In this document: positions 1 to 38,740 of the stretch, one piece after another
How the letters are laid out: the number at the start of each line of letters is the position of its first letter
How positions within the stretch are numbered: position 1 is the first letter of the stretch
Virus record (IMG/VR): IMGVR_UViG_3300006028_000019
Coordinates: 1 to 38,740 of that record
Source of the DNA: a virus
Length of the DNA: 38,740 nt
Direction: 5' to 3' (one strand)
Program-made: the position numbers and the translations under genes
Notes under the pieces: model-generated
Databases searched by the model: none
What the model saw: only the letters and a program-made list of their open reading frames with translations
Told to the model about the DNA's origin: nothing

Positions 1-699
1 GGTGAATACGTGGTGAAGGCGGACGCCGTAAGACGGGTCGGAGTCAGTCAGCTCGATTCAATCAATAAAGGCTTCGCCGATGGCGGAGCAGTTGGTTCCT
101 CTTCATCGAGCAGCGCCGGTACAGCTGTGCCGAGATCAACATCAGGCGATCCCAACTTGGCAAAAGCGATGAACGGGAACAGGATTCGCGTCGAGATCGC
201 CCACGTAGACGCCAAACTGGGTGTGGGGCACTTTCTTCTTAAAAATTTGTTTGGAGGGATGTTTGGATTTGCGGCAGGCGGCTACGCGGCGATGAGATTT
301 GTGGGCGGCGGTTTTCTCCGCGGGCCTGGCTCAACGACCAGCGATTCTATTCCCGCAATGCTCAGCGACAAAGAGTATGTAGTCAACGCCAGGGGAGTGC
401 AGAGCATCGGGGTGGAGACCCTCGACCAGATCAACCGCGGGGCGTTTCGCGGAGCGTTCCTGCCCCCGATCCGCCATCCCGCTCCTTATTCGTCCTATGG
501 CATGAGCCACCTCGCCGCCGGCGGCGGTGTAAGAAATCTCGTTTCTCCGGGGGGAAGTAAGCCGGGCATCACGGTTCACGCTCCCACATCGATCCAGTCG
601 TCGTCGATCGATAGCAAGGACTTTCGCGACCACCTCGACGACCACCTGGATTACATCGCCGATGGCCTCAAGGGGCGCATGCGGGACTTCCGCTTCTGA
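1..699 (+). CDS. Tape-measure protein, C-terminal part
   Basis: The frame is open from the first base, so this is the end of a longer protein whose start lies at the other end of the window (36273). The first residues, GEYVVKADAVRR, continue the pattern 'DSIPVM' found at the right edge. A second copy of the same unit occurs near residues 107-147 (GPGSTTSDSIPAMLSDKEYVV, then GVETLDQINRGAF). This 'SDSIPxxLSxxEYVV' unit is common at the C-terminus of tape-measure proteins, which set tail length and are threaded inside the tube. A glycine-rich hydrophobic stretch lies around residues 80-100. The stop is TGA at 697-699. The tail-tip genes follow directly, as expected for the 3' end of a tape-measure gene. 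Confidence 0.85.
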   Translation, partial: GEYVVKADAVRRVGVSQLDSINKGFADGGAVGSSSSSSAGTAVPRSTSGDPNLAKAMNGNRIRVEIAHVDAKLGVGHFLLKNLFGGMFGFAAGGYAAMRFVGGGFLRGPGSTTSDSIPAMLSDKEYVVNARGVQSIGVETLDQINRGAFRGAFLPPIRHPAPYSSYGMSHLAAGGGVRNLVSPGGSKPGITVHAPTSIQSSSIDSKDFRDHLDDHLDYIADGLKGRMRDFRF

Positions 700-784
700 G
701 GGGAATTCGGGAATGGTCCAGGCCCACCTCACCCGAGATCGTCGCTGTACGGGCCTCTAATGCGCGAGAAAGTGGTTGATTTCG

Positions 785-1471
785 ATGGCAGACCTCATTT
801 ATCCCGAATTGCCTGGTCTGGCTTACAACCTGACCAAACGGCCCATCATGTCCACCCTGGGCGTCGACGATCCATCGCCTTCGGGCGATGAAGTGCGCGT
901 GCGCCAGTACCAGAATCCGCTCTGGGAATTCGATCTGATCTATGAATGGCTTTACGACGATGCCACCGAGACCTGGGGAACGCTGACTGCCCTGCCCTAC
1001 CACCAGTACCAGGCTTTGCTCGGGTTCTTTCTGCAGAGTGCCGCCGCCTGGCAGCCATTTCTGATCCATGATTCCACAGACAGCCACGTCGAGGCCGGCG
1101 CTCTTACTGTGACCGTAGTGGGCGGCACAAAATACAGCCAGATCACGCGCAATCTGGGCGGCTTTGACGAATCGATCCTGGCCGTGAATGGCAATCCGCA
1201 GATCTTCATCAACGGAGGGCTCGCGATCGAGGGCACGGATTATACCTGGGATCCCACGCTGGCCGGCTTCACTGCGTCCGGCGTGAGTTGGGATGGCCAG
1301 TACATCACATGGATCACGGACCCCGGCATTTTCCCTGTGACGGCGACGTTCGACTTCTATTTTCTCTGCCGCTTCAAAAAAGACGACACCGACTTTGAAA
1401 AGTTCGCGCAATCGCTATGGTTGAACCACAAAGTCGAGCTGCGCAGCGTGCGCCGGAGGAACGCGGCGTGA
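785..1471 (+). CDS. DUF2460 distal tail protein (GTA gp12-like)
   Basis: This is a roughly 228-residue protein that begins with 'ADLIYPELPGLAYNLTKRP' and continues with 'PLWEFDLIYEWL' and 'YHQYQALLGFF'. These patterns match DUF2460 (TIGR02217), the distal tail protein of gene-transfer-agent-type tail tips. It forms a ring at the end of the tail tube and links it to the hub. ATG at 785 is preferred over an in-frame TTG at 776 because the protein family starts there and an AG-rich stretch lies about nine bases upstream. It sits just after the tape measure and overlaps the next gene by four bases, matching the gp12-gp13-gp14-gp15 order of GTA-like phages. Confidence 0.82.
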   Translation: MADLIYPELPGLAYNLTKRPIMSTLGVDDPSPSGDEVRVRQYQNPLWEFDLIYEWLYDDATETWGTLTALPYHQYQALLGFFLQSAAAWQPFLIHDSTDSHVEAGALTVTVVGGTKYSQITRNLGGFDESILAVNGNPQIFINGGLAIEGTDYTWDPTLAGFTASGVSWDGQYITWITDPGIFPVTATFDFYFLCRFKKDDTDFEKFAQSLWLNHKVELRSVRRRNAA

Positions 1472-3015
1472 GGACTGCGATCAAAGGCGACGGCAGCGAC
1501 GGCACAGTAGCGCTCAAGGCGTGGCTCCTGGCTCACGACAACGTGATGACGCAGGAACTCTATGAATTCACCGCGCCAGGCATCAACGGGGCCTTGGGCA
1601 GGCCTGCGCCCGCGGATCCCAACTTTGCGCTCACCAGTTTCAGTTCCTATATAGTGCCTGGCGGTTTCGCCGGGCCTGGCGTCTACGGCGACTACCGGGA
1701 TCTGACCGGTTCTTCGGTCGTCATCAGGCGCTGGAAGGCCAACAACATCGTGGGGCTTCATGACCCGGGATATTTCGATTTCTCAGCTCCAGCTGGGCCA
1801 ATCGGGCCGCGCAGTGCGATCACCCATGTTGTTGCCGTGGTTTCGGCGTTGGCCATACCAGGGACGAACATAGAGTTTGGCGGCTCTTCCCCATGGGAAC
1901 CTGGCTACGAGTTTGATATTTCGCTGGATGGCGGTGCGAGTTTCAATCCTCTGTACTTGGGATCCATCTCCACGACGCTGACCGACTATTCTGTCGACAT
2001 CACCAGCGCGATTCTTTCGCTCGGGCCGATGTCGAGCTTCGACTTCAGCCAGATCGTGATCAGAGTATTCTGCGACGCTAGCAGTCTTGTCGATTGCATT
2101 GTGCCTGGCGCCGTGCTCACCGTGACTCGAGTGGGTGTGGAATATTCCTACGACAGCAGCTACACGCCTCCCGGCATCGTGCTGCCAACAACGCTCGGCC
2201 GATTTTGCGATGCCTCGAGTCCGCTCACCTATCGCGGCGACGTCTACAAGCCAGCGAATATTAAGAACAGCGGCTTTAAATCGAAGATCGGGCTCGACGT
2301 CGATTCGCTGCGGCTCGATTGGAAGTTTCGCGGAGATGAGGCCATGGTCACCGATCCCGTCAGCGGCGCGACCATCCTCACCATGCTGCAGGGCTTTCAG
2401 CAGGGTCTCTGGAAGGGTGTTTGGGCGAAATGGCTTCGCGTCTACATGCCCACATTCGGCGATTGCGATTCGCTGGGCGCCGTCAGAATGTTTCGCGGCC
2501 GCATCGCCCCTGTCGAGGTCGATCGGCTCACGGCATCGATCACGGTGAACTCCGTCACCGAAATGTTTAACCGGCAAGTGCCGCAGCAGCTCATCGAATC
2601 GAACAATCGCAGTCTGCAGGTAGGTCCCGGCCTTCCTCCGGATCTCGATCCTGATCCCGCGCACTGGACAATTTTCCAATGCGTCGCCGGGCACGGTGGC
2701 ACGGTGCAGAAGATCGTCGCGCGCCAGACCGCCCCCACCGCAGACCAGGTCTATGCGCCCGGCACATTCGACCTGGGCTATCTGATGTTCGCGGCCTCGC
2801 CGTTGAAAAACTTCATCGCGCAGGTGCAGCACTCCGAAGTGATCGGCGGATACAACGTTTTCTATCTCTTCCGTCCGCTGTACGTGGATCCCCACACGTA
2901 TCCGCTCAGCTTCACCGGATTCGTGCCCGCGCCGAAAGATCAAACTCTCAGCGGCGCCGGCGGTGTGGATCTGGCCGGCTTCCCGCGAGTGCCCTTGCCG
3001 GAGCAGGCGGTATGA
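1468..3015 (+). CDS. DUF2163 tail-hub protein (GTA gp13-like), enlarged
   Basis: The C-terminal half has 'RFCDASSPLTYRGDVYKP', 'LDVDSLRLDWKF' and 'MFRGRIAPVEV', resembling DUF2163, the hub component between the distal tail ring and the tail-tip protein. GTG at 1468 is chosen because GGAGGA lies seven bases upstream and the codon overlaps the previous stop (GTGA); an in-frame ATG at 1417 would overlap that gene by 55 bases. The protein has about 515 residues, longer than the roughly 300 usual for the family. The extra part, about residues 20-245, looks like a beta-rich jelly-roll or lectin-type insertion ('SSVVIRRWKANN', 'WEPGYEFDISLDGG') before the conserved half. The gene overlaps the next one by four bases. 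Confidence 0.75.
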   Translation: MRTAIKGDGSDGTVALKAWLLAHDNVMTQELYEFTAPGINGALGRPAPADPNFALTSFSSYIVPGGFAGPGVYGDYRDLTGSSVVIRRWKANNIVGLHDPGYFDFSAPAGPIGPRSAITHVVAVVSALAIPGTNIEFGGSSPWEPGYEFDISLDGGASFNPLYLGSISTTLTDYSVDITSAILSLGPMSSFDFSQIVIRVFCDASSLVDCIVPGAVLTVTRVGVEYSYDSSYTPPGIVLPTTLGRFCDASSPLTYRGDVYKPANIKNSGFKSKIGLDVDSLRLDWKFRGDEAMVTDPVSGATILTMLQGFQQGLWKGVWAKWLRVYMPTFGDCDSLGAVRMFRGRIAPVEVDRLTASITVNSVTEMFNRQVPQQLIESNNRSLQVGPGLPPDLDPDPAHWTIFQCVAGHGGTVQKIVARQTAPTADQVYAPGTFDLGYLMFAASPLKNFIAQVQHSEVIGGYNVFYLFRPLYVDPHTYPLSFTGFVPAPKDQTLSGAGGVDLAGFPRVPLPEQAV

Positions 3016-3518
3016 GCGATCCAATGAATCCGGCCGAGAATCAGCAGCGCCTCGCGGCCGTCGCTGAAGCGCGTACCTGGCTGCGCACGCAGTATCACCA
3101 CATGGGGCGCATCAAGGGCGTGGGCTGCGACTGCTACACGCTCTTGCTCGAGGTGTTCAGCAAGATCGGTCTGTTCACGGCGCAGGCTGAGGAAAGTTTT
3201 TATCCGCGAGACTGGTTTCTGCACGCCAGCAACGACCATTACAAATTCCGCATCCTGCGCCATGCCGGCGAAATGGTTGAGAACTTCTGTTCTTCGACCG
3301 AGATGACCACCGCGGGAAACATTGTGCTGGTGCGGGTCGCCGGCAAGCGCGGTTCGCTCGATATGCACGGCGGCATCATCAGCGCCTGGCCCAGAGTGGT
3401 CCACGCGTACCCGCCCTGCGTGATGGAGGCTGATGCGCGCTATCACCCAGCCTTCGCCGCCGGCCGGCTCGAGTTCTTCTCGCCCTGGGCAAAAAAGGAG
3501 CAACCGACAAATGTTTAA
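3012..3518 (+). CDS. NlpC/P60-family tail peptidase (GTA gp14-like)
   Basis: This 168-residue protein carries the NlpC/P60 catalytic pattern: Cys41 within 'GCDCYTLL' and His119 within 'DMHGG'. Members of this family in this position are tail-tip cell-wall hydrolases, thought to cut peptide cross-links in peptidoglycan as DNA enters. The start ATG overlaps the DUF2163 stop (ATGA), which indicates translational coupling. The third catalytic residue was not assigned. The length and position between gp13-like and gp15-like genes agree with the GTA-type tail-tip order. Confidence 0.82.
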   Translation: MSDPMNPAENQQRLAAVAEARTWLRTQYHHMGRIKGVGCDCYTLLLEVFSKIGLFTAQAEESFYPRDWFLHASNDHYKFRILRHAGEMVENFCSSTEMTTAGNIVLVRVAGKRGSLDMHGGIISAWPRVVHAYPPCVMEADARYHPAFAAGRLEFFSPWAKKEQPTNV

Positions 3519-3714
3519 GACTAACGCCAATTCGGCCCCCAAAGTCACCGGCGTGCGACTCAACACTTCCGTGTATGGAGCGACGATGCCGTTTCTCTTC
3601 GGACGCGCCCGGCTGCAGGGCCGACTGATCTGGCAAAACGATTTTAGTTACTACATGAGCGACCAGGGCAAGAAAGGAAAGAACGCGCAGAGCGTCGCGC
3701 AGACCGCGCCGTAA
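3511..3714 (+). CDS. Tail-tip hub protein, N-terminal segment in its own frame
   Basis: This 67-residue reading frame overlaps the end of the peptidase gene. Its text 'LNTSVYGATMPFLFGRARLQGRLIWQNDFSYY' is the usual N-terminal strand pattern of large tail-tip (host-specificity) proteins of the gp15/TipJ kind, in which a 'VVYGTxRxxGxLIW' motif is followed by a flexible Gly/Lys linker. Here the linker (GKKGKNAQSVAQTAP) ends at a TAA. The rest of the expected protein resumes seven bases later in the +1 frame at 3722. Either the gene is naturally split, or a frameshift or sequence error divides one protein. Confidence 0.7.
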   Translation: MFKTNANSAPKVTGVRLNTSVYGATMPFLFGRARLQGRLIWQNDFSYYMSDQGKKGKNAQSVAQTAP

Positions 3715-3721
3715 CAAATCC

Positions 3722-6229
3722 ATGGGCGGAAAGAAGAGCGTCAAGATCAAGTCGTATACGACGGCCTGTGACTGGTTGCTGGCCACTGCGCCTTTGCTGC
3801 ATCTGCTCGACGCTTGGTCGAACAAAGATCACTTCGCCCTCGGCCGCGCCGATCTCTCGCTGGCGGTTTCCGGCGGCGCCGTCAATCTGAGCGGCCACAT
3901 TCCGAAGACGGCGGTTGTTGTCGAGACGCACACCATTCCTTCGTCCGGTCCTTACACCATCACGGTTTCGCACGCGGCCGATTTTGTCACCGCTCTGGGC
4001 AATCCTCCAGTCAAGTATCACGGCGGGCAGGCGCTCGATTATTCCGGAGCGAACCCTTCAGGCCTCGGCGAGTATCAGGTCTCCGCTGGCGTGTACACAT
4101 TCAACGCCGGCGACGCAGGCCAGAAAGTCGACATCAGCTACGCCTATTCGACGGGATCGGTCGACGACGCAAACTTCTTCGCCGTGCTCGGCGTTTCGGC
4201 CGAGGTCGACGTCGATGAATCGTTTTCAGATTTTGGGGATCCGGCCGGCACGCGCACGCGATCGGGAGTGCAGCAGCGCTGGCTGTGGAATTCGTTCTGG
4301 GATCCTCCGGAAGTCTTCGAAGCCGCGTACGGAGTCACCAGTCGAGCGCCTTGGGCTTATTCCGTATCCGGACTGGTGGTCAACGTTGACTCTTCGCTCA
4401 ATGGCAAAACCGCGATCGTGCGCGTCGCCTTCCGCATCCCCACTTCTTCCTGGGATGGCAACCCGCTGAGCGCAATTCCCTTCGGCATGCAATTTGAGCC
4501 TCAGTTGGGGTCCGGATCCGAGTATGTGAATCACACTGATGAGCAGGTGATCTATCCCGATTGTTCCGGATGGGGCAGCGATCGCCTGGACCTGGGCACC
4601 GGCGCGAGCTACCCGCAAATGTCCGTTGAAGCCACCGGCTACTATTCGCTCACGGCTGAGGGCGACTGCAATCCCGCCGATGTGCTGCTGGGCATCGCGC
4701 TCCTGGGCATTTACACCAATGCGGCTTATTCCGGGAACACCACTTTCACCACGCTGCAGATGCTTGCGCTTTCGCTCGCGGCGCTCGGGCTCAACGACGG
4801 CATTCCCATCATGGCGCTGCCCGACGATGTGCGGGCATTTTGCGAGGCATACGGAATCTACGTGACCGCACCCATGGACCAGCAGCGCACTGCGGCCGAC
4901 TGGTTCAAAGAGATCTGCGAGATTGCGAACGTCGCCATCGTGGCCAGCGGATTCCAGATCAAGCTGGTGCCTTACTGCGAACGGTCCGAGGCCGGCAACG
5001 GAGTGGTGTACATCGCGCCCAGCGCGGCCGGTCCGGTCTACGATTTCACCGATCGCGACTTCCGGGACAAAAAAAGGCCGGTAAAGATCAGCATCAAGCG
5101 CTCCGTTGATCAGTTCAACCTGCAGCCGGTCGCCTTCATCGATCGCGACAATGACTATGCGGATGCCCAGACCACCGGCGCCGACCAGGGCGGCATTTAC
5201 GCTCGCATGACGCAGCGCGCCCAGCCCAAGAATTACAAAACGATCTTCACGCGCGACGTCGCCGACAAAGTCGCCACCGTGCTGGTGAAGAAGCAATCGA
5301 TGCAAGATCTGGAATATGCCTTCGAGGTTTCGGGGGTCCGCTACTCGCTCCTCGAGGCGATGGATTCCGTCACGCTCACGGACGCGCGTGCGGGCCTGAA
5401 CAAATTACCGGTGCGCATCACCGAGGCCAATGAGAATGGGAAAAAGATCATCGAGTGCAAAGCTGAACTATTTCTCTATGCCCTAAACGCCCCTCAGCAA
5501 ATCGAATCGGCAGCTCAGCAAGGCACGGCGGTGGAAACCGATCATCCGCCCGGTCCGGTGAATCCGCCGGCGATGTTCATGGCCACGCCGCAGCTCAACG
5601 GCGGCGCCAGCGGCGTGTTCCTCGATATCGGAGTCTCCGGCGCCAGCCCCGACTGGGGCGGCGCGCTGGTATGGGCCTCGCTTGATGGCACGACGTATTC
5701 ACAGGTGGCCACGCAGGTGGGGCGCAGCGTGATGGGCGTGACCGCGGCCGATTTCCCATCGGCAACGGATCCGGATACGACTGACGATTTGCCCGTGGAT
5801 CTGAGCGAGAGCCTCTCCACGCTCGATTCTTTCTCCACCGCATACGAAGACGAGTTCGTGAGCGTGTGCTACGTCGAAGGCGGCGTGGATCCTATTCCTT
5901 ACGAGCTGATCGCCTACGGCCTGGCGCAGCTCACGGCGGCACATCAGTACACGTTGAAGGCCACCGGCGCGGGCAACAAGATTCGCCGCGGCGTCTACTA
6001 CACGCCGATCGGCGATCACCCTAGCGGCTCGAAGTTTTTATTTCTCGGCGGCCCATTCGTGCACTTGCTGGTCGACCCGAAGTGGTTTGGCAAGACCGTG
6101 CATTTCAAGTTCACCAGCTTCAACAGCTTCGGCAATCAGGTGGAGAGCCTGGCTGACGTCACCGATTATCCGTTTGCGATTCCAGCCGATCCCCTGGGTT
6201 GGGATACCGGCGATTACTACTTGAACTGA
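3722..6229 (+). CDS. Tail-tip hub / host-specificity protein (GTA gp15-like), main part
   Basis: This 835-residue protein begins with 'MGGKKSVKIKSYTTACDWLL', which in related proteins comes after the segment encoded at 3511-3714. Around residues 360-600 it has 'YGIYVTAPMDQQRTAADWF', 'ICEIANVAIV', 'KRPVKISIKR' and 'DVADKVATVLVKK', matching the phage-tail_3-type domain (PF13550) of central tail hubs. The C-terminal 250 residues look like fibronectin- or Ig-type beta domains that position fibres. No good ribosome-binding site precedes ATG 3722, and the previous stop is only seven bases away, so coupled re-initiation or frameshifting is likely. The +1 frame is open from 3659, which gives a 56-base overlap in which a shift could occur. 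Confidence 0.8.
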   Translation: MGGKKSVKIKSYTTACDWLLATAPLLHLLDAWSNKDHFALGRADLSLAVSGGAVNLSGHIPKTAVVVETHTIPSSGPYTITVSHAADFVTALGNPPVKYHGGQALDYSGANPSGLGEYQVSAGVYTFNAGDAGQKVDISYAYSTGSVDDANFFAVLGVSAEVDVDESFSDFGDPAGTRTRSGVQQRWLWNSFWDPPEVFEAAYGVTSRAPWAYSVSGLVVNVDSSLNGKTAIVRVAFRIPTSSWDGNPLSAIPFGMQFEPQLGSGSEYVNHTDEQVIYPDCSGWGSDRLDLGTGASYPQMSVEATGYYSLTAEGDCNPADVLLGIALLGIYTNAAYSGNTTFTTLQMLALSLAALGLNDGIPIMALPDDVRAFCEAYGIYVTAPMDQQRTAADWFKEICEIANVAIVASGFQIKLVPYCERSEAGNGVVYIAPSAAGPVYDFTDRDFRDKKRPVKISIKRSVDQFNLQPVAFIDRDNDYADAQTTGADQGGIYARMTQRAQPKNYKTIFTRDVADKVATVLVKKQSMQDLEYAFEVSGVRYSLLEAMDSVTLTDARAGLNKLPVRITEANENGKKIIECKAELFLYALNAPQQIESAAQQGTAVETDHPPGPVNPPAMFMATPQLNGGASGVFLDIGVSGASPDWGGALVWASLDGTTYSQVATQVGRSVMGVTAADFPSATDPDTTDDLPVDLSESLSTLDSFSTAYEDEFVSVCYVEGGVDPIPYELIAYGLAQLTAAHQYTLKATGAGNKIRRGVYYTPIGDHPSGSKFLFLGGPFVHLLVDPKWFGKTVHFKFTSFNSFGNQVESLADVTDYPFAIPADPLGWDTGDYYLN

Positions 6230-6245
6230 GGAGAGAGCGAAATCC

Positions 6246-6587
6246 GTGCCAGTCGCAGGCCAACAGCCGACGCGTATTCACCTGATGGATTCGGGCTCCG
6301 TCGTGTGGGAACAGATCGGCGCCGCGTATCCGGATCCGAATGATCCCACCAAACTGGTGCGCGACGTCAGGGCACACGCTCGGCTCCAGGTGGACGATCT
6401 CTCGTCGCAAGTCGACGGAGTCACGCAGACGTTCGCTCTGTCAAAGATTCCCTCGACCGTCTTTTGCCTGATCAAGAACGGCCAGTGGCGTTTCGATTTC
6501 ACCTGGGATGGATCTTCGGCGTCAGTAACGTCGACTTTCACGGTCGACCTCGGCGACAGCCTTTTCGGAGCGTACTTCGCGATATGA
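6246..6587 (+). CDS. Small tail-fibre-associated protein
   Basis: A 113-residue protein starting with GTG at 6246, preceded by GAGGAGAG about ten bases upstream. Residues about 50-113 (VDDLSSQVDGVTQTFALSK, then a Trp-rich stretch and 'DLGDSLFGAYFA') resemble the second half of the protein at 32744 (VDDLSASCDGSNTGFTLSQ ... GGDKLYALYF). This is a small beta domain often found in phage fibre and virion-surface proteins. The gene lies between the tail hub and the large fibre gene and overlaps the latter by four bases (ATGA). Its precise role is unknown; a baseplate-to-fibre adaptor is the simplest reading. Confidence 0.65.
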   Translation: MPVAGQQPTRIHLMDSGSVVWEQIGAAYPDPNDPTKLVRDVRAHARLQVDDLSSQVDGVTQTFALSKIPSTVFCLIKNGQWRFDFTWDGSSASVTSTFTVDLGDSLFGAYFAI

Positions 6588-9500
6588 AACGACTTCTTAA
6601 TTCGGTTTTGTTTTTTGCGGTTGTGCTGCTGCTCTGCTGCTTTGTGCGCGGCCAGACCACCATCCCCGTCACCTACTTCGGCGTCGATCCGAACAACACT
6701 TCGTCCTTGCCCACGGTGACCTACGGCTGCGCCCGCGGCTGGGATCTTGCCGGCCTCGAGTGGGTGTTCATCAACACTTCGGCCGGCGTCTACGACTTCA
6801 CCTCGCTCGATTCCACGCTCGCGAACCTCAAATCCGGCGGCATCAGCTGCGTTCAGCTGGTGCTCGGCTCGCGCACGCCCAGCTTCGCCAGCTCCAACCC
6901 GAGCGACAGCAGTTGCAATTATGGCAATGGCCAGTGCGATCCGCCGAGCGATCTGAATTCCAACGGCACCGGGACAAACCTCTTCTTCCGCAACGAAGTG
7001 GCAGCGTTGACGACGCACGTGAACGCGGCCGGCTACACCACCACGCATGCCGCGGTGAAGATTTACGAGACGGCCAACGAGCCGGACTTTCCCAAGTTCT
7101 TCACCGGCAGCTACGACCAGTTGCGCCGCATGGAGATCGATGCGGTTTGCATCATCAAAGGCGTCGCAGCTTCAGGCGCCACAACCAATCCGTACACCGG
7201 CGAGAGCTGCGCCACAGTTCGCAGCACCGTCACCAGCGTCACGCTCACCGGCGCGGTCGATCCCACGGCTCTCGTCGCCATGCCCAGCTATCATGCGCCG
7301 CCGGTCCCGTTGGCGAAGGGGCAGGCGTTTCTCTATTGCACGGGCGCGCGCGCTGGCGACTCGAGTTGCACGCACGGCAGCGCCGGCGCTGACTGGACGG
7401 ACCTGATCAATTTCCACCTGAAGTGGGGCGATCAGTATCCGGCTTCGTTTGAATCCACCGCCGATTCCTGGGTTGCGGCCGTCAACGGCATCCTGGCCAG
7501 CGCGGAGCTGGCGAAGCCGCTCTATGACACCGAGGGCGGATATTCCGGCACCGGATGGACCGGTCCGTATACCGATGCCGACATGCAGGCCAGCTACATC
7601 GCGCGCGACTATCTCTACGCCTGGTCAAAGGGCCTTCGCGAAGAAGTTTGGTACAACTTTCGCGGTGGCGGCATCGGGCTCGGCTCTTCCACCAGCACCG
7701 CGGCCACCGCAAATGCGGCATACACGCAGGTCGAAAGCTGGATGGCCGGCAACACCTTGACCACTGCGTGCTCGCATTCCGGCAGCATCTATAGCTGCAT
7801 TTTCACAACGCCTGGCGGCGTGCTCGAGCTCGCAGTGTGGGACAACTCAAAAACCTGCGCTGCGGGCAGCTGCGGCACAACCATCTATCCCTACCCCTCC
7901 GGCTACACGCAGTACAAGACGCTCGCAGACGGCACGACGCATAACTTGATTGGCGGCACGGTGCAGATCGGCATCAAACCGATTCTTCTGCTCAACCTGA
8001 CCGGAGGCGGAGGCGGGGGCTTCGTCACGCCGGTGCCCTACATCAACCTCGACACGCAAACCAAGGGCTCGCGACTTCCCTTCTTCGGTGTCGATTCCGG
8101 CGCAGCGAATGCGTACGTGATCACCACGATTGCGCCGCTCGGTCCGGCGCTGAAAACAGGATCGAAGTTCATTTTTATCGCGACACATGCCAACACCGCA
8201 GCGAGCACGCTGGTCGTCGATGGCCTCAGCGCGATCACGATCAAGAAGAACGTTTCCGCAGCGCTCACCGGCGGCGAGATCCCGCTGAACGGAGTCGTCG
8301 ACGTCACCTACGACGGAACCAACTTCCAGATGCAGGGCTTTGGCCTGGTCAGCTGCTCGCAAATGCCGGCACTCACCGGCGATGTCACCAGCTCCGCCGG
8401 ATCCTGCACGACAACTCTGGCAAATATTCCTGATGGCGCAACCATGGCGGGGAAGATCGTTGCCACCAACATCGCGGCGCCCGCGACGCCGGCGAGCGGC
8501 AAAAATAATTTGTATTCCGATTCAACCGACAAACGGTTTCACGACAAGAACGATGCCGGCACGGTTGGCACGACTGCCGTGGCGAAAACCGCCGGCACGC
8601 ACAAATGGTTTTCCGCGATGTCGGCTGCTGGCGTTTTCACCGACACGCAACCAGATTTCAGCGATCTCACCGGCTCAGTGCTTTGTTCGCTTCTTCCCGC
8701 ACTCACTGGCGACGTCACCAGCTCGGCCGGATCCTGCGCGACCACTAACGTGAACCTGCCGGATGGCGTGACGCAGGCGGGTAAGCTCGTTGCCACCAAC
8801 ATCGCGGCGCCCGCGACGCCAGCCAGCGGAAAGGACAATCTTTTTGTCGACTCGACCGACAAACGCTTTCATGACAAGAACGATGCCGGCACGATCGGGA
8901 CCACGGCCGTGGCCAAGACCGCGGGAACTCACAAATGGTTTTCGGCGATGTCGGCTGCTGGCGTCTTCACCGACACGCAACCGGATTTCAGCGATCTCAC
9001 CGGCTCAGTGCTTTGTTCGCTTCTTCCCGCACTCACGGGCGACGTGACCAGTTCGGCAGGATCGTGCGCAACGACGAATGTTAATCTCCCGGATGGCGTG
9101 ACCCAAGCGGGCAAAATCGTCGCGACCAACGTCGCAGCGCCATCGACGCCGTCCAGTGGCAAAGATAATCTCTTCGTCGATTCGACCGACAAACGCTTTC
9201 ATGACAAGAACGACGCCGGCACGATCGGAACGACGGCGGTCGCAAAAACTGCAGCGACTCACAAGTTTTTCAATGTGCTCTCAGCCGCGGGCGTGTTCAC
9301 AGATACCCAGCCGGATTGGAGCGATCTGACCGGAAAGCCGACCATCCCGCGCGCCATTCCCTTCACCATTTACAATTCCGCGGGCCTGGCGAGCGGCACA
9401 ACCTCAGCGTCTTACGATATCGTCACGGTCCCGTTCGCCTGCACCATCTCCGCCTATAACCTCGCGATCGACGCGGGGACCATTACCGTGAAGTTCTGGA

Positions 9501-9712
9501 AAGTCGCGACCGGCACGGCAATCCCGACCTCTTCGAACTCGATATCGACCAGCGGCGTTTCAATCTCTTCCGGGACCGCGATCCACTCGACAACGGTCAC
9601 CGACTTCACGTCGACATCGGTTGCCGCCAACGACATCATGGTGATGGACATCACCGCCGTGACCTCAGCCACCATCGTGAACGGAGCGCTTCAATGCGAC
9701 GAATCGCAATAG
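6584..9712 (+). CDS. Secreted-type tail fibre with glycoside-hydrolase-like domain
   Basis: A 1042-residue protein. Residues 1-23 form a Sec-type signal peptide (KR, a long hydrophobic run, then VRGQ), which is unusual for a phage fibre. Residues about 25-450 resemble a clan GH-A TIM-barrel glycosidase: 'YETANEPD' holds a candidate acid/base Glu166, and 'LYDTEGGY' a candidate nucleophile Glu317. Residues about 485-585 form a fibre module shared with the protein at 33093. Residues 591-920 are three near-identical 110-residue repeats. The C-terminus (about 930-1042) is a beta-rich module of the kind that ends tail fibres. ATG 6584 is chosen because it overlaps the previous stop and starts the signal peptide. 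It probably binds or degrades a surface polysaccharide; the enzyme activity is inferred from motifs only. Confidence 0.72.
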   Translation: MKRLLNSVLFFAVVLLLCCFVRGQTTIPVTYFGVDPNNTSSLPTVTYGCARGWDLAGLEWVFINTSAGVYDFTSLDSTLANLKSGGISCVQLVLGSRTPSFASSNPSDSSCNYGNGQCDPPSDLNSNGTGTNLFFRNEVAALTTHVNAAGYTTTHAAVKIYETANEPDFPKFFTGSYDQLRRMEIDAVCIIKGVAASGATTNPYTGESCATVRSTVTSVTLTGAVDPTALVAMPSYHAPPVPLAKGQAFLYCTGARAGDSSCTHGSAGADWTDLINFHLKWGDQYPASFESTADSWVAAVNGILASAELAKPLYDTEGGYSGTGWTGPYTDADMQASYIARDYLYAWSKGLREEVWYNFRGGGIGLGSSTSTAATANAAYTQVESWMAGNTLTTACSHSGSIYSCIFTTPGGVLELAVWDNSKTCAAGSCGTTIYPYPSGYTQYKTLADGTTHNLIGGTVQIGIKPILLLNLTGGGGGGFVTPVPYINLDTQTKGSRLPFFGVDSGAANAYVITTIAPLGPALKTGSKFIFIATHANTAASTLVVDGLSAITIKKNVSAALTGGEIPLNGVVDVTYDGTNFQMQGFGLVSCSQMPALTGDVTSSAGSCTTTLANIPDGATMAGKIVATNIAAPATPASGKNNLYSDSTDKRFHDKNDAGTVGTTAVAKTAGTHKWFSAMSAAGVFTDTQPDFSDLTGSVLCSLLPALTGDVTSSAGSCATTNVNLPDGVTQAGKLVATNIAAPATPASGKDNLFVDSTDKRFHDKNDAGTIGTTAVAKTAGTHKWFSAMSAAGVFTDTQPDFSDLTGSVLCSLLPALTGDVTSSAGSCATTNVNLPDGVTQAGKIVATNVAAPSTPSSGKDNLFVDSTDKRFHDKNDAGTIGTTAVAKTAATHKFFNVLSAAGVFTDTQPDWSDLTGKPTIPRAIPFTIYNSAGLASGTTSASYDIVTVPFACTISAYNLAIDAGTITVKFWKVATGTAIPTSSNSISTSGVSISSGTAIHSTTVTDFTSTSVAANDIMVMDITAVTSATIVNGALQCDESQ
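8354..9343 (+). repeat. Three tandem 330-bp repeats within the fibre gene
   Basis: Units begin at 8354, 8684 and 9014, each exactly 330 bp (110 codons). They encode a repeat running from 'C-S-x-x-PALTGDVTSSAGSC' to 'VFTDTQPDFSDLTGSV'. The junction between units 1 and 2 and the junction between units 2 and 3 are almost identical at the DNA level (GCGATCTCACCGGCTCAGTG in both). This points to recent duplication. Such arrays can change in number by recombination and so change fibre length. Confidence 0.9.
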
Positions 9713-10911
9713 CCCTCTTTTTTGTTGCTCTCTGCGCGTCGGGGCGCGTATGGGCGACGGCCTGCCCCACAGGATATGCCTACACCGCGACCATCACGGT
9801 CAAGCACAATGCCAGCCTCAGTGCGGACGTCACCAATTGGCCGGAACTATTCACCTGCGGAAACACAGTCTGCAAAAGCACGGGAAATACTGGGCAGGTA
9901 ACGGATGCGGGCGCGAAAGACGTTGTGTTCTGCACGGCCAGCACGGGCGGAACGGTGCTTACCTATGAACTCGTGCCTAATAGCTACTCGGCCACGGCGG
10001 GCACGGCGGAGTGGTGGATCAAGCTGCCCATCATCTCGAAGACGACCGACCAGACGATTTACGCCATGATCGGCAAATCAAGCCCCACGGACTTCTCCTG
10101 CAATCTGGCGGGTTCGGCATCCTGCGGAACAACGCTCTTTCCAGGAGGATTGCTGCGATACCACTGGGGCTATGACAACGGCTCGACCAGCGCTCTGAGC
10201 ACGGTAGATTCCATCGGCAACGCACCCTCCCCAACCAACACCGGCATCATAAAACTCGACAACACGACCTTTCCCCCAGTCTACGAAGAGTCCGGGAACA
10301 ACAACACGAGCACCAATCATTTCGATACGGGCTATGCGCCGAACTCCGCCATCATCGGAAACTTCTCCGTCGAATTTTGGGAATCGAGCAACGATACCGC
10401 TACCAGCCAAGGACTGATGGGCAACCGCTCCTCTGGCCCGCTCAACGGCTTTCAAGTAGAAAGCATCAGCGGCAGCCCTTGCGGGACGCCTTTTGCCATT
10501 GGCGGCGCAATCTTTACCGGAGCGACCAACTACAAAGGCACCTGCACTACCACCAGCTATGGCGGTGGAGTATGGCACCACGTGGTGATGACTCATGTCG
10601 GCGGCAGCGCTGGGCTGCTGACCATTTACGTGGACGGAGCGGCGCAATCCACCGCCACTTACGAGAGCTCGGGGTCCCCTGTCAATCCAGGAGCCAGTAC
10701 CGGCGATTGGTACTATTTCGCGACCGGCACTTCGCTCACCGGGTGGGGGCACGGTTCACTCGATGAAACCGGCTTGTACAACGCAGTTCTCACAGCCGAC
10801 CAAGCCAAGGCCGACTACACATTTGAAAACAATCCCACCGCGCAGTACACGATCACTGCCACTGCCAACAGCAGCGCATCAGCCCGCCACGGAAGCCACC
10901 TGACGTTCTGA
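9694..10911 (+). CDS. Secreted DUF2341/LamG-like lectin protein
   Basis: A 405-residue protein overlapping the fibre gene by 19 bases. Residues 1-22 look like a cleavable signal peptide (MRRIAIALFFVALCASG, ending VWAT). Residues about 25-130 resemble DUF2341 ('DVVFCTASTGG', 'AEWWIKLPII', 'TIYAMIG'). Residues about 170-380 resemble a concanavalin-A/LamG jelly roll ('FSVEFWESS', 'VWHHVVMTH', 'LTIYVDG', 'SLDETGLYN'). These domains usually bind sugars. Position next to the fibre suggests a receptor-binding or surface protein. The signal peptide is hard to explain for an ordinary virion part. Cysteine pairs are frequent, which would fit export to an oxidising compartment. Confidence 0.7.
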   Translation: MRRIAIALFFVALCASGRVWATACPTGYAYTATITVKHNASLSADVTNWPELFTCGNTVCKSTGNTGQVTDAGAKDVVFCTASTGGTVLTYELVPNSYSATAGTAEWWIKLPIISKTTDQTIYAMIGKSSPTDFSCNLAGSASCGTTLFPGGLLRYHWGYDNGSTSALSTVDSIGNAPSPTNTGIIKLDNTTFPPVYEESGNNNTSTNHFDTGYAPNSAIIGNFSVEFWESSNDTATSQGLMGNRSSGPLNGFQVESISGSPCGTPFAIGGAIFTGATNYKGTCTTTSYGGGVWHHVVMTHVGGSAGLLTIYVDGAAQSTATYESSGSPVNPGASTGDWYYFATGTSLTGWGHGSLDETGLYNAVLTADQAKADYTFENNPTAQYTITATANSSASARHGSHLTF

Positions 10912-10922
10912 TCGCATCCTGA

Positions 10923-10938
10923 AGCAAATCTCCAATTG
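10923..10938 (+). repeat. Recurrent boundary motif, copy 1
   Basis: AGCAAATCTCCAATTG, the first of five copies of a motif with consensus AGYNAWTCTCCANTYG. It lies between the stop of the lectin gene (10911) and the following small gene, and is followed by a GC-rich inverted repeat (GCGCGG at 10941-10946 and CCGCGC at 10953-10958). Confidence 0.6.
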
Positions 10939-10962
10939 CCGCGCGGGCGGCGCCGCGCCACA

Positions 10963-11286
10963 GTGGAGGGCGTGGATCTCCACGAAAATCCTGATCGCAG
11001 TTCGCAGTACACAGACGCCACGCCGGCGAAGCTGCGCGATCAGCTGAATGAAAACTGGAAGCAGCTGCGCATCTTCGGCCGCACCGTAGCCGATCGCGAT
11101 CGCGTCATCGATCAGTTGCACACGTCGCTCGAAGAGCGCGATATCGTGATCGACCGCCTGAAGAACCGGTTACGCTTCGCCGGCGTGCGCATCGCCGTGC
11201 TCTATGCCCTGGTCGGCGGCATCGCCGGCGAGGGCGCCAAAGTAATTTTCAAGGCCATCCTGCTGCACTGGATCCGCCACGCATGA
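10963..11286 (+). CDS. Small coiled-coil protein with one membrane segment
   Basis: About 107 residues. The middle (residues about 20-65, 'LRDQLNENWKQLRIFGRT' and then 'DRVIDQLHTSLEERD') looks like a charged coiled coil. A hydrophobic segment near the C-terminus (VRIAVLYALVGGIAGEG) could cross the membrane once. The start is uncertain: GTG 10963 is used here, and TTG 10936 in the same frame is an alternative. It overlaps the next gene by four bases (ATGA) and lies in the lysis region. It could be a lysis accessory or spanin-like protein, but no family was recognised. Confidence 0.5.
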   Translation: MEGVDLHENPDRSSQYTDATPAKLRDQLNENWKQLRIFGRTVADRDRVIDQLHTSLEERDIVIDRLKNRLRFAGVRIAVLYALVGGIAGEGAKVIFKAILLHWIRHA

Positions 11287-11546
11287 TCGGACTCTCCTCA
11301 TCGCAGTTGCGTGCTTCCGCCCAGGCTGGCGATCCCTGGCAAACCGGCTATCGCATCTACGTCCTGATCTGCCGCGAATTCCGTTTCGCTTCCCTTCCCT
11401 TCGACGACTGGAAGCAACACGTCATAGCCCTCGGTAATTCAGTGAAAGGGCAGAACGGACAAGGCTTTCCGCTGACAATGACGAGCTCGAGCGGACGTCG
11501 CCGGCGCCGCGGCCGCAACCTGAAAGCTATTGAGGTTTCGGCATGA
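11283..11546 (+). CDS. Small basic phage protein, unknown function
   Basis: An 87-residue protein whose ATG overlaps the stop of the upstream gene and whose stop overlaps the next ATG. It is helical at the start (SSSQLRASAQAGDPW) and ends in a strongly basic tail (GRRRRRGRN). No family was recognised. The tight ATGA overlaps on both sides make it a genuine member of this lysis-region operon. Confidence 0.55.
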   Translation: MIGLSSSQLRASAQAGDPWQTGYRIYVLICREFRFASLPFDDWKQHVIALGNSVKGQNGQGFPLTMTSSSGRRRRRGRNLKAIEVSA

Positions 11547-11974
11547 GACTCGATGTCTATCGCCTCAACGAAACCGATCGCTCCATCCTGGGCCGGCTTA
11601 CTATCGAGGGCCAGCAATTCTGTTTTACGCTCGAGCCCTCGCGCTTTCATCCGGTGCATGCTGGCCATCCCTGCATTCCTTGTGGAGTGTTTAAGGTGAA
11701 GCTCTCAATGAGTCCGCACTTCGGCTACGTCACCCCGGAGGTTCTCGGTGTTCCTGGCCGGTCAGCCATTCGCATGCACAAAGGGAACAAACCGGAGGAC
11801 TCGCTGGGCTGCACGCTCGTCGGCGAAAGCCACGGACCGGCACCCGACTGGGTGAGTCAGAGCAAAGAAGCTTTTAGTCGTCTGATGGACCTTTGCACCG
11901 CAGCCGAAGAGCGTGGCGAAGACATCGCTGTGGAGTATCACGATCTGCCACAGCAGGGGGTGCAGCCTGCCTAA
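11543..11974 (+). CDS. DUF5675 family protein, possible lysis enzyme
   Basis: A 143-residue protein with 'FCFTLEPSR', 'IPCGVFKVKLSMSPHFG', 'VLGVPGRSAIRMHKGN' and 'DSLGCTLVG'. This order of strands, with conserved His and Cys in 'RMHKGN...GCTLVG', is typical of DUF5675. Proteins with this domain are often found beside holins in phages and have been suggested to act on peptidoglycan; the pattern recalls L,D-transpeptidase-like folds. No other lysozyme-like gene is visible in the window, so this is the best endolysin candidate, by inference. It is coupled to the previous gene by ATGA. Confidence 0.7.
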   Translation: MRLDVYRLNETDRSILGRLTIEGQQFCFTLEPSRFHPVHAGHPCIPCGVFKVKLSMSPHFGYVTPEVLGVPGRSAIRMHKGNKPEDSLGCTLVGESHGPAPDWVSQSKEAFSRLMDLCTAAEERGEDIAVEYHDLPQQGVQPA

Positions 11975-12141
11975 GCCGCAGGCAAAGGCTTCGGTGCCGG
12001 CGGAGTGATCCGGTCCAGCACTTCGCAGATTTCTTCGACCCGCTCCGTTAGCACTTCGGGGTCGTCCTCCTGGCTGGCCGCCAGGCAGAGGATTCGGAGC
12101 CGTTTTTGCAAGTCTTTATCGCGGGCGATCATGCCCCACAT
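11971..12141 (-). CDS. Small antisense-oriented protein, unknown
   Basis: Between the DUF5675 gene and the holin, the minus strand carries a 56-residue frame: ATG at 12141-12139, stop TAG at 11973-11971. It would encode a helical, charged protein (ARDKDLQKRLRILCLAASQ, then EEICEVLDRI) with a Pro-rich tail. An internal Met at residue 4 is an alternative start. No convincing ribosome-binding site is seen upstream, so support comes only from the sensible amino-acid pattern and from the fact that it fills an otherwise empty gap. It could be spurious. Confidence 0.38.
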   Translation of the reverse strand: MWGMIARDKDLQKRLRILCLAASQEDDPEVLTERVEEICEVLDRITPPAPKPLPAA

Positions 12142-12201
12142 TTTAGCGCGGTAGGAGCAACTTCGGATTCTGGCGGGGTAGGTAGAAAAGGAAACAACGT
12201 T

Positions 12202-12705
12202 ATGGGAATCTCAATTCAGGATGTGCTCGGCTCTTCCCTGCTGGACAGTGTGAAGGGTCTCATTTCGCAGTTCCACATGTCGCCCGAGGACAAGGCGAAG
12301 CTGCAGGCGCAACTCGACGCCCAAAAAGATCAGTTCACGGCCGCCGAGAATGACTATAACTCCAAGCTCAACGACATCGCCGGCCAGAACATCCGCGCCG
12401 AGGAAACGTCAGGCGACAATTACACGCGCCGCGCCCGCCCTAGCGTGATCTGGATTGGGCTGGCCGTCATCGTTTGGAACTATTGCCTGATGAACCTACT
12501 CGGGCACACGCGGTGGTTTGCCGGGGCCGTGCCGTGGGAGTTGCCCAGCTACTTCTGGGATACCTGGGGCATCATCTGCACTGGCTACGTTTTCAATCGC
12601 ACGGCGGAAAAGATCATGGCCATGCCGGGCGAGAGCTCGATCAAGTTGCCGTTCGGAATTCAGGTGGCTCAGAAGTCGGCACCCGAGGCGACCGCGGCTC
12701 AATAG
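12202..12705 (+). CDS. Holin of the 3TM family
   Basis: A 167-residue protein starting at ATG 12202, with AAAAGGAAA about seven bases upstream. It has an amphipathic, charged N-terminal helix region (SPEDKAKLQAQLDAQKDQF), then 'YTRRARPSVIWIGLAVIVWNY', followed by further hydrophobic segments with a Trp-rich loop. This layout, including the 'R(A)RPxxxW' entry to the first membrane segment, is typical of the 3TM holin family (PF11351). Holins open the inner membrane to time lysis. Its position after DUF5675 fits a lysis cassette. Confidence 0.75.
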   Translation: MGISIQDVLGSSLLDSVKGLISQFHMSPEDKAKLQAQLDAQKDQFTAAENDYNSKLNDIAGQNIRAEETSGDNYTRRARPSVIWIGLAVIVWNYCLMNLLGHTRWFAGAVPWELPSYFWDTWGIICTGYVFNRTAEKIMAMPGESSIKLPFGIQVAQKSAPEATAAQ

Positions 12706-12744
12706 CTTCTAGATGTAGGTTGCAGGATGAGAGGAAGGAATCTA

Positions 12745-12942
12745 ATGAATTCAGGACTTGCAGCGTTTTCTATCGTTGCCGCGTTCGCTGCGGGCGTCGC
12801 GGTGCACAAGTACGTCATCAGCGAAGCCGAGAGAATCAAATCACACGTCACGAACGCCGTGATGAGTGGCGTGCTCTCCAGCGAGACGCGGATCCGCGCC
12901 GACGTTGCCGCCGTGCTCAACAGACTCGCGAGCAAGGTCTAG
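12745..12942 (+). CDS. Small single-pass membrane protein
   Basis: A 65-residue protein. ATG 12745 is preferred over ATG 12727 because GAGGAAGG lies just upstream of it. Residues about 5-22 are hydrophobic (LAAFSIVAAFAAGVAVH) and the rest is an amphipathic helix with Glu/Arg. It follows the holin and could be a lysis accessory, but no family was recognised. Its TAG stop (12940-12942) lies inside the left copy of a 17-bp repeat. Confidence 0.55.
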   Translation: MNSGLAAFSIVAAFAAGVAVHKYVISEAERIKSHVTNAVMSGVLSSETRIRADVAAVLNRLASKV

Positions 12943-12954
12943 CCTGTACAGGCT
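12938..12954. repeat. 17-bp boundary repeat with 14-bp palindrome, left copy
   Basis: TCTAGCCTGTACAGGCT. The last 14 bases form a perfect palindrome (AGCCTGTACAGGCT). The repeat provides the stop codon of the + strand gene (TAG at 12940-12942) and overlaps the stop codon of the minus-strand gene (TAG on the minus strand at 12955-12953). An identical copy lies at 13361-13377. Confidence 0.85.
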
Positions 12955-13360
12955 AACTCGCCAGTTTGGTGTCGTCGCTGTAGGGCGCTCGCAAACTCTG
13001 TGTGGTCAGCGTTTCGTCTGGTTTTGAGCCGGGCATGAGGCGTGGGCGCGCTGGTGGATTGTGTTTCTGCTCGTGAGCGACCGCGGTGAGCTGCGGAGTT
13101 TTTTCGGATAATTCCACGCAGCCCTCATAAACATCTTCGTTGAAGGCTCCGCTTTGGGGGGCCGGGCCAAAGGCGATGGAGATGCTACACGGCATACAGA
13201 GCACCCGGCGGCGCGCACTGGCGCGGGTCATCGGTCGAACTCCGGTGGTTCGCAGCACGGTGTAGGCGATCGTGGCAGGTTCGCCAGTCTCGTTGATATT
13301 TTCGGCGGTTTTGAGGGCGCGGCCACAGCGCACACAGGGTTCGATCTTCATGATTTGCAT
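12953..13360 (-). CDS. Zinc-ribbon protein on the opposite strand, in a repeat-bounded cassette
   Basis: A 135-residue protein read leftward, with two Cys pairs (C9-x2-C12 in 'CVRCGRALK' and C56-x2-C59 in 'CMPCSISIAFG') that would bind one zinc. The C-terminal third is polar and Pro-rich. It is the longest gene here that runs against the rest of the genome. It is exactly bounded by two identical copies of a 17-bp palindromic repeat: one overlaps its stop codon, and the other lies immediately before its start codon, across the expected ribosome-binding region. This suggests self-regulation or a cassette-type insertion. Its function is unknown; DNA binding would be a guess. Confidence 0.65.
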   Translation of the reverse strand: MQIMKIEPCVRCGRALKTAENINETGEPATIAYTVLRTTGVRPMTRASARRRVLCMPCSISIAFGPAPQSGAFNEDVYEGCVELSEKTPQLTAVAHEQKHNPPARPRLMPGSKPDETLTTQSLRAPYSDDTKLAS

Positions 13361-13377
13361 TCTAGCCTGTACAGGCT
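13361..13377. repeat. 17-bp boundary repeat with 14-bp palindrome, right copy
   Basis: TCTAGCCTGTACAGGCT again, identical to 12938-12954 and in the same orientation, directly before the start codon of the minus-strand gene. As a palindrome it could be an operator. As a direct repeat it could be the footprint of cassette insertion. Confidence 0.85.
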
Positions 13378-13395
13378 GAGTGGGGAACCTTCTCA

Positions 13396-13422
13396 GTCAA
13401 CGCTGTCAATACCGTCAACACC
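13396..13422. repeat. Three 9-bp repeats in intergenic DNA
   Basis: GTCAACGCT, GTCAATACC and GTCAACACC follow each other with a 9-bp period. On the minus strand they read as three TTGAC elements, each resembling a -35 box, upstream of the minus-strand gene. They could be binding sites of a regulator or the remains of promoter duplication. The rest of 13378-13524 shows nothing else clear. Confidence 0.5.
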
Positions 13423-13524
13423 TTCACGAGCGCGGTTACTTTCGTTCGCTTTCGACGCGGTTTTCTGCGCGTGTGGGCAGAGCAGGGAATCTAAACTCGA
13501 AGCTGCAAATGAAAGAGAACCGCA

Positions 13525-13752
13525 ATGCCCGCCATACGCGCACAACTTGCGAAGAAGCCGGCGCCCGCGCGCTGCTACAACCGCGATCACTCGGCGGCCG
13601 CGCCGAAATCTGCGCCTTACACGGATGAGCAAATCGATCGCTTCGTGCTCCGCATCGCCGCCGCCCTTACTGGGCAACTGGCCTTCGCTCAGATGTCTGC
13701 CCGCATCGATGAGCTGCTGAGTGCGGCCAAGCTCCTTCCGCCTACCCACTGA
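13525..13752 (+). CDS. Small phage protein, unknown function
   Basis: A 75-residue protein with a Lys/Pro/Ala-rich N-terminus and a helical C-terminal half (YTDEQIDRFVLRIAAALTG, then ARIDELLSAAK). No family was recognised. ATG 13525 has only a weak AGAGAA upstream. A second frame starting at ATG 13509 covers part of the same DNA but gives a less natural protein, so it is not called. Confidence 0.5.
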   Translation: MPAIRAQLAKKPAPARCYNRDHSAAAPKSAPYTDEQIDRFVLRIAAALTGQLAFAQMSARIDELLSAAKLLPPTH

Positions 13753-13754
13753 CG

Positions 13755-13770
13755 AGCGAATCTCCAGTCG
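13755..13770 (+). repeat. Recurrent boundary motif, copy 2
   Basis: AGCGAATCTCCAGTCG, directly after the stop of the gene ending at 13752. It is one of five copies in the window, all in the same orientation and all between genes. Confidence 0.55.
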
Positions 13771-13789
13771 TCAGAGGGGCATTCTGCTG

Positions 13790-13811
13790 TTTCAATTCAC
13801 CTGAATTGAAA
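13790..13811. promoter_or_regulatory. Perfect inverted repeat, possible operator
   Basis: Arms TTTCAATTCA (13790-13799) and TGAATTGAAA (13802-13811) are perfect reverse complements around CC. The right arm contains TTGAAA, which could be a -35 element, with a weak -10 (GAAATT at 13829). A dimeric repressor site controlling the recombinase operon is likely. It is not followed by a T-run on either strand, so a terminator is less likely. Confidence 0.5.
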
Positions 13812-13856
13812 AAGGGTATTTTTGTCGGGAAATTGTACTGATGAGTAAACAGGGAA

Positions 13857-14228
13857 ATGAAGAAAACGGAAAAGTGGAAGCCCGAGATCGAACGTGCCTG
13901 GGTCACCTGGGCGACTATCGGCTTCGCGCACACAATCTATGTTCTGTACGTTCCTAACCATCAATCACCCGTCGGCATTGTGTGGGGGTGGGGTCGCGGC
14001 GACCGTTTTGAAACCGCCGGCTCTTTTGTTCCGGTCTGGGCCAGGCGGTTTGGCGTCAGATCCAAAATTAACGAGACAATTTTCCAGCACTTCAAGTCGA
14101 TCAGCACCCTCCATGGTTCGAAAGAGGGGGGAGCAGCCTTTCTCAAGGCTCGGGGCTACAAGAGGAACGAGGATCTAGACCTGTTCTATCTGCGGCGTCC
14201 CAGGAGAAAACGAGTGCGCCGCGCATGA
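13857..14228 (+). CDS. Phage protein coupled to the recombinase, unknown function
   Basis: A 123-residue protein. Its start has a close AGGGA. It has an aromatic-rich first half ('RAWVTWATIGFAHTIYVLY', 'GIVWGWGRGDRF') and a very basic C-terminus (RRPRRKRVRRA). No family was recognised. It overlaps the serine recombinase gene by four bases (ATGA), so the two are probably co-translated. An accessory role in recombination is possible but is inferred only from position. Confidence 0.6.
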   Translation: MKKTEKWKPEIERAWVTWATIGFAHTIYVLYVPNHQSPVGIVWGWGRGDRFETAGSFVPVWARRFGVRSKINETIFQHFKSISTLHGSKEGGAAFLKARGYKRNEDLDLFYLRRPRRKRVRRA

Positions 14229-14821
14229 ACCAGGTCGCACTCTATGCGCGCGTCTCGAAGGATATCTGCCGCACCTGTGGCAGGGCCGAGGCAACGCACG
14301 ACGAAACCACGGGCCACGAGTTCAAAGGTCAGGATCCCGAGGCGCAGCTCCAACCGCTGCGCGAGATGTGCCGTATGCGCGGATGGACGATCGTGCGGGA
14401 ATATGTCGACCAGGGCTGGAGCGGCGCCTCGGAGTCGCGACCGGCCTTCGACGAGCTGATGGCGGCGATCGAGTCGACGGATCTCAAGAAACCTGAGACG
14501 CGGAAATTTGACGGTGTCGTCGTTTGGAAGTTTGACCGGTTCTTTCGATCGACGAAGCACATGCTGCGCGTGCTCGATATGCTCGAGGCCAGGCGCCTCG
14601 AGTTCGTTTCACTGACGGAGTCGATCGACACGTCGTCGCCGATCGGCCGGCTCCTGTTCACCATCCTGGCAGCCATCGCGGAATTTGAGCGCAACCTGAT
14701 CGCCGAGCGGATCCGCAACGGCATGAAGAAACTGGGCGCGAAAAAACCGGGACCAAAGATCGGAGAGCGCGGTCCGTCGCGCTCAACCCTGTGGCGCCTC
14801 TCTAAACGCGCCCGCACCTAG
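14225..14821 (+). CDS. Serine recombinase (resolvase/invertase type) with zinc-like insertion
   Basis: A 198-residue protein with the resolvase N-terminal pattern: Tyr7-Ala-Arg9-Val-Ser11 (catalytic serine), 'QDPEAQLQPLREMC', 'VVWKFDRFFRS' and 'AAIAEFERNLIAERI'. It cuts and rejoins DNA and is the most likely factor for lysogeny or gene inversion. Two features are odd. An insertion of about 20 residues follows Ser11 and holds Cys15-x2-Cys18, His25 and His31, a likely zinc site next to the active centre. The C-terminus is short: after 'RNGMKKLG' only the last helix of the usual helix-turn-helix remains (SRSTLWRLSKR). It is not a large serine integrase, so its partner site and direction are unclear. 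Confidence 0.82.
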   Translation: MNQVALYARVSKDICRTCGRAEATHDETTGHEFKGQDPEAQLQPLREMCRMRGWTIVREYVDQGWSGASESRPAFDELMAAIESTDLKKPETRKFDGVVVWKFDRFFRSTKHMLRVLDMLEARRLEFVSLTESIDTSSPIGRLLFTILAAIAEFERNLIAERIRNGMKKLGAKKPGPKIGERGPSRSTLWRLSKRART

Positions 14822-14916
14822 ATTCTGACCAGACATCAGAAGCGTCAGATCGTCTTGCTCGCCTTTGGGAACCAGCGAAGGCACGGTTTTTGCACAGCCG
14901 AACTTGAATTTCTCTG

Positions 14917-14946
14917 TTGACTTGCGAAGCTGTAACGGTTACCGTT
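14917..14946 (+). promoter_or_regulatory. Likely promoter with operator, next gene nearly leaderless
   Basis: TTGACT at 14917-14922 and TACCGT at 14940-14945 are separated by 17 bp. The -10 is covered by an inverted repeat, AACGGT-T-ACCGTT (14934-14946). Transcription would start about 14952, one base before ATG 14953, so the mRNA would have almost no leader; no ribosome-binding site is visible. Confidence 0.5.
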
Positions 14947-14952
14947 GTACGC

Positions 14953-15273
14953 ATGTTATCCAAGAGAGTTTGTCCCCTCACTGAATGCGGCGCCAAGTTC
15001 GAAACCGATAATCCCCGCAAAGAGTTTTGCTCCCCGGAGCATTCGAAGATCGGGCGCGTGCGGCGCTGGCGCGCCAAGCACCGCAAAAAGGGCGGCGGAG
15101 GCGGCGGAGGCGGCAACGGCGGCGGCAACGCGCCCACTCTCTTCGACACGATCACGCCTGAAGACTCCCGCGCGATCTATGTACCTGATACCTGTTATCG
15201 GACACCGGAACAGGAGCCGACCCGCAAGCCTGCCAAGGGCGTCAGCCAACCCTCGAAGAAGGCGGCGGCATGA
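14953..15273 (+). CDS. Zinc-finger protein with glycine-rich linker
   Basis: A 106-residue protein starting at ATG 14953. Cys and His near the start ('CPLTECGAKF' and 'FCSPEH') resemble an FCS-type or resolvase-associated zinc finger, followed by a basic stretch (RVRRWRAKHRKK). A run of eight glycines with more Gly/Asn leads to a flexible C-terminus. The basic finger suggests nucleic-acid binding. It is the first gene after the recombinase and follows a probable promoter-operator, so it may be an early regulator. It overlaps the next gene by four bases. Confidence 0.6.
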   Translation: MLSKRVCPLTECGAKFETDNPRKEFCSPEHSKIGRVRRWRAKHRKKGGGGGGGGNGGGNAPTLFDTITPEDSRAIYVPDTCYRTPEQEPTRKPAKGVSQPSKKAAA

Positions 15274-15620
15274 AATTCCTGCCCGTGCACTTCGTGGTCT
15301 GGCTGATCACCCTTGTCCTGTTTCCCGTTCCCGTAACAACCCTCCCGCGCTCGTTTCAGGTGGAGGTTCTGGAGTGTATAAAGCCCGTTCCGCTTTCCCC
15401 GCGGAGCGACATGGTCTTGTCCGAACGGGTTCTTGCCTACCTCGCGCAAGCGGAGGGGAAAGAAATCGACCTCTGGCTGCGCGATGACATCCGCATCGCC
15501 TGGATCACCACGCTCGAAGCCCGCACGCGGCAATCCTCAGCCGCTCGTCTATGCGAGCTAACGTTCTCGGTGTGCACCCCGATCAAGTTTGGCCGCGCAT
15601 CGTGGCCCGCCGCCGCGTAA
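15270..15620 (+). CDS. Protein with N-terminal hydrophobic segment, unknown
   Basis: A 116-residue frame starting at an ATGA overlap. Residues 5-22 are hydrophobic (PVHFVVWLITLVLFPVPV), like a signal anchor. An in-frame ATG at 15411, preceded by GGAG, could start a 69-residue soluble version (SERVLAYLAQAEGKEIDLW). No family was recognised. Coupling favours the upstream start, and the good ribosome-binding site favours the inner one. Confidence 0.5.
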   Translation: MKFLPVHFVVWLITLVLFPVPVTTLPRSFQVEVLECIKPVPLSPRSDMVLSERVLAYLAQAEGKEIDLWLRDDIRIAWITTLEARTRQSSAARLCELTFSVCTPIKFGRASWPAAA

Positions 15621-15718
15621 TGCTCGGCAGCCACTACGAAGAATTTTGGGGCTGGAATCTTCCACCGAAAAAACCGCCCGTAGGAGTGGGGCGGCTGGCA
15701 GTGAAAGCTCTGGCTTAA
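15620..15718 (+). CDS. Very short phage protein
   Basis: A 32-residue frame whose ATG shares a base with the preceding TAA (TAATG), ending at TAA 15716-15718. The text 'GSHYEEFWGWNLPPKKPP' is aromatic and basic. The same frame extends up to ATG 15551 (55 residues), overlapping the previous gene. No ribosome-binding site is seen, so coupling would be needed. Its stop codon uses the first bases of an A-run that flanks the next element. Confidence 0.35.
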   Translation: MLGSHYEEFWGWNLPPKKPPVGVGRLAVKALA

Positions 15719-16028
15719 AAAAAAGGGAACTATATACATAACTCCCTAAGTACACGCGGAACATCGGAGCATGGAGTGGGCAAATGCGGACTACTGATTT
15801 GGAAGAACTAGAAGCTTTGCGAGAGTTCAAGAAGTCGGTTGACAATGCCGTCACAGTAGCGTTCCTCAGCATGACTGACGATCTAGGCGCAATCGACCCA
15901 CGCGAAGCGATAGAGCACATTCGCCGCGAGTTCCGAGACGCTGAGATGAAATTCCAGCAGCGCATTCGAGTTTTGAACGGTGGACGCAACTGAGTCAAGG
16001 GAATTAACTATATAGTTCCCAAAAAAAA
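15717..16028. mobile_element. Possible miniature element: terminal inverted repeats with A8 flanks
   Basis: GGGAACTATATA (15725-15736) and its exact reverse complement TATATAGTTCCC (16009-16020) bound a 296-bp segment. Immediately outside, both ends carry exactly eight A (15717-15724 and 16021-16028) in the same orientation, as a target-site duplication would. The segment holds one small gene (15784-15993). The right end is itself a palindrome (AACTATATAGTT at 16006-16017). The alternative is a pair of operator sites: a further AGTTCCC lies at 16064-16070, and A-runs can match by chance. Confidence 0.45.
15784..15993 (+). CDS. Small acidic helical protein within the inverted-repeat segment
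   Basis: A 69-residue protein with a ribosome-binding site (GGAGTGGG) before ATG 15784. It is almost wholly helical and charged ('DLEELEALREFKKSVD', 'AIEHIRREFRDAEMKFQQR'). No transposase motif is present, so if the segment is mobile it must use an enzyme encoded elsewhere. Its function is unknown. Confidence 0.6.
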   Translation: MRTTDLEELEALREFKKSVDNAVTVAFLSMTDDLGAIDPREAIEHIRREFRDAEMKFQQRIRVLNGGRN

Positions 16029-16057
16029 CGAACGGCGCGGGAGATAAGCCGCGCCGT
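16021..16057 (-). terminator. Intrinsic terminator for minus-strand transcription
   Basis: ACGGCGCGG (16032-16040) and CCGCGCCGT (16049-16057) form a perfect 9-bp stem with an 8-base loop. Read on the minus strand the hairpin is followed by TCG and then eight T (the A-run at 16021-16028). It would stop leftward transcription that starts in the replication region. No minus-strand gene is seen there, so it may block antisense transcription. Confidence 0.6.
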
Positions 16058-16086
16058 CTGAAAAGTTCCCTGGTCAAGGAGAACTG

Positions 16087-16224
16087 ATGCGAACAAACAG
16101 AGCATACAACAACCCGCCAGCCCGTAAAAGAAAAAAAGCTGTAAATTCCCGTCCGCCCCGCAAGCGCGTCCATCGCGCCCTTCCGCTGGTTGACTTCAAG
16201 TGCCTCGCGGCGGGCGACCGATGA
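16087..16224 (+). CDS. Small very basic protein
   Basis: A 45-residue protein with a good ribosome-binding site (AAGGAGA) before ATG 16087. It is rich in Arg/Lys/Pro ('ARKRKKAVNSRPPRKRVHR'), suggesting nucleic-acid binding. Its stop overlaps the next ATG (ATGA). No family was recognised. Confidence 0.6.
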   Translation: MRTNRAYNNPPARKRKKAVNSRPPRKRVHRALPLVDFKCLAAGDR

Positions 16225-16715
16225 GAACCTTCCGCCAATTCGTCGCCTCCCAGATGGTCCGCGTCCACAAAATATCGCCCGAGCTGGCCGCCTACCACGT
16301 CTCCCAGATGGACGAAGCCGAATTGCAGTTTCGCGTCCGCATGTACGCGGGAATGGAGTTGAGTGTCGCCGGTCCAAATCCCAGAGCGGTCCCCGAGTCT
16401 TCCACCAGGTTTTCTCGCCCGCAACGACGACGGCAGACTGACGGCACTCAACCCTCTTCCCGCGAAGGGGACGAAAAAGATTGGGAGCAATGGCCGGAGG
16501 ATGAAGAGTGCGATTGCTTCCGCTGTAGACGGGACGGGAAAGGGAAATTCCGCCCCGTCATGCCAGAGTCGGAGAAAGAAAACCTGGTCCGTTCGCCGGG
16601 GCGTTTTTTGCCCCGGCTTGTGCTGCCTGAGTCGGAAGGAGAAAACCTGGGAAAGCCGGGAGCGAAAAATGCGCTTTCGGCGGAGAGGACTCTAGGTTTT
16701 GATTTCTTTACTTGA
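16221..16715 (+). CDS. Phage protein with repetitive C-terminus, upstream of the replication initiator
   Basis: A 164-residue protein coupled to the previous gene. The N-terminal part is helical ('TFRQFVASQMVRVHKISPELAAYHVSQMDEAELQFRVR', mentioned in part). A short Cys cluster (CDCFRC) may bind metal. The C-terminal third repeats 'PESEKENL' and 'PESEGENL' and seems shaped by the DNA, which holds direct repeats and a strong hairpin. This part may be coding DNA that doubles as a replication origin. Its function is unknown. Confidence 0.55.
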   Translation: MRTFRQFVASQMVRVHKISPELAAYHVSQMDEAELQFRVRMYAGMELSVAGPNPRAVPESSTRFSRPQRRRQTDGTQPSSREGDEKDWEQWPEDEECDCFRCRRDGKGKFRPVMPESEKENLVRSPGRFLPRLVLPESEGENLGKPGAKNALSAERTLGFDFFT

Positions 16716-16717
16716 TA
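16561..16717 (+). other. Candidate rolling-circle replication origin
   Basis: Three signals come together just before and at the start of the rep gene. Two 27-bp direct repeats (16561-16587 and 16624-16650, 23 of 27 identical) flank a perfect hairpin (GCCGGGGC at 16595-16602, seven-base loop, GCCCCGGC at 16610-16617). Then TTTCTTTACTTGATA (16703-16717) resembles the pC194-family nick region, whose remembered core is TCTTATCTTGATA, with 11 of 13 positions in common. Nicking in that family falls within CTTG-ATA. The match is from memory and short, so this remains a candidate. Confidence 0.45.
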
Positions 16718-16720
16718 CCA

Positions 16721-17815
16721 GTGAATAACTCGACAGATCGCTCGACAGCTCGCAGCCAAGTGTTTTCTTCCGAAGGGTTTGCCTCGGATCCCCGGCAAGA
16801 GTTTCTGGGGAAAGAGTTCCGCCTTTTGGATCGTTATGAACTTCAGGAGTTGCTGGTGGAGACGTTGGCCCAAACCGACAATCACCGGAGGAAGGCGGCG
16901 GCCGTGATGGACTGCCACCGGACCTTTCGCCACTGGCGTTGCCGGGAGGGGCACGACTGGGCCGAGGCCGAGAATTCCTGCTCGGTCCGGGTTTGTCCGC
17001 ACTGTTGCTGCCGGAGGGCGGCGGTTCTGGCGGCTCGGGTGGATTGCTTTTTGCTCGATCGGGACACATCCACCATGCGCTACATCGTGCTCTCGGAGCG
17101 CAGCCAGGTGAACCTGGCCAAGGGGATGAAGTTGCTGTGGGAATCCTGGACGCGGCTGCGCCGAAGCGTGCGCTGGAAGCGGAAAGTGAAGGGCTGCATG
17201 GTGGCGCTCGAAGTGACTTACAACCCGCAGGATTATACCTGGCACCCGCATCTGAACGTGCTCTTTGAGGGTGAGTACTTTCCCGTCGAAGAATTGCATC
17301 AGCTCTGGATCGAAGCGACCGAGCATCGCGGGGAAATTGTGTGGATCAACGCTGTCGATCAGGGCACGACGCGGGAGTTGGTGAAGTATGTGACGAAACT
17401 TTCGGATTTGATCGGCGACCCGGTGGCGCTCGACAAATTCTTGACCGCGGTTCACAAAAAACGCTTCGTGCGCACCTACGGAAGCTTCTACGGTTTATCG
17501 TTTGCGGATGAAGAGAACCCAGCCGGAAAGCCTTGCCCCGACTGCGATTGCAAAGACATCGTGATGTTGGGCCGGGTGCGGCCGCAGCAGGTGAGCATCG
17601 ACTTTAAGGGCGTAATGCGGGTGGAGCGCGAGTCGCGAGACGTAGACGAAGATTTCGAGGAAGCGCAGTCCTTTCGCCCTGGATTGTTTTTGCGGCACAA
17701 GTACGCGCCGCGTCCCGGTCACGAGAGAACGCCGAAGTGGGCGGAGCGCCTTGATCATAGCGTGCGAGAATTTTCTCGACGCAAGTACATGAGTTTGCGG
17801 CAACCAGCCGCATAA
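16721..17815 (+). CDS. Rolling-circle replication initiator (HUH endonuclease)
   Basis: A 364-residue protein. An N-terminal metal-binding block has Cys/His residues ('CHRTFRHWRC', 'CSVRVCPHCCCRR'). Motif 1-like 'MRYIVLSER' is followed by the HUH motif 'WHPHLNVLF' (His175, His177) and the catalytic 'KYVTK' (Tyr223, Lys226), in the order and spacing of Rep_1-type plasmid initiators. Such proteins nick one strand at the origin and stay bound to the 5' end. Starts are non-ATG: GTG 16721 is used and TTG 16712 is possible. A likely single-strand-binding gene follows. This plasmid-type initiator is unusual in a tailed phage with a lambda-type head. Confidence 0.85.
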   Translation: MNNSTDRSTARSQVFSSEGFASDPRQEFLGKEFRLLDRYELQELLVETLAQTDNHRRKAAAVMDCHRTFRHWRCREGHDWAEAENSCSVRVCPHCCCRRAAVLAARVDCFLLDRDTSTMRYIVLSERSQVNLAKGMKLLWESWTRLRRSVRWKRKVKGCMVALEVTYNPQDYTWHPHLNVLFEGEYFPVEELHQLWIEATEHRGEIVWINAVDQGTTRELVKYVTKLSDLIGDPVALDKFLTAVHKKRFVRTYGSFYGLSFADEENPAGKPCPDCDCKDIVMLGRVRPQQVSIDFKGVMRVERESRDVDEDFEEAQSFRPGLFLRHKYAPRPGHERTPKWAERLDHSVREFSRRKYMSLRQPAA

Positions 17816-17827
17816 GGAGCAACACCG

Positions 17828-18181
17828 ATGGCAACAGCACCAGCAACCCCGATCAACCGGCGCCAGATGCAGGAAGTCAAAGCGCCGCAACAATTCAGTT
17901 TCACCAAACCCGGGCAGGATGCGAGCGGCATTCTGCTCTCCATCGAACCGGTGACGGTGAAAGAAAAGCAGGCGATGGAATACCTGTTCCAAGCGGAAGG
18001 GGGAGATCGCTTCACCTGTCTCGGGACGAACGATCTCGACAAGAAACTCCATCCCGGAATGATTGGACACTTTGTTCAGATCCGGTATGAGAAAGACGAC
18101 AACTCTTTCCAGAAGCCGGGGCAGAACGCCATGAAGGTCTTTAAGGTTCTGGTCGCCAAGGAAAAGGAGCCGGGCTTTTGA
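17828..18181 (+). CDS. Possible OB-fold single-strand DNA-binding protein
   Basis: A 117-residue protein with AAGGAG before ATG 17828. It is predicted to be all-beta: 'GILLSIEPVTVK', 'MEYLFQAEGG', 'HPGMIGHFVQIRYE' and 'MKVFKVLVAKE' read like strands of an OB fold. The N-terminus is flexible and basic. It directly follows the HUH initiator, which exposes single strands, so an SSB-like role is reasonable. This is inference from strand pattern and position; no classical SSB motif or acidic tail is present. Confidence 0.5.
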   Translation: MATAPATPINRRQMQEVKAPQQFSFTKPGQDASGILLSIEPVTVKEKQAMEYLFQAEGGDRFTCLGTNDLDKKLHPGMIGHFVQIRYEKDDNSFQKPGQNAMKVFKVLVAKEKEPGF

Positions 18182-18405
18182 ACTTCTGCACTTCATCGAC
18201 GGTGGTAGAGAGCGGCGGCTCGGGAGGAGTCGCCGTCCTCAATTCCGAAATTCATCGGGATATGCGCTGGTGCGCCAACTGCGGAGGGCCGCAAATGTTT
18301 GTCGAAGTTTACGACATCGCGGAAGTGGGACGGGTGGGATTCTGTTTCGGATGCGGAGAAGAAAAAGTCGTGGCATTCACCAGAGTGAACTCGGAGGCAG
18401 CGTGA
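18178..18405 (+). CDS. Small zinc-ribbon protein
   Basis: A 75-residue protein if it starts at TTG 18178 (overlapping the previous stop, with AAAAGGAG upstream), or 47 residues from ATG 18262. It has a classic four-Cys ribbon: 'CANCGG' and, about 25 residues later, 'CFGCGEE'. Small ribbons of this kind often bind nucleic acid or partner proteins. It belongs to the chain of overlapping genes after rep. Confidence 0.6.
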   Translation: MNFCTSSTVVESGGSGGVAVLNSEIHRDMRWCANCGGPQMFVEVYDIAEVGRVGFCFGCGEEKVVAFTRVNSEAA

Positions 18406-18611
18406 TGCACTCCTTCCTCTCGAACCTGTGCTTGTTCGCCCAACTGATCGCGAAGGTCGCGCTCTTCACCGGGCTCGGGCCGGGCGCGATCGCGATCGCA
18501 ATTTATTTACAAGTTTTCGGGGACGGGAAGGTAGCCGCAAAAGGTGTGACGTTTTTACTTTCTTTGGAATCGGCAACCCGCCCGCTCCGGAAAGAGTGGG
18601 AGGAAGCGTGA
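18405..18611 (+). CDS. Small membrane protein
   Basis: A 68-residue protein starting at ATG 18405 with GGAGG upstream. One long or two short hydrophobic segments cover residues 4-32 ('LFAQLIAKVALFTGLGPG', 'AIAIAIYLQ'). The tail is charged. Unknown function; its position among replication genes does not explain a membrane role. Confidence 0.5.
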   Translation: MHSFLSNLCLFAQLIAKVALFTGLGPGAIAIAIYLQVFGDGKVAAKGVTFLLSLESATRPLRKEWEEA

Positions 18612-18793
18612 GTGAATCCGACCAGAACGGCCCAGCGTTAAAGCGATCTGGTGCTGAGGATGACATCGACGATCTGTACCGGCAATGGGCTGAGAACCTG
18701 ACGAAATCGCAAGGGTTTGCGCCGACGAGTAATCAGAGAATTCAGTACTGGCGCAATCTTTTTATCGAGCAGGTTTGGAGGCGTTGGCCATGA
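18608..18793 (+). CDS. Small phage protein, unknown
   Basis: A 61-residue acidic N-terminus and aromatic C-terminus ('DDIDDLYRQWAENL', 'IQYWRNLFIEQVWRRW'). GTG 18608 overlaps the previous stop and has GGAGGAAG upstream. No family was recognised. Confidence 0.5.
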   Translation: MSESDQNGPALKRSGAEDDIDDLYRQWAENLTKSQGFAPTSNQRIQYWRNLFIEQVWRRWP

Positions 18794-18891
18794 GCGCCCA
18801 AGCTGAAGTTCCGCTGGCAGTGGAGTCTATGTCTGAGCGCCCGCGGGGAGCCGAGCGCGGAAAGGAAGGAAGCGTAGGTGGAGTCGCGTGA
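18790..18891 (+). CDS. Tiny overlapping frame, 33 residues
   Basis: ATG 18790 overlaps the previous stop (ATGA) and the frame ends at TGA 18889-18891, inside the next gene. The product (SAQAEVPLAVESMSERPRG) is low in complexity. It continues the overlap pattern of this operon, but it could simply be a leader through which ribosomes reach the next gene. Confidence 0.35.
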   Translation: MSAQAEVPLAVESMSERPRGAERGKEGSVGGVA

Positions 18892-19132
18892 AATATTCGA
18901 GGCCTTCGTCTCCACCAAGTGCGCAGGCTGCGCTGGCAGCAAGCGCCGCCACAATGCTTTCTGTTCCCGGTGCTATCGCGAACTCCCGAAGGCTCTGCAG
19001 AACGCGCTCTGGCAACGCTTCGGCTTAGGATTCGAGCAAGCGTACATGGGATGTCTGAGCTGGTTTCGCACCCATCCGCTGCAGGGGGAACACCGCGCGA
19101 AGCAAAAAGGATTGTGGGAGGACGCTTCATGA
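18878..19132 (+). CDS. Small zinc-finger protein
   Basis: An 84-residue protein starting at GTG 18878 with AAGGAAGGAAG upstream. A four-Cys site is clear: 'CAGCAGSKRRHNAFCSRC'. The rest is helical with a 'YMGCLSWFRTHP' stretch. It is coupled at both ends to its neighbours. A DNA- or RNA-binding role is plausible but not shown. Confidence 0.6.
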   Translation: MESREIFEAFVSTKCAGCAGSKRRHNAFCSRCYRELPKALQNALWQRFGLGFEQAYMGCLSWFRTHPLQGEHRAKQKGLWEDAS

Positions 19133-19317
19133 GAGTCACTCAGACCTGCTCCTGGTGCCACGAACCGAACGACGTGGAGACGCACACCAACGGGCGAAAA
19201 ACTTTCTGCTGGAGCTGCGGCCACCGCGCCGACGTACCCAGAGTGCAGTGCGATTGCCGAGTCTGCCGTCAACACGGGATTCCCAAGGCTCCGGCGAGTG
19301 TGAGGCCTGCGGCGTGA
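19129..19317 (+). CDS. Small protein with two Cys-rich metal sites
   Basis: A 62-residue protein starting at an ATGA overlap with GGGAGGA upstream. It has 'CSWCHEPNDVETHTNG', 'FCWSCGHRADVPR' and 'CDCRVC', that is, seven Cys and several His, enough for one full zinc ribbon and part of a second. No family was recognised. Confidence 0.6.
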   Translation: MRVTQTCSWCHEPNDVETHTNGRKTFCWSCGHRADVPRVQCDCRVCRQHGIPKAPASVRPAA

Positions 19318-19748
19318 AAAAAGGCTTGAATCCGCGAGGACCCAAATTCGATGAAGCAGGCATTCTCATCTTGCATGCAGGGGACGTGCCGTTGCGCACG
19401 AAGATTTATTCTGAAGATTTCTACCGTGGCCTTGATCCGGGCATTAGCTTTGCCGTGCGGGTGCTGCACGCCTATGGCTTCGAAACCTGCCAATCTTGCC
19501 AAGGCGGAGACGGGCATTCCTACCTTGAACCGACCGTGGACATGGTTGCAAGGGGAGATGACGCCGAGGGATTCGGCGCGCTTGCCGCACTGACGGACTT
19601 TGGGTTGCCGGTCTGGGGACTCGCTATCTTCTGCAAGATCAAAAACGGTCTCCCCTACGAGAAGCTGTGGCGCATCACCTTCTCGAAGACGATGGAAGCC
19701 CGCGCCAACGACAAACCCAACTTCTTCCACGGATACCAAGCGCAATGA
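19314..19748 (+). CDS. Conserved-looking phage protein, unknown
   Basis: A 144-residue protein. GTG 19314 overlaps the previous stop. 'VRVLHAYGFETCQSCQGGDGHSY' followed by 'EPTVDMVARG' looks like a compact alpha/beta protein with a CxxC pair. It recalls small uncharacterised phage proteins found near replication genes. No enzyme motif was recognised. Confidence 0.6.
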   Translation: MKKGLNPRGPKFDEAGILILHAGDVPLRTKIYSEDFYRGLDPGISFAVRVLHAYGFETCQSCQGGDGHSYLEPTVDMVARGDDAEGFGALAALTDFGLPVWGLAIFCKIKNGLPYEKLWRITFSKTMEARANDKPNFFHGYQAQ

Positions 19749-20098
19749 ACTCCCACGACCTCCTCTCCGACTTCCAGTTCGCCCCCGGCGATCCCCGCCA
19801 AGCCCAGCTCCAACTCCGTCTGTTTCTCCTCTACCTGGCCGACCACGTCTACCACTTACGCGACGCAACCGACTTTCGCAAATTCCTGCTGGATATGGCC
19901 GAAGCCATCAGGCAAGAGTCCCAAGCTGCGTCTGGTCCGCAACTCAGCCCAGGCCCGAAAGTGCGTCCGCCCTTCCAGCAGAGACGCTGGAATGAGTTCT
20001 GCCCTGAGTGCGGCCACATCCACGCCGACGAAACGGAGTGCGGCTTCCCCATTGGAGGTGGAAGAATTTGCAGGTGCGAACGGGCGGTGGTGGCATGA
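19745..20098 (+). CDS. Phage protein with C-terminal Cys-rich site
   Basis: A 117-residue protein starting at ATGA. The N-terminal two thirds is helical ('QLQLRLFLLYLADHVYHLR'). The C-terminus holds 'FCPECGHIHADETECG' and 'ICRCE', a probable zinc site with a Cys-Cys-His-Cys mix. Unknown function. Confidence 0.6.
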   Translation: MNSHDLLSDFQFAPGDPRQAQLQLRLFLLYLADHVYHLRDATDFRKFLLDMAEAIRQESQAASGPQLSPGPKVRPPFQQRRWNEFCPECGHIHADETECGFPIGGGRICRCERAVVA

Positions 20099-20107
20099 AG
20101 GCATGGC

Positions 20108-20290
20108 TTGAATGATCGATTCCCGCACCTCCTCTTGCTCGCGGTGGGCCTCGTGGTCTTGGCGATCAGTTTTATTCTGGTGGCCGCGATGAACCTCCTG
20201 TTTATTGCGCTCGCAGTCTTGGCTGTCTGGGGCGCGCTGGCGCTGGGCGCGGTGCTGGCGCTGTACATTTTCGGCAAGGACAAACCCTAG
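20108..20290 (+). CDS. Small two-helix membrane protein
   Basis: A 60-residue protein that is almost entirely hydrophobic, with two transmembrane segments ('LLLLAVGLVVLAISFILV' and 'LAVWGALALGAVLALYIF'). TTG 20108 is the only start in the frame, with GAAGG seven bases upstream. It is the last gene before a 140-bp gap. It could be a second holin, antiholin or exclusion protein; nothing decides between these. Confidence 0.5.
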   Translation: MNDRFPHLLLLAVGLVVLAISFILVAAMNLLFIALAVLAVWGALALGAVLALYIFGKDKP

Positions 20291-20430
20291 CCCTTCCCCA
20301 CTAAACACAGCACTCAGCCCCGTTATCACACTTCGGTAATATGCCTTTCCCCCACTGCTAAGCCTAGACTTCTCAGGTCAAACAAACGGGGAATGTCCAG
20401 CCACAGCGCTCTTCCCTTCTCGATTGAGGA

Positions 20431-20772
20431 ATGATGAATCCGCAACCTACTCATTTTATAGACGACGCCCAAACTCGATTTCCTGAGTGCGCAAATGCGC
20501 CGCTCCTCAGCAATCTGCAGAGTGAACCCACCACCTCATGCCGCTGGCAAACGCGATTCGCGCGCCTGGTGCGGCGATATGGCGTCGCAAAACTGGCGCG
20601 CGACCTTGAGGTAGATCCGACAGCGATCTATCAATGGGTGCGAGGATCAGTCAGCCCGCGTCCGGACAAAGCCATGCTCATCGTCGTTCTGCTGCAGCCA
20701 GTGGGCCGCTTGAGACTCGAAGATATTTACAAGCACCGGCTTACAGTCCAGGCGAATGCCAGGTTGTCGTGA
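20431..20772 (+). CDS. Helix-turn-helix DNA-binding protein
   Basis: A 113-residue protein. The second half reads 'RYGVAKLARDLEVDPTAIYQWVRG', a Cro/CI-type helix-turn-helix, then 'LEDIYKHRL'. It has no peptidase or dimerisation domain like that of full CI repressors. ATG 20431 and 20434 are both possible, with GAGGA just upstream. It follows a 140-bp gap and precedes the packaging genes, so it may control the late operon, or be the Cro-like or repressor-type factor. Confidence 0.65.
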   Translation: MMNPQPTHFIDDAQTRFPECANAPLLSNLQSEPTTSCRWQTRFARLVRRYGVAKLARDLEVDPTAIYQWVRGSVSPRPDKAMLIVVLLQPVGRLRLEDIYKHRLTVQANARLS

Positions 20773-20781
20773 GAGGTTGTT

Positions 20782-21483
20782 TTGCTGATCAAGACCCAGG
20801 TCGATATTTCAGGAGCGATCGCGCTCACTGATCTGCTGCTGCGAAAAATCCCTTACGTCACCAACAACGCGCTAACGCGTACGGCGAAGGAAGTAGTTCA
20901 GATAGAGCGCGATGAACTGAAGAGCGAGTTTCAGATCCGCAAACAGTTCATCCTTAATCGAGTGCAGCTGACGAAGTACTCGCGACCAGATTCTCTGTGG
21001 ACTGAAGTTTCTATCAACAAGAACGTTCAGGGCGGCGAGCTGCTGCTAACAATGTTCGAAGAAGGCGGCGAAAAGCTGCCAGGCGCTGGAAGCGAGATTG
21101 CTGTGCCGATCACGGGCGAAGCAGCGCGTCCCACATTCGCACAGACCGTGCGGCCGTCGTTGCTCTACAAAGCGCTCAACATCCAGAAGCACGTCACGGC
21201 TCTCGGCAAGATTCAGTATCGCGGCGATCGTCGCACCTTTGTCATTCCTGGCGTTGGCATCTTTCAACGCAACTCAGGCCGCAGAGGCGGACGATCTAAG
21301 CGCGGCGAAGCAAAAGGCAAAGACGAGAGTGGCGCGACTTTGATCTACAGCTTCAAACGCGCCGTGCCATTGCGCGCGCAGATGCATTTCGTCAGAACCG
21401 CGCGCGCGTTTGTGCTCGATCGATTCTCGATCGTGTGGCGCGAAGAGTTTGTGAAGGAGCTCGCTGGCCGTGCACGGCGCTGA
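20782..21483 (+). CDS. Tail protein Z-like (GPZ-type minor tail protein)
   Basis: A 233-residue protein with the layout of prophage minor tail protein Z: an N-terminal helical part ('NALTRTAKEVVQIERDELKSEF'), a basic middle with 'RRTFVIPGVGIFQRN' and a run of Arg/Lys/Gly, and a closing 'FKRAVPLRAQMHFV' helix. GPZ acts in tail completion. TTG 20782 is the start, with GAGAGG upstream. It is odd that this gene lies before the terminase genes; in lambda it lies between head and tail genes. Confidence 0.6.
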   Translation: MLIKTQVDISGAIALTDLLLRKIPYVTNNALTRTAKEVVQIERDELKSEFQIRKQFILNRVQLTKYSRPDSLWTEVSINKNVQGGELLLTMFEEGGEKLPGAGSEIAVPITGEAARPTFAQTVRPSLLYKALNIQKHVTALGKIQYRGDRRTFVIPGVGIFQRNSGRRGGRSKRGEAKGKDESGATLIYSFKRAVPLRAQMHFVRTARAFVLDRFSIVWREEFVKELAGRARR

Positions 21484-21622
21484 GACTTCTCGAGAACTCC
21501 CGATTCTGTTCGCCATGCCTTCGCTTCGGGTCCTTCCCCCCTGCCACCGGGTCGCGGGTGACGGCGAGCGCGGGCGGGCACCAGCGTAACGTTTTGAAAA
21601 CCCGATTTCGTTTTCGTTTTGC
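21484..21622 (+). other. Candidate packaging (cos) region
   Basis: A 139-bp non-coding stretch directly before the small terminase gene. It holds CGGGTCCTTCCCCCC (21527-21541), a G/C-rich core with GGGTCGCGGGTGACGGCGAG, and GCGCGGGCGGGC. Phages with a lambda-type terminase usually have cos here, and GGGTCCTTCC-type sequences recur at such places. This rests on position and general resemblance; no ends were seen. Confidence 0.4.
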
Positions 21623-21625
21623 GTG

Positions 21626-22141
21626 ATGAAGAGGAAAAAGCAGAAAAAGTCCAAGCCGAAGGCATCGCGGCCGCTGAAGCCGCGGCTGGTTGGCATCGCG
21701 GCGATCGCGGAACGTCTTCGACTCACGCCGCGGCGGATCCAGCAGCTTGTTGGCGAAGGTTTGCCGCGGGTCACGCGCGGAAAATACGATGTCGACGCCG
21801 TGCTCGACTGGTACATCGCGCGCCTCGAGCGCCAGCTGGCCGGTGAGACCGATGAAGACGGTGAGACTGAGAAGCGCTACAGCGAAGAATTGCGTTTACT
21901 CTCGGCTCGAGCGGATATGCAGGAGCTCGATCTCGCCAGTCATCGAAGAGAACTGGTATCGATCGCCGACGTCGAGAAGCAAATGACAGACCTGGTCATC
22001 ACCACCAAGGCGCGGATCCTCACCGTGCCAGCGCGCATCGCTCCGGATCTTCTCGGCGAGCAATCGCGCGTGATGCTGCAGGCGAAGATCGAGAAATCGC
22101 TGAAGGAAGCGCTCTCACACCTTGCGGAGGTCACAGCATGA
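21626..22141 (+). CDS. Terminase small subunit (Nu1-like)
   Basis: A 171-residue protein with a very basic N-terminus, then a winged helix-turn-helix like that of Nu1 ('GIAAIAERLRLTPRRIQQLVGEGL', then 'GKYDVDAVLDWYI'), and a long helical region for contact with the large subunit. It would bind cos and start packaging. ATG 21626 is chosen; GTG 21623 is adjacent. It overlaps the next gene by four bases. Confidence 0.78.
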   Translation: MKRKKQKKSKPKASRPLKPRLVGIAAIAERLRLTPRRIQQLVGEGLPRVTRGKYDVDAVLDWYIARLERQLAGETDEDGETEKRYSEELRLLSARADMQELDLASHRRELVSIADVEKQMTDLVITTKARILTVPARIAPDLLGEQSRVMLQAKIEKSLKEALSHLAEVTA

Positions 22142-22443
22142 GAAGATTCTGGATCGCATTCCTGAAAGACTTGGAGCGGCTTCTTCCTCCCCCTCTTCAC
22201 TGCCATCACGCGCTAACTTATGCGCAGTACGGCAGCGACAAAGCCGGATGGGAAGACAAGCTCGCGCTGCAGATTAATCGTGGTGGCACGTTCCTCTGTG
22301 TTTTTCTCGATGAGTCCGATTGCGACTTCCGTCCTGATGATCTGGTTGGAGCAAGACGTCTGGCCACACAGGTCGCTGAGTGTGCCAAAGAGCCGATTAA
22401 GACAACGACGCAGCTGGGCAAAGGAACCGGGCGCTATTGTTAG
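22138..22443 (+). CDS. Small protein between terminase subunits, unknown
   Basis: A 101-residue protein with GGAGG before an ATGA-overlapping start. 'GWEDKLALQINRGGTFLCVFLDESDCDF' looks like a beta-strand pair. It overlaps the start of the large terminase. No family was recognised. Confidence 0.6.
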   Translation: MRRFWIAFLKDLERLLPPPLHCHHALTYAQYGSDKAGWEDKLALQINRGGTFLCVFLDESDCDFRPDDLVGARRLATQVAECAKEPIKTTTQLGKGTGRYC

Positions 22444-24419
22444 CCACTCACGCCACCGCCGCAGAGCGCTTCCAGGTGGCAATAAAGCGCGTCTACGAGG
22501 CCTACGCCCCACCGCCCGACATCCTGGTGTCCGAATGGGCGCGCCGCAACCGCATTTTGCCCAAAGGAACCACTGCGCGGCCAGGCCCGTTTCGCCCAGA
22601 GCGCTTCCAAGTCGAGATGATGGACGTGATCTGCGACCCCAACGTGCACGAAATCGTGGTGAAAAAGTCGACGCAGATAGGCTACTCCGACGCCGTGTTG
22701 AACAATATCGTGGGCTACTACATCGACGTCGACCCGCGGCCGATCATGCTGGTGCAGCCCACCATCGACAACGCGAAAGACTACGGCAAAAAGCGTATCG
22801 CGCCCATGATCGAGTCAACGCCATCACTGAAAGCGAAGATCCGGCCGGCCACGGCACGCCGTGCCGGCAACACGCTGCAGCTGAAGGAATTTCCCGGAGG
22901 CTTTCTCAAGCTCACCGGCGCAAACTCCGGCACGGGATTGCGATCGGACGCGGTTCCTATAGTCCTGTTCGATGAAACTGAGGGATTTCCGGACGATGTG
23001 GACGGGGAAGGCGATCCCATCGAGATCGGGAAGCGCCGCACAGACCAATTCACCGATTACAAGATCGTCGAAGGCTCCACGCCGGCGAAGCCCAGGGGCT
23101 TCAGCCGCATCGATAAGCGCTTCGAAGAGAGTGACCAGCGCTATTTCCACGTTCCCTGCCCTTTTTGCGGTCGCATGCAGGGCCTTTTCTGGCGCGATCC
23201 TGAGAGCAAAGCCCACCGGCTGATCTACCAGGTCGATGCCGGCGGCCAGGTTGTGCCTGCCAGCGTCGGTTATCAGTGCGCGCAGTGCGCAAAGCTGATT
23301 CCGGAGCGCTATAAGCAGCAAATGCTCGATGCAGGCAGCTGGGTGGCAACTTTCCCGGGTCGAATGGTCGTCGGCTTCGCCATCAACGCGCTGTATTCGC
23401 CCTGGCGCGACATCTGGGCCGATCTGGCGACTGAGTGGATCGCCGCGCAGCGCAATCCCGAGAAGCTGAAGGCGTTCATCAACCTGCGGCTGGCTGAGAC
23501 CTGGGAAGAGCAAGGATTTTCCCTTGAGCCGCACGATCTCCGCCGCCGTTGCGAAAAATACGCAGGCGATGGCGAGCAAGAAGCAGAGGTTCCGAAAGGT
23601 GTTGGCCTTCTGACGGCCGCGGTCGACGTCCAGGACGATCGCTTGGTTGCCGTGGTGAAGGGTTGGGGCGCCGAAGAGGAGTCCTGGCTGATCGCCTATG
23701 AGGAATTCTTCGGCGATCCGGGCCAGCAGCCGGTGTGGAATGACCTTGATGAATTCCTACGCACTGCTTCGATTGAACGAAGATCTGGAACTGTACTGCT
23801 GCGATCTCAGAATGCGCCGCCTACGCTGTCGCTGGGGTGGAAACACCAGAGCGGACGTATGATGCCGATCGCGTCCGTATTCATCGATTCGGGTGGCCAC
23901 TACACTGATGAAGTTTACAAATTTGTGAAGGTGCGCCAGTCGCGCCGCATCTTCGCCTGCAAAGGATCGAGCGAGGGCGGCAAAGAGATCCTGCAAAAGT
24001 TCACGCAGAACAACACGTACCGGGTGCGGCTCTACATGATCGGCGCCGACACTGCGAAGGACCGCATTTTCTCGCGCCTGCAGATCCCCGCGCCCGGCGC
24101 CGGCTACATTCACCTGCCTCACTGGGCCGAGGATGAATATCTCGAGCAGCTGACCAGCGAGAAGCGCATCACGCGCTATCGCCGCGGCCGTGGCATGGTG
24201 CGCGAATACGTGAAGACGCGCGCGCGCAACGAAGCGCTCGATTGCGAAGTGTACGCGCTGGCTGCGCTCTATTCGCTGGGCAACATGACGGTGCGGCGCC
24301 TGGGCGAACTGGCTGAGGAAGCGACGGATCCACCGGATCCGGAAGGGGCGCGCTCGAAGGGATCAGTGCCGCGACCTGGCGTCGATCGTAGTGGCTGGAT
24401 CAATCGCTGGAGGGAATAG
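22437..24419 (+). CDS. terL: Terminase large subunit (lambda GpA family)
   Basis: A 660-residue protein. The ATPase part holds 'VVKKSTQIGYSD' (Walker A-like) and 'IVLFDETEGFPDDVDGEG' (Walker B with catalytic Glu). A zinc finger, 'CPFCGR' and 'CAQCAK', lies between ATPase and nuclease, as in GpA. The nuclease part includes 'DSGGHYTDEVYKFV' with the acidic motif and 'NEALDCEVYALAAL'. It cuts concatemers at cos and pumps DNA into proheads. TTG 22437 overlaps the previous gene. Confidence 0.93.
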   Translation: MLATHATAAERFQVAIKRVYEAYAPPPDILVSEWARRNRILPKGTTARPGPFRPERFQVEMMDVICDPNVHEIVVKKSTQIGYSDAVLNNIVGYYIDVDPRPIMLVQPTIDNAKDYGKKRIAPMIESTPSLKAKIRPATARRAGNTLQLKEFPGGFLKLTGANSGTGLRSDAVPIVLFDETEGFPDDVDGEGDPIEIGKRRTDQFTDYKIVEGSTPAKPRGFSRIDKRFEESDQRYFHVPCPFCGRMQGLFWRDPESKAHRLIYQVDAGGQVVPASVGYQCAQCAKLIPERYKQQMLDAGSWVATFPGRMVVGFAINALYSPWRDIWADLATEWIAAQRNPEKLKAFINLRLAETWEEQGFSLEPHDLRRRCEKYAGDGEQEAEVPKGVGLLTAAVDVQDDRLVAVVKGWGAEEESWLIAYEEFFGDPGQQPVWNDLDEFLRTASIERRSGTVLLRSQNAPPTLSLGWKHQSGRMMPIASVFIDSGGHYTDEVYKFVKVRQSRRIFACKGSSEGGKEILQKFTQNNTYRVRLYMIGADTAKDRIFSRLQIPAPGAGYIHLPHWAEDEYLEQLTSEKRITRYRRGRGMVREYVKTRARNEALDCEVYALAALYSLGNMTVRRLGELAEEATDPPDPEGARSKGSVPRPGVDRSGWINRWRE

Positions 24420-24573
24420 CCAGGCGAGGTTCTTGCCTTCGCCATGGGCCTTCAACCACAATCTTGGCGCGAGTTTTGTCGAGCGAGATGGATGCCTCGA
24501 CGCCTTGCATCTGTAGATCGAACTCCAACACGTCGCCATTCGCGGCGGTCAACGTGAGTTTTTTGAATTCCAT
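24400..24573 (-). CDS. Small opposite-strand protein after terL
   Basis: A 57-residue protein on the minus strand, from ATG 24573-24571 to TGA at 24402-24400, overlapping the last 20 bases of terL tail to tail. A clear ribosome-binding site (AGGGAG) lies just before the start. The product ('EFKKLTLTAANGDVLEFDL', then 'ISLDKTRAKIVVEGPW') reads as a small beta domain. It is a likely accessory gene placed in the head operon against the direction of transcription. Its function is unknown. Confidence 0.6.
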   Translation of the reverse strand: MEFKKLTLTAANGDVLEFDLQMQGVEASISLDKTRAKIVVEGPWRRQEPRLAIPSSD

Positions 24574-24596
24574 CGTCTCCCTGCCTTCCGTTCCCT

Positions 24597-24612
24597 AGTT
24601 ATTCTCCACTTG
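24597..24612 (+). repeat. Recurrent boundary motif, degenerate copy
   Basis: AGTTATTCTCCACTTG, differing in two positions from the copy at 36223. It lies in the gap between the minus-strand gene and the connector gene, 32 bp before the next start. Confidence 0.5.
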
Positions 24613-24644
24613 CCGCTCTCGCCTAGCCCAGCCACTCTGGGCAC

Positions 24645-25283
24645 GTGGCGCCTCCCATTCCAGATGAAGTCCCGGTGCTGTTCAGCGCCGGCGAGACGGT
24701 GAAGTTTCGACGCGCCTTCAACGATTATCCGCCCAGTGAGGGCTGGACCTACAAAATTTATTTCAACGGAGCGACGGAAGTCTTCAGCGCGTCCGCGATC
24801 GTCGATCCGCAGGATTCTTCGTCCTTTCTCGTCACCATTGCAGCTTCCGACAGTGAAGTGCCGGCCGGAATCTATCGCTATGCGGAGCGCGTCTCGAGCT
24901 CCGGAGGTGGTGAAACCTATCGCGTCGGCGAAGGCGTAGTTCAGATCGAGGCCGATCTTGCGACGGCGCCCGCCGGCGTGGATCTTTCCTTTGCCGAACA
25001 GATGCTGGTCGCGGTCGAGGCCGAGATTCAGGTTCGCATGAGCGCCGACGTCGAGGAATATTCCGTGCAGGCCTCCACTCTCGGCGGCGGCCGCAGCGTG
25101 AAAAAGATTCCGATGATGGAGCTGCAAAAGCTCCGCGGCTACTACTCCGCGATGGTGTGGCGCAAGAAGAATCCCGGCAAGGTGGGCGCGCCGGTCCTCA
25201 TCGACTTCGTCGACGAATCGAACGATGTCAACTTCCCCTCGACCTGGGTTGACGTCACTGGCTTGCCAGGAGCTGGGCAATGA
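24645..25283 (+). CDS. Head-tail connector region protein (gpW-like C-terminus)
   Basis: A 212-residue protein starting at GTG 24645. The first 110 residues look like an Ig- or fibronectin-like beta domain ('AGETVKFRRAFNDYPP', 'SFLVTIAASDSEVPAGIYRY'). The C-terminal part ('GGGRSVKKIPMMELQKLRGYY') recalls the short helical connector gpW, which lies in the same place (between terL and portal) in lambda. A gpW-type role in sealing the head is an inference from position and this motif. Ends in an ATGA overlap. Confidence 0.55.
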   Translation: MAPPIPDEVPVLFSAGETVKFRRAFNDYPPSEGWTYKIYFNGATEVFSASAIVDPQDSSSFLVTIAASDSEVPAGIYRYAERVSSSGGGETYRVGEGVVQIEADLATAPAGVDLSFAEQMLVAVEAEIQVRMSADVEEYSVQASTLGGGRSVKKIPMMELQKLRGYYSAMVWRKKNPGKVGAPVLIDFVDESNDVNFPSTWVDVTGLPGAGQ

Positions 25284-26857
25284 AGCAGCTGCAGAAGCCG
25301 GCTTTCGCTCGGATCGTCGATCGCGCGCTCAACGCCATCGGCCTGCAGCGCACTCCCAGCAAACGCAGCTCCGTTTTTTCCGGCGCCGCGGGCTCGCGCC
25401 TCACTCTCGACTGGGTTGCCCCGATTCTCTCGCCCGATCAGGAATGCCGCGGCAATTTGCGCCTATTGCGCGCGCGCGCCCGCGAGTTAGCGCGCAACAA
25501 TCCCATCGGCCGGCACTTTCTCAACATGCTCAGCGCGAACGTGATCGGCCAAAACGGCATTCGCTATCAATCGCTGGTCCGCGATAAAAAGGGCGAGATC
25601 GATCGCGAGACCAACAAGAAGATCGAAGCCGCCTGGACCGAATGGTGCAAAAAAGGAAACTGCACCGTCGACGGCAAACTCTCATTCCGAGCTCTGCAGG
25701 ATCTCTCGCTACGCACCGAGGCGATGGATGGCGAGAACTTCATCCGCAAAGTCAAAGGTTTCGACAACAAATGGGGATTCGCGTTGCAAACCATCGATGC
25801 GGACCAGGTCGATCACCTGTTCTCGCGTCCACCGGGCAAACGGGAAGCCGAGATCCGTCTCGGTATTGAAGTCGACAGCTGGGGAAAGCCGATCGCCTAC
25901 TGGGTGAATCCCGGTCACCCTTCCGACTTTGGCGGCTCGCTGCTGCGCGACCGCATCGATGCTAGCCAGATCCTGCATCAGTTTGATCCCTATCGTGTAA
26001 ACCAAACGCGCGGTCTCACCTGGTTCCATGCGGTGATGATGTCGCTGAAGATGCTCGATGGCTACATGGAAGCGGAAATCGTTGCTGCGCGCGTGGGCGC
26101 CGCAAAGATGGCGGTACTCGAGTGCAACGACGCGGCCGCTTTCGATGAACCCGATCCGGATAAGCCTTTCCGCATGGAAGCGAATGCCGGCATGATCGAG
26201 GCGATCCCGCCAGGCTACACGCTGAAGGAATTCAAGCCCGATCATCCTTCGAACGCCTTCGACCAGTTCGTCAAAACCAATCTGCGCTGGGTGGCGAGCG
26301 GCCTGGGCTGCAGTTACAACGCGCTGGCCAACGATCTGCAGGGTGTGAATTATTCCTCGCTGCGTTCCGGCCTGCTGATCGAGCGCGATCGCTGGAAGGT
26401 AGTGCAGAAGCACGTCGCCGAAGACTTCATGCAACCGATTTTTGAGGAGTGGATGAAGATGGCGCTGCTCACCGGCGCCCTGAAGCTCGATTCCAAGGAT
26501 CCGGACCGCTACAAAGAGGGCAAGTGGATCCCGCGCGGCTGGCAGTGGGTTGATCCCTTCAAAGAAACGCAAGCGGCGGTCATGGGTATTGCCGCGGCGC
26601 TGCAGACGCGCGACCAGGTCATTGCCGATCGTGGTGGCGACTACGAAGAAGTGTTTGAGCAGCTCGCGGAAGAAGACAAGGTGGCACAGCAGTTCGGCAT
26701 CGACCTGGTCGCTGATATCCAGGCCCGACCGAACACTGCGCACAACCCGGCCGCGGTGGATGACGAGAATGAGCCCACCGAGAATGAACCGGCAGATAAA
26801 GAACCCAGCGAGCCGGACGAGAAATCTGCTCGCGTGACGCCGCTGAAGGTGATGTGA
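25280..26857 (+). CDS. Portal protein (lambda gpB / Phage_portal_2 family)
   Basis: A 525-residue protein with 'ARELARNNPIGRHFLNMLSANVIGQNGIRY' (read in two parts), 'DGENFIRKV', 'TIDADQVDH' and 'ASQILHQFDPYRVNQTRGLTWF', the characteristic series of Phage_portal_2. It forms the ring through which DNA enters and leaves the head and to which the terminase docks. AGGAG lies seven bases before ATG 25280. The acidic C-terminal tail is rich in Glu/Pro. Confidence 0.93.
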   Translation: MKQLQKPAFARIVDRALNAIGLQRTPSKRSSVFSGAAGSRLTLDWVAPILSPDQECRGNLRLLRARARELARNNPIGRHFLNMLSANVIGQNGIRYQSLVRDKKGEIDRETNKKIEAAWTEWCKKGNCTVDGKLSFRALQDLSLRTEAMDGENFIRKVKGFDNKWGFALQTIDADQVDHLFSRPPGKREAEIRLGIEVDSWGKPIAYWVNPGHPSDFGGSLLRDRIDASQILHQFDPYRVNQTRGLTWFHAVMMSLKMLDGYMEAEIVAARVGAAKMAVLECNDAAAFDEPDPDKPFRMEANAGMIEAIPPGYTLKEFKPDHPSNAFDQFVKTNLRWVASGLGCSYNALANDLQGVNYSSLRSGLLIERDRWKVVQKHVAEDFMQPIFEEWMKMALLTGALKLDSKDPDRYKEGKWIPRGWQWVDPFKETQAAVMGIAAALQTRDQVIADRGGDYEEVFEQLAEEDKVAQQFGIDLVADIQARPNTAHNPAAVDDENEPTENEPADKEPSEPDEKSARVTPLKVM

Positions 26858-26861
26858 GTGA

Positions 26862-26877
26862 AGTGAATCTCCAGTTG
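26862..26877 (+). repeat. Recurrent boundary motif, copy 3
   Basis: AGTGAATCTCCAGTTG, five bases after the portal stop and 40 bp before the next ATG. Confidence 0.6.
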
Positions 26878-26917
26878 TGAGTTATAGGTGGCACACGGCA
26901 ACCTGAGTACATTCGCT

Positions 26918-29125
26918 ATGCCTGCGACACGCAAGCCGGTCGAAACGCCGACAGCCCTTCCAAAGCTCACTCGCTTCCTGCCTGTGGAGCTGAAGGCGAT
27001 CCGCAAGGCCAAGAAACCGGCAAGTGCGAAAGAAGTTCGCGAGAGCCTCGCCGTATTCGATGAAACCCCGTTCGCAGATCCGAAAGAAAAAGCGCGCGCC
27101 TGGCGCCGCCTGAAAAAGCTCGCAAAACGGCTGAATATCACCATCGATCCCGCGAAGACCGCAGAGCTCGCCGCCTGGCGCGCCGCCGCGGAGGCTGAGC
27201 CGGATCCCGACGATCCCAACGACGATGATGAGGTCGAGGAACGTGATGGCGACGTTTTCGAGATGTCATTTTCTTCCGAGACGCCGGTTCCCCGGTGGTT
27301 TGGTGATGAAATTCTCGACCATTCGCCCGAAGCCGTTGATCTGAGCCGCACCAGCAACGGGCTCAGCTATCTGGTGGATCACGACACCGGCGACCAGGTC
27401 GGAATCATCGATAACTTTCGCGTCGAGAACAAAAAGACAGTGGGCACGGTCCGCTTTTCCCGCTCGCAACGCGCGCAGGACATCAAGCGCGACGTGCAGG
27501 ACCGGATCCGCGCCTTCACTTCCATCGGCTACCGCGTGATGGATATGGTTTTAGAGCGCGAGACCGACGACGAAAACGGTAAGAACGCCGTCTATCGCGT
27601 CATCAAGTGGATGCCCATGGAGGCTTCCACGGTCGCTGTGCCGGCCGATTACACCGTTGGTCCCGGCCGGTCTTCCGGCCAAACCGAATTCCCAGTTCAA
27701 GTTCGATCGGCAGCGGGAAAACCGCTGCCAACAATTCCAACCGAGGTCCGTTCCATGAATCCCAAAGACGTGGCGGAGATCCTCCGTCTCTGTACCACTC
27801 ACGGCATCGACGCGAAGCGCGCTGCCGAAATGATCGAGAAGGAAGGCATGTCCGTCGAGGTCGCCTCCCGCGAAATTCTCGCCGATGTTGCCAAACGCGG
27901 CGGCAAACCGATCGCCACGCCGGCGTCTGAAAAGACCGCTGCCGAACTCGAGCTCAGCGAGCGCGAGCAGAAGCAGTACAACCTCTGCCGCGGCATCATG
28001 ACGCAGGTGCGCAGCATCGAGAACAACAAGAGCGAGACCTCGTTCGAGACCGAAATCTCCGACGAGATCGCCAAGCGGCACGAAGGCAAAAAGCACGGCG
28101 GCCTGTTCGTGCCCTGGCGCCTGCGGGTTGATCCTCAACAGGTCCGCGAAGCTCTTGCCAAACTCTCGACGCGCGGCGCCACCACGCTGGCGGCTGACAC
28201 TTCCACCAAAGGCCAGGAGCTGGTATTCACCGAGCCTGGTCCGTTCATCCAGTTCCTATACAACCGCATGCGGTTGAAGGAGCTGGGCGCCGAGACCATC
28301 AGCGGTCTGCAGGGCAACATCGCTTTCCCGAAACAAACCGGGCGCGCGACTGGCTCCTGGGTAGCCGAAAACCCCGGCTCTGACGTCGCCGACAGCAACC
28401 TCACGCTGGCCCAGGTCACCATGACGCCGAAAACCTATCAGTCGAGCGCTTCCTACTCCCGGCAATTGCTGGCGCAGGCCGTAATCGACATTGACAACCT
28501 GGTCCGCATGGACCTGGCGCGCGATTGCGCACTGGCCATCGACTCAGCCGGCATCGCTGGCACCGGTTTGAGCGACGATCCCACCGGCATCCTGCACACC
28601 CCTGGCGTGCAGAACTACACGGTCGAAAATGACATCGGCAACGGCGCCAAGCCGGGCTGGGATGATATCACGCTGATGGAAGAGCTGCTCGAGGATGCGA
28701 ACGCCGATCAGGTCGGCGATTTCTCCTGGCTCACCACTCCTGGCATGAAGGGCTTGTTCAAGCGCACTCCGCGGCTGCTCTACGCTCCGGCCGGCGCCAC
28801 TACGGTCAACGTGACTGGCGATCCCATCTGGACCGACGAAGACACGATCGACGGAAACGAGTCGCGCAGTTCCAACCAGGTGCCGAAAAACTTCACGGTT
28901 GGAACTTCTGACGGTTCGCCTGGGCACCCGAAGTGCCACGCTCTGATCGTCGGCGTCTTTAACTCCATGATTAACGGGCTGTGGGGATCAGGCTTCGAGC
29001 TGGTGGTTGATCCCTATCGCCTGAAGAAGCAGGGCTTGATCGAGTTGACCACGTTCATCCTGACCGACTGGGCAATGCGTTATCCCCTCGCGTTCGCCGC
29101 AGCGACGGATTGCCTGAAGCAGTAA
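26918..29125 (+). CDS. Fused prohead protease and major capsid protein
   Basis: A 735-residue protein. Residues about 120-270 form an HK97-type protease: 'GLSYLVDHDTGDQVG' with the candidate catalytic His, and 'IRAFTSIGYRVMD' with the candidate Ser. A helical linker (about 280-400) could act as the scaffold. From about 410 it is an HK97-fold capsid protein ('FVPWRLRVDP', 'GSWVAENPGSDVADSN', 'YSRQLLAQAVIDID'). Self-cleavage would free the coat protein. Fusions of this kind are known. ATG 26918 is used; GTG 26888 in frame would add ten residues. Confidence 0.9.
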   Translation: MPATRKPVETPTALPKLTRFLPVELKAIRKAKKPASAKEVRESLAVFDETPFADPKEKARAWRRLKKLAKRLNITIDPAKTAELAAWRAAAEAEPDPDDPNDDDEVEERDGDVFEMSFSSETPVPRWFGDEILDHSPEAVDLSRTSNGLSYLVDHDTGDQVGIIDNFRVENKKTVGTVRFSRSQRAQDIKRDVQDRIRAFTSIGYRVMDMVLERETDDENGKNAVYRVIKWMPMEASTVAVPADYTVGPGRSSGQTEFPVQVRSAAGKPLPTIPTEVRSMNPKDVAEILRLCTTHGIDAKRAAEMIEKEGMSVEVASREILADVAKRGGKPIATPASEKTAAELELSEREQKQYNLCRGIMTQVRSIENNKSETSFETEISDEIAKRHEGKKHGGLFVPWRLRVDPQQVREALAKLSTRGATTLAADTSTKGQELVFTEPGPFIQFLYNRMRLKELGAETISGLQGNIAFPKQTGRATGSWVAENPGSDVADSNLTLAQVTMTPKTYQSSASYSRQLLAQAVIDIDNLVRMDLARDCALAIDSAGIAGTGLSDDPTGILHTPGVQNYTVENDIGNGAKPGWDDITLMEELLEDANADQVGDFSWLTTPGMKGLFKRTPRLLYAPAGATTVNVTGDPIWTDEDTIDGNESRSSNQVPKNFTVGTSDGSPGHPKCHALIVGVFNSMINGLWGSGFELVVDPYRLKKQGLIELTTFILTDWAMRYPLAFAAATDCLKQ

Positions 29126-29140
29126 GAGTTTACAAAAAGC

Positions 29141-29174
29141 GCGGGGATCGAAGCCCTTTACGGTTCGGTCCCGC
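29141..29174 (+). terminator. Hairpin after the capsid gene
   Basis: GCGGG (29141-29145) pairs with CCCGC (29170-29174), and the stem continues inward through CGAA/TTCG with a small bulge. It is followed by ACAACAAGTTTT, only a weak T-run. It may partly end transcription or protect the capsid mRNA. Confidence 0.35.
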
Positions 29175-29200
29175 ACAACAAGTTTTGCGAGGGTTGAAGC

Positions 29201-29485
29201 ATGGTGCGAGTGAAGCGAATGACCGGGCCTCCGGTGCGCACGGCGAAGGTGAAGCTGCTCAAAGGCGTTGTACTCGGCCCTGGCCAACTCGGCCGTGCTG
29301 GCGAGATCTACGAGTTGCCGAAATATCTGGCGACGCAGCTGATTTCTTCCGGCCAGGCTGAACTCACCACCGAGGGCGATCCGCTGCAGCATGACGAAAC
29401 GCCCGCGGAAGAGAAGGATGGCTATTCGACGGTGACGGTGGAGAAGCCGACGTCGCGCGACCCCAAGCCCACACGGCGAGGGTAA
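29201..29485 (+). CDS. Small head or neck protein
   Basis: A 94-residue protein. The first part ('AKVKLLKGVVLGPGQLGRAGEIYELPKYLATQLI', in pieces) resembles the short SH3-like proteins found after capsid genes in tailed phages. The last third is acidic and disordered. In lambda this place is held by FI. The exact role is unknown; a head or connector accessory is likely. Confidence 0.6.
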   Translation: MVRVKRMTGPPVRTAKVKLLKGVVLGPGQLGRAGEIYELPKYLATQLISSGQAELTTEGDPLQHDETPAEEKDGYSTVTVEKPTSRDPKPTRRG

Positions 29486-29489
29486 GCCG

Positions 29490-29840
29490 ATGGCGCTGAG
29501 CACCAGTACCACCGAAGCCGAATTCGAGCTGATGCTGGGTGATGTTGGCGTGCCGGTGGTTTGCGGATCGGTGAACGCTTTCGGGCTTCTCGATTACGAC
29601 GACGGTGCGATGGGCGGCGAGTCAGGCTTTGCCAGCGGCTCCGGTTCGGGAACGCAGAAGCGCGGCGAGGTGGTTGGCCGGGTGCTGGTTCTTACGGTGC
29701 TCAGCAGCGACTTTGCTGATGTGGTGCTCGAGAGCGACGTGCCGATCAACGTGGATGGCATCGATTACGTGATTCGTTACGCGCTCGAGCATTCGCACAT
29801 GACGTTGACGATGACGGCAATTTATCTGGGCAAGGCCTGA
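29490..29840 (+). CDS. Head-tail joining protein (lambda FII-like)
   Basis: A 116-residue protein, beta-rich, with 'RVLVLTVLSSDFADV' and 'GIDYVIRYALEHSHMTLTMTAIYL', the end pattern of FII-like joining proteins, which cap the head and meet the tail. A Gly/Ser-rich loop lies in the middle. GAGGGTAAG lies just upstream of ATG 29490. Position between capsid and tail genes supports the call. Confidence 0.6.
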   Translation: MALSTSTTEAEFELMLGDVGVPVVCGSVNAFGLLDYDDGAMGGESGFASGSGSGTQKRGEVVGRVLVLTVLSSDFADVVLESDVPINVDGIDYVIRYALEHSHMTLTMTAIYLGKA

Positions 29841-29860
29841 GAGAGAAGGAAACGAGAGCA

Positions 29861-30421
29861 ATGGCAAACAACCCAACGACTGGAATCAACGTGGCCGCGG
29901 CCGAGATTTTTGATCTCACCGCAGCGGATCTCGATACCGACGCAACTCTGGCCGCGAACCTTGACACCAGCGTGCCCTCGCAGAAGGCGATCAAGGCCTA
30001 CGCCGACACGAAAGTTTCAAAAGCTCCGGCCGCGGCTCAAACCATTACCGGTGGGCATTCACTCACCAACACGGGTGGCTTCATTGGCCCGCTGACTGGC
30101 GACATCCAGGAAACCGTTCCTGCCGCGAAGACGGCATCGGCGGCCATCGCGGAAAAGCAAGGCCTGGTGCGCCTGGGAAGCGGCGGCGCTCTCGCCATGA
30201 CGCTCGCCGATCCGACAAACACGACTGACGACGGGAAGCGCCTGACGATCATGGCGTCGACGGCGCATGCGCACGTGATCACCGTGAGCGGAGGAATTGC
30301 CGGAGGCGCGCACAACACCATCACGTTGGGCGGCGCCATCGGAGATATGGCAGAACTCGAAGCCCTCGGCGGGAAATGGTTTTTGCGGCCGTCGATCAAC
30401 GCAGTGGCGTCGACGGTGTAA
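29861..30421 (+). CDS. Virion surface / fibre-like protein
   Basis: A 186-residue protein with AGAAGGAAA before the start. Residues about 13-55 ('DLTAADLDTDATLAANLD' and 'PSQKAIKAYADTKV') form the well-known trimer-type module of phage fibres, and it recurs at 32744. The rest ('GFIGPLTGDIQ', 'GSGGALAMTLADPT', 'AHAHVITVSGG') is a beta-rich tip-like domain. Located between neck genes rather than tail-tip genes, it may be a head or neck fibre. Confidence 0.6.
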   Translation: MANNPTTGINVAAAEIFDLTAADLDTDATLAANLDTSVPSQKAIKAYADTKVSKAPAAAQTITGGHSLTNTGGFIGPLTGDIQETVPAAKTASAAIAEKQGLVRLGSGGALAMTLADPTNTTDDGKRLTIMASTAHAHVITVSGGIAGGAHNTITLGGAIGDMAELEALGGKWFLRPSINAVASTV

Positions 30422-30424
30422 GCA

Positions 30425-30895
30425 GTGAGTTCGATTCGCGAGCAGATCGCGGCGGCAGTGGTGAATTTGCTGACGGGGACGGGGGCGGAGACACCGCCGG
30501 CGCCAGCAGGTTTGACGGTGCATCGCGAGCGCACGCGGCCGGTCGAGCAGGATAAGTTGCCGGCCATCCTCGTGTACTTCGAGGATGAGGAGCCGACGCC
30601 GCTCGCGAAGCAAGAGTTTAAGGCGCCGATCACCAAGCGCCATCTGGGTGTGGTTTTCGAGATGCGCGTGGTGCCAGATAGTGGCCAGGCGCCTGATCAA
30701 GCTGTGGATCCGCTTTATTTGTGGATCATGCAGCAGATCGCGGTAGACGAGACGCTGGGCGGTCTCGCCATGGGCGTGACCGAAGGTCCAATGAAGTGGA
30801 CAGCCACGGAAGCTGACAGAGTGTTCGCCGGCGCCGCGTTGCACCTGGCGATCCACTACAGAACGAGCCGGCTCGATCCGAGTTCGAGGAGTTAA
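30425..30895 (+). CDS. Tail terminator (minor tail protein U-like)
   Basis: A 156-residue protein. 'IREQIAAAVVNLLTGTG', then 'LTVHRERTRPVEQDKLPAILVYF', then 'VFEMRVVPDS' and 'ALHLAIHYRT', the alpha-beta layout of lambda U-type tail terminators, which stop tube growth and join it to the head. GTG 30425 follows the previous stop by three bases. It directly precedes the tail tube gene, as in lambda. Confidence 0.75.
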   Translation: MSSIREQIAAAVVNLLTGTGAETPPAPAGLTVHRERTRPVEQDKLPAILVYFEDEEPTPLAKQEFKAPITKRHLGVVFEMRVVPDSGQAPDQAVDPLYLWIMQQIAVDETLGGLAMGVTEGPMKWTATEADRVFAGAALHLAIHYRTSRLDPSSRS

Positions 30896-30940
30896 GAGAG
30901 TTCCGAGTTCGACGATTTTAGGACGGAAGGACAAACGACA

Positions 30941-31723
30941 ATGCCGATTCATTATCCAGTTCCGCATCTGCCCATGCTGGGCAAAGGTTCCATGCTCATC
31001 GACGTCTTCGACGCCAGCGGGAATCGCACGGGGTATCAGCACCTGGGCAACCTCACGGTAATCGAGCAGGAAATCAAAGACGACAAGGCTGAGCTCTTTC
31101 AGCATATCAACGCGACGCCGACGCTGATCGCCACTGCGGTGAAAAAGCGTGTCGTCTCGCTGAAGATGACGGGCACCGACTTTTCTTCCGATCACATGGC
31201 CATCGCGCTCATGTCCAGTGGAAAAACGGAGCTTGTGATTGCAGCCGCGACCGTCTCCGGAGAGGTTCTGGCCAGCGCTACGGTCACCAAGAAAGGCAAA
31301 TATTTCGCCACTGCCGGCCGCAATCTGGATCCGGCATCGATCTCCATCGGCGCGCTGGTTGCCGGGACGGATTACGTTGTGGAGGATGCGGTTCAGGGCA
31401 TCATCTATTTCCCGCTCACCTCGGCTGTCGATGACGCCGCGGCCGTGACCATCGATTATTCGACGCTTGCGACGACCTTCGATCAGGTTGCTGGCGCGGT
31501 GAAGCCGTTTGTGAAAGGCGCGCTGCGCTTCGTTCCGGATCCTACGGACGGCGAGATGATCGGCGTCGAGTGGTGGAAGTGCAATTTGTCGCCCACCGGC
31601 AAGCTCGAACTGGTGAAAGACGAGTACGGCAACTGGGAACTCGAGGTGATGGTGCTCGATGACAGCGAGAACCATCCTGACAACCCATATTTCCTGGCCA
31701 CCTTCTACGGAGCCACGAGCTAA
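30941..31723 (+). CDS. Major tail tube protein
   Basis: A 260-residue protein with 'GKGSMLIDVFDASGNRTGYQHLGN', 'VIEQEIKDDKAELFQHIN', 'KKRVVSLKMTGTDFSSDHMAIALMSSG' (quoted in parts) and 'YGNWELEVMVLDDSENHPDNPY'. This is the standard pattern for tail tube proteins of siphoviruses, with an inserted beta region in the middle. It polymerises around the tape measure. A terminator follows. Confidence 0.8.
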   Translation: MPIHYPVPHLPMLGKGSMLIDVFDASGNRTGYQHLGNLTVIEQEIKDDKAELFQHINATPTLIATAVKKRVVSLKMTGTDFSSDHMAIALMSSGKTELVIAAATVSGEVLASATVTKKGKYFATAGRNLDPASISIGALVAGTDYVVEDAVQGIIYFPLTSAVDDAAAVTIDYSTLATTFDQVAGAVKPFVKGALRFVPDPTDGEMIGVEWWKCNLSPTGKLELVKDEYGNWELEVMVLDDSENHPDNPYFLATFYGATS

Positions 31724-31764
31724 GGGTTAGGGCAGGGCAAAGGTTTCTGATTTGACAAATTTTC

Positions 31765-31790
31765 TCGAGCCGCCAGTCGGCTCGAATTTT
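31765..31790 (+). terminator. Intrinsic terminator after the tail tube gene
   Basis: TCGAGCCG (31765-31772), loop CCAGT, CGGCTCGA (31778-31785): a perfect 8-bp stem followed by ATTTT. It probably cuts transcription past the abundant tube protein, giving less of the downstream genes. Confidence 0.65.
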
Positions 31791-31806
31791 GAAGGAGAAA
31801 AACACC

Positions 31807-32190
31807 ATGTTTACGCATTCGATTGGCGTGCTCTACAAATCGCAGGAAGGCACCATTGCCAACACCACCGAAAGCTTCAGCGGCGCCGCGGAAGAAGGCG
31901 TGGACGTCTCTGTTCCGGCAGCGACGACGGACCAGGCGGAAGCCATAAACATCACCATTGCGAAACTGCAGAGCCTTTGTCTGTTTTCCGCGCTGGCGCT
32001 TACGGTCAAAACCTATGCCGCTAGTGTGCTGAAGCAGACCATCACCCTGACCGCCGGCAAGCAGCTGGTGTGGGACGTCAATTCGACGTTTGCGAATCCA
32101 TTCACCAACGACTTCGATACGCTCAAGCTGACGAATGCGGATCCCACGAAGGCGACCACCTTCAAAGCACGCTTCCTGCTCAGCGATTAA
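31807..32190 (+). CDS. Small virion protein flanked by terminators
   Basis: A 127-residue beta-rich protein, GAAGGAG before ATG 31807. 'GTIANTTESFSGAAEEGVDVSVPAA' is like phage surface or tail decoration proteins ('TLTAGKQLVWDVNST', 'FTNDFDTLKLTN'). No family was recognised. Its position between the tube protein and tail chaperone genes suggests a second tail component. Terminators lie on both sides. Confidence 0.55.
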   Translation: MFTHSIGVLYKSQEGTIANTTESFSGAAEEGVDVSVPAATTDQAEAINITIAKLQSLCLFSALALTVKTYAASVLKQTITLTAGKQLVWDVNSTFANPFTNDFDTLKLTNADPTKATTFKARFLLSD

Positions 32191-32203
32191 GTTGTTGCCG
32201 GCT

Positions 32204-32247
32204 GCGAGCGGGCGGATCGGGGGAGCCCGCCCGCTCGCGCGCTTTTT
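32204..32247 (+). terminator. Strong intrinsic terminator
   Basis: GCGAGCGGGCGG (32204-32215) and CCGCCCGCTCGC (32227-32238) form a perfect 12-bp stem with an 11-base loop, then GCGC and TTTTT. It is the strongest terminator in the window and should sharply reduce reading into the next genes. Confidence 0.8.
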
Positions 32248-32266
32248 ACGATGAATGGAGTGCACA

Positions 32267-32728
32267 GTGGCCAGTCGCAAACTTGTTCCCGATCTTCCGC
32301 AGGTCACGGCCGAAGAGGTGGAAGCGGCCAAGAAAGCCTGCATGCGCGCGCGCAGTCTCTACGCCGCGCAAAAGGCCGCGGAACGGGCGCGCGACGCCGC
32401 TATGGCGCAACTTTTCTTCAAGATGGGCTTCTCCGGCCTCGAGCAAGTCAAGGCGATGAGCCCGGAGCGCCTGACGGCCGAGATCCAGCGCCGCGCCGGC
32501 GTATCGTTTTCGTTTGACTCGCCAGAAGCTGGCCGCTTTGCCGTGCTGAAGACCTGGCACGGCCGTTCTCCTGCCTGGAAAGACCAGTTCATCGCGCGTC
32601 TCGGTCCGGCGATCGCCGCCGAGGTCGAGAACGCGACCCGCATGCAGTATTCCTACGCCATCGTCGATCCGCCCGCAGAAGAAGCGCAGCCCAACGTGGT
32701 GTATCTGCCGAAGCGGGGCGTGAAGTGA
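32267..32728 (+). CDS. Helical phage protein in the tail region, unknown
   Basis: About 153 residues. GTG 32267 is chosen because GGAG lies six bases upstream; ATG 32255 is an alternative. The N-terminal half is helical and Ala/Arg-rich ('EEVEAAKKACMRARSLYAAQ'), and the rest alternates helices and strands. No family was recognised. The place between tube and chaperone genes suggests tail assembly. Confidence 0.5.
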   Translation: MASRKLVPDLPQVTAEEVEAAKKACMRARSLYAAQKAAERARDAAMAQLFFKMGFSGLEQVKAMSPERLTAEIQRRAGVSFSFDSPEAGRFAVLKTWHGRSPAWKDQFIARLGPAIAAEVENATRMQYSYAIVDPPAEEAQPNVVYLPKRGVK

Positions 32729-32743
32729 AATGAGGGAAGCTTA

Positions 32744-33112
32744 ATGGCAAAGACTACGGATATCAAAATCAGCGTCGACGAACTTGTCGACCTCGATACC
32801 GACGGGACTTTGGCCGCGAATTCCGATGGCAAGATTCCCAGCCAGAAGGCGGTAAAAACCTACGTAGATGCGAATGCGGGCACGAGCAACCTAATTGTCG
32901 ATGATCTTTCGGCATCCTGCGACGGAAGCAATACCGGGTTCACGCTCTCGCAGACGCGGAAGGCGATGCTCGGCGTGGTCTGGAATACAGCGTTCCACGT
33001 GACTGACTTTTCCGTCTCCGGGACCTTGCTCACCACACATTTCTTGGACGGGGCTGGCAACCCGATTGCCCCGCTGGGGGGAGATAAACTCTATGCGCTT
33101 TACTTCGCCTAA
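32744..33112 (+). CDS. Fibre-module protein
   Basis: A 122-residue protein. The first 45 residues ('DLDTDGTLAANSDGKIPSQK', 'AVKTYVDANAG') copy the module at 29861. The second half resembles the C-terminal part of the protein at 6246. It is therefore a chimera of two fibre modules found elsewhere in the same genome. GAGGGAAG precedes ATG 32744. It may be a short fibre or decoration. Confidence 0.6.
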   Translation: MAKTTDIKISVDELVDLDTDGTLAANSDGKIPSQKAVKTYVDANAGTSNLIVDDLSASCDGSNTGFTLSQTRKAMLGVVWNTAFHVTDFSVSGTLLTTHFLDGAGNPIAPLGGDKLYALYFA

Positions 33113-33665
33113 CATCGGCGCGCTTCTTTTTAAGCTCCTGCTCTTTTGTTCCTGTTTCGCGCACGGCCAGGGCGCAATTAACATCGATTACGCAAAGGGC
33201 TCGCGCTGGCCCGCCTTTGCCACCGATTCCGGAGCGGCCAATGCCTACGCCGTGACCACAGTCGCGCCGCTCGGACCGGAGCTCAAGACCGGTTTCCAGA
33301 TCATGTTCTTCGCTACGCACGCCAACACCGGCGCCAGCACGCTAGCGGTGGACGGCGGATCGGCGATCGCGATCAAAAAGAATGTTTCTGCCGCGCTCAC
33401 CTCTGGAGACATTCCGCTGAACGGCCTGGTGATTGTCGTCTATGACGATGCTGCACCAGTCGCCCAAACTCTCACTCCTGATACCAACTCATATAACCTG
33501 ATATTCGCAGCCGACCCAATCGGTCCAGGCAATAACTGTAATTGCTCTCTCGATGACGTGCGCATCTACAACCGCGCCCTCACCTCGGCAGACGTGACGA
33601 CTCTGTTTGCGTGGACTGGTGCCACGGTGCGCCACCGTGCCTCTGTGACTCAGGCGGGAAACTAG
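33093..33665 (+). CDS. Secreted-type fibre/LamG chimera
   Basis: A 190-residue protein with GGGGGAGA before ATG 33093. Residues 1-27 are a signal peptide (SPNIGALLFKLLLFCSCF, then AHGQG). Residues about 28-118 match the fibre module of the protein at 6584 ('DSGAANAYxVTTxAPLGPxLKTG', 'FATHANTGASTL'). Residues about 125-185 are the end of a LamG domain ('SLDDVRIYNRALTSADVTTL'); the first two thirds of that domain are missing. It seems to be a product of recombination between fibre genes. Confidence 0.6.
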   Translation: MRFTSPNIGALLFKLLLFCSCFAHGQGAINIDYAKGSRWPAFATDSGAANAYAVTTVAPLGPELKTGFQIMFFATHANTGASTLAVDGGSAIAIKKNVSAALTSGDIPLNGLVIVVYDDAAPVAQTLTPDTNSYNLIFAADPIGPGNNCNCSLDDVRIYNRALTSADVTTLFAWTGATVRHRASVTQAGN

Positions 33666-33743
33666 GGGTGGACTGCGAAGCCCACGCGAAGACCGCAGGC
33701 GAGAGCGAGAACGGGGATGAGGGGGAACTTCTGGTAAGCGTTT

Positions 33744-34157
33744 ATGGAACTAGCCATGGAAGAACAATTGATCACCATCAACGGGCGCAAGTTCCACGGC
33801 GTCACCCAGGAACTGAGCGCCGCCCAGGACGATTATCTGATCGGGCAGCTGCGGCTGGCCGGCGCGATCGAGATCCTGCTGGCCGCCGAAAAGAATCCCA
33901 CTCAGACGGCCGAGTCGCTGCTCACGCAGATCATGGTTTCCGGCCGCAGCCCGTACGTGCTGGCCGGCTGTCTCACCGAAGCGGGCAAGCCCTGGACATT
34001 CGAAGATGCTGCGCGCAACGCGGAGACGTTCGCGGCCGTCACCAATTCTGAAGACAAGCGGGCAATGAGTTCGGCGATCGTGGGGTTCGTCGTGGGTTTT
34101 TTTCAGTACGCGACAGCATTCGCCGCGACTTCCCGGAAATCTTCTCTCCAGAACTGA
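33744..34157 (+). CDS. Tail assembly chaperone, short form (gpG-like)
   Basis: A 137-residue helical protein. It lies right before the tape-measure region and contains the slippery site TTTTTTT (34097-34103) near its end, after 'VVGFF'. Lambda gpG and gpGT have the same organisation. The short form ends at TGA 34155-34157. GGTAAG lies five bases before ATG 33744; ATG 33756 is possible. It would coat the tape measure during tail assembly. Confidence 0.75.
   Translation: MELAMEEQLITINGRKFHGVTQELSAAQDDYLIGQLRLAGAIEILLAAEKNPTQTAESLLTQIMVSGRSPYVLAGCLTEAGKPWTFEDAARNAETFAAVTNSEDKRAMSSAIVGFVVGFFQYATAFAATSRKSSLQN
34097..34103 (+). promoter_or_regulatory. Slippery heptamer for -1 ribosomal frameshift
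   Basis: T TTT TTT in the zero frame (GGT TTT TTT CAG) is a perfect X-XXY-YYZ site. The -1 frame stays open from before this point to 34420. No clear downstream stem was found. Confidence 0.75.
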
Positions 34158-34420
34158 AGGGTGGGCGCTGGCGCGAGCGCGGCGCTCAGGATCTGGGAGA
34201 GTGGGGATTGGCGGTGCGGGTTGTCGCGAACTGGGATCCGGCGCAGGTGAAACAGCGTTTGCAGTGGCCGCTGCGCGATCTGCTGCTGGCCTACCTGGCC
34301 ATCCTGAAGCGCGAAGCCGAAGAGCGCTATCGCCATGACCTGGCCGTCTGGGCGGCGCTCGCGCCTCATCAGAAACGGGCAGCTTCGGCGCCCAGGCCGC
34401 CGCGGATCCTGAAAAGCTAA
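34103..34420 (+). CDS. Tail chaperone extension (gpT-like), made by -1 frameshift
   Basis: In the -1 frame the text after the slip reads 'SVRDSIRRDFPEIFSPELKGG', then 'LGEWGLAVRVVANWDPAQVKQ', 'LRDLLLAYLAILKREAEERY' and a basic tail. It is a natural-looking protein with no good start of its own at the left end, so it should be fused to the short form: 120 residues plus 105 residues, 225 in all. A TTG at 34208 could give a stand-alone fragment but would omit the conserved part. The longer form would link the tape measure to tube protein. Confidence 0.72.
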   Translation, partial: SVRDSIRRDFPEIFSPELKGGRWRERGAQDLGEWGLAVRVVANWDPAQVKQRLQWPLRDLLLAYLAILKREAEERYRHDLAVWAALAPHQKRAASAPRPPRILKS

Positions 34421-34566
34421 GGGCGACGGCGTTTCCATTGTTCGTGGCTGATCAGAACGATGGGCACGATGATCAAACCGGTTAAGCAGCCGATTTTGAA
34501 AAGGCATTCGATGAGCAGCAGGATGTTCGTGAGTTCCTGATGGAGTGCTATGGTGATCTGAGCCAC
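34417..34566 (-). CDS. Small membrane protein on the opposite strand
   Basis: A 49-residue protein from GTG 34566-34564 to TAG 34419-34417, with an excellent ribosome-binding site (AGGAGG) six bases before the start. It has one hydrophobic stretch ('ILLLIECLFKIGCLTGLIIV' and on) and a basic C-terminus (QWKRRRP). It overlaps the end of the chaperone extension tail to tail. A promoter with TTGACA lies upstream. It is a candidate lysogeny-expressed accessory gene. Confidence 0.65.
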   Translation of the reverse strand: MAQITIALHQELTNILLLIECLFKIGCLTGLIIVPIVLISHEQWKRRRP

Positions 34567-34605
34567 TGCGGGCCTCCTCTGAAGGCTTGCTCTGGTTAGG
34601 GCTGG

Positions 34606-34625
34606 CCGGGTGTTAGAGCACCCGG
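34606..34625. other. Small hairpin in the divergent control region
   Basis: CCGGGTG (34606-34612) and CACCCGG (34619-34625) form a 7-bp stem with a six-base loop, in the leader of the minus-strand gene. No T-run follows on either strand, so an mRNA leader structure is more likely than a terminator. Confidence 0.45.
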
Positions 34626-34646
34626 TTAGCCTGGTTACGATTCTGA

Positions 34647-34702
34647 CTCTATGCTGACCCCCTCCGCATTGTCAACATAATTCTTGCGCTGCCCCTCCGC
34701 AT
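34647..34702. promoter_or_regulatory. Divergent promoters with 11-bp direct repeats
   Basis: On the minus strand TTGACA (34675-34670) and ATAGAG (34652-34647) are 17 bp apart and point to the gene at 34566. On the plus strand CATAAT (34676-34681), with CTGACC 16 bp upstream, points to the gene at 34719. Two copies of CCCCTCCGCAT (34659-34669 and 34692-34702), 33 bp apart, flank the boxes and look like regulator sites. Confidence 0.6.
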
Positions 34703-34718
34703 AGTGGTAACTTCACGC

Positions 34719-34880
34719 ATGGCACTCAGCAAAGAAGCCCGCGAGTTCTTCGCCAAAGAAGGCCGTAAAGGTGGCAAGGCTTATGTGAAGAACACGACGC
34801 CGGCGGAACGCAAAGCCGCAGCTCGCCGCGCCGCCCTGGCGCGCTGGGCCAAGCAGAAGAAGGCCGCGAAGCCCGCCTGA
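34719..34880 (+). CDS. Small basic 'ALARW'-type protein
   Basis: A 53-residue protein: 'ALSKEAREFFAKEGRKGGK', then 'TPAERKAAARRAALARWAK'. Short proteins with 'GRKGGK...(S/T)PxxRxxxARxAxxARW' are widespread in soil bacteria, without a known role. The basic helical layout suggests DNA binding. It lies next to two direct repeats in the divergent promoter region, so it may be their regulator. No ribosome-binding site is seen. Confidence 0.6.
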   Translation: MALSKEAREFFAKEGRKGGKAYVKNTTPAERKAAARRAALARWAKQKKAAKPA

Positions 34881-34951
34881 ACCAACCCCGCCACTTCCCG
34901 TCCGCCCCCAAACTGCCCCACCATCTCTACTCAAGGGGGTAACACACACTC

Positions 34952-35197
34952 ATGCGCAACAGTATGCAGCTCGGCGAGTCCATCAACACCTACGATCCCA
35001 CAGAGGCTCTGCGGGAGGAGCTCGGCACCTTTCGGGTCACGGTTCCGGCCGGTGCGGAACTGGTATTGACCTGCAAGCCAGGAGAAACCCTGGTGAAGTG
35101 GGGTGATCCGCATAACCGACAGCAGCCCTTCCTGATCAGCAAGATCAGCGAACCGGCACACGTGGGCACGGCCACGCCGATCACCAAAATCGCCTAG
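34952..35197 (+). CDS. Small protein, unknown function
   Basis: An 81-residue protein, AAGGGGGT upstream of ATG 34952. 'LREELGTFRVTVPAGAELVLTCKPGETLV' suggests a small beta sandwich. No family was recognised. It lies within the accessory block between chaperone and tape measure. Confidence 0.5.
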   Translation: MRNSMQLGESINTYDPTEALREELGTFRVTVPAGAELVLTCKPGETLVKWGDPHNRQQPFLISKISEPAHVGTATPITKIA

Positions 35198-35239
35198 CGC
35201 CGAATCGTTGGGCTTTCAGTTCGTCCCTCCATCGGGCCA

Positions 35240-35267
35240 TTGACAACTCCCGCGCCCGGTGTAGGAT
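35240..35267 (+). promoter_or_regulatory. Sigma-70-type promoter of the immunity genes
   Basis: TTGACA (35240-35245) and TAGGAT (35262-35267), 16 bp apart, lie about 75 bp before the immunity gene. A promoter of this quality inside the late operon suggests expression in the lysogen. Confidence 0.65.
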
Positions 35268-35341
35268 GGTCTCCGCGCGCGGGCTTCCCTTCCCTCTGAG
35301 CGGCGCGTGACTTCGCATCCTTCGATAAAAGGCAGGTTCCC

Positions 35342-35701
35342 ATGGACAACCTCACACTGATTCGCGTTGTTGCTGGTCTGATCTCCATCATCGTCGGCGG
35401 CATGTTGTATTTCCTGCCGGCAGTTCTCGGACGGAAGAAGCGCAATCACATCGCGATTTTGATGCTCAATTTATTCCTCGGCTGGACGTTGGTCGGCTGG
35501 GTCGTCGCGCTGGTGTGGGCTCTCACCAACGAACCTTCCCCGGTTCAGGTAGTTGTGCAGGGCGCGTTTACGGCTGGTGGCCAATATTGCCCTGGATGCG
35601 GGAACCTTTCTGTAGCCGGTGCTGCATTTTGTGCCGGTTGCGGCCGTTCGTTTCTTCCTCAGCCCTCGCCTGCTTCACCGCCGCCGGCTGTGCTGAATTA
35701 G
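35342..35701 (+). CDS. Superinfection immunity protein with zinc ribbon
   Basis: A 119-residue protein. Residues 6-65 contain two membrane helices with the signature of the superinfection-immunity family (PF14373): 'GGMLYFLPAVLG', 'HIAILMLNLFLGWTLVGWVVALVWALT'. A zinc ribbon follows ('CPGCGNLSVAGAAFCAGCG'), then a Pro-rich tail. Family members (T4 Imm is the best-known named relative) block DNA injection by related phages. AAAGGCAGG precedes ATG 35342, and a strong promoter lies upstream. Confidence 0.78.
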   Translation: MDNLTLIRVVAGLISIIVGGMLYFLPAVLGRKKRNHIAILMLNLFLGWTLVGWVVALVWALTNEPSPVQVVVQGAFTAGGQYCPGCGNLSVAGAAFCAGCGRSFLPQPSPASPPPAVLN

Positions 35702-35730
35702 CCGCTGAAGCTGCCCCGGAGGTTCGTCAA

Positions 35731-36222
35731 TTGCCCTGCCCGTCCTGTAAAAATCCTGTCGCCGGGAATGCTCGTGTCTGCCCGAACTGCGGCCATCGCT
35801 TCACTCATCCCTTCGTGATGTTCCTTGCTGCCCTCTTTGTCCTTGCTCTTCTGGGCGCGATTGCGCAGACCATGATGGAAGGCTCAAGGACAAAGGCATC
35901 GAGTTCTGCATCCAGTTCAACGACGCCAGATTGGGTCGATAACGACGCCGACCTGGTAATCTCTCGCTGTGGCAAACCAGATCACGAGATGAACACTGCA
36001 TTCGATCACCCGCAGCCGACGTTGCCGAGTCGCTTTCTCACGTACAAACGTGCTCATCTGAAGTTCGCCTATCTCGCTGCAGGCGACAGTCTCGGCGAGG
36101 CACCCCCATATAAATGGAAGTTCGTTGGGATCATCGACACTCGGACAAACAAGGCGTTGAAGGCGGGCGAGTTGGAACAGGTACTGCGGAGTCGCCTGCC
36201 ATGCAGCATTGCGCCACGCTAA
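35731..36222 (+). CDS. Zinc-ribbon membrane protein, likely partner of the immunity protein
   Basis: A 163-residue protein starting at TTG 35731 with GGAGG about eight bases upstream. It has a ribbon 'CPSCKNPVAGNARVCPNCG' at residues 3-22, a membrane helix at about 27-47 ('FVMFLAALFVLALLGAIAQ'), a Ser/Thr-rich linker and a 100-residue outer domain with 'DLVISRCGKPDHE', a pattern seen in outer-domain proteins. Sharing the ribbon and the promoter with its neighbour suggests a shared role in exclusion. Confidence 0.6.
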   Translation: MPCPSCKNPVAGNARVCPNCGHRFTHPFVMFLAALFVLALLGAIAQTMMEGSRTKASSSASSSTTPDWVDNDADLVISRCGKPDHEMNTAFDHPQPTLPSRFLTYKRAHLKFAYLAAGDSLGEAPPYKWKFVGIIDTRTNKALKAGELEQVLRSRLPCSIAPR

Positions 36223-36238
36223 AGTTAATCTCCAATTG
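36223..36238 (+). repeat. Recurrent boundary motif, copy 4
   Basis: AGTTAATCTCCAATTG, directly after the stop of the membrane gene and 34 bp before the tape-measure start. As at 10923, a GC-rich palindrome (CCGCGCGG) follows. Confidence 0.6.
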
Positions 36239-36272
36239 AGCTCGGCCGCGCGGCTCCCGCACTCTAGGGAGC

Positions 36273-38740
36273 ATGGCGGACAAGCCGGAAGTTGGCTTTC
36301 AGTTCGGGGTGGAAGGTGATCAGGCCCTGCTTTCCACCATCCAGGCCCTGCGCAACGAACTGAAGCAGCTACACCAACAGCAGCAGGAGACCACATCGAG
36401 CGCGGAATCTCTCCAGCGCGCCTGGTCAAGCCTCATCTACGTCGCGGGCGCATTGGAGCTCGTCAAGCACGTCAAAGAGGCCGCCGATTTCAGCTTGCAG
36501 ATGCGGAATCTTAGCCTGACCACCGGCATGTCCGTAGTCAGTCTCGCGGGGTTGCACGACTCCGTGGGAGAGATGGGCGGCGACTTCGATCGCGTGTCCG
36601 TGGGGCTCAGCAAAATGCTCAAGGCCCAACAGGACGCGGTGGACGGCAACAAGAAGGCCATCAAGGGCTTCCACGACATCGGAATTTCAGTAGCGGAACT
36701 GAAACGCCTTAGCCCGGAGCAACTATTTTACCGGGTGGCGGACGGTTTCCGGCAGACGGGGTCAGCTGCGGAGAGAAACCAAGCCGCGGTGGCTCTGTTC
36801 GGTCGCGGCGGACGTGAACTGATTGCGATGTTCGACCTTCTCGGTCCAGAGATCCAGCAGCACATAAAAGAAATGGGGGAGGCTAGCGGCGTCACTGATA
36901 AAGCGACCGAGGCCTCGGTGCGCTTCAAAGTTGTTACCGAGCAAATGTCTGTGGAGGGTCGCAAGTTGGGAAGCATTTTCCTTCCTATCCTTTCCGCGAT
37001 TGGGTTGGGACTGGCTGGGGTCGGTGTGGTTGCGGCAAACGTATTCGAGATCGTGGCGGGCATACTTGTCACTCTTTTTGAGGGTCTGAAGGCGCAAGCA
37101 GAGATAGCGTTCGACCTGGCTAGGGGTGATTTCAAAGGAGCTGTTGAAGATGCGAAACAAGCTGGTAGTTCGATAAAAACAACGTGGAAAAACGTCGGCA
37201 GCGATTTGAAGGGCTCGTGGTCTGATCTTGGTCGCATGGCGAAGGCTGCCTTTGGGCAACTTCCTCCGCAGATTCCCACGGGAGGCGACGACAATAAGCC
37301 GGGCAAGCCCGAACCTGCACGTGAACGCGGCGATCGCATCGAAGCCGGTGCACTGAGACAACATGCGCAAGACGAACTCGCGCTCTATCGCGAACTGGCG
37401 AAGGGGCGTGAGGAACAAGACAAGCGGGACTATGACCAGGGCCTGCTCTCGCTCCAAGACTACTTCAACCGCCGGCGCGGTGCTATCCAGGCGGCGTTCA
37501 CGGAAGAGCTGAAGGCGCTGGGTGCCGAGAAGATCGGAGTGCAATCCCTCTTGGTACAGGCTCAGGCGCGTTCAACGACAACTGCTCCCGAGGAAGTAGC
37601 CAAGAAGCGCGAAATTCGTCAGTTGACCGACCAGATCACTCATATCGAGGTGGAGGAGGCGCGCGAGTTGGCGAGGCGTGATGCCGAACTCGATAAAAAC
37701 GAAGACGCTCGCGCCAAAGCCAAGCAGGATCATCTGCTGAAAGAACTCGAGGCGCAGAAAAAGCTCGCAGATCTCGAAGGCTCGCGCGTGAAGTCGGCGC
37801 AGCTCGCCATCGAGATCGAAGATCTGCAGCTGCGCAAGGAATTGGAGCAACTCGGAAAAACCAAAGTCGAGATCGATGCCTTTATCGCGCAGTACAGTTC
37901 CGCCCGCAACATTCGCACCACCGTCACTGACACACAAAGAGGTTTTGAAGGCGGCGAGGCTCAGCTGGCCGAGACGAAAACCGCGCTGCAGGAAAAGGTT
38001 GCGGACTATCAACTTCAGCCCTACCAGGCTGAGCGGCAGCTGCGCGCCGAGTACGAAAAGGAGATCCCCATCCTGCAGGCGAAGGTGCAACTGCTTCGCC
38101 AGCAGGCCGCGGCAGCGCAGGCGGCAGCCGAAGCGCGCGGAGAAAAAGGTCCGAACGCGGAAGCCGTCGACATCGCGAAGCAGGCTGACCAGGACGAGAC
38201 CAAACTGCTGAAGCTTCGGACGGAAATGACGAAGATGGACACGACCTGGATGTCGTGGCGCACCGAAGCGCTGCAGGCGATCGACCAGGTGAGCACACAC
38301 CTCACCACGGGACTGAATGGTTGGATAGAGGGTCATCAGCGTTTCGGCGATGCGTTGAAGCAGACCTGGAACAGCATCGTGATGACGGGCGTGACTTCGC
38401 TGGAGAAGCTCGGGGCGCAGTGGATCTCTCATCACCTGAAGATGCTACTGATCAAACAGACCACCAACGCGGCCGGTCTTGCCAGCGACACGACGACCGC
38501 AGCTGCCGGCGAGTCGATAAGGCGAACGACTGGGCTACGGTCCGTTTTGATGGCTGCGAAGTTGGCGGCAGTTCACGCCTTCAAATCCGTCTTTGAAACG
38601 GTTCCCTTTCCGCTCAACATAATCCTTGCGCCAGCCGCCGCAGCCGGAGCGTTCATCGGAGCGATGGCTGTTGGCGCATTCGCTGAGGGTGGCTACATCC
38701 GTGGGTCTGGCAGCTCTAGAAGTGATTCCATCCCTGTGAT
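36273..38740 (+). CDS. Tape-measure protein, N-terminal part (runs off the edge)
   Basis: The frame from ATG 36273 is open for 822 codons to the end of the window. The N-terminus is helical ('FGVEGDQALLSTIQALRNEL'). A domain at about 60-215 has the TP901-type pattern ('LTTGMSVVSLAGLHDSVGEMGG', 'RNQAAVALFGRGGREL'). A hydrophobic segment at about 240-270 ('AIGLGLAGVGVVAANVFEIV') is followed by long coiled coils (about 350-680). It ends 'YIRGSGSSRSDSIPV', which continues in the fragment at position 1. Together they give about 1050 residues, fitting a tail of roughly 150 nm at 1.5 angstrom per residue. Confidence 0.88.
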   Translation, partial: MADKPEVGFQFGVEGDQALLSTIQALRNELKQLHQQQQETTSSAESLQRAWSSLIYVAGALELVKHVKEAADFSLQMRNLSLTTGMSVVSLAGLHDSVGEMGGDFDRVSVGLSKMLKAQQDAVDGNKKAIKGFHDIGISVAELKRLSPEQLFYRVADGFRQTGSAAERNQAAVALFGRGGRELIAMFDLLGPEIQQHIKEMGEASGVTDKATEASVRFKVVTEQMSVEGRKLGSIFLPILSAIGLGLAGVGVVAANVFEIVAGILVTLFEGLKAQAEIAFDLARGDFKGAVEDAKQAGSSIKTTWKNVGSDLKGSWSDLGRMAKAAFGQLPPQIPTGGDDNKPGKPEPARERGDRIEAGALRQHAQDELALYRELAKGREEQDKRDYDQGLLSLQDYFNRRRGAIQAAFTEELKALGAEKIGVQSLLVQAQARSTTTAPEEVAKKREIRQLTDQITHIEVEEARELARRDAELDKNEDARAKAKQDHLLKELEAQKKLADLEGSRVKSAQLAIEIEDLQLRKELEQLGKTKVEIDAFIAQYSSARNIRTTVTDTQRGFEGGEAQLAETKTALQEKVADYQLQPYQAERQLRAEYEKEIPILQAKVQLLRQQAAAAQAAAEARGEKGPNAEAVDIAKQADQDETKLLKLRTEMTKMDTTWMSWRTEALQAIDQVSTHLTTGLNGWIEGHQRFGDALKQTWNSIVMTGVTSLEKLGAQWISHHLKMLLIKQTTNAAGLASDTTTAAAGESIRRTTGLRSVLMAAKLAAVHAFKSVFETVPFPLNIILAPAAAAGAFIGAMAVGAFAEGGYIRGSGSSRSDSIPV

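Follow-up and report, generated by a model that had tools for sequence, protein, structure and literature searches.

A single minus-strand gene and its flanking palindromes

The window, that is, the whole stretch of 38,740 nucleotides of viral DNA analyzed here, contains a single minus-strand gene, which we refer to as ZR. It is placed between the lysis genes (DUF5675, holin and a 71-aa gene) and the early genes, and this position of the locus is conserved across relatives. The features assigned to the locus are as follows:

12940..12955, no strand: 3' palindrome, TAGCCTGTACAGGCTA, a predicted second operator with the same core as the 5' copy
12953..13351, minus strand: ZR gene, starting MKIEP, 132 aa (conserved start, 34-row alignment, dN/dS and structural model)
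13359..13364, minus strand: putative -10 box TAGAAT, 7 nt before the ATG (proposed from sequence)
13364..13377, no strand: 5' palindrome, AGCCTGTACAGGCT, predicted operator in ZR's own promoter, kept in 4/4 clade-1 loci
13384..13400, minus strand: upstream motif TTGACTGAGAAGGTTCC, of the kind TTKACT-N6-RTTCC by inspection, found 5' of most ZR genes

A longer ZR frame (12953-13360) uses an alternative ATG at 13358-13360 and encodes 135 aa. The preliminary description of this DNA had reported a palindromic 17-mer, TCTAGCCTGTACAGGCT, at both ends of the gene, and we confirmed both copies, at 12938-12954 and 13361-13377. Allowing up to three mismatches, there was no third match in the 38.7-kb window, while 100 dinucleotide shuffles gave a mean of 0.04 chance matches. 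The symmetric repeat is real, but the perfect palindrome proper is 14 bp long, and the left copy is symmetric over 16 bp (TAGCC..GGCTA). As had been described, the left copy supplies the TAG of both the upstream plus-strand gene (12727-12942) and the minus-strand gene; the right copy, said to sit on the start region of the latter, lies directly 5' of the start codon and not within the gene. Stops for two convergent genes are what bidirectional terminators, or stop-codon spacers between such genes, would provide. We find it scarcely credible that the palindromes have this role, because no T-run follows them, a terminator scan does not pick them, and a terminator would have no need for an identical sequence 5' of the gene or for a core that varies by clade (see below).

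The zinc-ribbon label previously given to the product is fair: both CxxC motifs are retained without exception in 34 homologues, with all four Cys invariant in the 34-row alignment, and dN/dS is 0.08-0.16 among close members. AlphaFold run on the family alignment gave a model with a mean pLDDT of 82 (94-96 over most of residues 31-90), in which strands bear the CxxC motifs at 6/9 and 52/55 with helices after them, and residue 41 falls in the loop that joins strands 26-31 and 47-52; a single-sequence prediction for a clade-3 member was poor (pLDDT 55). Pfam assigned no family to ZR. The CxxC-containing segment of DUF6011 (PF19474) resembles ZR residues 5-19, but this match spans 15 residues only and falls under the curated cut-off (15.5 bits vs 26.6, E 0.013). 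None of the 34 members matched a helix-turn-helix (HTH) family in Pfam, the window ZR had no PHROG family (best 0.05, single members among the 34), and Foldseek returned no match at E 0.001 or better. The best VIA Z was 3.2 over ~60 residues, to solved zinc-ribbon folds (ribosomal S26e-like), and the fold searches found no recognized DNA-binding fold. A literature search found no description of such a family, which does not prove that none exists.

Elsewhere in the window, a serine recombinase gene (14225-14821) begins ~0.85 kb to the right of ZR, in agreement with the preliminary description. By eye, a conserved inverted repeat, TTTCAATTCACCTGAATTGAAA then TACTNNNNAGTNAACAGG, is located 5' of the recombinase region in the window (13784-13865), L018 and L077. 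Positions 16712-17815 encode a Rep_1 rolling-circle-type replication protein (PF01446, E 6e-17), and a weak Cro/HTH-like protein at 20431-20772, below Pfam cut-offs, is the other regulator candidate in the phage.

Palindromes and promoters at related loci

Extending the family via the nearby recombinase, and then via the ZR clades, we found 34 further ZR homologues, nearly all on phage records. One clade-3 homologue comes from a phage-sized contig in a Betaproteobacteria MAG, and the other 398 genomes sampled from that order lack it; the annotated phage and plasmid collections held no ZR homologue, and the genome contigs searched held none of clade 1. When viral contigs were scanned for the pattern, L018 and L067 were the only two-copy loci, in both cases around ZR at 84-86% identity, and L077 has a ZR homologue (62%) with the 5' copy only. 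Exact palindrome matches occur in 77 viral stretches; only 3 of these have a ZR gene, and most of the matches are due to chance. A second minus-strand gene (MHYADGTPAKVGDL...) is located downstream of ZR on the same strand in L093 and L181/L199.

A perfect palindrome of at least 12 bp lies within 75 nt upstream of the gene in 29 of the 34 loci scored (0.59 expected by shuffling), and nine loci have a 3'-end palindrome (0.49 expected). The core varies by ZR clade, being TGTACA, GCTAGC, GGTACC, GTTAAC, AGTACT or CTTAAG, and all nine two-copy loci (clades 1 and 2) carry the identical clade-specific core at both ends. Clade 1 (window, L018, L067 and L077) has AGCCTGTACAGGCT; clade 2a (L093, L094/L172, L166, L167, L168 and L171) has AGCCGCTAGCGGCT at both ends, with the outermost base missing in two; L169 and L170 have the GGTACC core. 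Clade 3 has no 3' copy and instead carries two GTTTGTTAACAAAC-like sites before the ribosome-binding site, spaced 20-23 bp (mostly 22). The AGTACT core occurs in L185 and L186, the CTTAAG core in L190, and short tandem sites in L191 and L192. There are two exceptions: L098 has a different palindrome, and L090 has a ZR gene with no recognizable copy. Outside the ZR locus the sites are rare; they are nearly confined to it, at about two per genome. The 5' and 3' copies are spaced by 422-423, 414, 399 and 436 bp, and this range (399 to 436) does not favor a helically phased loop between them.

Two other arrangements were observed. L195, the record of L170, has an exact extra AGCCGGTACCGGCT at the stop of the gene preceding a phage integrase-like ORF (coordinates 1435-1448, 3407-3420), giving the order palindrome, integrase, ZR, palindrome, with a degenerate copy at the ZR stop. 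Meanwhile, a 102-bp exact direct repeat with GTTTGTTAACAAAC lies near both ends of one 39.3-kb phage record (L197 1-102, L198 1917-2018), possibly representing att sites or an assembly overlap, and a similar stretch with the same GTTTGTTAACAAAC site is present in L196.

The -10-like box TAGAAT, or TAAAAT, is kept at the same place in L018, L067, L077, L093 and L094. The TAGAAT box is also where the 5' site stops in the window and its nearest relatives, and it stands 7 nt before the ATG with no Shine-Dalgarno sequence. We therefore predict that these genes have their operator within the promoter and are transcribed without a leader. The arrangement differs in L166, L171 and several clade-3 members, where the sites cover the leader start and have a TGSTAGAGT-like box upstream of them. 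Both placements, within the promoter and at the leader start, would suit repression. A consensus scan of the window region returned no sigma-70 promoter, and the ZR promoters are therefore putative assignments. The motif TTKACT-N6-RTTCC(C)GAGGTAAC recurs 5' of most ZR loci with a TGSTAGAGT-like box downstream, and the two together are perhaps a promoter class of these phages.

The leader position of the clade-3 sites also bears on control at the RNA level, in which the palindromes would be mRNA hairpins that work by themselves or through bound ZR. Folding into a 5-bp stem closed by a 4-nt loop is possible for each palindrome, and one of the two clade-3 sites is often asymmetric at loop position -2/+2. 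However, in 29 loci the self-complementarity of the best site is complete and includes the four central bases, where a hairpin has no use for it, and the 5' site of the window is upstream of the predicted -10 and so would probably not be transcribed. We consider RNA-level control unlikely.

Co-inheritance and covariation of ZR with its palindromes

The palindrome type follows the ZR tree and not the tree of the nearby recombinase. On the ZR tree the type requires 9 changes, close to the minimum of 8, compared with a shuffled mean of 19.8 (0/200 shuffles as low). For the 14 phages that have both genes, it requires 5 changes on the ZR tree, which is the minimum, versus 10 on the recombinase tree, which is the random level, and a near-identical recombinase is found alongside every palindrome type. 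L018 and L093 provide a direct comparison: their recombinase genes share 94% DNA identity, and the 25 bp flanking the 5' palindrome on its outer side are nearly the same, but their ZR alleles differ (63% DNA identity) and each has its own palindromes. The pair is a natural swap, in which the gene and its predicted operators appear to have been exchanged together between phages.

Joint exchange is the part of the cassette idea that survives. The preliminary description had proposed a cassette with boundary repeats, perhaps linked to the recombinase. If the cassette were mobile, the gene would move by recombination or transposition at the palindromes, through the action of the serine recombinase or some other enzyme. 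Besides the allele swap, the opposite direction of ZR relative to its neighbors, its identical ends, one inverted case (L094) and the extra exact copy before the integrase in L170, which is left unexplained, are in line with such movement. Yet homologues occur with the 5' copy only, with two 5' copies or with none, the 3' copy being missing in L077 and all of clade 3. An empty site with one copy had been anticipated, but the two loci that lack ZR, L096 and L089, keep no copy. Furthermore, in L094, where the gene is inverted, the promoter sequence beyond the right palindrome has remained attached to it, the palindrome type is independent of the recombinase, ZR remains at one conserved locus, and ZR itself has no recombinase motif. 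The cassette reading is thus mostly unsupported, and we regard palindromes that serve as ends of a mobile gene as very unlikely.

Linkage alone could carry a palindrome along with the ZR gene, but it leaves unexplained both the matched cores at the two ends and a match between one ZR residue and one operator base. For the latter, we compared every alignment column with each half-site base over 33 loci. For base -3, residue 41 (window numbering) was the best of 120 columns, with a symmetric uncertainty of 0.914 and a runner-up at 0.64; the pattern was first spotted by eye, and the later scan weighed all columns equally. Arg pairs with G in 25/25 loci, Gln with A in 3/3, Met or Leu with T in 4/4, and Met with C in 1/1. 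Arg-guanine and Gln-adenine are classical contacts. On a tree built without that column, residue 41 changed independently four times, with 4/4 changes agreeing, a number of independent pairs on which a sign test cannot reach 0.05. Residue 41 also stands alone among 124 columns in being invariant across the 25 G-type proteins and altered at each of the four events. A search for new ZR members, as a held-out test of the residue-base rule, found none. The outer bases -6 and -5 vary with an N-terminal GRPR motif that resembles an AT-hook by inspection; this association mostly reflects the difference between clades.

These correspondences also bear on whether the palindromes are operators of another phage or host regulator and follow ZR by linkage only. 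Direct binding by ZR is our reading of sequence patterns, and the phage encodes the weak Cro/HTH-like protein mentioned above; on the other side, phages with near-identical backbones carry different cores according to their ZR clade, and one ZR residue tracks one operator base family-wide. A separate regulator appears highly improbable. Because the palindrome changes in step with one ZR amino acid in related phages, ZR very probably binds the palindromes at the ends of its gene to control that gene.

Proposed self-control and comparison with known systems

The alternative put forward in the preliminary description, a pair of operators for self-control, is well supported by the clade-specific covariation, the promoter position and the residue-base correspondence. 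We consider it likely that ZR is an autoregulatory, probably autorepressing, DNA-binding protein that reads these operators. The small, zinc-binding, sequence-specific protein would act on its own gene: probably as a dimer, it would bind the 14-bp palindrome, which overlaps the ZR promoter and is positioned between putative -35 and -10 elements in the window and at the leader start in other members, with residue 41 probably contacting base -3 in each half-site. Binding there would limit, rather than activate, transcription of the gene. The other copy, found at the gene's 3' end in clades 1 and 2 and ~22 bp (two helical turns) from the first in clade 3, would complete the control; the 3' copy may be a roadblock to convergent transcription or an auxiliary operator. 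The gene and its palindromes are inherited and exchanged as a matched unit. This co-inheritance, the covariation and the sequence patterns are direct observations; physical binding, repression, dimerization and the role of the 3' copy are predictions from them.

On this evidence, ZR is a new, unannotated family of predicted autoregulators whose specificity is legible from sequence covariation. A broader proposal seems to us evenly balanced between right and wrong: that ZR is a family of phage repressors built on a zinc-ribbon scaffold for which this way of reading DNA was not previously known, that its simple one-residue code at base -3 (Arg-G, Gln-A, Met/Leu-T or C) has shifted in nature on at least four occasions, and that matched protein-operator alleles are exchanged so that orthogonal specificity types occupy one locus. 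The natural covariation between ZR and its operator is clear enough to indicate one contact residue from sequence alone; therefore, the evolution of repressor specificity, namely how a protein and its operator change together without losing control, becomes directly testable by single-residue swaps. The family could also provide a set of small orthogonal repressors.

Phage immunity repressors of the lambda CI/Cro type have dyad operators at their own promoters and form type-specific protein-operator pairs. Unlike them, ZR has no HTH and its sites are nearly confined to its own gene; with about two sites per genome, it looks like a self-regulator and not a genome-wide repressor. The MqsA antitoxin has a zinc-binding domain, autoregulates via a promoter palindrome, uses a C-terminal HTH to bind DNA and has a toxin as its partner. 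A zinc-binding domain and autoregulation through a promoter palindrome, the latter predicted for ZR, are common to both. In contrast to MqsA (reviewed in PMC4803016), ZR has no adjacent toxin partner in the window, and Foldseek listed the N-terminal domain of MqsA for ZR only at E 4.6.

The Aca autorepressors, such as Aca2 and Aca10, are small, phage-borne proteins that repress their own unit via promoter inverted repeats, and those treated in the reports cited here carry an HTH and act on acr operons (PMC8434428, PMC9410881, PMC9410906). Compared with the Aca families covered there, ZR likewise has palindromes at the promoter, in 29/34 loci, and would likewise repress itself; it differs in having CxxC motifs, no HTH match and usually a single gene. 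ZR lacks the HTH of the closest described autorepressors but would otherwise work like those known to act on promoter palindromes. Self-repression by a small phage protein is already known, and what is new here is an unannotated family with no recognizable HTH.
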